A DNA stretch of 40,302 nucleotides from an uncultured Opitutia bacterium (GTDB lineage Bacteria > Verrucomicrobiota > Verrucomicrobiia > Opitutales > Opitutaceae): the NCBI GenBank assembly GCA_903896015.1, contig CAITWF010000093.1:1-40302 (forward strand). The letters run 5' to 3'. The notes under the pieces were generated by a model. The model was not told the DNA's origin. It saw nothing but the letters and a program-made list of their open reading frames with translations, and made no database searches. Shown one piece after another: positions 1-40,302 of the stretch; the first letter of the stretch is position 1, and each line of letters begins with the position of its first letter. Position numbers and translations under genes: made by a program.

Positions 1-322
1 CCCCCTCCCCATAAATCTTTTTATCTCTCCAAACCACCAAGCCACGAACCCCTATTTGCTGAAAATAATCGACACGACTATTGTTTCCCAGTTCGCTTGG
101 CCTGCCCCCTGCTGACGCAGCCACGATTCTGCACCTTTGCCCATCCAGTCGATTTTTACGGCCTGTCGATCCGGGCCGAGCTTGCAAATTTGGCCTCTTG
201 CCGAGCGCAAGGCACGGTCGTCGTGCCCGAGCATGATTTTTGCCTAGCCACAACTGCCCTCAGGCCCCGCCCGCACTCCACACGAGAACAAACCGACACG
301 TCTGCCTTCACCATATCTGACC
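1..322. other. Gene-free leader upstream of the TonB receptor
   Basis: This stretch has no convincing gene; short open frames on both strands lack recognisable protein features. It holds a weak sigma70-like pair, a hairpin at 211-227 (GGCACG, 5-nt loop, CGTGCC), and a C-rich tail just before the receptor start. The long leader (more than 200 nt if the weak promoter is right) leaves room for an RNA element, but I recognise no known riboswitch consensus in it. Confidence 0.5.
56..84 (+). promoter_or_regulatory. Weak sigma70-like promoter candidate for the TonB receptor
   Basis: TTGCTG at 56-61 and TATTGT at 79-84 are separated by 17 nt, matching 3/6 and 4/6 of the sigma70 consensus. This is the best pair seen upstream of the receptor but could easily be chance in this sequence. 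Confidence 0.25.
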
Positions 323-3300
323 ATGAAACCTAATCCGCAAAAACTACTCCGCACGGGCGCCGCCTTGATCGCGACGCTGTCGATCCTGCAGGCTGCGAAC
401 GCGCAATCGACAACGCCCGACAAGAAGGACGAAAAAGCACTCGTGATGGAGGCCTTCGTCACGACGGGTTCGAACATCAAGCGGCTCGATCAAGAAAATG
501 TGTTGCCCGTGACAGTATTCAGCATGGCGGAACTTCAGACGCGCGATTCGGCGACGTCGATGGATTTGCTGATTGGTATTCCTGAAATCACTAATATCCC
601 GGCGAATGAGTCCTCGCTGAATGCGGTCGCGGCTCGTGGCGACAACGCCAACGCGGCGCTGCGTGGCCTCGGCGCGGCCAACACGCTTGTGCTCCTTAAT
701 GGTCGCCGCGCGCCGATGGAGCCTTTCAATACCTCGTCGGTCAACGTCAACACCCTCCCGACGAGCGGACTGCAGCAGATCGAAGTGCTACGCGACGGTG
801 CCTCCTCTATCTACGGCTCGGATGCGGTGGCGGGCGTGATCAACTACGTCACGGACAAGAAGCCCCACGGTGGTTCAATCAGCCAGCGCTTTGGCACGAC
901 GCAGCACGGGGGCGGCCGGGACTACAAGCTGGATATTAGTTACGGCAACACCTTTGCCGACGGCAAGGGCAGCTACGTCTTCCAGTACTCGGGCTATGCC
1001 CGTGAAAAAATCATGTATGGCCAGCGCGACGTCAGCCGCAACGTGGATCGGACCGCAACGGCGCGTGCGCCTTGGAATGTGGTCGGCAGTTCCTATGACG
1101 GATTGTCGCAGGTTGGCGTCTGGCCGCAGTTCATTCTCGGCGCCAGCACGTCCAACACGGCCACGCTGGCCTTTTACCCGAAGAGCGGCATTTCCACCGA
1201 CCTGCCCACCGTCAACGCGTATTCGAGCAACGCGCTGATTCCGCGCAGCCTGCTGATCGATTATAATCTCTACTCCGTTGGCCAGCCACGGACCGACCGC
1301 AACACGGTTTTCGGCCACATGGAGTATGATGTGACGCCGAGCATCACTTTTTTTGCTGAGGGAAACTTCTACCTATCCCACTCGGATCTCGGCCGTCAGC
1401 CGGTCACGCTCAGTTCGTCCGATTCCCGGGTGTTCATCGGCGCGGACAATCCTTACAATCCGTATGGTTCCCGTTACTACAGCCCGACGGGCGCGGCCAA
1501 CGCCGACGGCACCGCCCGGCTCGTCGGCACCCCGCAGCAACTCACCATCGCTTCGGTATTGTTTTGGGATGACGGCAACGAGCAGGTCAAAACGCTCGAC
1601 AGCCAGGCACGATTTCTCACCGGGTTTCGCGGCAAGCTTGGCACCAGTTCTTGGAACTGGGAGACGGGCCTGATGGCCGGCACCGTCTATGCGAATGACG
1701 AGGCCAAGAACGAAATGATGGACTCCTACACGCGTGCGGCTGCAGCCCGCACGGATTCGACCGCGTGGAATCCCTTCGGCTACACGTTCAAGGTGCAGAA
1801 CGGCGCGGTCGTGGCTGACAAGCCCTACGTGAATCCGCAGAGCGTGCTAAATACCATGCGCCGTTCGGCGAATCGCTTTGGCCACAGCAAGATTGCCAGC
1901 TTCGATTTTCGCCTTACGGGCAACGTGATCAACCTCTGGGCCGGCCCGATTCAGGCCTCGACGGGTGTCGAGTGGCGCTACGAATACAAAGAAGATCACA
2001 AGGATCAGTTCGCGGGCGTGAACGGCAATGCGATCGGCGGCGACGGCCTGCCCCTGGATCCAGCGAACAATGACTACATCGTCATGTCGCCCAAGTATCC
2101 TTATTCGGCGGGACGCGTGATCGCCAGCGGTTACGTCGAGACACAGATTCCTCTGGCGGCGGCGAAAAACGACATCCCGTTTGCGAAGAATGCGTCGGTT
2201 AACGCGTCGGTGCGCACCGAGCACTACAGCGACTTTGGCTATACGACGAAGCCCAAGTTTGGCGGTGACTGGAAGCCGGTATCGTGGCTCATGGTCCGCG
2301 GTTCTCTGAACAAGGGCTTCCGGGCTCCCGACCTCGCCGATCTTTATCAGCCGGCATCCTTCTCGGTCGGCACCCCTCCGGGCAGCCGCGACCCCGCCCG
2401 CAATAACTTCTTCACCCTTGCCGGGCTCGCGCCGGATACGCAGGTGCTGACGCAGGGCTACACCCTTGCGAATCCGCTCCTGCAACCGGAGACCTCTACC
2501 GGCAAGAGCATCGGCATCGCGGTCGAGATTCCGCAGGTGAAAGGACTCTCCTTCACCGTCGATTACTGGGAGCTCACCCAACAGAACCTTCTCGTCTCGG
2601 TCGGCACGACGGCAGGCTTGGACGAAGCTTTGCTGCTGGCCTACACGCAGCAGCAACTCGCTGCAGGTAAGAGCATCACGAGCATCGATGTTGGCTCCCA
2701 TGCTTTGCCCAGTTTGCCCAACACCTACAGAGGTGATCCGAACATTCTCCGCAATCCGGTCAACTCCTCCGATGTAGCGATCTTCCAGCAGGCCTACGCG
2801 AAGCTCCCCCAGTCCCAATGGCTCGCGCCGCTCGGCACCTGGGTCGGCACGATCGCGCAGACGCAGAACACCACGGGACGGAATTTCACCAATGGCTTGG
2901 ATTTCAGCATCCGCTATGATCTGCCGAAGACGCCGCTCGGCCAGTTTCGTGTTTCAACCGAGTGGTCGGAATTCCTGAATAAGTTCACCAAGTTGAAGCC
3001 GAACTTCGGCAAGAACGACGACATCCAGCAGATGATCCTCCCGAAGTGGAAGAGTTCGGCGACGGTTCAGTGGCGCAAAGGCGGCTGGGATGCGGGCTTG
3101 AATGCGACCTACCAGACGGACTTCCGCACGGGAGCGACGGCGACAGCGACGCAATACGCGGCGTTGGGCAATCCTTCCTACATCAAGCCGGTGACGGTGA
3201 TCTCCAGCTCCAATGTCGCCTCGGTCAGCTACTACGAAGTGGGTAAAGATCAGCTGCAGATCAATTCGTCGGTGTCTTACCGTTTTGGAGCCGAGGCCTC

Positions 3301-3460
3301 AAAATGGCTGCGGCGAACGACGTTCCGCTTCGGCATCAACGACCTGTTCGATGCGAAACCCGCGCCCGCGGCGACCAGCGGCATCGGTTTCAATACCGGT
3401 TCCGGACAGAGTCTGTGGGTTGGCCGTGCCTTCACGCTCTCGATGAATCGCGAATTCTGA
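323..3460 (+). CDS. TonB-dependent outer-membrane receptor
   Basis: A 1045-residue outer-membrane receptor that would import a scarce ligand using TonB/ExbBD energy. Visible parts: a signal peptide at about 1-27 ending ANA|Q; a TonB-box-like/plug entry around residues 40-60 (EAFVTTGSNIKR); a plug domain with the typical LRGLGAANTLVLLNGRR run and a DGASSIYGSDAVAGVIN segment; then a long beta-barrel with TonB-receptor signatures (FRAPDLADLY, LQPETS) and a terminal phenylalanine (SMNREF), as expected for BAM-dependent insertion. No N-terminal carboxypeptidase-like or anti-sigma signalling domain is present. It stands alone with its own terminator; no SusD, TonB or ABC partner is adjacent, so the ligand cannot be inferred. 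The start follows from the signal peptide; no Shine-Dalgarno is visible. Confidence 0.93.
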   Translation: MKPNPQKLLRTGAALIATLSILQAANAQSTTPDKKDEKALVMEAFVTTGSNIKRLDQENVLPVTVFSMAELQTRDSATSMDLLIGIPEITNIPANESSLNAVAARGDNANAALRGLGAANTLVLLNGRRAPMEPFNTSSVNVNTLPTSGLQQIEVLRDGASSIYGSDAVAGVINYVTDKKPHGGSISQRFGTTQHGGGRDYKLDISYGNTFADGKGSYVFQYSGYAREKIMYGQRDVSRNVDRTATARAPWNVVGSSYDGLSQVGVWPQFILGASTSNTATLAFYPKSGISTDLPTVNAYSSNALIPRSLLIDYNLYSVGQPRTDRNTVFGHMEYDVTPSITFFAEGNFYLSHSDLGRQPVTLSSSDSRVFIGADNPYNPYGSRYYSPTGAANADGTARLVGTPQQLTIASVLFWDDGNEQVKTLDSQARFLTGFRGKLGTSSWNWETGLMAGTVYANDEAKNEMMDSYTRAAAARTDSTAWNPFGYTFKVQNGAVVADKPYVNPQSVLNTMRRSANRFGHSKIASFDFRLTGNVINLWAGPIQASTGVEWRYEYKEDHKDQFAGVNGNAIGGDGLPLDPANNDYIVMSPKYPYSAGRVIASGYVETQIPLAAAKNDIPFAKNASVNASVRTEHYSDFGYTTKPKFGGDWKPVSWLMVRGSLNKGFRAPDLADLYQPASFSVGTPPGSRDPARNNFFTLAGLAPDTQVLTQGYTLANPLLQPETSTGKSIGIAVEIPQVKGLSFTVDYWELTQQNLLVSVGTTAGLDEALLLAYTQQQLAAGKSITSIDVGSHALPSLPNTYRGDPNILRNPVNSSDVAIFQQAYAKLPQSQWLAPLGTWVGTIAQTQNTTGRNFTNGLDFSIRYDLPKTPLGQFRVSTEWSEFLNKFTKLKPNFGKNDDIQQMILPKWKSSATVQWRKGGWDAGLNATYQTDFRTGATATATQYAALGNPSYIKPVTVISSSNVASVSYYEVGKDQLQINSSVSYRFGAEASKWLRRTTFRFGINDLFDAKPAPAATSGIGFNTGSGQSLWVGRAFTLSMNREF

Positions 3461-3493
3461 GCGAAGCCAGCCGGAGCTTCCCGATTGCGAAAG

Positions 3494-3520
3494 CCCCACG
3501 CGCACGGGTGGGGTTTTTTT
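3494..3520 (+). terminator. Intrinsic terminator of the TonB receptor gene
   Basis: CCCCAC (3494-3499) pairs with GTGGGG (3508-3513) over an 8-nt loop, followed immediately by seven T residues (3514-3520). It lies 33 nt after the receptor stop codon. Confidence 0.9.
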
Positions 3521-3532
3521 CGAATCGAGGGC

Positions 3533-3548
3533 CGCATTTCGAAATGCG
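3533..3548. repeat. Perfect 16-bp palindrome between convergent genes
   Basis: CGCATTTC (3533-3540) is followed directly by its reverse complement GAAATGCG. It sits in the 117-bp gap between the converging receptor and TPR genes, 29 bp past the TPR stop. It has no T-run on either side, so it is not a standard terminator; it may aid 3'-end formation of the TPR transcript or bind a protein. Confidence 0.6.
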
Positions 3549-3577
3549 TTGGGTTGAGGGTGATTTGATTTGGCGGG

Positions 3578-5968
3578 TCAACGGCTGGCAGACCGAATTT
3601 TGGCTATGAGCCTGCGGGCATCGTCGTTGTCCGGCCGCAGCCGCAGGAAAGCCTCGAGTTGCACGGCGGCTTCGGCGGTGCGCCCGCGGCTGTTGAGCAG
3701 GGCGACGGCGAAATTGAAGCGCGCCTCTGGATAGTCCGGCTTCAGGCGGAGCGTCTCCTGATACTGGACGAGGGCGTCGTTCAGCCGGCCCGGCTGCCCG
3801 GCCCACACGTTGGCGAGGTTGAAATGAGCCTCGGCGTAGTCCGGTTTCAGGCGCAGCGTCGCCTGGTATTCCGCGATCGCGTCGTCTGGGTGGGTGCGGG
3901 TTTGAAGCCAAGCGTTGCCCAGATTGAAATGCGCCTCGGCCAGATCCGGCTTCAGGCGCAGGGCCTCCTCATATTGGCTGATGGCGTCGGTCAACCGTCC
4001 GGGCGTCTGCAGCCAGATGTTGCCCAGAATGAAGTGGGCCTCGGGCGAGTCCGGCTTTAGGCGCAGTGCCGCGTCCAAATGAACCATGGCGTCATTCAAC
4101 CTGCCCGGCACTTCGATCAGTGCGTTCGCGAGGATTAAATGGGCGTCGGTCATTTCCGGCTTCAGGCGCACTGCTTCTTCACATTGGGCGAGGGCGTCGT
4201 CCAGCCGGCCCGATATTTGGAGAAGCGCGGTTCCCAAATTGAAATGAGCCTCGGCATAACTCGGGTTAAGCCGCAAAGACTCCTGATACTGCGCGATGGC
4301 GTTTTCCAACTGATCCGGCGTTTGCACCCAGGCGTTGCCCAAATTATTGTGAGCTTCGGCAAAGTTCGGCCTCAGGCGGAGCGCCTCCTTCAGTTGGGCG
4401 ACGGCGTCATCCCGGCGCCCGGTGATCTGCAGAAGGGCGTGACCCAGATTGTTGTGCGCCTCGGCAAAGTCTGGCCATAGCTGCAAGGCTTTCTCATACT
4501 CGGCGATGGCGTCACCTAGCCGGACTGGCTGTTGTGACCACGCGTCGCCGAGATTGTTGTGCGCCTCGGCCAGATCCGGCGCGAGGCGCAGCGCCTCGCG
4601 AAATTGGATGATCGCGTCGTTTGTTCGTGCCGGATTTTTCAGCCAGACTTCGCCCAGATTGTTGTGGGCCCTGGCATTGGCGGGATACTTTGCAACGGTA
4701 TCGGCCCAGATCGACTCGGTGCTCGCGTAATCCCGGTTGCGGCTGACGGAGAGGAAGCCCAGGGCGATCGCCACGATCGCCAACCCCGCCATGCTCCGCC
4801 GGCCGAAAGCCACAAAGGCTCCGATGGCGACGAGTGAGATTATCGCCGCCGACGCCAGATATAGCCGGCTCTCCGCCATCGGTTGCCCCACGATCGGGAC
4901 GATGCTGGAGGTCGGTGCCAGGAGCAAAATGAAGCCAAAAGCCGCGAATCCGACCGCAGTTGATCGCCGCAGTGCGACAGCGGCGGCGCTCACGAGCGCG
5001 ACCACGATGAGAAGGTAGGGCCAGACGGTAAACGAGCGCAGGGCTGCAAAATCTCCGTAATCGAAAACCAACGGGCTCGGCCAGATTGAGAGCGCGAGAT
5101 ATTTTACGACGACCCGGGTTTCGACTGCGGCATACGCCCACGGGTTCACCCCGTGACCGAAACCCACGCCGCGCCGATCGAGCCCGATCAGCAGAAAGCC
5201 GAGCAGGAGCCAGGTCGCGGCAAGGCCCCCGTAGAGCGATCGATGCCGCCGAAACGCGCCGGCGAAGCTGCCAGAGTAGAACGTGCGATCGTAGAGCAGA
5301 ACCATCAGCGGGGCGGTGCCGGCCGTCTCCTTGGTCGCGACGCTCGCCAGACATGAAAGGGTGGACGCGATGAACCAGATGCGACGGCCCGAGGAACCGT
5401 CAGTCTCCGCTCCGCGCGCGAAACAAAAAAGTGTCAGCAGATAAAAAAGTCCCATCAACGACTCCGCGCGCTGGGACAAATAGGTGACCGACTCGGTCTG
5501 TAGCGGATGCCATGTCCAGCATGCGCTGACGACGAACGCGAGCGGGGTCGCGTAGGCTCCGCAGCGCGAATTCAGGGCGGGTCGTCGCAACGTGCCGCGC
5601 ACGAGGGCGAATAGCACCAAGCCGGCGAGCGTGTGAATGAGCAGGTTGACGAGATGATAGCCAAAGACCGACGTGCCGCCGAATGCGTAGTTCAACGCGT
5701 AGGAAACGTTGAGCAGCGGCCGCCCTCCGACTCCCGCGCCGTTGGGCGGCGATAACGCCGGTCCGATCGGCCACCACTGGTGAATCGAGGCGTTTTCCGC
5801 GATCGAGGAAACATCGTCGAGCAGCAACGGAACCGCGAACGTGTTTCCGTAGATCACGATCGTCCCGATGAAGAGAGCGAGTCCACTCGCCAGCCCGGGC
5901 CAATCCATTCTGCGGCTGGGAATGAGGCGCGAGGGGACGATTCCCGCGGCGGAGCTTGATGCTTGCAT
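3578..5968 (-). CDS. TMTC-like polytopic membrane protein with C-terminal TPR array
   Basis: A 796-residue protein in two halves. Residues about 20-420 are polytopic membrane sequence with a luminal/periplasmic DD motif (LLDDVSSI) and an HPLQTESVTYLSQRAESL segment, both typical of the TMTC/DUF1736 group of GT-C-fold proteins. Residues about 430-796 are ten TPR units (A-EAHNNLG pattern) plus a partial one. The repeats are 35 residues rather than 34, with an extra residue in the turn (P-x-RLxDA). Eukaryotic TMTCs are O-mannosyltransferases; the bacterial role is unknown, and a glycosyltransferase or a complex-assembly scaffold are both possible. The annotated ATG gives a basic N-terminus; a second in-frame ATG at 5908 (MDWPG) starts just before the first membrane helix and is an alternative. 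A good promoter lies just upstream. Confidence 0.85.
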   Translation of the reverse strand: MQASSSAAGIVPSRLIPSRRMDWPGLASGLALFIGTIVIYGNTFAVPLLLDDVSSIAENASIHQWWPIGPALSPPNGAGVGGRPLLNVSYALNYAFGGTSVFGYHLVNLLIHTLAGLVLFALVRGTLRRPALNSRCGAYATPLAFVVSACWTWHPLQTESVTYLSQRAESLMGLFYLLTLFCFARGAETDGSSGRRIWFIASTLSCLASVATKETAGTAPLMVLLYDRTFYSGSFAGAFRRHRSLYGGLAATWLLLGFLLIGLDRRGVGFGHGVNPWAYAAVETRVVVKYLALSIWPSPLVFDYGDFAALRSFTVWPYLLIVVALVSAAAVALRRSTAVGFAAFGFILLLAPTSSIVPIVGQPMAESRLYLASAAIISLVAIGAFVAFGRRSMAGLAIVAIALGFLSVSRNRDYASTESIWADTVAKYPANARAHNNLGEVWLKNPARTNDAIIQFREALRLAPDLAEAHNNLGDAWSQQPVRLGDAIAEYEKALQLWPDFAEAHNNLGHALLQITGRRDDAVAQLKEALRLRPNFAEAHNNLGNAWVQTPDQLENAIAQYQESLRLNPSYAEAHFNLGTALLQISGRLDDALAQCEEAVRLKPEMTDAHLILANALIEVPGRLNDAMVHLDAALRLKPDSPEAHFILGNIWLQTPGRLTDAISQYEEALRLKPDLAEAHFNLGNAWLQTRTHPDDAIAEYQATLRLKPDYAEAHFNLANVWAGQPGRLNDALVQYQETLRLKPDYPEARFNFAVALLNSRGRTAEAAVQLEAFLRLRPDNDDARRLIAKIRSASR
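3620..4690 (-). repeat. Tandem 105-bp repeats encoding the TPR units
   Basis: About ten degenerate direct repeats with a 105-bp period (35 codons) encode the TPR array. On the plus strand each contains a GCCTCGGC/GGCGTC-type core. The copies differ by many substitutions, so they are old, yet they stay in register with no partial unit inside the array. Confidence 0.75.
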
Positions 5969-5999
5969 GGATAGGAGAGGGCGATGGCGGCTCGTCGAG

Positions 6000-6027
6000 G
6001 TTATAGTGCGCTGTCCGCTGCTGCCAA
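6000..6027 (-). promoter_or_regulatory. Sigma70-type promoter of the TPR membrane protein gene
   Basis: Read on the minus strand: -35 TTGGCA (6027-6022), a 16-nt spacer, and -10 TATAAC (6005-6000); 5/6 matches in each hexamer apart from the last bases. Transcription would start near 5993, giving a leader of about 25 nt before the ATG at 5968. Confidence 0.6.
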
Positions 6028-6251
6028 GCGGTTATCAGGTAGTGCAAGCGAAGGTCGGTCAACGTGCGCGCAAGTCTCCGGGCCTCCCTCGTTGGTTCAT
6101 CGCCCGCATGCGTAGCGCAAGGATTTGCTTCGGCCCCGCCCCGTTGCAGCCCCGCCCTGTAATGGGTGGCGTCATGCCGGTCGTAGATGATTTTTTAGTG
6201 GCGACGCGATTCCGCCTTGGCTGTCGTCGCGCCCGGACCAATCCTCCGGCA

Positions 6252-7379
6252 ATGATTGCGTCGCTCGACACCCTCGACACGCCCTGCCTCGTCCTTGATC
6301 GCGGCAAACTTTGGCGCAACCTCGCACGGTTCGACACGGCCGTCGCGGCGCGCGGTGTGCGCCTCCGCCCGCATCTCAAAACCGCGAAAAGCCTCGAAGT
6401 CGCGCGCCTCGCCGCGCCTGATCTCGCCGCGCCCGTCGCAGTCTCTACGCTGCTCGAAGCCGAGTATTTTTTCCGCTCCGGTTACCGCGACATCTTCTAC
6501 GCCGTCGGTCTCGGCCCCGGAAAATTTCCGCGTGCCGCCACTCTCCTCCGCGCCGGTGCGCACCTGATCACGTGCCTCGACGACGCGGGATGCGCCGCGC
6601 AACTGGCCGCGTTCGCCGCGCAAAACCAGCTTACCTTCCGCACGCTGATCGAGATCGATTGTGGCGAACATCGCGCTGGCGTCGCGCCCGACGGCCCCGC
6701 GCTGGTCGCGATTGCGCGTGCGCTCGGGAATAGCTTCGCCGGCATCACGACACACGGCGGCCAATCCTACTCCAGCCGATCGCCCGCGGACATGAGCGCC
6801 TACGGTGAAACCGAGGCGAACGCCGCCCGCACCGCCGCTGCGCGACTCGCCGCCGCCGGCTTCGCGTGCGAGGTCGTGAGCGTCGGCTCCAGCCCGACGG
6901 CCATCAGCACCAACTCGCTCGCCGGCATTACCGAGGTTCGTGCTGGCGTCTACATGTTCGGCGATCTGTTTCAGGCCGGGATCGGCACCTGCGCGCTCGA
7001 CGATCTCGCGGCGAGCGTGCTCACCGAGGTCATCAGCCGCTCCGTCGACCGAAACACCTTCCTGATCGACGCCGGGGCCTTCGCGCTTTCGAAGGACATT
7101 TCCACCGCGAGCCTGCAACCTGCTTTGCAAGCCGGCTACGGCTGGCTCTGCGATCTTGATGGCCGCCTGCTGCCGGGCCTGAAGGTCGAGCGCGTCTGGC
7201 AGGAACACGGGCTGGTCGTCAGCGATCGCCCGCTTGCGGCGGATGCTTTTCCGGTTGGCGCGCGGCTGCGCGTGCTGCCGAACCACGTCTGTCCGACGGC
7301 CGCCTCGCACGGTGTCTATCACATCGTCGACGGCGCGCGCGCCGTCATCGCCGAGTGGCCGCGCATCAACGGCTGGTGA
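6252..7379 (+). CDS. D-threonine aldolase / D-serine dehydratase-like PLP enzyme
   Basis: A 375-residue fold-type III PLP enzyme (alanine-racemase-like N-terminal barrel, C-terminal metal-binding domain). Residues 40-46 read PHLKTAK, where K43 is the expected PLP lysine; NHVC at about 344-347 supplies the His and Cys that bind the divalent metal in the DSD1/D-threonine aldolase family; HGGQSY and GSSPT are the usual PLP-phosphate and substrate regions. The family either cleaves D-threonine to glycine and acetaldehyde or deaminates D-serine/D-threonine; the sequence does not separate these. The open frame extends 128 codons upstream but that part is low-complexity Arg-rich sequence overlapping the divergent TPR gene, so I start at ATG 6252 (MIASLDTLDTPCLVLD). 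It lies 14 bp before the next gene, suggesting an operon. Confidence 0.88.
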   Translation: MIASLDTLDTPCLVLDRGKLWRNLARFDTAVAARGVRLRPHLKTAKSLEVARLAAPDLAAPVAVSTLLEAEYFFRSGYRDIFYAVGLGPGKFPRAATLLRAGAHLITCLDDAGCAAQLAAFAAQNQLTFRTLIEIDCGEHRAGVAPDGPALVAIARALGNSFAGITTHGGQSYSSRSPADMSAYGETEANAARTAAARLAAAGFACEVVSVGSSPTAISTNSLAGITEVRAGVYMFGDLFQAGIGTCALDDLAASVLTEVISRSVDRNTFLIDAGAFALSKDISTASLQPALQAGYGWLCDLDGRLLPGLKVERVWQEHGLVVSDRPLAADAFPVGARLRVLPNHVCPTAASHGVYHIVDGARAVIAEWPRINGW

Positions 7380-7393
7380 TCGCAACCGAACCC

Positions 7394-8392
7394 ATGCGCT
7401 CCACTCCGCCCGCCCTCCTGCTTGATCGCCCGACGATCGCGGAACTGCTCTCGCTTGATGATTGCATCGGCGCTGTGGAAGTTGCGTTTGCCGCCCACGC
7501 TCGCGGCGAGACGCTTTCACCCGGCTTGCTGCATGGCGACGGGGTTGGCGGTGAATATCACATCAAGGCCGGCGGCCTGCGCTCGCCGCGCGCCTACTAC
7601 GCCTGCAAGGTCAACAGCAGCTTCTTTCGGAACCGTGCGACCAATGGCCTGCCCAACATCCAGGGCCTGATTCTGCTCTACGATGCCACCGACGGCCGCC
7701 CGCTCGCCGTCATCGAATCCGGCGGCATCACGATCAAGCGCACCGGCGCTGCGACCGCCGTCGCCGCAAAATACCTCGCCCGCGCCAACGCGAAGATCGC
7801 TACGATTGTCGGCGCGGGTCTCCAGGCTGCGATCCAACTCGAGTCGCTCATGCGGGTGCGCCGGCTCGAAAGTGTTTTCGTCTGGAGCCGTGACGCGGCT
7901 AGGGCGGATGCGTTTGCCGCCCGTATGTCTGAGAAATTAAGCCTTCCCGTTGCCGCGCATCCCGATCTCGCGGCGGCCGCGGGCGCGAGCGATCTGATCG
8001 TGACGTGCACGCCGGCGAAACGCTGGCTGCTCGCGCGCGATATGGTTTCGCCTGGCACGTTCGTCGCAGCGGTCGGCGCCGACAGTCCCGACAAGCAGGA
8101 GATCGAGCCCGCGCTGCTCGCGTCGGCTGCGGTTGTCACCGATCTTACCGGACAATGCGCCCACGTCGGCGATCTGCACCACGCGATCGCGGCCGGATTG
8201 ATGACAGCGGCTGACGTGCGCGGCGAGCTCGGCGAAATCGTTGCCGGAATAATTCCCGGGCGTAGTGATGATCGCGAAATCATCGTCTACGATGCCACGG
8301 GCACGGCGTTGCAGGATGTCGCCGCCGCGGCGCTTGCCTACGAGCGCGCGATCGCCCTCGGGCGCGGGACGGAGTTTCCATTTTGGGGCTGA
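7394..8392 (+). CDS. Ornithine cyclodeaminase / mu-crystallin family reductase
   Basis: A 332-residue member of the OCD/mu-crystallin family, NAD(P)-dependent enzymes that include ornithine cyclodeaminase, ketimine (delta1-pyrroline/piperideine-2-carboxylate) reductases and related proteins. The Rossmann motif GAGLQA starts at residue 140, and the family signatures ACKVN, GGITIKRTGAATAVAA and VGADSPDKQEIEP are present. Start chosen at ATG 7394 (MRSTPPALLLD), 14 bp after the aldolase-like gene; the longer frame begins inside that gene. In company with a D-amino-acid PLP enzyme and an N-acyl-D-amino-acid deacylase, a ketimine reductase or imino-acid step in D-amino-acid use seems more likely than ornithine breakdown, but this is inference. 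Confidence 0.85.
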   Translation: MRSTPPALLLDRPTIAELLSLDDCIGAVEVAFAAHARGETLSPGLLHGDGVGGEYHIKAGGLRSPRAYYACKVNSSFFRNRATNGLPNIQGLILLYDATDGRPLAVIESGGITIKRTGAATAVAAKYLARANAKIATIVGAGLQAAIQLESLMRVRRLESVFVWSRDAARADAFAARMSEKLSLPVAAHPDLAAAAGASDLIVTCTPAKRWLLARDMVSPGTFVAAVGADSPDKQEIEPALLASAAVVTDLTGQCAHVGDLHHAIAAGLMTAADVRGELGEIVAGIIPGRSDDREIIVYDATGTALQDVAAAALAYERAIALGRGTEFPFWG

Positions 8393-8527
8393 GGCAAAAT
8401 GACCGCGCTTTACCTCGACCGGATTTCACGTTTTCAGAAATTTCAACGTGCGGCGCACGCTTCGTGCTCCGGGGTGGGGCAGCGCCGTGGCGGCCGGTGC
8501 GCGCGAGGGTCAGGTTCCCATTTCCCC

Positions 8528-10261
8528 ATGAATACTACGACAAGACTGATGTTGGCCTGGTCGGTGGCGCTTGCTTCGGCCGCGGCGCGTGACTTCGATC
8601 TGATATTGCGCGGTGGCACTGTGATCGACGGCACCGGCGCGGCGCGGCGCGTGGCCGATGTGGCGGTGAATGGCGATACGATCGTCGCGGTCGGCAATCT
8701 CACCGACTCGAAAGGGAAAGCGGAAATCAACGTCCCCGGCCTCGTGGTTACGCCCGGCTTCATCGATCTCCACGCGCACCTTGATCGCGCCGAGGGGTTG
8801 CGTTCAAAGGACCCGCGGAGGCGCGCCGCGCAGAATTTCGTGGGGCAGGGCATCACGACCGGCGCGATCAATCCCGACGGGTTCCAGCCGGTGCCGTTGT
8901 TGCAGGAGCGGCGCGAACTCGAGGCGGGCGGCATTGGCGTCAACGTCGCGCTCTTCAACGGCCACAACACCCTGCGCGCGCTTACGATGAACAAGGACGA
9001 GGAGCGCCCCGCGACGAAAGCCGAAATCGAGAAGATGCAGACGCTCCTGCGGCGAGGCCTCGAGGAAGAGGGATCGTTCGGGCTCTCGCTCGGCATCGAG
9101 TATTACAGCGGCCAGTATGCGACGACCGACGAACTCGTGGCGCTCGCGAGCGTCCTGCCAGCCTATGGCGGCGTCTACATCGCGCACCAGCGCAGTCAGG
9201 GCATTTCGCCGATGTGGTATAAGCCGAGCGTCCACAAAAATATCGTGCCGCCCACGCTCGAGCTTTCGTTGAACGAAAGCATCCGCGTGGCTGAGGAGAC
9301 GGGTGCCACCACGGTCGTAACGCACATGAAAGGGTGGGGCCCCGGCTACCGCGGCGAAGCGAAAAAGTGGGTCGCAATGCTGCAGGCCGCGCGCGATCGC
9401 GGCGCGAAGCTGTTCATTGATCTCTACTCATTCGACAGCGCGGGCTCGGACGGAAATTTTGTGATGCTGCCGCCCTGGTCGTTGGGCGGAAAAATTTCTG
9501 AGGTGGATCAGATCGCGGTGGATTATCGGGGAGAGTTAAGGCGCGCGATGGAGAAAGGCTCGTCGGCGGTGGCCGATCTTGAGCGCGACGTCGAGCATCA
9601 GGTGACGCTGAAGGGCGGCGCCGAAAACGTGATCGTGCTCGACTACAAAGATGCTAGCTATGTCGGTAAGACGGTCGCCGATCTCATGAAACTGCGGAGC
9701 ATGAACGTGACCGAGCTCGCAATCGCGCTGCAGAACGAGGGTGATCCGCACAAGCCGGGTGGCGTGAAGTTGCGCGCGCTCAGCCTCGACGAGAAAGACG
9801 TGGAGACTTACTTCGCGCAGCCGTGGGCCGCGACGGGCACGGATGGCTGGGTGGTGTTGCCCGAGGAAGCGGTTGGCCCGCTCAAATACATCGGCACCAA
9901 CCGCCGCTGCTTTGGCACCTATCCGCGCCGGCTCGCCTTCATCAGCCAGCAGCAGAAGGTCGACACATTGGAGGAAGCGGTGCGCAAGTGCAGCAGCCTG
10001 CCGGCGGAAATTCTCAACCTTCCCGATCGCGGCCGTATCGCCCCCGGCGTGAAAGCCGATCTTGTGGTGCTCGACATGGCCAACTTGCAGGACAACACCA
10101 GCGTTGCCGAACCGAACGTTTACCCGAGTGGGGTGCGCTACGTGTTCGTCAACGGCGCCGCCGCCGTGAAAGAGGGAGCGCGCACGCTCGCCTTGGCGGG
10201 CCACGTGCTGAATCCGGTCGGGCGTCCAGCGAAAACGAGCGAGGTGTCGGGCGGCAAGTGA
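8528..10261 (+). CDS. Exported N-acyl-D-amino-acid deacylase (amidohydrolase)
   Basis: A 577-residue amidohydrolase-superfamily protein of the D-aminoacylase/dihydroorotase-like group, expected to release D-amino acids from N-acyl-D-amino acids or related amides. It has a beta-sandwich start (LILRGGTVIDGTG), the metal motif HAHLD at residues 82-86, later ligand regions (IAHQRS, VVTHMKGWG) and a C-terminal GVKADLVVLD strand. Starting at ATG 8528 gives a short signal-like leader (MNTTTRLMLAWSVALASAAA) directly before the first beta-strand. An in-frame ATG at 8399 would add 43 unrelated residues and bury the leader, so I reject it. The 135-bp gap after the reductase gene means it may have its own promoter, though none is clear. 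No terminator is evident before the tRNA. Confidence 0.87.
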   Translation: MNTTTRLMLAWSVALASAAARDFDLILRGGTVIDGTGAARRVADVAVNGDTIVAVGNLTDSKGKAEINVPGLVVTPGFIDLHAHLDRAEGLRSKDPRRRAAQNFVGQGITTGAINPDGFQPVPLLQERRELEAGGIGVNVALFNGHNTLRALTMNKDEERPATKAEIEKMQTLLRRGLEEEGSFGLSLGIEYYSGQYATTDELVALASVLPAYGGVYIAHQRSQGISPMWYKPSVHKNIVPPTLELSLNESIRVAEETGATTVVTHMKGWGPGYRGEAKKWVAMLQAARDRGAKLFIDLYSFDSAGSDGNFVMLPPWSLGGKISEVDQIAVDYRGELRRAMEKGSSAVADLERDVEHQVTLKGGAENVIVLDYKDASYVGKTVADLMKLRSMNVTELAIALQNEGDPHKPGGVKLRALSLDEKDVETYFAQPWAATGTDGWVVLPEEAVGPLKYIGTNRRCFGTYPRRLAFISQQQKVDTLEEAVRKCSSLPAEILNLPDRGRIAPGVKADLVVLDMANLQDNTSVAEPNVYPSGVRYVFVNGAAAVKEGARTLALAGHVLNPVGRPAKTSEVSGGK

Positions 10262-10347
10262 TCGGAGCGTGGCGATGCGGCACGGCCGGGAGAAAATGAA
10301 GCTTGCGCTTGCCTGCGCGGCGAGTTTCGTCCGCTCTTCTGTCAGTT

Positions 10348-10423
10348 GCCGAGCTAGCTCAGTTGGTAGAGCAACGCTTTCGTAAAGCGTGGGTCGTCGG
10401 TTCAAATCCGATGCTCGGCTCCA
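10348..10423 (+). tRNA. tRNA-Thr (anticodon CGU)
   Basis: A full 76-nt cloverleaf. The acceptor stem GCCGAGC (10348-10354) pairs with GCTCGGC (10413-10419), followed by discriminator T and an encoded CCA (10421-10423). The D arm contains AGTTGGTAGA. The anticodon stem ACGCT/AGCGT encloses the loop TTCGTAA with CGT at 10381-10383, reading ACG codons. The T arm has GGTTCAAATCC. Confidence 0.97.
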
Positions 10424-10431
10424 TTTTCAGG

Positions 10432-10466
10432 CACCCCGCCGGTTCACGCTGGCGGGGTGTTTGTTT
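10432..10466 (+). terminator. Intrinsic terminator after tRNA-Thr
   Basis: CACCCCGCC (10432-10440) pairs perfectly with GGCGGGGTG (10451-10459) over a 10-nt loop, followed by TTTGTTT. It starts 9 nt after the tRNA CCA end. The same hairpin lies 19 bp past the stop of the converging Lon-N gene and could help end that transcript, although the minus strand has no T-run. Confidence 0.9.
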
Positions 10467-10478
10467 GGGGACGTGGAC

Positions 10479-11162
10479 CTAATTGTCGGCGATGTGATCG
10501 TCGGAAAGGCGGCCTTGGAGTTTCCGGCGTAGTTTCAGGTCGGAGATTTCGGTGCGCAGGTGCTCGCTGAAAAGCTGAAGGCGGCGGTGGACGCTGAGCG
10601 TCTCAAGCAGCTTTTGTTTCACAGCGAGGTTTTCACAGAGGCTGAAGGCGGCGATGTCGACGAACGCTTCGGGATCGTCGACCGTTTTCAGAAACGAGGT
10701 CATTTCGTCGCCGCTGATAGCGGCGAGCTTGAGCTTCAGCCGGAGGAGGCGGGAAAGATCACGGCGGAGAAGTTCGTTTTCGTCAGGCGCGGCACCGGGC
10801 TGGCTCAAGAGTGCGCGCACGCGGATGCGGCGATAGGGCGCATCCTGTACGATCGCGGCAATCTCGACGCGGCATAGGCCTTGGAGGAGGAGATTGGAGG
10901 TGCCGTTGTCGTTTTTCTGGCAGGCACGCACGATGCCGACGCTGGCGATTCGGTGCGGTGGCTCAGGGTGATCGGATTCACCCGCTTGGTGAAGATCGAG
11001 GCCGGCGACCGCAAAGAGGCGGTTGGTCGCGAGCACGTCGCGCAACATCTGCCGGTAGCGAGGCTCGAAGATGTGAAGCGGCATCAGCGCCTGCGGGAAA
11101 AACGCGACGTTGGGCAATGTCATGACCGGCACTTCTTCGGGCAAAGTGATCTCCATTTCCAT
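10479..11162 (-). CDS. Stand-alone Lon N-terminal (LON substrate-binding) domain protein
   Basis: A 227-residue protein made only of the LON substrate-binding domain: residues about 10-60 carry the diagnostic run MTLPNVAFFPQALMPLHIFE-P-RYRQM, followed by the all-beta domain and a helical C-terminus. The AAA+ and protease domains of Lon are absent. Such proteins are widespread but their role is not settled; binding of unfolded or tagged proteins is a reasonable guess. MEMEITLP has two possible ATG starts two codons apart. Single gene, convergent with the tRNA. Confidence 0.85.
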   Translation of the reverse strand: MEMEITLPEEVPVMTLPNVAFFPQALMPLHIFEPRYRQMLRDVLATNRLFAVAGLDLHQAGESDHPEPPHRIASVGIVRACQKNDNGTSNLLLQGLCRVEIAAIVQDAPYRRIRVRALLSQPGAAPDENELLRRDLSRLLRLKLKLAAISGDEMTSFLKTVDDPEAFVDIAAFSLCENLAVKQKLLETLSVHRRLQLFSEHLRTEISDLKLRRKLQGRLSDDHIADN

Positions 11163-11272
11163 GCGGGAGTTTGGATCGGAGACGGCCTAAACGCAACGGG
11201 GATGACGGCTTTGGCTTCCCAAATCAGCCCAATCAGTTTGACTGAAATCGACGGCTCTTCGAGGATGCGCAC

Positions 11273-11692
11273 ATGGCGGCGTCCTCGGGCATACTTAAAG
11301 CCGCAGCGATTGGCCTCTTGGCGCTTGCTGCCTCCGGATGCTCAATGGTGAGCTCGGTGATCAGCACGGGTGCGCGGTCAGCGATAATCGTGGTGACGAA
11401 CGAGGACGGATCGGCCGCGCCGGCGCCGCCGCGCGACGAAGTAAAATCTTTGCTCGCGCAACATTTTCTGTGGCTAGCCGATGACAAGCGGGCCGCACAG
11501 TGGATCGCGTTTGTGGCGGTGCATCCGACGACGAGTCCGTTTCAGCCGGTGGAGTTGACCTTCGTTGGCATGGAGAAAAATCCCACATGGCGCCCGCTGG
11601 AAGTTTCCAGTCCGATCGGAAATATAACGGAAGGCGCGTTTCGAGACATGAACGCCGGGTTATCCAGCCAGAGATCCGGGCGACCGAGATAA
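11273..11692 (+). CDS. Small lipoprotein of unknown function
   Basis: A 139-residue protein with an N-terminal hydrophobic stretch and the lipobox LAASGC with Cys at residue 23, so it is probably a lipid-anchored periplasmic or outer-membrane protein. The remaining sequence has a short Pro/Ala-rich linker (SAAPAPPRDE) and a compact C-terminal part with a WIAFVAVHPT-type beta region (ELTFVGMEKNPTW). I do not recognise a family. It is divergent from the Lon-N gene (110 bp between starts) and precedes the chaperone genes, with a separate promoter lying between it and dnaK. Confidence 0.7.
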   Translation: MAASSGILKAAAIGLLALAASGCSMVSSVISTGARSAIIVVTNEDGSAAPAPPRDEVKSLLAQHFLWLADDKRAAQWIAFVAVHPTTSPFQPVELTFVGMEKNPTWRPLEVSSPIGNITEGAFRDMNAGLSSQRSGRPR

Positions 11693-11699
11693 CTTAAAC

Positions 11700-11752
11700 T
11701 GTGACAGGAATGGCGCGCTGCCTCCCACAAAATGAGTCACAGGTGTGACAGG
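11700..11752. promoter_or_regulatory. TGTGACAGG direct repeats with an inverted GTCACA, upstream of dnaK
   Basis: TGTGACAGG occurs at 11700-11708 and again at 11744-11752, 44 bp apart (about four helical turns). The second copy forms a perfect inverted repeat with GTCACA at 11736-11741 (spacer GG). The layout resembles a regulator-binding site for the lipoprotein 3' side/dnaK promoter region; no regulator can be named. Confidence 0.35.
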
Positions 11753-11790
11753 GTGGCCTGAAATCGGGCTTTTCCGGTGTCGCCTGTAGA

Positions 11791-11819
11791 TTGAAGAAAT
11801 ATTTCTAATCGTTGATAAA
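11791..11819 (+). promoter_or_regulatory. Candidate dnaK promoter with overlapping palindrome
   Basis: TTGAAG (11791-11796), 17-nt spacer, GATAAA (11814-11819): 4/6 matches each. A perfect 12-bp palindrome AGAAATATTTCT (11795-11806) overlaps the -35 end and spacer, and AATCG/CGATT (11807-11811 and 11823-11827) brackets the -10. No CIRCE element is present. The predicted start near 11826 gives a leader of about 50 nt with AAGGCG 7 nt before the ATG as a possible ribosome site. Confidence 0.45.
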
Positions 11820-11875
11820 AAGCGATTAAAGCGGGGACTCGTGCTGCAAGGCACGTCGGTTGCAAGGCGTAGAGC

Positions 11876-13834
11876 ATGAGCCGTATTCTTGGCATCGACC
11901 TAGGCACCACGAACTCCTGCATGGCCGTCATGGAAGGCGGCGAGCCCGTAGTCATCCCCAACGCAGAAGGCGCCCGCACCACACCCTCGGTGGTCGCGTT
12001 TACGAAAACCGGCGAGCGTCTCGTCGGCCAGGCCGCGAAGCGCCAAGCCGTGACCAACCCGCGCAACACCGTGTTTTCAGCGAAGCGTTTCATCGGTCGC
12101 AAATTCACCGAAACCAGTGCTGAGGCGAAGAACATGCCTTTCAAAGTCGTCGAAGGCAAAAACGGCGATGCCTACATTGAGGTGCAGGTCGGCGACAAGA
12201 CGGAGCAGTTCGCGCCGCAGCAGATCGCGGCGTTCGTGCTTGGCAAACTGAAGGCCGACGCCGAGGCCTACCTTGGCGAAAAGATCACGCAGGCCGTGAT
12301 CACGGTGCCCGCATATTTTAATGACTCGCAGCGCCAGGCCACGAAGGACGCCGGTAAGATTGCCGGTCTCGATGTGATGCGCATTATCAACGAGCCGACC
12401 GCCGCTTCGCTCGCCTACGGCCTCGACAAGAAGAAGGACGAAAAGATCGCGGTGTTCGACTTGGGCGGCGGCACGTTCGACGTGTCGGTGCTTGAGATCG
12501 GCGACGGCGTCTTCGAAGTGAAGGCCACGAATGGCGATACCCACCTCGGCGGCGACAACTGGGATGAAGCACTGATCGGCTGGCTCGTCGACACGTTCAA
12601 AAAGGAAAATGGCATCGACCTCCGCAAGGATCCGATGGCGCTCCAACGCCTGAAGGAAGAAGCCGAAAAGGCGAAGATCGCGCTCTCGTCCGCGGCGTCG
12701 GTCGACATCAATCTCCCCTTCATCACGGCCGACGCGTCGGGTCCGAAGCATCTCAACGTGCAACTCACGCGTGCGAAGATGGAGCAGATCTGCGACTCGC
12801 TTTTCGAGCGTTGCATCAAGCCGTTTGAAAACTGCCTCAAGGACGCCGATCTGACCGCAGCCAAGATCGATGAACTCGTGCTCGTCGGTGGCATGACGCG
12901 TATGCCGAAGGTCGTCGAGATCGCGCACAAGCTCGGTGGCAAACCGCCGCACCAAGGCGTGAATCCCGACGAAGTCGTTGCGATCGGCGCCGCTGTGCAA
13001 GGTGGCGTGCTCAAGGGTGAAGTCCGCGACGTGCTTTTGCTCGACGTGACTCCGCTCACGCTCGGGATCGAGACCGCGGGCCAGGTCGCCACAGCGATGA
13101 TTCCGCGTAACACCACGATTCCCTCGAAAAAGACGCAGACCTTCTCGACCTACAGCGATAACCAACCTTCCGTGGAAATCGTCGTCCTCCAAGGCGAGCG
13201 TCCGATGTCACGCGACAACAAGGTGCTTGGAACCTTCCGCCTCGATGGCATCCCGCCGGCCGCGCGCGGCACGCCGCAGATCGAAGTCACGTTCGACATC
13301 GATGCAAACGGCATCCTCCATGTTTCCGCGAAAGACCTCGGCACCGGCAAGGATCAGAAGATCACCATCCAGGGTTCGTCCGGTCTCTCCAAGGAAGAGG
13401 TCGAGAAGATGACCAAGGAAGCGGAACTTCACGCCGCCGAGGACAAAAAGCGCAAGGAAGCCGTCGAGACGAAGAACCAACTCGATTCCTCCATCTACCA
13501 GCTGGAGAAGACACTCAAGGACGCGGGTGACAAACTCCCCGCCGACAAGAAGTCCAAGATCGAATCGGCCATCGTCGAGGCGAAGAAGGATCTTGAGAGC
13601 AACGACGGTGACAAGATGAAGGCGTCGATGGAGAAGCTCACCGCGCTCGGCAGCGAACTTTACGCCGAAGCGGCTAAGGCTGCGCAGGCGGCGGAGACAG
13701 CAGGCGCGACCGCTGATGCTGGCTCCGATGCGGGCGCTGGCGCCGCGAATGCCGGTGCCTCGAAGAAAACGGAAAAGAAAGCCGATGTCGTCGACGCGGA
13801 CTTCGAGGTCGTTGACGACGAAAAGAAGAAATAA
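11876..13834 (+). CDS. dnaK: Chaperone DnaK (Hsp70)
   Basis: A 652-residue cytoplasmic ATP-dependent chaperone. The N-terminal ATPase domain shows GIDLGTTNS (phosphate 1), [28 protein letters not shown] and [10 protein letters not shown]; the substrate-binding domain follows from about residue 390 ([14 protein letters not shown]) and the lid ends in the acidic tail [13 protein letters not shown], the version of the EEVD-like end found in bacteria. Length is slightly above the usual 635-640 because of an Ala/Gly-rich linker before the tail. The partners grpE and dnaJ are not adjacent; groES and groEL follow on the same strand. Confidence 0.98.
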
Positions 13835-13846
13835 CTTTCAACCTTT

Positions 13847-13878
13847 GCGCGCCCGCTGCGTTTTCGCGGCCGGCGCGC
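13847..13878 (+). other. GC-rich stem-loop between dnaK and groES
   Basis: GCGCGCC (13847-13853) pairs with GGCGCGC (13872-13878); the inner GC..GCG/CGC..GC segments continue the stem with one C-C mismatch and one T-G wobble, closing on a TTTT loop (13861-13864). Only three T residues follow, so it looks like a partial terminator or a 3' stabiliser of dnaK mRNA rather than a full stop. Confidence 0.6.
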
Positions 13879-13929
13879 TTTGCTGAAAACAGAAACCAAA
13901 ACAACCCTTCAACCCAAACCCAACCACAT

Positions 13930-14226
13930 ATGGCTAACGTCAAAATCAAGCCCATCGGTGATCGTGTTCTCGTCGAACACATCGAAGAAAAAGAGCAAGT
14001 CCGCGGAGGCATCATCATCCCGGACAGCGCCAAAGAAAAGCCCCAGGAGGCCAAGGTCATTGCCCTTGGCACTGGCAAGAAGGGCGAAGACGGCAAAGTC
14101 ACGCCATTCGAGGTCAAGGTCGGTGATCGCGTGCTCATCAGCAAATACGGCGGCACCGAGGTGAAGCTCGACGAAAAGAAATACACGCTCGTGCGTGAAG
14201 ACGACATCCTCGGCGTTATCGCCTGA
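13930..14226 (+). CDS. groES: Co-chaperonin GroES (Hsp10)
   Basis: A 98-residue GroES that caps the GroEL chamber. The first residues read [11 protein letters not shown], the mobile loop contains [14 protein letters not shown] with the hydrophobic III tripeptide that docks onto GroEL, and the end is DDILGVIA. Length and order match the family. The ATG lies in CATATG after an A/C-rich leader (AACCCAAACCCAACCACAT) with no Shine-Dalgarno. It is 95 bp after dnaK and 43 bp before groEL. Confidence 0.98.
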
Positions 14227-14269
14227 GTTTCGTTTCCCAATTCTCAACCAAAACTAATCACTCACTCAT

Positions 14270-15898
<1,629 letters not shown>

Positions 15899-15905
15899 GC
15901 ACCGC

Positions 15906-15930
15906 GCGGAAAAAATTCCGCTCGTTTTTT
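15906..15930 (+). terminator. First terminator after groEL
   Basis: GCGGAA (15906-15911), AAAA loop, TTCCGC (15916-15921), then TCG and six T residues (15925-15930). A short stem, so probably weaker than the one directly downstream. Confidence 0.65.
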
Positions 15931-15933
15931 AAG

Positions 15934-15967
15934 ACGGCGCGCTCTTCGGAGCGCGCCGTTTTGTTTT
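15934..15967 (+). terminator. Second, strong terminator after groEL
   Basis: An 11-bp GC-rich perfect stem (ACGGCGCGCTC at 15934-15944 with its complement at 15949-15959) closed by a C(TTCG)G tetraloop, followed by TTTGTTTT. Insulates the chaperone genes from the following hydrolase gene. Confidence 0.92.
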
Positions 15968-16003
15968 CTTCCGTTGCGGGCCTCGCGCTGTTTTTCTTCC
16001 CAT

Positions 16004-16783
16004 ATGGAAGTCATCTTTCTCGGCACGGGCACGTCGCAGGGCGTGCCGATGATCGCGTGCGATTGCGCGGTTTGCACGTCGGCCGATCCGCGGAATCGCC
16101 GGACACGAACGTCGATTCACGTCGTGATGGACGGGTTGCACGTGCAGGTCGACGCGGCGCCTGAGTTTCGGCTGCAATGCCTACGTGAGAAAATCACGAA
16201 GTTGGACCTTTTCATCCTCACACACGGTCATGCCGATCACATCGCGGGTATGGACGACCTGCGGCGCTTCTGCGATCTGATTGGCGGCGAGGCGCTGACG
16301 GTTTATTCGACGGAGGAGGGGATGGGGCGCGTGCTCGCGATGTATCCCTATGCGATGGGGGAGAAGCCGCTCGCGAAGGGCTATGCGGCGTTCCGGCTCG
16401 TCGACATGCCGCCCCTGCTCGATCTGCAGCAGGGGACGATTCGGTCGACGCTGCTGCCGCACGGCGGGGTGAACACGCTCGGGCTGATTTTTACGGAGCG
16501 CAGCAGCGGGAAGAAATTTGTCTACTACACTGACTGCAAGCGCCTCCCGCGTGAAGCGATCGAGTTCGCGCGCGGGGCCGATGCCGTGGTGCTCGACGGT
16601 TTGCGTCCGCTCCCGCATCCGTCGCACCTGAGCATCGCCGAGGCGTGCGAAGCCGCCCGTGAAATCGGCGCACCGCAGACGTGGCTCATTCATCTCACGC
16701 ATCTGACCGACCACGCCACGGACGAGGCGGCGCTGCCCCCCGGGATCAAGTTCGCCTACGACGGGCTCGGCCTGCCGCTTTAG
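16004..16783 (+). CDS. PhnP-like metallo-beta-lactamase-fold hydrolase
   Basis: A 259-residue MBL-fold metal hydrolase. The N-terminus MEVIFLGTGTSQGVPMI is characteristic of the PhnP/cyclic phosphodiesterase group, with a CDCAVC cysteine cluster after it; the metal motif HGHADH is at residues 74-79, and later ligands lie in YYTDCKR and LIHLTHLTDH. PhnP opens cyclic phosphodiesters (ribose 1,2-cyclic phosphate), but no phn genes are nearby and the substrate is open. The start is ATG 16004 in CATATG; a frame extension of ten codons upstream reads into the groEL terminator and is rejected. Confidence 0.86.
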   Translation: MEVIFLGTGTSQGVPMIACDCAVCTSADPRNRRTRTSIHVVMDGLHVQVDAAPEFRLQCLREKITKLDLFILTHGHADHIAGMDDLRRFCDLIGGEALTVYSTEEGMGRVLAMYPYAMGEKPLAKGYAAFRLVDMPPLLDLQQGTIRSTLLPHGGVNTLGLIFTERSSGKKFVYYTDCKRLPREAIEFARGADAVVLDGLRPLPHPSHLSIAEACEAAREIGAPQTWLIHLTHLTDHATDEAALPPGIKFAYDGLGLPL

Positions 16784-16840
16784 TTTTTGGTTGATTCGTG
16801 TCATAGCTCAAGGGCTAGGAAATCCGTGCTTGCCTTAAAA

Positions 16841-16858
16841 CCTACTAAATTAATCTAC
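16841..16858 (+). promoter_or_regulatory. Candidate Rrf2 operator in an AT-rich leader
   Basis: An AT-rich block in a GC-rich genome directly upstream of the Rrf2-family gene. The segment at 16841-16858 has imperfect dyad symmetry: its halves CTAC and GTAG sit either side of an ACTAAATTAAT-type core, similar in style (length, AT core) to Rrf2/IscR-family sites. No good -35/-10 pair is visible. It is the only obvious control region for the ten-gene sulfur block. Confidence 0.35.
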
Positions 16859-16875
16859 ATTGAATAAAAAACGCA

Positions 16876-17475
16876 ATGAAGCTCTCGAAAAAAGGCGAAT
16901 ACGCCCTCCGTTCACTCATTAATCTCGGTATCGCCGCAGAGGTGGGACGGTCGCTCGTGCAGGTGTCCGAACTCGCCGACAACGAGCAGCTGCCCGTGAA
17001 GTTCCTCGAGCAGATCATGCAGGTGTTAAAAGAGGCGGAGTTCGTCGAGAGCGTGCGCGGAAAATTCGGGGGCTATCGTCTCGCCAAGCCCGCGAGTAAG
17101 ATCCCGATCGGCGCGATCGTGCGGCTGATCGACGGGCCGCTCGCCCCGATCGGCTGCGTGAGCCAGACGGCCTACGAGAAATGCACCTGTCCCGACGAGG
17201 AGCACTGCGGACTGCGCATGCTGATGCTCGACGTGCGCAATGCCATCGCCGGCATTCTCGATCGGTACACGCTCGCCGATGTCGTCGAAGTGACGCTGCG
17301 CAAGCTGCGTCGCAGCGGCGTGCCTCTACCCTTTTCTCCGGAGGCCGATTCTGCGGCCCCGCTTGCCCGCGTGCCCGCGCGTCACGCCCGTCGGCTCGCC
17401 CGCAATGCCCGCTCCTCGCGACTCGATGTCACCGAGGGCGTCCTTCACCAGCTGCTCCCCGAATACACCATTTAA
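16876..17475 (+). CDS. Rrf2-family regulator with a four-cysteine cluster
   Basis: A 199-residue transcription regulator. The N-terminal winged helix (LSKKGEYALRSLINL, FLEQIMQVLKEAEFVES, GKFGGYRLAKP) is classic Rrf2. The sensing region holds C94, C103, C105 and C111 (C-x8-C-x-C-x5-C), comparable in place to the Fe-S ligands of IscR (three Cys) but differently spaced; a cluster or a thiol/redox signal are both possible. The C-terminal 45 residues (from about 155) are an Arg/Ala-rich extension absent from typical 150-residue members. It heads a same-strand run that ends in cysK; in Firmicutes the Rrf2 member CymR controls cysteine genes and is regulated by binding CysK, which makes an analogous loop attractive here (inference). 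Confidence 0.9.
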   Translation: MKLSKKGEYALRSLINLGIAAEVGRSLVQVSELADNEQLPVKFLEQIMQVLKEAEFVESVRGKFGGYRLAKPASKIPIGAIVRLIDGPLAPIGCVSQTAYEKCTCPDEEHCGLRMLMLDVRNAIAGILDRYTLADVVEVTLRKLRRSGVPLPFSPEADSAAPLARVPARHARRLARNARSSRLDVTEGVLHQLLPEYTI

Positions 17476-17487
17476 ATCTCCATCGTC

Positions 17488-17679
17488 GTGCCTGCATCTA
17501 CGCCTGAATCCAATTCCACCGCCGCGCCGCCCGACTGGATCGCGCTCGTGCGCGAAAAAGTCGAAGGGCTCCGTTTCGGTGTCGTTCAACTTGTCGTGCA
17601 CGACGGACGTGTGACGCAAATAGAGCGCACGGAAAAGACGCGCCTGCCTGCCGGACGTGACCCGCACACGCACGAATAA
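17488..17679 (+). CDS. DUF2292/YezD-family small protein
   Basis: A 63-residue protein whose core, EGLRFGVVQLVVHDGRVTQIERTEKTRL (described here in two parts: EGLRFGVVQLVVHDG and RVTQIERTEKTRL, residues about 26-53), matches the YezD/DUF2292 family, small proteins often found beside sulfur-assimilation genes. The function is unknown. The start is GTG 17488, 12 bp after the Rrf2 stop codon; the first 17 residues are low-complexity. The tail ends in HTHE. Placement right after the regulator and before the porin supports a role in the sulfur operon. Confidence 0.82.
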   Translation: MPASTPESNSTAAPPDWIALVREKVEGLRFGVVQLVVHDGRVTQIERTEKTRLPAGRDPHTHE

Positions 17680-17691
17680 TCCTTTCGCCCA

Positions 17692-17705
17692 CCGGCGCGT
17701 GCCGG
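17692..17705 (+). other. Short hairpin in the leader before the porin gene
   Basis: CCGGC (17692-17696), GCGT loop, GCCGG (17701-17705), within the 118-bp gap between the YezD-like gene and the porin gene. No T-run follows; it may be a processing or stability element. The remaining gap is C-rich and otherwise featureless. Confidence 0.35.
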
Positions 17706-17797
17706 CGGCAACTCGCCTCACGGCAAAACTCCTTGTTCCCGAGCGACACTGACCTGACCGCGGGCAGTTCCGCAAGCAACTCACCCATCACGCTACC

Positions 17798-19183
17798 ATG
17801 AAGAACTTCACCTCCCGCCGCCTCATCGCACTCACGGGCGCGCTGGCGTTCACCACCGCAGCTTTCGCGGAACCCGCCGACGCCGCCGAAGTGCAGGCGT
17901 TGCGCGAACAATTCCGCGCCCTTGAGCAGCAGTTGAAAGTCATCGCGCGCCAGCTTGAGATCAAAGAGGAGGCCGCCGCGGCCGCCGCCCCGACCACGCC
18001 GAAGGTCACCGTCAACGACAAAGGCTTCTCGATCGCCTCGCCCGACGGTGCCAACGCGATCAAGTTCCGTGGCCTCGTGCAGCTCGACTCGCGGCTCTTC
18101 TTCAAGGACGGCGGCGGCATCGCCAACAACGGCTTCGTCCTGCGGCGCGCCCGCCTCATCAGCGAGGGCCAGTTCGCGAAAAATTACGGCTTCCAATTTG
18201 TCACCGACTTCGGCGGCAGCAGCGTGGTCATCCAGGACGCGAACTTCACCGTCGCGCTCGACAAATCGCTCCAGTTCAAGTTGGGCAAGTTCAAGTCACC
18301 CGTCGGCCTCGAGCTGCTCCAGTCCGACGCGTGGACCTTCTTCAACGAGCGCTCGATCGTCACGAATCTCGTGCCGAACCGCGATCTCGGCGTGCAGGCC
18401 TCCGGAGATCTGTTCGATGGCACGTTGAGCTACGCCGCGGGCGTGTTCAACGGCGTCGCCGACGGCGCCAGCACCACCAACGCCGACTTCGACAACGAAA
18501 AGGACGTGGCCGGCCGCGTGATCGCCACGCCGTTCAAGAACGACGCGAGCTCGCCGTTGCAAGGCCTGTCCTTCGGCGTCTCGGCCAGCTCCGGCCGCGA
18601 GAAAACCGCTTCCGGCCGCACCGCCAACTACAAGACCGACGGTCAGCAGACCTTTTTTTCCTACAACGCCGCGACAATCACCGACGGCTGCAACTGGCGT
18701 TTCTCGCCACAGCTCGACTACCGCCTCGGCTCCTTCGGCGCGATCGGCGAATACGTCGTTTCCGCGATCAACGTCCGCCCGAGCGCGACCGGCCTGAAAA
18801 CCGAATTGCAAAGCAAGGCATGGCAGTTCACCGCCGGCTACGTGCTCACCGGGGAGGATTCCTCCTACAACGGCGTGTCCCCGCGCACGAACTTCGACTT
18901 GTCGGCGGGCACATGGGGCGCGCTCGAAGTCGTCACCCGCTACTCCGATCTCAAGGTCGATGACGCTGCGTTTCCGCTCTACGCCTCGGCTGCGAGCAAC
19001 GCCGATCGCGCGAGGGCCGTAGGCCTCGGCTTCAACTGGTATCTGAGTAAGGCGGTCGCTTTCAAGATCGACGGCTACCAAACGCGCTTCGGCTTCAACC
19101 CGCTCGCGCCCGCCGTGCCGACCACGCAAATACTCCGCCAGAAAGAACAGGCATTCATTTCGCGTTTCCAGCTCTCCTTCTAA
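17798..19183 (+). CDS. OprP/OprO-type anion porin
   Basis: A 461-residue outer-membrane porin of the phosphate-selective OprP/OprO family. It has a signal peptide (about 1-24, ending AFA|E), a short coiled coil at 33-55 ([17 protein letters not shown]), then a 16-strand-type barrel starting [24 protein letters not shown] and including the family motifs [12 protein letters not shown] and [11 protein letters not shown] (with [18 protein letters not shown] visible), ending in the aromatic QLSF. Because it sits directly before a sulfate-binding protein in one operon, I infer a channel for sulfate or other small anions. No Shine-Dalgarno is seen before the ATG. Confidence 0.9.
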
Positions 19184-19220
19184 GTCAGTCGCTAACTTCC
19201 AACCAACTTTTGTCTCTACC

Positions 19221-20216
19221 ATGAATTTCAAGACCCTCGTTCTCGCTGCGCTGGCTGTCGCCGCCGCGTCCGCTGCCACCGCCAAGTCGATCGAACTCCT
19301 CAACGTTTCCTACGACCCGACGCGCGAGCTCTACGTCGACTACAACGCCGCTTTCGCCAAATACTGGAAGGCCAAGACGGGCGATGACGTCGTGGTGAAG
19401 CAGTCGCACGGCGGCTCCGGCAAACAAGCCCGCTCGATTATCGATGGACTCCAAGCCGACGTCGCTACGCTCGCGCTCGCCGCCGATATCGACGCGCTCT
19501 ACGACAACGCGAAGCTTCTCCCGGCCGACTGGCAAAAGCGTCTGCCCAACAACTCCACGCCCTACACCAGCACGATCGTGTTTCTCGTCCGCAAGGGAAA
19601 CCCCAAGGGCATCAAGGACTGGAACGATCTCGTGAAGCCGGGCGTCAGCGTAGTCACGCCTAACCCGAAAACTTCCGGAGGCGCGCGCTGGAATTACCTC
19701 GCCGCTTGGGCCTATGCGAAGCACCGCTACGGCAGCGACTCAGCGGCGCAGAAATTCGTCGCCGCGCTCTACAAAAACGTGCCGGTGCTCGATAGCGGCG
19801 CCCGCGGTTCGACGACGACGTTCGTGCAACGCGCCATCGGCGATGTCGCGATCTCGTGGGAGAACGAGGCGTTCCTCGCGCTCAAGGAATTTGGCGCCGA
19901 CAAATTCGAGGTCATCGTGCCCTCGCTCAGCATCCTCGCCGAGCCGCCGGTCGCCGTAGTTGACAAGGTCGTTAAGAAAAAGGGCACGGCCGACGTCGCT
20001 AAGGCCTACCTTGAGTATCTCTACTCCGATGAAGGTCAGGAGATCGCCGGCCGGAACTTCTACCGTCCGCGCAACGCCGCCATCGCCGCGAAATACGCCA
20101 GTGTCTTTCCCCAGCTCCAACTCGTGACGATCGACGCCGAGTTTGGCGGCTGGACCACCGCGCAGAAGGCGCATTTCGCCGAAGGCGGCGTGTTCGACCA
20201 AATCTACGCAAAATAA
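19221..20216 (+). CDS. sbp: Periplasmic sulfate-binding protein
   Basis: A 331-residue periplasmic solute-binding protein that delivers sulfate (or thiosulfate) to the CysTWA importer. It has a signal peptide ending about residue 20 (ASAATA|K) and the family signatures [37 protein letters not shown], and GARGSTTTF followed by [10 protein letters not shown]. The GGSGKQA loop supplies main-chain anion contacts in Sbp/CysP. It follows the porin by 37 bp. Confidence 0.95.
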
Positions 20217-20226
20217 AAAGCATTCC

Positions 20227-20280
20227 GTCCGCCGCCGGCGCCCGCTACCGGGCGACAGGCGCGCACTCCGCGCGGCGGAC
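20227..20280 (+). promoter_or_regulatory. Large intercistronic stem-loop after sbp
   Basis: GTCCGCCGC (20227-20235) pairs perfectly with GCGGCGGAC (20272-20280); inside lies a second perfect hairpin CGCCCG (20239-20244)/CGGGCG (20249-20254) with a CTAC loop. TTTGT follows, and the next gene starts 13 nt later. The layout fits an mRNA element that stabilises the porin-sbp part and lowers expression of the importer part, or a leaky terminator. Confidence 0.65.
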
Positions 20281-20292
20281 TTTGTCCCTGAC

Positions 20293-21123
20293 ATGATTGC
20301 CACCATGAGCACACCTCGCATTCCCCGTCCTGTGACGGTCGTCCCGCTTCCGCCTTCGCCCGGCCCCGCGTCTTTGCCCGCCGCCTTCGCGGAGCAACTC
20401 TCCGATCTTTATCAACTTGTCGCGCGTTCGAGCCACGTCTTTGGCTCGCCGCTCGGCCTGCTGCCCGCGGCGACGCGCGATCTCCATCTCCCGCGTTTCG
20501 TGTATTTCGGCCCGCACTCGTCTGATGCCTCGCTACGTCTCGCCTTTCACGCCGGCTTCGATCACCGCGATCTGCGCAGCACGCTGGCACTGCTCCACCT
20601 CGTCGAGGGCCTCGCGCTGAGGCCCGATCTGGGGCAGGGGCTGAACCTTTCGTTATTCCCGCTGGTCGATCTGCTCGGTCTCGCCGGACTGGCGCCAGCG
20701 CGCGGCGATCTCGGGGAAGAAAATTGGACGCGGTCCACCGCCCCTGAAATCCGCCTGCTCGAACAAGACGCGCGCACGCGCGGCTACCAGGGCTTTATCC
20801 GGATCGCCACCGTCCCAAGCCAGGATGTCGTCACCGTGCGCCTGCGCGCGCCGGGCCGCGTGGAAAATCCCGCGCCGTCGCTCGAATTGATTTCTTCGGA
20901 GGATATCGAGCCATTTCCCGTCCGCTGGGAAAGCGATGCGGTGGCCAATGCGGCTGATGGCCCGCTCACGCTCGCCGACGATCTGCCGCAGCAGCCATTC
21001 GAGCTTACGCTCTCGTTGCCTGCGGCTTGGCCGATGGAGCTCGTGCGCGAGGCCGCCGCCTCGATCCTGAAGCGCTTCGTGCTGCGCTACCGTGGCTTCA
21101 TCTCCTACGGCCAGCACCTCTGA
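20293..21123 (+). CDS. M14-like pseudoenzyme, tandem paralogue of the next gene
   Basis: A 276-residue protein that aligns along its length with the downstream M14 aspartoacylase-like protein (shared points: AGxxxxD/E, LLEx-x-R-RxxxGxI, YRGFIxYxQ-L end). Every catalytic position is changed: where the neighbour has H68-G-D-E71, this protein has D90-H-R-D93; the third zinc ligand H153 is T173; and the catalytic glutamate E228 is S241. It also has an extra N-terminal segment (PVTVVPLPPSPGPASLPAAF) with no counterpart. I conclude it keeps the fold but not the zinc chemistry, so it may be a regulatory or binding partner. ATG 20293 or 20305 are both possible starts. It lies 76 bp after sbp and 19 bp before the intact paralogue. 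Confidence 0.75.
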   Translation: MIATMSTPRIPRPVTVVPLPPSPGPASLPAAFAEQLSDLYQLVARSSHVFGSPLGLLPAATRDLHLPRFVYFGPHSSDASLRLAFHAGFDHRDLRSTLALLHLVEGLALRPDLGQGLNLSLFPLVDLLGLAGLAPARGDLGEENWTRSTAPEIRLLEQDARTRGYQGFIRIATVPSQDVVTVRLRAPGRVENPAPSLELISSEDIEPFPVRWESDAVANAADGPLTLADDLPQQPFELTLSLPAAWPMELVREAAASILKRFVLRYRGFISYGQHL

Positions 21124-21142
21124 AAACCGCCAGACTTCGCCC

Positions 21143-21934
21143 ATGGTTTCGCTTTCCCAGTCCCCGGCCCCGCGCGATTTTCGCCGGTGGCTGAGTCCGA
21201 GCGCCGAACCGGGGGGACCCTTGGAACGCGAGACACTGGGCGCGTTCGTCCACGCCGATCGGTGCCACGAAATCCCGCGCTTCCGCCTCGCGGGGCCGGC
21301 CGTCGGGCAGGGGCCGATTCGGCTCGGATTTTTTGCCGGCGTGCACGGCGATGAGCCGGCGGGCATCGAGGCGCTCGCGCGCTTCGCGGCGGAGTTGGCG
21401 GCGACGCCCGAGCGCGCGGCGGGCTACGAATTGTTTTTTTACCCGGTGTGCAATCCGACGGGCTGCGCGGCCGGCACCCGCGAAAACTTTGCCCGAAAAG
21501 ATCTCAACCGTGAATTCTGGCGCGGGTCGACGGAGCCCGAGGTGCGTCTCCTCGAGCCCGAACTGCGGGCGCGTCGTTTCCACGGCTTGATCACGCTGCA
21601 CGCCGATGATACCTGCGAGGGCCTCTACGGCTACTCGCACGGGCGCACGCTCGACGAGGCGCTGCTCCAGCGGGCGCTGGCTGCGGCCGAAAAAGTCCTG
21701 CCGCGCGATCGGCGCGAAGTGATCGACGGTTTTCACGCGCATGACGGCGTGATCTGCGAGTGCTTTCACGGCGTGCTCTCGGCGCCCGTGGGCCAGCAGC
21801 CGCGCCCGTTCGATCTGATTTTTGAAACTCCGGCCCTCGCGCCGCACGAGCAGCAGGTGAGTGCGGCGGTCGCTGCGCTCTCGACAATCGTGGCCGACTA
21901 TCGAGGCTTTATCGCCTACGCCCAAGATCTCTGA
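21143..21934 (+). CDS. M14-family (aspartoacylase/succinylglutamate desuccinylase-like) zinc hydrolase
   Basis: A 263-residue zinc carboxypeptidase-fold hydrolase. Zinc ligands H68 and E71 lie in GVHGDEPAG, the third is H153 in TLHADDTCEG; NPTG and KDLNREFW are the substrate-carboxylate and Arg-containing regions; E228 in FETPA is the catalytic glutamate. Relatives release acyl groups from N-acyl amino acids or trim peptides; the substrate is unknown. No export signal is visible, so it probably acts in the cytoplasm. Start ATG 21143 (MVSLSQSP), 19 bp after the degenerate paralogue. Its stop TGA overlaps the cysT ATG by one base (TGATG), implying translational coupling to the importer. Confidence 0.86.
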   Translation: MVSLSQSPAPRDFRRWLSPSAEPGGPLERETLGAFVHADRCHEIPRFRLAGPAVGQGPIRLGFFAGVHGDEPAGIEALARFAAELAATPERAAGYELFFYPVCNPTGCAAGTRENFARKDLNREFWRGSTEPEVRLLEPELRARRFHGLITLHADDTCEGLYGYSHGRTLDEALLQRALAAAEKVLPRDRREVIDGFHAHDGVICECFHGVLSAPVGQQPRPFDLIFETPALAPHEQQVSAAVAALSTIVADYRGFIAYAQDL

Positions 21935-22830
21935 TGGCCCCCACGATCCGCCCCCGCTCTGTCCTGCCCGGTTTCGGGCTCTCGCTCGGCTTCACGCTGG
22001 CGTATCTGGGACTGATCGTGCTAATCCCGCTGTCGGCGGCGTTTCTTAAAATCGCGGGGATGAGCTGGCACGATTTCGTGGCAGCGGTGGCGTCGCCGCG
22101 CGTGGTGGCGTCGTATCGGTTGAGTTTTGGCGTGTCGTTGGCGGCGGCGTTGGTGAACGCGTTCTTCGGATTCATCGTGGCCTGGGTGCTCGTGCGCTAC
22201 ACGTTCCCCGGCCGGCGCATCGTCGATGCGCTGGTCGATTTGCCCTTCGCGCTTCCGACGGCCGTCGCGGGCATCGCGCTCACCGCGATCTACGCGAAGA
22301 ACGGTTGGGTGGGGCAGTGGCTCGACCCACTGTGGGTGCGCGGGGTGGGCCGGCTCGCCGCGTTCGTGCCGTGGATCGATTGGAAGAGCTGGCTTGGCGG
22401 CACGATCGCTTTTGATCGGCCCGGCATTTTCATCGCGCTTACGTTTATCGGGCTGCCGTTTGTCGTGCGGACGCTGCAGCCGGTGCTGATTGAACTGGAG
22501 CCGGAACTCGAGGAAGCGGCGGCGACGCTCGGCGCGAACCGCTGGCAGACGATGACGCGCGTGATTTTACCCGAGGTGTTTCCCGCGATGCTCACGGGCT
22601 TCGCGCTGGCGTTTGCCCGCGCGATTGGCGAATACGGCTCGGTGGTCTTCATCGCGGGCAACCAGCCCGCGCACAGCGAAATCACGCCACTGATCATTAT
22701 CACGAAACTGGAGCAATACGACTATCGCGGTGCGACGGCCGTCGCGGTCGTGATGTTGGTTGCGTCGTTTTTTCTGCTTTTCGCGATCAACCTGCTCCAG
22801 AAATGGAGCCGCCGCTTTTCCGCCGTCTGA
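21934..22830 (+). CDS. cysT: Sulfate ABC transporter permease CysT (CysU)
   Basis: A 298-residue inner-membrane permease with about six helices. The EAA loop that contacts the ATPase is clear ([15 protein letters not shown]), followed by [28 protein letters not shown], typical of CysT. Works with CysW, CysA and the sulfate-binding protein. Start overlaps the stop of the M14 gene by one base. Confidence 0.94.
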
Positions 22831-23765
22831 CCGTGAGCGCTGTGACCACCGCACCGTTTCCCGTCAAGCGCGCGCCTACCCGCGCTGCCGGGCCGCGCGT
22901 GGTGCGCAATCCGGTATGGGTGCGCGTGCTGTTCATGACGCTCGCGCTCGGCTTCGTCGGAATATTCCTCGTGCTGCCGCTGGTGGCGGTGTTTGGCGAG
23001 GCGCTGCGCAAGGGGCTCGGTGCGTATTTCAAGGCCTTCGCCGATTCCGATGCGCGCAGTGCGATCAGGCTTACCCTGACTGCCGCCGCGATTGCGGTGC
23101 CATCGAACTTGGCCTTTGGCATCGCGGCGTCGTGGTGCATCGCGAAATTCAATTTCCGCGGCAAGAGCCTGCTCACGACGCTCATCGATTTGCCCTTTGC
23201 GGTTTCGCCGGTCATCTCGGGTTTGATCTACGTTCTCGTGTTTGGCGCGCAGGGCTGGCTCGGGCCGTATCTCGGCGCGGGCGATCATCCGTGTTTCGGC
23301 GAGTGGTTCAACCAGCAGGACATCAAAATTATTTTCGCCGTGCCCGGCATTGTGCTCGCGACGATCTTCGTGACGTTTCCGTTTGTCGCGCGCGAACTCA
23401 TCCCGCTCATGCAGGCGCAGGGCAGCGATGAGGAATACGCCGCGCTCACGCTCGGGGCGAACGGCTGGCAGACGTTCTGGCACGTCACGCTACCGAACAT
23501 CAAATGGGGCCTCTTTTACGGCGTAATCCTTTGCAACGCCCGCGCGATGGGCGAATTCGGCGCGGTGTCGGTCGTTTCGGGCCATATCCGCGGCGAGACC
23601 AACACCATGCCGCTGCACATTGAAATCCTCTACAACGAGTATAACTTCGTTGCCGCCTTTGCTGTTTCCTCCCTGCTCGCGATGCTGGGTCTCGTGACTC
23701 TCGTGTTGAAAAGCTTTATCGAATGGCGTCACCAGCGCGTCCGCCCCGCCAACGTCACGGCATGA
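22803..23765 (+). CDS. cysW: Sulfate ABC transporter permease CysW
   Basis: A 320-residue permease, partner of CysT. The first helix begins at about residue 42 ([17 protein letters not shown]), the EAA loop reads [23 protein letters not shown], and the end has [30 protein letters not shown] split across the family-typical CysW region. ATG 22803 overlaps cysT by 28 bp; GTG 22833, three bases past the cysT stop, gives 310 residues and is equally possible because neither has a Shine-Dalgarno. Its stop overlaps the cysA start (ATGA). Confidence 0.93.
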
Positions 23766-24817
23766 GCATCGCCGTCCAAAACATCCGCAAGACCTTCGGC
23801 GCGTTCACCGCGCTCGACGGCGTCGATCTAAACGTGAAGAGCGGCCAGCTCGTCGCGCTACTCGGGCCGTCGGGCTCGGGCAAGACGACACTCCTCCGCA
23901 TCATCGCGGGTCTGGAATACGCGGACCCCGGCAGTGGGCGGATTTCTTTTCACGGCGAAGACGTGACGGACGTGCCGGCGGGCAGGCGCAAGGTGGGCTT
24001 TGTGTTTCAGCACTACGCGCTTTTTCGGCACATGACGGTCTGCGAAAACATCGCCTTCGGCCTGAAGGTGCGCAGTCGGCGCGAGCGTCCTTCGAAATCC
24101 GAGATTGCCGATCGCGTGGCGAAGCTCCTAAAGCTCGTGCAACTTGAGCAGCTCGGTGGTCGCTACCCCAGCCAGCTTTCGGGTGGCCAGCGCCAGCGCA
24201 TCGCGCTCGCTCGTGCGCTCGCCGTCGAGCCCAAGGTGCTTTTGCTCGACGAACCGTTTGGCGCGCTTGACGCCAAGGTGCGCAAGGAACTCCGTCGCTG
24301 GCTTCGGCGCTTCCAGGACGAAATCAACATCACTACCGTGTTCGTTACTCATGATCAGGAGGAGGCGCTCGAGATTTCCGACGAGGTCGTGATTATGAAC
24401 AATGCCCGCGTCGAACAGGTCGGCGCCCCGCAGGAGGTCTATGACCGGCCGGCGTCGCCGTTCGTTTATCAATTTCTCGGCAATGTGAACGTCCTCCGGG
24501 CGCAAGCGCTTGCGCACGCCGGCCCCCATGCGCCGACCGAAGCCATGCTCGAAATCGACGGACAGATCTACGTGCGTCCCCACGACATCGAGGTGCTGCC
24601 ACACCTCCCTGGAGCATCCGGTGTCGTAGCCATCCTGCGCTACATTCATGCGGCTGGCGCGACGGCGCGCCTCACGCTGGAGCAGGTGCCGACGCGCGAG
24701 CCCATCGAAGTGGAAACCTCGCGGGTGACACTGGTGGGTCTTGACCTCAAGGTGGGCGACCTCGTGAATTTGCGCCTGCGCCAGTCGCGTTCCTTCGACG
24801 AAGATTATACGATTTAA
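23762..24817 (+). CDS. cysA: Sulfate ABC transporter ATPase CysA
   Basis: A 351-residue ATPase that drives sulfate import. Walker [10 protein letters not shown] (35-43), Q-loop in FVFQHYALF, signature LSGGQ (139-143), Walker [13 protein letters not shown] and the H-loop in [11 protein letters not shown] are all intact. Residues about 235-351 form the CysA-type regulatory/TOBE region ([11 protein letters not shown]). Start is the ATG of the ATGA overlap with cysW; a longer frame begins within cysW and is rejected. Confidence 0.95.
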
Positions 24818-24848
24818 CCCAAAAACCGAAACTCAACCCACGATCATC

Positions 24849-25829
24849 ATGGCCAAGATCTATAACGACATCACCGAGACCATCGGCAACACGCCGCTCG
24901 TGCGCCTCAACCGCACTGCCGCCCTCCATGGCGCGCAGGCTGAAATTCTGCTCAAACTGGAGTTCTTTAACCCACTCTCGTCCGTCAAGGATCGCATCGG
25001 CTTCTCGATGATCGACGACGCGCTGAAATCCGGAAAAATCAACTCAAAGTCCGTGCTAATCGAGCCGACCTCCGGCAATACCGGAATCGCGCTGGCGTTC
25101 GTCGCCGCCGCCAAGGGCCTCAAGCTCATCCTCACGATGCCCGAGACGATGACCCTCGAGCGTCGCAAGCTCCTCAAGATTCTCGGTGCTCGCCTTGTGC
25201 TCACCGAAGGCCCGAAGGGCATGAAAGGCGCGATTGCCAAGGCCGAGGAACTCGCCGCGAAGATACCGAACAGTGTCATTCTGCAGCAATTCGCGAACCC
25301 CGCGAACCCCGCGATCCATCGCAAGACCACAGCCGAGGAAATCTGGCACGACACCGATGGCAAGGTCGACATCGTCGTCGCCGGCATTGGCACCGGCGGC
25401 ACCATTACCGGCATCGGCGAAGTGCTCAAGGCCCGCAAGCCGTCGGTCAAGATTGTCGCGGTCGAGCCCGATGCCTCACCCGTCCTCTCTGGCGGCCAGC
25501 CGGGACCGCACAAGCTCCAAGGCATCGGCGCCGGCTTCGTCCCCGCTGTGCTCAACACGAAAATCTACGACGAAGTCATCCGCGTGAAGGAAGCCGACTC
25601 CGGCCCGGTTTCCAAACAGGTGAACCAACTCGACGGAATTCCGATCGGCATCTCGTCGGGCGCGATGACGTGGGCTGCGCTCGAACTCGCGAAGCGCCCC
25701 GAGAACAAGGGCAAGCAAATCGTCGTGATCATTCCATCCTGCGCCGAGCGTTACCTCTCGTCGTGGCTGTTCGCCGACATCAGTGTCGAGAGCGATTCCG
25801 TGGAAGATCTCATGGGCGCGACGGCTTGA
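24849..25829 (+). CDS. cysK: Cysteine synthase A (O-acetylserine sulfhydrylase)
   Basis: A 326-residue PLP enzyme making cysteine from O-acetylserine and sulfide. [13 protein letters not shown] is the family start; the PLP lysine is K47 in [14 protein letters not shown] (74-79) binds substrate carboxylate; GTGGTITG binds the PLP phosphate; SCAERYLSS is near the end. It is somewhat longer than the usual 310 because of the C-terminal tail ([16 protein letters not shown]), which replaces the short tail that normally fits the active-site cleft contact region. It closes the sulfur block, 31 bp after cysA, behind an A/C-rich leader, and is followed by a strong terminator. Confidence 0.95.
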
Positions 25830-25853
25830 GTTTTTCCACGCAAAGGTTTCCCG

Positions 25854-25882
25854 GGCGGGCCGCAAGGCCCGCCTTATTTTTT
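25854..25882 (+). terminator. Terminator of the sulfur operon
   Basis: GGCGGGCC (25854-25861), GCAA tetraloop, GGCCCGCC (25866-25873), then TTATTTTTT. The T-run overlaps the stop codon of the converging ctaG gene (TTA at 25874), so the two transcripts end back to back. Confidence 0.93.
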
Positions 25883-26671
25883 CTCCGCGCGCTCGCCGGC
25901 CCGGAACCAGTGGTAGAACGCCACTGCAAACGCGCCGCCCGCCACACTCATGCCGACGATCTTCATTCCCACGCCGGCCAGCAATTGGTCGTCGGCGGCG
26001 GAAAAGAATCCGAACTCTGGCAGGCGCGGCGCGTATTCGTAGGTGGGGTAGAGGAGGTCGTCGGAAAACGTAATGTAGGCAAACACGGGCGTCATCAAAA
26101 TGAGCACCGCGAAGAAATACACCATCTGCGCGCCGTAGCTGATCGGCGGCAAGGCGCGCGAGGGGCTCAGCATCGGCCACCAGTAGAAGAGCGCCGCACC
26201 GAAAAACATCACGTGCTCGCCAACGTGGACGAGCTTGTTTTGGAGGGCGAGGTCGTAGGCATACGGCGCGTGCCACAGACTGATCACGAGCGTGTAGATG
26301 ACGGCGCACGACAACGGGTGCGTGAGCACGCGCAGCGCGCGTCGGAGCTCCGGGCGCCCCAACACCGGATCGACCATCCAAGGCGTGAGCCCGAGAAGAA
26401 ACAAAATCGCCGCCGGATAGATCAGCAACTGGTGCTGAAACATGTGCGCGCTGAAGAGAAAGCGTTCGCCGATTTGATCCAGCGGCGACCCGACGGCAAG
26501 GTAGAAGATGACGAGGGCCGAGTAAAAACACCACGCATTTCTCCGCGGAAACGCTTCGCCGGGCGCGAGCCGGCCGCGCAGAGGGCCGGCGAGCACCGCC
26601 CAGAGCCAGCCGAAGAGCACGAGCCCACCGACGAGGTAGGGTTCATTGTGCCAGTGGCGCCAGTCGATCAT
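25874..26671 (-). CDS. ctaG: CtaG-type cytochrome oxidase copper assembly factor (caa3_CtaG)
   Basis: A 265-residue, seven-helix inner-membrane protein of the caa3_CtaG family, needed for building the copper site of caa3-type oxidase subunit I in Bacillus. Visible features: FSAHMFQHQLLI and LVISLWHAPYAYD with conserved His residues, and LVHVGEHVMFFGAALFYWWP. It follows coxD on the same strand but an intrinsic terminator lies between them, ending only 4 nt before this ATG. Confidence 0.88.
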   Translation of the reverse strand: MIDWRHWHNEPYLVGGLVLFGWLWAVLAGPLRGRLAPGEAFPRRNAWCFYSALVIFYLAVGSPLDQIGERFLFSAHMFQHQLLIYPAAILFLLGLTPWMVDPVLGRPELRRALRVLTHPLSCAVIYTLVISLWHAPYAYDLALQNKLVHVGEHVMFFGAALFYWWPMLSPSRALPPISYGAQMVYFFAVLILMTPVFAYITFSDDLLYPTYEYAPRLPEFGFFSAADDQLLAGVGMKIVGMSVAGGAFAVAFYHWFRAGERAEKK

Positions 26672-26675
26672 CGGG

Positions 26676-26706
26676 AAAAAAGAAAGGCGGCTTTACAGCC
26701 GCCTTT
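26676..26706 (-). terminator. Intrinsic terminator/attenuator between coxD and ctaG
   Basis: AAAGGCGGCT (26683-26692) pairs with AGCCGCCTTT (26697-26706) over a 4-nt loop; on the minus strand the stem is followed by a T-rich run (CTTTTTT, 26682-26676). It sits 24 bp past the coxD stop and immediately before the ctaG ATG (26671). Confidence 0.9.
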
Positions 26707-26729
26707 TGCAAGGGAGAATTTTCTGTAGC

Positions 26730-27068
26730 TCAGGTTGGGAGCGGGATCGCGTTTTCGACGGAGAACAACGTTAGCAGCGCCCACATCGTACCCGCGGTCA
26801 GCACGAGGCCGATAAAGAAGAGGATAGTGCAGAAGGGTTTGTCCCACCGCAAATGCATGAAATAGAAAATGACGAACATGAACTTCACGGTGGAGAGTCC
26901 GACGAGCGTCGTAACGAGGATCCATTTCGCGAAGGGCAGGTAGACGGCGATGATTTCCACGCCGGTGATGACCGCGAGGAGCATCGCGATCTGCACGTAG
27001 AGCGGAAACTTACTCTCGTCGTGGTGGCCGGCGTCGTGCGCGGGAAGGGTGGCTGAGGCTGAGCTCAT
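26730..27068 (-). CDS. Cytochrome c oxidase subunit IV (prokaryotic COX4)
   Basis: A 112-residue, three-helix small subunit of the caa3-type oxidase. A His/Asp-rich N-terminus (HDAGHHDESKFP) precedes helices LYVQIAMLLAVITGVEIIAVYLP, VGLSTVKFMFVIFYFMHLRW and FIGLVLTAGTMWALLTLF; the KFMFVIFYFMHLRWD stretch is typical of CtaF/CoxD. Start ATG 27068 (MSSASATLP) is 7 bp after the subunit III stop; the longer frame is unrelated low-complexity sequence inside that gene. Confidence 0.88.
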   Translation of the reverse strand: MSSASATLPAHDAGHHDESKFPLYVQIAMLLAVITGVEIIAVYLPFAKWILVTTLVGLSTVKFMFVIFYFMHLRWDKPFCTILFFIGLVLTAGTMWALLTLFSVENAIPLPT

Positions 27069-27075
27069 GGGCGAA

Positions 27076-27921
27076 TCAGAGGTATTCGAGGAGGTAGACG
27101 GCGGTGAAGATGACGATCCAGACAATGTCGACGAAGTGCCAGTAGAGGCCCATCGACTCGACATCGATCGCGTGGCGTTGATCGAACTGGACGGGACCGG
27201 CGGGGCGGGCGAGCCAGAAGCAGCCGCCGAGGGCGATCAGCGCGCCGGCGATCGTGAGGAACTCGCGGCCGATCAAGCCGGCCATAGCGTAACCGTTGAA
27301 GCCTTGGAGCGACCAGACGAGTTCGATGACAAACTTCATCGTGAGCACGAGCGTGCCGAAAACGGCCAGGAGATGCAGGAGGGTGGTGAACCACACGCCC
27401 GCGCCGCCGCGGCCGTCAGCCGGCTTGAACGAGCGCACATACATGAGGCCGAGCCAGAGCACGCCGATCGCGACGTGGCAGCCGTGCGTGCCGGTGAGCG
27501 TGAAGAACGTCGTCCCGAGCAGACTGTTCGAGATCGTCATGTGCTTTTCGATGACGAAGGTGTTAAACTCGAAGACTTGGCAAGCGAGGAAGATCGCGCC
27601 GAAGAACATCGTGGTGAGCAGCGACCAGCGGCAGCTCTTGACGTTGCCCTTCTGGATCGCGTTGACGGCGAGCGCCATCATCAGCGACGACATCAGGAGG
27701 ATGAAGGTCGAGAACGAGGTGAGCTGGATGTCGAAGACATCGAGGGGCTTGATGCCGCCGGAGGGCGGGTGCAGCCGGTAGATAAGGTGCGTCGAGATTA
27801 GCGCGCCGAAGAACATGCAGTCCGACGCAAGAAACGCCCACATGAGGAGCTTCTTGTTCGGGATGCCGGTCGAGGTCGACGGGTCGTGATGGTGATCGAT
27901 GGTGGCCGCGTGGCTGCTCAT
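27076..27921 (-). CDS. ctaE: Cytochrome c oxidase subunit III with a two-helix insertion
   Basis: A 281-residue subunit III. The order is: helices from KKLLMWAFLASDCMFFGA (24), FSTFILLMSSLMMAL, LLTTMFFGAIFLACQVFE, the family motif FFTLTGTHGCHVAIGVLWLG (139-158), then about 78 residues with two extra hydrophobic segments (177-203 and 220-238), and finally LYWHFVDIVWIVIFTAVYL (259-277). In usual CtaE the THGCHV helix is followed almost directly by YWHFVD. Start ATG 27921 (MSSHAATIDHHHD); the upstream frame is Ser/Thr/Pro-rich and overlaps subunit I. Confidence 0.9.
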   Translation of the reverse strand: MSSHAATIDHHHDPSTSTGIPNKKLLMWAFLASDCMFFGALISTHLIYRLHPPSGGIKPLDVFDIQLTSFSTFILLMSSLMMALAVNAIQKGNVKSCRWSLLTTMFFGAIFLACQVFEFNTFVIEKHMTISNSLLGTTFFTLTGTHGCHVAIGVLWLGLMYVRSFKPADGRGGAGVWFTTLLHLLAVFGTLVLTMKFVIELVWSLQGFNGYAMAGLIGREFLTIAGALIALGGCFWLARPAGPVQFDQRHAIDVESMGLYWHFVDIVWIVIFTAVYLLEYL

Positions 27922-27952
27922 GTCGGAAGGTGGGTGGCTGAAGGGAGGAGGC

Positions 27953-29929
27953 TTAGTGTTTCTTGGCGTCGGACTTGTGGTCGTCGCCCTCGATGTGGAG
28001 ATGGTATCCCTCGTTGCCCTCGAGCGCCCAGAGATAGATGCCGGCAACCGCCACGGCACCGCCGACCAGCACGGTTGCGAGCTTGATGTGGATGCCGGGG
28101 CTCCAGTTGGAGTCGAACACCGTCGCGCCGATCGCGAGAATCAGCAGGCCGAAGCTGGCGACGAACGGGTAGATCGAGGCGAACGGCATGTGGATGCCGC
28201 CGTGGGCCTCGTCTTCTTTCGCGTGCTCGGCCTTTTCCTTGGCGATTTCTTCCTGGTGATGTTTTTCATACCAGAACGCATCGCGTGCATGCACAGTCGG
28301 GATTACGGCGAAATTATATTCCGGCGGCGGGGTTGGGAGCGACCACTCGAGCGTGCGGCCATCCCACGGATCGCGGCCGACCTTCTCGCCCTTGAAGTAG
28401 GTGTAGACCATCGTCGCGAAGTAGATGAAGATGCCGAGGCCGAGGACGTAGGAGCCCATCGTCGCGATGAAGTTGGCGGTGTTCCAGCCCATGTTCGGAT
28501 CGTAGGTGAAGGTGCGGCGCGGCATGCCGTTCAGACCGAGGAAGTGCATCGGGAAGAACGTGACGTTGAAGCCGACGAAGATGACCCAGAAGGAGAGCTT
28601 GCCCCAGAACTCGGAGACCTTGCGACCGAAGATCAGTGGGAACCAGTAGTGGATGCCGGCGAGCAGCGCGAAGATCGAGCCGCCGATGAGCACATAGTGA
28701 AAGTGGGCGATGACGAAGTAGGAATCCTGCTGCTGCGCGTCCGCTGGAGCGGCCGAGTGCATCACGCCAGAGAAGCCGCCGAGCATGAACATCCAGATGA
28801 AGCCGAGCGCGAACATCATCGGCGTGCTCATCTTGAGGTGCCCGCCCCAGAGCGTGCCGATCCAGTTAAAGATTTTCACGCCCGTCGGGACCGCGATGCA
28901 CATTGTGGCCATCGAGAAGGCCGCCGTGGCAACAGCGCCCATGCCGGTGGTGAACATATGATGGCTCCACACGGCGAACCCGAGGAAGCCGATGCACGCG
29001 CCTGAGAAGACGACGATCGGGTAACCGTAGAGGGGCTTGCGCGAGAAGCAGGGGAGGATTTCCGAGATGATGCCCATCGCGGGCAGAATCAGAATGTAAA
29101 CCTCCGGGTGACCGAATACCCAAAACAAGTGCTGCCAGAGGATAGGCATGCCGCCGCCGGAGACTTCGAAGAAGTTGGTGCCGAAGTTGCGGTCCATCAT
29201 CAGCTCGACGAGCGCGATCGTGATGGCGGGGAAGGAGAGGACGATCAGGAAGGCGGTGACGAGCGTCATCCAGACAAAGACGGGCAGGCGCATCATGGTC
29301 ATGCCGGGCGCGCGCAGATTGATGATCGTGACAATGAAGTTAAGCGAGGCGGCGATTGAGGCGACGCCGAGGAGCTGCAGGCCCATCACCCAGAAATCGA
29401 TCGAGTGCTTTGGGATGAAGGTCTTCGAGGTGAGCGGAGCGTAGCCGAACCAGCCGCCATCCGGGGCGCCCCAGCGATCGACTGGGAGGAACCAACCGAT
29501 GTTGAGGATGATCGCTCCGGCGACGAACGTCCACAACGAGAAGGCGTTCAGGCGGGGGAACGCGACGTCACGCGCGCCGATTTGCAGCGGCATGATGTAA
29601 TTGAAGAACGCGGCCGACAGCGGCATGACGGCGAGAAAGATCATCGTCGTGCCGTGCATCGTGAACATCGTGTTGTATTGCTGCGCCGTCAGCACGGTAT
29701 TGTTCGGAAACATCAGCTGCGTGCGGATGAGGAGCGCCTCGACGCCACCGACGAGGAAGAAGATCAGCGCGAAGAAGCCGTAGAGAAAACCGATCTTCTT
29801 GTGATCGACGGTCGTGAGCCAGTCCATGAGACCGGTCGGCGCGTGCGGGCGCCAGAGCACGAACGTCTTCGCGGGCGCGTGCTCCTCGTGTGGGGAGAAA
29901 TCGGATTTGGCGGTCGTGTCGTGAGCCAT
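27953..29929 (-). CDS. ctaD: Cytochrome c oxidase subunit I
   Basis: A 658-residue heme-copper oxidase subunit I, catalysing oxygen reduction with proton pumping. Heme a ligand in MFTMHGTTMIF, CuB His and crosslinked Tyr in FGHPEVYILILP, CuB pair in VWSHHMFTTG, heme a/a3 ligands in FVIAHFHYVLIGG. The glutamate in GHPEVY, the D-channel region (ARDVAFPRLNAFS) and the K-channel lysine (TGVKIFNW) place it in the A1 type. A C-terminal extension adds two helices and a His/Lys-rich tail. 31 bp before subunit III; 9 bp after subunit II. Confidence 0.97.
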   Translation of the reverse strand: MAHDTTAKSDFSPHEEHAPAKTFVLWRPHAPTGLMDWLTTVDHKKIGFLYGFFALIFFLVGGVEALLIRTQLMFPNNTVLTAQQYNTMFTMHGTTMIFLAVMPLSAAFFNYIMPLQIGARDVAFPRLNAFSLWTFVAGAIILNIGWFLPVDRWGAPDGGWFGYAPLTSKTFIPKHSIDFWVMGLQLLGVASIAASLNFIVTIINLRAPGMTMMRLPVFVWMTLVTAFLIVLSFPAITIALVELMMDRNFGTNFFEVSGGGMPILWQHLFWVFGHPEVYILILPAMGIISEILPCFSRKPLYGYPIVVFSGACIGFLGFAVWSHHMFTTGMGAVATAAFSMATMCIAVPTGVKIFNWIGTLWGGHLKMSTPMMFALGFIWMFMLGGFSGVMHSAAPADAQQQDSYFVIAHFHYVLIGGSIFALLAGIHYWFPLIFGRKVSEFWGKLSFWVIFVGFNVTFFPMHFLGLNGMPRRTFTYDPNMGWNTANFIATMGSYVLGLGIFIYFATMVYTYFKGEKVGRDPWDGRTLEWSLPTPPPEYNFAVIPTVHARDAFWYEKHHQEEIAKEKAEHAKEDEAHGGIHMPFASIYPFVASFGLLILAIGATVFDSNWSPGIHIKLATVLVGGAVAVAGIYLWALEGNEGYHLHIEGDDHKSDAKKH

Positions 29930-29938
29930 GGTAGAAAA

Positions 29939-31228
29939 TTACTTGAGGCTTTCGAGGTACGCGACGAGGGCTTCTTCGTCGGCTTCGGTGAGCGTGATTT
30001 TGTTGTCGATATAGCCCTTGGCCATCTTGTTGCCGGGCTTCACCACGCCGGGATTGTGAATCCAGCGCTGGAGTTGCTCGTGATTGTTTTCGAGCAGGCC
30101 GGCCGCGATCGTGGAGCGCGCGCCGACGTGGGTGAGCTCGGGGGCGGTGACGCCCTGCGCACCATGGCCGCGGATAGCGTGACAGCCGACGCAGGTCTTC
30201 GACTGGAATAAAGCCTTGCCCTTCGCGATCAACTCGGGGTCTTCGCCGCCCTCAGGTGACTGCTTGGCGATCCAGGCGTCGAGCGGGGAGATATCGAACT
30301 TGCTTGTGACACCGGATTCGTTGCGGCGGAAGCTCTCGGGCTTGCGCCACGCGGCGAGCTGGGCTTTCGGCGCGGTCTTGGAGGCGACGTTACGTGCGGG
30401 CTGGAGTTGGGAATCGAGCCAGTCATTGAAATCTTTCGGCCCGAGAGCGATGACGCGGAAGCGCATGACGGCGTGCGAATCGCCGCAGTATTCGGCGCAC
30501 TGGCCCCAGTAGTAGCCGGGGTGATCGGCTTTCAGCCAGAGGAAGTTGGCGCGGTTCGGAATCATGTCGACCTTGCCGGCGAGCTTCGGAATCCAAAACG
30601 AGTGGATGACATCGATCGTGCGGAGGTTGATGCGAACGGGCTGGCCGGCAGGGATGATGAGTTCGTTGGCGGTCGCGAGCGGAGCCTTGCCGCCGGACTC
30701 GGGGACCGTTGCCTGCTCGGTGGGATACTCGAACTTAAACCACCACTGATAGCCGGTGGCGTTGACCTCGTAGACTTCCTTCTTCGCGATCATTTCCTCG
30801 AGCTTTGCCTTCGTGTCGGCGCCCGGCACATCGTAGGTGAACCAGATCGCTTTGAGTGTGGGAACGGCGATGATGACGAGTGCGAGCACCGAGGCGGCGA
30901 TGAGGCCAAGCTCGACGAGTGGGTTGCCGTGTCCTTGCGGTGGCGGCTCGGCGTGCTCGTCGGCTTCGCTGCGGGCCTTGAATTTTACGGTGGCGTAGGC
31001 CAGCACCGCGCCGACGATAATGAAGATCACGAACGTGACCCAGCAGGTCACAAAGAAGAGATTGGTCTGTGAGGCGGCGACAGGACCTTCCGTGAAGATG
31101 GTGGATTGGTGGCCGTCCATGACGAACCAGTTGGCGTCAGAGGCCCGGAGCAGCGAACCGCCACCGAGAGCCAGAAACGCGCAAACATCCAAGCGGAAAA
31201 GTTTCTTGAGCAACGAGGTCAGAAGCAT
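29939..31228 (-). CDS. ctaC: Cytochrome c oxidase subunit II fused to cytochrome c (caa3 type)
   Basis: A 429-residue subunit II. After a leader and two membrane helices (about 55-85 and 105-125), the cupredoxin domain carries the CuA ligands H209, C244, E246, C248, H252 and M255 (CAEYCGDSHAVM). A C-terminal c-type cytochrome domain has C346-VGC-H350 (CVGCH) with a likely axial Met in GNKMAKGY. This is the caa3 arrangement, which can take electrons from soluble or lipid-anchored donors. It is the first gene of the minus-strand oxidase run and is divergent from the azurin gene. Confidence 0.97.
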   Translation of the reverse strand: MLLTSLLKKLFRLDVCAFLALGGGSLLRASDANWFVMDGHQSTIFTEGPVAASQTNLFFVTCWVTFVIFIIVGAVLAYATVKFKARSEADEHAEPPPQGHGNPLVELGLIAASVLALVIIAVPTLKAIWFTYDVPGADTKAKLEEMIAKKEVYEVNATGYQWWFKFEYPTEQATVPESGGKAPLATANELIIPAGQPVRINLRTIDVIHSFWIPKLAGKVDMIPNRANFLWLKADHPGYYWGQCAEYCGDSHAVMRFRVIALGPKDFNDWLDSQLQPARNVASKTAPKAQLAAWRKPESFRRNESGVTSKFDISPLDAWIAKQSPEGGEDPELIAKGKALFQSKTCVGCHAIRGHGAQGVTAPELTHVGARSTIAAGLLENNHEQLQRWIHNPGVVKPGNKMAKGYIDNKITLTEADEEALVAYLESLK

Positions 31229-31328
31229 GGGTGCAATGGGAAAGGAAAAACGTGGGACGCGGCGCGGACGCCAAGGCCCGAAAGAGTTCGCGAACGGTTC
31301 GGCATTTCAAGCCCTATTCAGCAGTTTT

Positions 31329-31345
31329 TGCGCAGTCGCTGCGCA
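31329..31345. promoter_or_regulatory. Perfect inverted repeat between divergent oxidase and azurin genes
   Basis: TGCGCAG (31329-31335), spacer TCG, CTGCGCA (31339-31345), in the 243-bp gap between the ctaC and azurin starts. Its central place between divergent genes suggests a shared operator. The rest of the gap has no convincing promoter hexamers on either strand. Confidence 0.45.
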
Positions 31346-31471
31346 GATTTTGTCCTTGGAATAGCGCGTGTGCGCGCGGCTTATGGCCGGCGCGCGCGTT
31401 TCTAAACACGGCGCGGCTAAATTGGCTTCGGGTTTGCATGTCGCGGAAGCCGCGTGCAGCGTCTGCGCGCC

Positions 31472-32008
31472 ATGAAAATCCGTTTCCTCCTTGCCCCTGT
31501 TTTTATTGCTCTCGCGCTTTCCGGCTGCGGCCAGAAAGACTCCGCCTCGGCCGGCGCCACCGCCGCGGCGACTCCCGCCGCCGCGCCCGCGCCGGCTGCC
31601 GGCCCGCGCGTGATCGAAATCACGGCGAATGATACGATGAAATATATTCTCGGCGACAAACAGTCCGGCCCCGGCACGCCGCTCATCATCGAGGCGAAGG
31701 CCGGCGAAGCGCTGAAGATCGTCCTGACGAACACCGGCACCGCGCCGAAGGAAGTCATGGGGCACAACTTTGTGCTGCTCAAGTCCGGCTCCGATGTCGC
31801 CGCGTTTTCTGCCGCCGCGACCGTCGCGAAAGACACCGGCTACATCCCGCCCGCCCTCAAGGACCAAGTGCTCGGCAACACCGAACTGCTCGGGCCACGG
31901 AAGTCCGGGGAGGTTTCAGTCACGCTCGCGGCCGGCGAATATCCGTTCCTCTGCTCGTTCCCCGCGCATTTCGCCGTCGGCATGACGGGTAAGATCGTCG
32001 TGAAATAA
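31472..32008 (+). CDS. Lipid-anchored azurin (blue copper protein)
   Basis: A 178-residue cupredoxin. The N-terminus is a lipoprotein signal (ALSGC, Cys19), then an Ala/Pro-rich linker to about residue 48, then azurin. Type-1 copper ligands are H98 (MGHNFV), C161 (FLCSFP), H166 (AHF) and M171 (GM), in the right spacing. It is expected to shuttle electrons in the periplasm; being membrane-tethered and divergent from the caa3 oxidase, it is a good candidate donor. ATG 31472 starts the signal; an upstream ATG at 31454 adds six residues. Confidence 0.94.
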   Translation: MKIRFLLAPVFIALALSGCGQKDSASAGATAAATPAAAPAPAAGPRVIEITANDTMKYILGDKQSGPGTPLIIEAKAGEALKIVLTNTGTAPKEVMGHNFVLLKSGSDVAAFSAAATVAKDTGYIPPALKDQVLGNTELLGPRKSGEVSVTLAAGEYPFLCSFPAHFAVGMTGKIVVK

Positions 32009-32037
32009 GTCGCGCGAAAATCTCGCAGCGAAAAATC

Positions 32038-32066
32038 AAAAGCCGGGCGAAAAGCCCGGCTTTTTT
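32038..32066. terminator. Bidirectional terminator between azurin and the DUF420 gene
   Basis: AGCCGGGC (32041-32048), GAAAA loop, GCCCGGCT (32054-32061), flanked by A-rich sequence on the left and six T on the right. It can end the plus-strand azurin transcript and the minus-strand ctaA-ctaB-DUF420 transcript. Confidence 0.9.
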
Positions 32067-32083
32067 ATGCCCCCGCTCGGCGA

Positions 32084-32518
32084 TCACTTCGCTGCCGGCC
32101 ACCATTGATAGAGGAAAAAATAGACCAACACGCCGGTCACGCTCACATAATACCAGATGGGAAACGTGAACTTTGCCCATGCCTGGTGCCGCACGAAATC
32201 GCCCCGGATCGCGAAAAGGAATGTCCGCGGCACGAGGTAGGCGATGAGCGCCGCGAGCGGGATGTGCGTCCAGAGAATCGAAAGATAAACGGTGCGGATG
32301 ACGCCCTCGCCGCCGAACTCCGTGTGCAAACCGCGCCGGAGGCCGTGATACGTCACGTATCCGACCAGGAATAGTGCCGACACCACCATCGCCGCGGTCA
32401 TGACCTTCCGGTGCGCCTCCTTTTTCCCGAATTTAATCAGGAGAAAGCCGGCAGTGATCAGCACGGTGGCGAGTGCGTTAAGCGAGGCGTTGAGCGCGGG
32501 AATGTCGCGGACGGTCAT
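32084..32518 (-). CDS. DUF420 membrane protein (CtaM-like)
   Basis: A 144-residue, four-helix inner-membrane protein of the DUF420 family (YozB/CtaM group). Features: LNALATVLITAGFLLIKFGKKEAHRKVM and THIPLAALIAYLVPRT, then RHQAWAKFTFPIWYYVSVTGV. In Staphylococcus the CtaM relative is required for a heme A-containing oxidase. It lies 6 bp after ctaB on the same strand and closes that run. Confidence 0.87.
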   Translation of the reverse strand: MTVRDIPALNASLNALATVLITAGFLLIKFGKKEAHRKVMTAAMVVSALFLVGYVTYHGLRRGLHTEFGGEGVIRTVYLSILWTHIPLAALIAYLVPRTFLFAIRGDFVRHQAWAKFTFPIWYYVSVTGVLVYFFLYQWWPAAK

Positions 32519-32524
32519 GGCGGT

Positions 32525-33424
32525 TTAAAAATGAGCCACGCGGTCGGCGACGAGCGCGCCGAGAGCGATCGGCAGGTAGGCGAGGGTGGTCAAGAAAAGT
32601 TTGCGCGCTGAAAGATCGCGGCCGCTCTTGCGGAGAAACAACGCCGCGCGCCACAGCATCCATGCGCCGCACAAGGCCGCCGGCAGGCCGTACCAACGCG
32701 TCGCGAGGCCGAAATAGCACGGCAGGAGACTCACCGCGACGAGCGCGAGCGTGGTGACAAACGACCAGCCCGCGACCCACACGCCCGATTCGTCTCGCAC
32801 CGGCAGCATCGGGAAATGCACGGTCGAGTAGTCGCGCCGATACGTCCACGCGATCGCCATGAAGTGCGGTATTTGCCAGAAAAAGAGCACACCGAAAAGA
32901 ATCCACCCGAGCGTCGTGACGCGGCCTTCGCCCGCCGCCCAGCCGATCAGCGGCGGAAACGCGCCCGCGATCGCTCCAATTTCCGTCGACCAGCGCGACC
33001 AACGCTTCGCTGGCGTATACCAGCCGAGATACGAAATGATCGTGAGCAAGGTGAACAGCGCCGCGAGCGGATGGACTTTCGCGAACAGCAGGAAGAGCGA
33101 AGCGATGCACATGATCGTGCCGAGCACGAACGCCGAGCCGGTCGCGACTTTCCCGGTCGGAATCGGCCGATCGGCGGTGCGCTTCATCCGCGCGTCGGTA
33201 TCCGACTCCATCCATTGGTTGAGCGCCGCCACGCCGCCTGCCGCGAGCGACGTGCCGGCGACCACACAGAAAATCTTCACACCATCGACGGCCGGCCTCG
33301 CCGCGAAGTAGCCGACCAGCGCCGTCAGAACGGAGAGTAAACTCAGTCGCGGCTTCGTGAGTTCGAGATAATCGCGAAACTTCGCTGATTCCGCGGGCCC
33401 TGCGGCTACGTTTTCCGCGGTCAT
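32525..33424 (-). CDS. ctaB: Protoheme IX farnesyltransferase (heme O synthase)
   Basis: A 299-residue UbiA-family membrane enzyme adding a farnesyl group to heme B to give heme O. The first Asp-rich motif is NQWMESDTDARMKRTADRP (DTDARMKRT), typical of CtaB/CyoE, and the second region is in FWQIPHFMAIAW followed by YRRDY. Its ATG overlaps the ctaA stop by four bases (ATGA), so the heme A pathway genes are coupled. Confidence 0.96.
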   Translation of the reverse strand: MTAENVAAGPAESAKFRDYLELTKPRLSLLSVLTALVGYFAARPAVDGVKIFCVVAGTSLAAGGVAALNQWMESDTDARMKRTADRPIPTGKVATGSAFVLGTIMCIASLFLLFAKVHPLAALFTLLTIISYLGWYTPAKRWSRWSTEIGAIAGAFPPLIGWAAGEGRVTTLGWILFGVLFFWQIPHFMAIAWTYRRDYSTVHFPMLPVRDESGVWVAGWSFVTTLALVAVSLLPCYFGLATRWYGLPAALCGAWMLWRAALFLRKSGRDLSARKLFLTTLAYLPIALGALVADRVAHF

Positions 33425-34422
33425 GCGGCAGTCCGCCCTTCAAGTGCGTCGCGGTGCGCCACCCACGTAAGCCAAAATGTGGTCGCGAGCGTCATCGCGC
33501 CGACGAGAACATGGCCCGTCGTCATCGTCGCGGTGCGCTGCGTCCAGATAATCTGGGCGCCGAGGAAAATTTGCAGCCCGAGCAAACTGATCAGCGCCGA
33601 GGCCGCGGTGCGCATGGCCAGTGTCGCCCCGCGATCGCGGGTGACGAGAAACACAAAGGTTGGCAACACGATCGTCAGGATCGCCGCCATCACGCGATGC
33701 GCGAAGTGGATCGACACGCGGAAATCCCAATGCGCCGGCAACAACCCGCCCTCGGGCGTCGAATGGGGAAACGTTGGAATCGCGAGCCCGGCAAAACTAT
33801 GGCGCAGGACCGCGGCGATCGCGAGCTGGCAAAAGAGGAGCGCGCAGCAAATTACGCCGATGCGCCGCACGGTCGCGCTGACTGGCACGCCGCGCTCAAT
33901 CCAGCCGCGCGAGCAGGCGACGGCGATCGCGATCAGCGTGCAGACGAACAGCTGCGCGAGGCACGCGTGCAGCATCGCGAAGAGCCGCCCCACGCTCGTC
34001 TCAAGCGAGGGCAGCGCATGCGAGTCGAGCAGCACGCGCAGCCCGCCGACGATTGCCTGCGCGAGCACGAGACCGACGGCGAACCACGCGAGTTTCCGCA
34101 CCCAAGGGCGCGCTTCCGTGCGCCCGATCCACACCGCGAGCACGATCGTGATGATGCTCATCATGCCGGCACTGAGCCGATGCGAGTGCTCCGCGAACAT
34201 CGAAAGATTGTCGAGCCAGCCGATTGGGTTGAGCGAGCCATTCGAGAGCGGCCAGTCGGCAAACGCCATGCCGGCGCCGATGCTCGTGGTAAACGCCCCG
34301 AGCGTCACCAGCACAAACACCCACACCGCACCAATCCCCGCGAAGGTGGCGAGCCCGGGCCGAAACGCGGCAGGGCGCGAGGGCGGCAGGGCGGTTGGTG
34401 GAGATTGAATGGCGGTGTCCAT
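33421..34422 (-). CDS. ctaA: Heme A synthase (COX15/CtaA)
   Basis: A 333-residue, eight-helix membrane enzyme that oxidises heme O to heme A. The first helix is followed by GAFTTSIGAGMAFADWPLSNG, the family entry motif; conserved His residues occur in FAEHSHRLSAG, LHACLAQLFV, FAHRVMAA and TTGHVLVGA. Start ATG 34422 (MDTAIQSPP); upstream codons in frame are Arg/Ser-rich and overlap the divergent SCO promoter, so they are rejected. Confidence 0.94.
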   Translation of the reverse strand: MDTAIQSPPTALPPSRPAAFRPGLATFAGIGAVWVFVLVTLGAFTTSIGAGMAFADWPLSNGSLNPIGWLDNLSMFAEHSHRLSAGMMSIITIVLAVWIGRTEARPWVRKLAWFAVGLVLAQAIVGGLRVLLDSHALPSLETSVGRLFAMLHACLAQLFVCTLIAIAVACSRGWIERGVPVSATVRRIGVICCALLFCQLAIAAVLRHSFAGLAIPTFPHSTPEGGLLPAHWDFRVSIHFAHRVMAAILTIVLPTFVFLVTRDRGATLAMRTAASALISLLGLQIFLGAQIIWTQRTATMTTGHVLVGAMTLATTFWLTWVAHRDALEGRTAA

Positions 34423-34473
34423 GAGCGGCGTGAATAAACACCAGAAACTCCCGGCGCGCGCACCGCAAACCCT

Positions 34474-34502
34474 TTGACAAATTTTTCCTGCGGCGAATCC
34501 GT
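34474..34502 (+). promoter_or_regulatory. TTGACA promoter placed for a leaderless SCO mRNA
   Basis: A perfect -35 hexamer TTGACA at 34474-34479, 17-nt spacer and a poor -10 (ATCCGT, 34497-34502). The first base of TTGACA is exactly 35 nt before the A of the SCO start codon, so transcription would begin at or next to the ATG. Confidence 0.4.
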
Positions 34503-34508
34503 AGTGAC

Positions 34509-35426
34509 ATGAAAACTTATGCCTGCGTCGCAGCGGCTGTGCTCGCGGCCCTCGCGAGTACGGGTTGCTCGCGCCCCGAGGTCGCGGCCAAGGCCCCGAC
34601 GACCGCGTCGGCCCCGACTCCCGCGCTGACTGAACCGGTGACACATTACGCTCTGCGTGGCGAAGTGATTTCTGTGGATGTTGCGCGCCACGTGCTCGTC
34701 GTGAAACACGAGGAGATTACGGGCTACATGCCGGGTATGACGATGGAGTTTGTCGTTTCGGCGGGGGATGCCGCGGTCGCGAAACCCGGCCAGCGCATCC
34801 GCGCCCAGATGATTCCGAGCAAGGATTCGGACTTTCGCCTCGAACAAATTTGGACCGACGACAAGGTTGCGACCGATACGGTCGCCGCCGTCTCGAATGC
34901 GTTGCGGCAGGACACGCACAATCGCGGCAAGGAGGCCTACCGTGAAATCGGTGAGACCATTCCCGATTTCGCGCTCTACGATCAGGAGGGCCGCGTGGTG
35001 CAGAGCGCGCGTTTCCGCGGCAAACTGATCATGCTGAACTTTATCTATTCGCGCTGCCCGGTCGCCACGATGTGCCCCGCCTCGACTGCGAAGATGATGT
35101 CCACGCAGAAGCTTGCCCGGGACGCCGGCGTCCCAAATCTCGAGCTCATCTCGGTCTCCCTTGAGCCGTCCTACGACACGCCCGGCGTGTTGAAAGATTA
35201 CGCCACGACGCGCGGCATCGACACCTCCAATTTTTCCTTCCTGACCGGCCCCGAGCGCGCGATCGCCGATCTGCTGACGCAATTTGGGGTAATTGCGGAG
35301 TTCAAGGGGGGCGTGCTCAACCACTCTCTCTCGACCCTGCTGATCGACGAAAACGGCAGGATCATTCATCGCGCCGACGGCAGCCAGTGGGAGCCGCGCG
35401 AGTTCATCGCCAAGATGACGAAGTGA
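34509..35426 (+). CDS. CusF-like/SCO1 fusion lipoprotein for copper delivery
   Basis: A 305-residue lipoprotein (STGC, Cys20). Residues about 48-115 are a CusF-like copper-binding domain, with H67 and the M74/M77/M79 cluster (YMPGMTMEF). Residues about 145-305 are a SCO1/SenC thioredoxin fold (IPDFALYDQEGRVV, LIMLNFIYSRCP) whose copper cysteines are C183 and C189, a CX5C motif instead of the usual CX3C, with distal H272. SCO proteins load or reduce the CuA site of oxidase subunit II. It is divergent from ctaA and 10 bp before the twin-HxHP gene. Confidence 0.9.
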   Translation: MKTYACVAAAVLAALASTGCSRPEVAAKAPTTASAPTPALTEPVTHYALRGEVISVDVARHVLVVKHEEITGYMPGMTMEFVVSAGDAAVAKPGQRIRAQMIPSKDSDFRLEQIWTDDKVATDTVAAVSNALRQDTHNRGKEAYREIGETIPDFALYDQEGRVVQSARFRGKLIMLNFIYSRCPVATMCPASTAKMMSTQKLARDAGVPNLELISVSLEPSYDTPGVLKDYATTRGIDTSNFSFLTGPERAIADLLTQFGVIAEFKGGVLNHSLSTLLIDENGRIIHRADGSQWEPREFIAKMTK

Positions 35427-35436
35427 ACGGCCGCGC

Positions 35437-36357
35437 ATGACTCTCGCCTCGACCGAAAAACGTCAGATCGCGTGGATCACGGTGGGGGCGATCGCGGTGT
35501 TTCTGTTTTTGCGCTTCCTGCCGACGGGCACGAATCTCAATCACATGGATTTTCGCGTGAACGCGAAAAACTCCATCGACTTCTGCGACCCGCTCAACCC
35601 GCAGTTCATTCCGGTGGTCGCCGTCGCCTCGCCCGTGACGTTGGCCCTCGCCAACGACGGATCACCGATCGCTGCGGGCAAAGAAGCGCGCTTCACGCTC
35701 ACTCTGAAAACTGCGAGTGGCAAACTCATCGCCCCTGAAGATTTGATCGTGGCACACACCAAACTGCTGCACCTGCTGATCGTTGATCCGTGGCTCGACG
35801 ATTACCAGCACGTGCATCCCGAGCCGGGGCGTGCAAAAGGCGAATGGACATTTGTGTTCACTCCGAAACGCGAGGGCCGCTACCGCGTGTTTGCCGACTT
35901 CACGCCGGTCGCGACGGCGCGCGGACTCTACGCGTCAGTGGACGTGCCGGTGGGCAACGCTGCGCCCGACGGCTTGACGCTTACGATGCAGCACGCAACG
36001 GCGTGGTCGTTCGAGCGCGATGGGTTTCAGTTCGAGCTCAAGCCGGCCGCGCTGCCGATCAAGGCGCAGCGTCCGGCGGATTTGAAACTGCTCATTACGC
36101 GCGTGGGCGGCGGCGCGGTGCCGATGGAGCCGGTGATGGGCGCGTTCGCGCACCTCGTGGCGTTCGACGAAGCGCGCAGCGGCTTCGCGCACCTGCACCC
36201 GATGGAGATCGATCTCGCCCAGCGGCCGGACGCGACGCGCCCGGAGTTGAATTTCAAGATCACGATTCCGCGCGCGGGGCGCTACGTGATTTGGGCGCAG
36301 GTCAACCTCGGCGGGCGCGAATCGTTCGTGCCGTTTTGGTTCGAGGTTTCGCCATAG
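35437..36357 (+). CDS. Membrane-anchored protein with two HxHP metal-binding-like domains
   Basis: A 306-residue protein with a single N-terminal membrane anchor (about 11-28) and a periplasmic part. Two related domains each carry a histidine-rich strand: first H107, H112, then DYQ-H125-V-H127-P; second H239, then GFA-H252-L-H254-P. An early N-H36-M-D and a single Cys in DFCDP could add metal ligands. I do not recognise a characterised family; FixH/YtkA-type or heavy-metal-associated periplasmic domains look most similar. Cotranscription with the CusF-SCO gene suggests copper handling for oxidase assembly. Its 3' end overlaps the converging MazG-like gene by 56 bp. Confidence 0.75.
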   Translation: MTLASTEKRQIAWITVGAIAVFLFLRFLPTGTNLNHMDFRVNAKNSIDFCDPLNPQFIPVVAVASPVTLALANDGSPIAAGKEARFTLTLKTASGKLIAPEDLIVAHTKLLHLLIVDPWLDDYQHVHPEPGRAKGEWTFVFTPKREGRYRVFADFTPVATARGLYASVDVPVGNAAPDGLTLTMQHATAWSFERDGFQFELKPAALPIKAQRPADLKLLITRVGGGAVPMEPVMGAFAHLVAFDEARSGFAHLHPMEIDLAQRPDATRPELNFKITIPRAGRYVIWAQVNLGGRESFVPFWFEVSP

Positions 36358-36682
36358 CGCGTTCCGCGCGAATGCGCGCCTCAAGTTCGTCCATCGTTTG
36401 GAGAAATGCGTTCTCAAGATCGACGCCATAGGCGTCGGCGAGCACCAACAGGCTCCAAAGGCAGTCTCCGAATTCGTGGCGCAGGCGGGCGTCGAGATTC
36501 GCGGCGGCGCGCACACCTTCTTTTGCCATCAGCAACTTCATGAGATCGCCGAGGTCGCCGACGAAACCTTGCGCGAGTTCGGCGCACGTCCACGGCCGCC
36601 CGCCGCGTTGTTTTTCAAGTTTCGCGTAGAGCTGGCGCACGCGGCGCGCCCGGGCGGCGAGGGGAGCGAGTGCGCGAGGCAT
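36302..36682 (-). CDS. MazG-like nucleotide pyrophosphohydrolase
   Basis: A 126-residue protein of the all-alpha NTP pyrophosphatase (MazG-like) group. The helix with metal ligands is visible as HEFGDCLWSLLVLADAYGVD (positions about 68-87), with E and D spaced as in E-x2-D; the upstream E-x3-E helix is less clear (AELAQGFVGDLGDLMKLL), so activity is uncertain. Its ATG overlaps the stop of the preceding AMP nucleosidase-like gene by one base (TGATG). Confidence 0.72.
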   Translation of the reverse strand: MPRALAPLAARARRVRQLYAKLEKQRGGRPWTCAELAQGFVGDLGDLMKLLMAKEGVRAAANLDARLRHEFGDCLWSLLVLADAYGVDLENAFLQTMDELEARIRAERAMAKPRTKTARTIRARRG

Positions 36683-37452
36683 CAGAACTTCAGGTGCTTC
36701 ACCGTGACGCCCTTGTTGATGAGCTGCTTCAGTGACGCGATGCCGATCTTCAGGTGATCGGTCACGTAGTGCTCATCGACCTGCTTGTCGCTCTCGGCGG
36801 TTTTCACGCCTTCGGGCGTCATCGGTTGATCGGAGACGAGCAGGAGGGCACCGGTTGCGATCTCATTGAAGAAGCCGGTGGTGAAAATCGTCGCGGTCTC
36901 CATATCGACGGCGATCACGCGGATTTTCTTCAAGTATTTCTTAAATTGATCGTCGTGTTCCCAGACGCGGCGGTTGGTGGTGTAAATCGTGCCGGTCCAG
37001 TAATCCCGGGCGTGATCGCGGATGGTGGTTGAAATTGCCTTCTGGAGAGCGAACGCGGGCAGGGCGGGGACCTCGGGAGGAAAATAATCGTTGCTCGTGC
37101 CCTCGCCGCGGATCGCGGCAATCGGAAGGATGAGATCGCCGATTTCGGCGCGGTGCTTCACGCCGCCGCACTTCCCGAGGAAGAGCACGGCCTTTGGTTT
37201 AATCGCGCTAAGCAGATCCATGACAGTCGCGGCGGTGGCGCTGCCCATGCCGAAGTTGATGATCGTGATGTCGCCGGCGGTGGCGTTGGGCATCGGCTTG
37301 TCCTTGCCGCGGATTGGGACGCGGTGCCACTGCGCGAAGAGATTAACGTAGCGATCGAAGTTGGTGAGGAGGATGTAATCGCCGAATTCCTTGAGCGGCA
37401 CGCCGGTGTAGCGGGGCAGCCAGTTTTCAACGATGTCTTTGCGGGATTTCAT
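36682..37452 (-). CDS. AMP nucleosidase-like nucleoside phosphorylase-family protein
   Basis: A 256-residue member of the PNP/UDP superfamily, closest in style to the short AMP nucleosidases (AMP to adenine and ribose 5-phosphate). Features: FGMGSATAATVMDLL (phosphate/ribose binding), FLGKCGG, GEGTSNDYFPP and the ribose motif AVDMETATIFTTGF, where the Glu of DMETA contacts ribose. Ends LKQLINKGVTVKHLKF. First gene of a two-gene minus-strand pair with the MazG-like gene, both acting on nucleotides. Confidence 0.87.
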   Translation of the reverse strand: MKSRKDIVENWLPRYTGVPLKEFGDYILLTNFDRYVNLFAQWHRVPIRGKDKPMPNATAGDITIINFGMGSATAATVMDLLSAIKPKAVLFLGKCGGVKHRAEIGDLILPIAAIRGEGTSNDYFPPEVPALPAFALQKAISTTIRDHARDYWTGTIYTTNRRVWEHDDQFKKYLKKIRVIAVDMETATIFTTGFFNEIATGALLLVSDQPMTPEGVKTAESDKQVDEHYVTDHLKIGIASLKQLINKGVTVKHLKF

Positions 37453-37490
37453 GCGGAGCAGTTAGCCTGGCGACGGCGCGGATGACACGG

Positions 37491-37525
37491 AAAAAAGAAA
37501 AACCCGCGACAGCGATCGCGGGTTT
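37491..37525 (-). terminator. Intrinsic terminator of the sulfite dehydrogenase genes
   Basis: AAACCCGCGA (37500-37509) pairs with TCGCGGGTTT (37516-37525) over a 6-nt loop. On the minus strand the stem is followed by TTTCTTTTTT (37500-37491). It separates the sulfite dehydrogenase pair from the AMP nucleosidase-like gene. Confidence 0.92.
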
Positions 37526-37568
37526 GTTCGAAGTCTACTAGCCGGTGAAGGTTTCCGACCGCGTTTCG

Positions 37569-37946
37569 CTAGGATTTCTTTTCGTTCGCGGGCGTAGCTG
37601 TCGCGGCACCTCGGTCGTTGCCGTAGGTTTTTGCGAGATAGTCGACGATCGGATCGATCGCGGTGTCGGGGATGGGCGCGGCGAAAACTTTCTGCATTTT
37701 CACGACGGTCGCCTGCCAGTAGGCGCGCGGCGAAGTGGGCGGCTGGGTGAGTGAATACTCGGCGGAGTGGCATGTGCCGCACAGTCCCTGTGCGAGCGCG
37801 AAGCCGGGCAGCGGCGACGGTTTGAGGGCGGCCGTCTCGCGCGGCAGCGTGATCTCAATGGCGCGCGAAGGGAGGGTGAACACGAACAGCGCGGCGGCGA
37901 TGATCGAAAATGCAGGGACGAGGGAAGCGTGGGGAATTGTTTTCAT
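37569..37946 (-). CDS. SorB-like cytochrome c subunit of sulfite dehydrogenase
   Basis: A 125-residue exported monoheme cytochrome c. A signal peptide (about 1-28, ending SRA|I) precedes the heme motif C56-GTC-H60 (LCGTCHSAE); the axial Met is likely in VVKMQKVF, as in the SorB/c-type subunits of sulfite dehydrogenases. It would take electrons from the molybdenum subunit and pass them to cytochrome c, azurin or the caa3 oxidase. ATG overlaps the upstream stop by four bases (ATGA). The longer frame in which it lies reads the wrong frame of the upstream gene. Confidence 0.9.
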   Translation of the reverse strand: MKTIPHASLVPAFSIIAAALFVFTLPSRAIEITLPRETAALKPSPLPGFALAQGLCGTCHSAEYSLTQPPTSPRAYWQATVVKMQKVFAAPIPDTAIDPIVDYLAKTYGNDRGAATATPANEKKS

Positions 37947-39196
37947 GCGCGGAGGGCGTTGACCTCGACGGTTTCGACGACGTTTCGCATGTAGCCGGAG
38001 GGATTCCACGTGGCTTCGAGCGGCTGCGTCTCTCCGGCATTGCTGGTGGCGCGAGCCATGAGTTTGAGTGGGCCGGGCGCCCGCACGGTGAAGGTCATCT
38101 GCCACTCGCGAAAAGCGTAGCGGCCGGTGTCCTGGCCAAGGCGTGCGGGCTGCCAGGTGCCGCCACCGTCGGCGGAGAACGCGACTTCCTTGATGCCGCT
38201 GCCCGAGTCGAACGCGATGCCCCGCGCGGTGATCGCGCGGCCCGCGACGATCGGTGCGCCGGCGGCCGGGCTCGTGATGAAGGAGCGCACGGTAAACTTG
38301 TTGATCGGGATCGTCGCGGTTGGCGTTGTCCCGGGGGCGACGGAGTGCGTGGGGTTGTCCGGGATGCGATAGCCCTTCGCCATCCAGAAACCGTCGAAGG
38401 TGTGATCGAGCACCTCGATTGAGCTGAGATGTTTCACCCAATACGTGCCGTAGTAGCCCGGGACGATCAGCTTCACCGGGTAGCCGTTGAGCATGGGGAT
38501 GTCGGTGCCGTTCATCGCCCACGCGAGCATCACCTCGCCGTTGAGCGCGTGATCGATATCGAGCGCCTTCGCGAAGACGGGCGTCGCTTCGATCACACCA
38601 TGATCGAGGCCGCGGAACGAAACCTGTTTTGCGCCCACGCCAACGCCCGCGCGCTCCAGCACGCGTTTGAGCGGGACGCCGGTCCACAATGCGTTGCCCA
38701 TCGCGCCGTGGCCGAGTTGGCCGCCGTTCGCACGCGGCGAGAAGAAGCCGCGGCTGTTGCCGGAGCACTGGTTGACGGCGCAAAATTCGACGGGGTCGCC
38801 GAGGGCCTTGAGGTCGGCAACGGAGAGCGAGAGTGGAGTCGCCACAAGCCCGCGGATGTTTACGCGGTGCGCCGCCGGGTCGATGCTGAGCGGGATTTCG
38901 CTCAGGTGGTATCGCACAAAGAATGCGTCGTTGGGCGTGACAATGCCCTCGTTGAACACGGCGAAGGGTGTCTCAAGCTGCGGCGGCCGCGACGTCAGCC
39001 GGATGAGTGGCCGCTTCTGCGGATAGGCGACAAGATCTCGCTGGCCGTTGTCGAACGGGAGCGTGACGGTGCCGGTCACGCCGGTGTCGTCAGCGCCGAA
39101 GGCGCGGGGGAGTTTGGCGGCGAGCGCAGCGCCAGCGGCGAGCAGGCCAGCCTGGCGGAAAAACTCGCGGCGCGGAGTGGGGAGGGAACGTTGCAC
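37943..39196 (-). CDS. SorA/SoxC-like periplasmic sulfite dehydrogenase (molybdenum subunit)
   Basis: A 417-residue sulfite oxidase-family enzyme. A Tat signal (PRREFFRQAGLLAAG) leads it to the periplasm already folded with molybdopterin. The Mo-ligand cysteine is C144 in AVNQCSGN; the Mo-co binding domain runs to about 290, followed by the dimerisation domain (RGIAFDSGSGIKEVAFSADGG, FREWQMTF). It oxidises sulfite to sulfate. GTG 39196 puts the twin arginines at 9-10, fitting a Tat peptide; the ATG at 39256 adds 20 Arg/Cys-rich residues and seems less likely. Together with SorB it forms one translation-coupled unit. Confidence 0.9.
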   Translation of the reverse strand: MQRSLPTPRREFFRQAGLLAAGAALAAKLPRAFGADDTGVTGTVTLPFDNGQRDLVAYPQKRPLIRLTSRPPQLETPFAVFNEGIVTPNDAFFVRYHLSEIPLSIDPAAHRVNIRGLVATPLSLSVADLKALGDPVEFCAVNQCSGNSRGFFSPRANGGQLGHGAMGNALWTGVPLKRVLERAGVGVGAKQVSFRGLDHGVIEATPVFAKALDIDHALNGEVMLAWAMNGTDIPMLNGYPVKLIVPGYYGTYWVKHLSSIEVLDHTFDGFWMAKGYRIPDNPTHSVAPGTTPTATIPINKFTVRSFITSPAAGAPIVAGRAITARGIAFDSGSGIKEVAFSADGGGTWQPARLGQDTGRYAFREWQMTFTVRAPGPLKLMARATSNAGETQPLEATWNPSGYMRNVVETVEVNALRA

Positions 39197-39406
39197 GCGG
39201 AGACAAGACGCGCGAACGCGGCGAAGGTGGCAAGCGGGTTTTCCCAGGAAAAGCACCAGGACAGCAGCGTCGCGGTCAGCGCCAATTCTTGGAGGGCAGC
39301 CGGCGGATGCATGGCTCGCCGCCGCGATTTCGGGCTCTAACGTGATCGTGGCTGTGCGCTTTCCCGGCGAGGAAACGGCGTCAGTGCCTGCGCAGCTCCT
39401 GTCGGC
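39197..39406. other. Gap between speA and the sulfite dehydrogenase genes
   Basis: A 210-bp stretch between two same-strand genes. I see no terminator for speA, no convincing promoter hexamers for the sulfite dehydrogenase genes, and no credible small gene; a 78-residue minus frame here (from 39312) runs into the Tat-enzyme gene out of frame and has no family features. Confidence 0.5.
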
Positions 39407-40302
39407 TCAAGGCTTCTTCTTCCGTCCGACCTTTGCCTCGATGTTCAGATAGGTTTTGTTGAGCATCTGGCTTTCGTAGAGTTCGAGGAGGCGGACGCCT
39501 TCGCGGGGCTTGACCATGTCCTTCTTCGTCGCGGCATCGATCTGCACCTTCATTTTTCGGCAAAGATCCTCCTGTTGGTATTGCACGCCTTCGATCACGT
39601 CGGCGATGCGGCTGCCGCTCAGCGCTTCTTCGATATAAAAGCCGTTGGGCTCGTCGTCCTCGAGGAAGACGTGGACCTCGTTCACGCGGCCGAAGAGGTT
39701 GTGAAGGTCGCCCATGATGTCCTGATAGGCGCCGGTCAGAAAGATGCCGAGGTAGTATGGCTTCCCGTTGAGCGGGTGGAGGGTGATGTAGTCGCGCACG
39801 TCCTGCAGATCGATGAAGCGATCGATTTTGCCGTCGGAGTCGCACGTGATGTCGACGAGGATCGCGTTGACGGTGGGCTTTTCCTTGAGGCGGTGGAGCG
39901 GCGCAATCGGGAAGAGCTGGTCGAGTCCCCAGTGATCGAGCAGCGACTGAAAGACGGAGAAATTGCAGACGTATTGGTCGGCGAGGAGCTTGTCGAGGTC
40001 GTGGAGTTCCTCGGGCTGGTAGCCGGATTTTTTCCCTTCCTTGGCGATCTGTTCGCAGATTTGCCAGAAGAGCGACTCGGCGGCGGCGCGGTTTTCGAGG
40101 TCGAGATAACCGAGGTTGAAGAGGGAGAACGCCTCCTCCTTTTTCTGGAGAGCGTCGTGGAATCGCTCGAGCAGGCCGAGCTTGGTTTTGTTTTTCAACA
40201 TCACCTCAAGATCGGTGACGACCTTGTGCTTGATTTTCGGCTCGTGCTGCTTGCCGAGCGATTCGCGCTTGTTGATGCGCTCAAAGACCTCGACGACGAG
40301 CA
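39407..40302 (-). CDS. speA: Biosynthetic arginine decarboxylase, C-terminal part (cut by window edge)
   Basis: The frame stays open to the right edge; 298 codons of the C-terminal part are visible, so the start lies outside. The upstream codons read VVEVFERINKRES and KHKVVTDLEVM, then the helical segment and the domain with LFPIAPLHRL, AILVDITCDSDGKIDRF, YYLGIFLTGAYQDIMGDLHNLFG and VHVFL, all characteristic of SpeA, the PLP enzyme converting arginine to agmatine for polyamine synthesis. Catalytic Cys is in DITCDSDG. It ends in a Lys-rich tail. A GTG at 40204 is inside the gene and is not its start. Confidence 0.93.
   Translation of the reverse strand, partial: LVVEVFERINKRESLGKQHEPKIKHKVVTDLEVMLKNKTKLGLLERFHDALQKKEEAFSLFNLGYLDLENRAAAESLFWQICEQIAKEGKKSGYQPEELHDLDKLLADQYVCNFSVFQSLLDHWGLDQLFPIAPLHRLKEKPTVNAILVDITCDSDGKIDRFIDLQDVRDYITLHPLNGKPYYLGIFLTGAYQDIMGDLHNLFGRVNEVHVFLEDDEPNGFYIEEALSGSRIADVIEGVQYQQEDLCRKMKVQIDAATKKDMVKPREGVRLLELYESQMLNKTYLNIEAKVGRKKKP

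Follow-up and report, generated by a model that had tools for sequence, protein, structure and literature searches.

The window analysed here, 40,302 nucleotides of DNA from an uncultured Opitutia bacterium, contains an open reading frame for an unnamed protein with two H-x-H-P motifs, located next to a gene for an SCO-type copper chaperone and a gene cluster for a caa3-type cytochrome oxidase. This raises the question of what part the protein plays in supplying copper to the oxidase. It probably helps to load copper into the caa3 oxidase, and on balance we consider it likely that the protein carries copper and cooperates with SCO in filling the CuA centre. The locus comprises the following features:

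25874-26671, minus strand: Caa3_CtaG (PF09678, E 2.8e-49)
27076-28059, minus strand: COX3 (named by eye from the sequence; start uncertain)
27953-29929, minus strand: COX1 (named by eye from the sequence)
29939-31228, minus strand: COX2 of caa3 type, with the CuA motif HX34CXEXCX3HX2M and a cytochrome c domain (profile and exact motif)
32084-32518, minus strand: DUF420 protein, CtaM family (PF04238, E 1.6e-38)
32525-33424, minus strand: CtaB/CyoE-like UbiA prenyltransferase (PF01040, E 1e-50)
33421-34422, minus strand: CtaA/COX15 heme A synthase, divergent (PF02628, E 4e-26; start codon picked by eye)
34509-35426, plus strand: CusF-SCO fusion lipoprotein and presumed partner of the next gene product, ending 10 bp before that gene (PF02630, E 8.4e-22; PF11604, E 2.9e-8; ligands conserved)
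35437-36357, plus strand: unnamed twin-HxHP protein of 306 aa (ATG at 35437, stop ending at 36357)
35584-35586, plus strand: C50, its sole cysteine, C-terminal of the membrane helix (alignments and position check)
35770-35820, plus strand: domain-1 motif H112-x12-H125-x-H127-P128, proposed metal site (invariant in a 27-sequence alignment)
36136-36201, plus strand: domain-2 motif M234-x4-H239-x12-H252-x-H254-P255, proposed metal site (alignments and position check)

The reading frame at 35437-36357 is confirmed as real and conserved, and not a chance frame, because the gene is present in 37 of 57 genomes (the window's own and its relatives) and its histidines are kept across phyla. In sequence searches with the protein, NCBIfam and PDB gave no match, and Pfam none that reached its cut-off. 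Filamin and Cornichon matches in Pfam (E 0.15-0.17) fell below the cut-off and were rejected as Ig-like background, and the family profile matched two PDB rows at chance level (E 1.3 and 1.8), with none for the protein itself. Among the open-access papers listed by the literature searches, no title or abstract opening mentioned the family or a study of it.

The predicted model of the 306-aa protein (31 aligned sequences; mean pLDDT 90.9, pTM 0.84) consists of a helix at residues 5-26 followed by beta-sandwich domains at about 64-175 and 190-306. The helix agrees with the inner-membrane anchor assumed in a preliminary description of this DNA, which had been made from the letters alone. A pattern check found no lipobox in the protein, whose single cysteine is residue 50; it has the helix instead. 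Basic residues at the helix start (K8, R9) suggest an orientation in which the bulk of the protein faces the periplasm. A pattern scan identified H-x12-H-x-H-P in both Ig-like domains, with HVHP at residues 125-128 (35809-35820) and HLHP at 252-255 (36190-36201). Alignment of the domain-1 and domain-2 profiles with hhalign gave a probability of 99.3% (E 9e-21) and paired H112 with H239, H125 with H252 and H127 with H254. The two halves are homologous, duplicated domains, as the preliminary description had it. That description also let each domain end in HxHP; in contrast, the motif lies about half-way through each domain, on the second hairpin strand, and is followed by a further 45-50 residues or so. 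In the model the first histidine is on one hairpin strand and the H-x-H on or just beyond the next (111-116/123-126 and 238-244/250-253), a spacing from which the three histidines of each domain should share one face.

An alignment of 27 widely chosen sequences, with identity to the window protein down to 18%, showed only H112, H125, H127, P128, G147, H239, H252 and H254 to be invariant. Of the further conserved histidines that had been claimed, one per domain (H112 and H239) is therefore invariant, and H107, which stands in domain 1 where domain 2 has M234, is nearly conserved; the same holds for M234 and C50 in this lineage. All six histidines are retained in 64 of 65 aligned homologues, namely in 45/46 rows from Verrucomicrobiota and 19/19 from Actinomycetota, Bacillota, Bacteroidota, Cyanobacteriota and haloarchaea; the Verrucomicrobiota row L111 is without three of the six. 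In the same alignment position 234 is methionine in 45 of the 46 Verrucomicrobiota rows and leucine in all 19 others. C50 is kept in each of the 40 Verrucomicrobiota rows that reach this position and is generally lacking in members linked to copZ/copA. We also compared a set of near loci, the best 80 of 366 relatives in a genome collection (shown titles Opitutae-, Opitutaceae- or Verrucomicrobia-type), which come partly from the same genomes as the 57 relatives. Together with the window, the six histidines, M234 and C50 are each found in 81/81 of these sequences, which had been pre-selected by search patterns for H125/H127 or M234/H239. The homologues thus keep their HxHP residues.

The SCO gene ends 10 bases upstream of the twin-HxHP gene on the same strand, and this adjacency, which the preliminary description had pointed out, is widespread in Opitutales. 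Apart from the window, an SCO gene immediately precedes it on the same strand in 33 of 35 testable loci from relatives (not in L035 and L038; L023 and L047 are cut by contig ends), in 7/10 further order-level loci (exceptions L114, L115 and L118) and in 79/79 testable near loci among the best 80 of 366, with a median gap of about 21 bases. The class-level relatives L110-L112 are without SCO directly upstream, L110 having an SCO-like match on the opposite strand. In a promoter scan no sigma-70-like site was found, with 0.4 expected, a result that carries no weight either way. The loci L114 (8079-9023) and L115 (4845-5792), both from family f11, have the gene apart from SCO and next to a small conserved protein with a start like M(D/E)DFxxFKASR, although their genomes have a COX2 match. 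The SCO of the window is itself a lipoprotein, fused at its N-terminus to a CusF-like domain; the spacing of its cysteines, C183 and C189, is CX5C as opposed to the CX3C quoted for Sco. Across 80 rows H67, M74, M79, C183, C189 and H272 are unchanged wherever a row has a residue at the position, and M77 has a single exception. Elsewhere in its own genome, a copper-type P-type ATPase with a CPC motif (G000:C108:11881-13827) and a second SCO-like match (G000:C108:112721-113092) share one contig away from the window, and a third SCO-like match is on C111.

The preliminary description had proposed to look at co-occurrence with caa3 oxidases, and within the order the gene does follow the CuA-type COX2. 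With caa3-type COX2 called at E under 1e-40 (our threshold), 34 of the 57 genomes have both, 3 the gene only (G027, G033, G036), 1 COX2 only (G024) and 19 neither. The gene is thus present in 34/35 relatives with caa3-type COX2 and 3/22 without (Fisher 4.5e-11, with no correction for kinship); a looser limit for COX2 (E 0.001) gave 35/43 and 2/14. A sample of 288 genomes drawn from the phylum contains the gene in 38, 35 of which belong to the same order. There it is present in 35 of 36 genomes with COX2 and in 0/7 without COX2; the sole COX2 match of the exception, G267, is a weaker one in a 269-aa frame. The seven without COX2 are spread over four families (f1, f11, f19, f20), and in every one of these families other genomes have both. 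The two samples overlap, and the counts are not independent of descent. Outside the order only 3 of 56 COX2 genomes have a relative of the protein; these three are of other make-up, and none has SCO directly upstream. The link between gene and COX2 is therefore special to this order, and CuA can be filled without this protein.

Searches for known assembly factors were run at E 0.001, and control genomes gave matches in each search. Cox11 was detected in none of the 57 genomes and in the Caulobacter control, which bears out the earlier statement that no Cox11 homologue is present. PCuAC was found in 0/57 relatives and 0/288 genomes of the phylum sample, and YtkA in 1/57 genomes. It had been suggested that another factor may be needed for loading CuB or CuA. 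The cluster of the window includes a caa3-type CtaG, PCuAC was not found and YtkA is nearly absent, so that what is lacking is more probably a CuA partner of PCuAC or CtaK type than a Cox11 substitute for CuB. One genome of the window's family, G072, has both the twin-HxHP gene and a YtkA protein. The latter, L203, is a single-domain YtkA-like protein with MPQHGHG, and in the PDB sequence search it matched only proteins named SAKe. Clear YtkA-type proteins among the matches in the phylum are L203, L204 and L109/L208. The rest of the matches were largely rejected as not CtaK-like; the segments inspected, from ORFs of about 720-790 aa, resemble large Ig-containing proteins.

B. subtilis is without PCuAC and has CtaK instead. 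CtaK, and partly the YtkA domain of YcnJ, support its caa3 oxidase, and copper rescues the mutants (excerpts of PMC13344008); CtaK is thought to act with Sco for CuA (excerpts of PMC13344008 and PMC9145763). CtaK and the YtkA domain of YcnJ are extracytoplasmic and membrane-attached, as the window protein is predicted to be, and like it have conserved His and Met residues; together with Sco they have been implicated in the assembly of caa3 (PMC9145763, PMC13344008, in the same excerpts). For the role of CtaK beside Sco in supporting cytochrome c oxidase at low copper, the counterpart seen in the window protein is its genomic linkage. The window protein differs from CtaK in its two domains, in a transmembrane helix instead of a lipid anchor and in the HxHP hairpin. 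It shares with the YtkA-type protein L203 the M-x4-H spacing in an Ig-like domain (M234 to H239, MGAFAH at 234-239). No match to the YtkA profile (PF13115) was obtained for the window protein or 30 aligned relatives, and no scanned member exceeded the gathering cut-off of 25.9 bits. The profile was listed at E up to 1 for 11 of 18 distant members, in domain 1 or domain 2, and the best of these reached 25.0, 24.1, 23.2, 22.0, 21.7 and 21.0 bits. PCuAC (PF04314) is similar in its proposed role as a second copper carrier beside Sco for CuA; the window protein has no match to its profile and lacks the motif H(M)X10MX21HXM (as given in excerpts of PMC9145763).

Domain 2 modelled alone (pLDDT 93.9) was compared with known folds by VIA-align Z and by Foldseek. 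By Z the closest is the Helicobacter pylori CrdA (PDB 9ll4_A; also 9ll2) with Z 11.4 at 2.4 A over 100 residues, followed by FetP (Z 9.9; 3.9 A, 104 residues) and PmoD (Z 8.3; 3.1 A, 99 residues). Only CrdA stands clear, because non-copper Ig-like proteins (4kh9, transglutaminase 3) reach Z 9.2-9.9; Foldseek ranked DUF4426 first (1.8e-4), with CrdA at 6.0e-4. CrdA is a periplasmic copper binder with the same fold as domain 2, a likeness that by itself shows no function. It differs in being a single domain with a methionine-rich site and no histidine, and its copper motif MMXEMPGMXXMXEM is absent from the window protein (site and motif as described in excerpts of PMC9182242). FetP/P19/FtrA and PmoD are among the domain-2 matches listed (Z 8.2-9.9), several with titles that name bound copper; this likeness is one of fold only, since unrelated Ig-like proteins score as high. 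Whole-model matches to transglutaminase, complement and scFv (Z 7.4 at best; the rows shown include no copper protein) were dismissed as functionally meaningless similarities of tandem Ig domains. Cox11 carries a CFCF-type copper motif, and the window protein has neither this type of motif nor a match to PF04442. The copper-storage fold of Csp, a Cys-lined four-helix bundle, is likewise not that of the window protein, with its beta-sandwich model and one cysteine.

By its two domains and its sequence homology the window protein belongs to an unnamed twin H-x12-HxH family that is linked to copZ/copA in other phyla. A tblastn search revealed 225 plasmid records with a match at E 0.01 and 232 at E 0.1, the main ones at E 2e-21 to 8e-9, from Staphylococcus (96-100), Rhodococcus (21), Hymenobacter (19), Streptomyces (11) and Priestia (10) as well as Nostoc and Haladaptatus. 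We sampled one record per genus for 21 genera, hand-picked from ranked lists, with flanks of 5-6 kb. A CopA-type ATPase was detected by tblastn within these flanks in 17/21 records and SCO in 0/21. Often copZ and a regulator of CsoR or MerR type accompany the homologue; frequent annotated orders are copZ-homologue-copA and csoR-copA-copZ-homologue. The four records without CopA are from Priestia, Natrinema, Haladaptatus, where the homologue adjoins a four-helix copper-binding protein, and an unannotated Streptantibioticus stretch (L099). The neighbourhood makes the copper link of the family a strong one: most homologues examined sit at copper or oxidase genes, with the exceptions named here and above. 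Proteins of Mycolicibacterium, Rothia and a Staphylococcus plasmid, annotated as hypothetical or 'heavy-metal-associated' beside copZ/copA, are of the same family with two domains and six histidines; they differ from the window protein in their tie to copper export, in leucine for M234, in the general lack of C50 and in their place in the tree. In this 65-sequence tree (midpoint root) the CopA-context and SCO-context rows are on opposite sides of a moderately supported branch (96/63), with none crossing. The split also separates Verrucomicrobiota from the rest, so genomic context and descent are confounded.

The preliminary description had offered a periplasmic copper store or a partner of SCO/CtaG. 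Its copper link has held, through CopA near the plasmid homologues, SCO in Opitutales and the fold of CrdA, and so has the tie to a CuA oxidase; a store is less supported, because no more than two sites are conserved and because the gene goes with a CuA-type COX2. A related explanation is a periplasmic buffer or resistance protein that would take up surplus copper on its way out of the cytosol and would have a promoter in common with SCO merely through a joint response to copper. The plasmid homologues sampled from Actinomycetota, Bacillota, Cyanobacteriota, Bacteroidota and haloarchaea agree with this, since they lie mostly near CopA-type ATPases and in none of the 21 records near SCO. So does CrdA, the top match of domain 2 by Z, which is a copper resistance determinant (excerpts of PMC9182242). 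Since the family is tied to copper export in other phyla, detoxification could even be both its ancestral and its present role. In Opitutales, however, the gene is absent from all seven order-level genomes without COX2, and among the best 80 (of 366) near loci only 4 have a CopA match in their flanks, so that we regard a buffer or resistance protein as unlikely here.

Still less probable is a CuB factor that hands copper to CtaG or CtaM (DUF420; PMC9145763, excerpts) in place of Cox11. It would account for the failure to find Cox11 in 57/57 genomes, for CtaG and DUF420 in the same cluster and for L118, where the gene adjoins DUF420 without SCO; however, its usual neighbour is SCO, which is best known for CuA, and the CtaG described for B. 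subtilis and C. glutamicum is of caa3 type and not the same protein as Cox11 (both points from excerpts of PMC9145763). The absence of Cox11 beside a CtaG of this type need therefore not be a gap. Three-histidine sites are typical of zinc too, and the PDB sequence search found no solved structure of the family. The sites might thus bind another metal (zinc, nickel) or act as a structural brace, with the protein as an assembly scaffold, but given its copper-gene neighbours in several phyla and the copper proteins among its fold neighbours we consider this very improbable.

A copper carrier that serves CuA together with SCO is the reading we prefer. The protein would be anchored in the inner membrane and face the periplasm, where each Ig-like domain may hold one copper on its beta-hairpin through H112/H125/H127 or H239/H252/H254, and M234 could add a thioether to the second site in this lineage. 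It would be made together with the CusF-SCO lipoprotein, the two would pass copper between them, and the two-copper CuA centre of COX2 could thereby be filled under copper scarcity. We infer CuA as the target, as we do copper binding, its oxidation state, the cotranscription and the direction of transfer. Against this reading, the SCO of the window already has a CusF-like domain and may need no further carrier. The job would be equivalent to that of PCuAC in proteobacteria and CtaK in B. subtilis. Because its position in the gene set is the one that CtaK has, the YtkA scores of its distant members come close to the cut-off and the fold of domain 2 resembles CrdA, we think that the protein works like CtaK and PCuAC; by the tests made it is a member of neither family. 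More tentatively, unnamed twin three-His copper carriers that partner CopZ/CopA may occur throughout prokaryotes and may have been recruited in Opitutales, with the addition of M234 and C50, as a third independent SCO-CuA solution beside PCuAC and CtaK.

This gives a concrete candidate for the whole order, with nine residues open to mutation. Relatives annotated 'hypothetical protein' lie near copper-export genes in several Actinomycetota, on a staphylococcal plasmid and in haloarchaea, and because they are of the same family one biochemical study would help to annotate them. The one staphylococcal plasmid opened, from S. warneri (L092, 2903-6543), encodes a CsoR-type regulator, a P-type ATPase, copZ and then a "hypothetical" family member of 218 residues. 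Fusions to HMBD are present at the C-terminus in L035 (7394-8893, Verrucomicrobiota) and at the N-terminus in L089 (5782-6741, Hymenobacter). In the alignment the haloarchaeal plasmid members L094, L104 and L107 show no membrane helix at the N-terminus; one of them is annotated as a FixH family protein. Within the window, a plastocyanin/azurin-type cupredoxin (31454-32008) lies between COX2 and DUF420 on the opposite strand, with a match in 50 of the best 80 (of 366) near loci, and 37569-39256 contains a molybdopterin sulfite-oxidase-like protein (Oxidored_molyb) followed by a frame that resembles a short cytochrome c (CGTCHSAEY).
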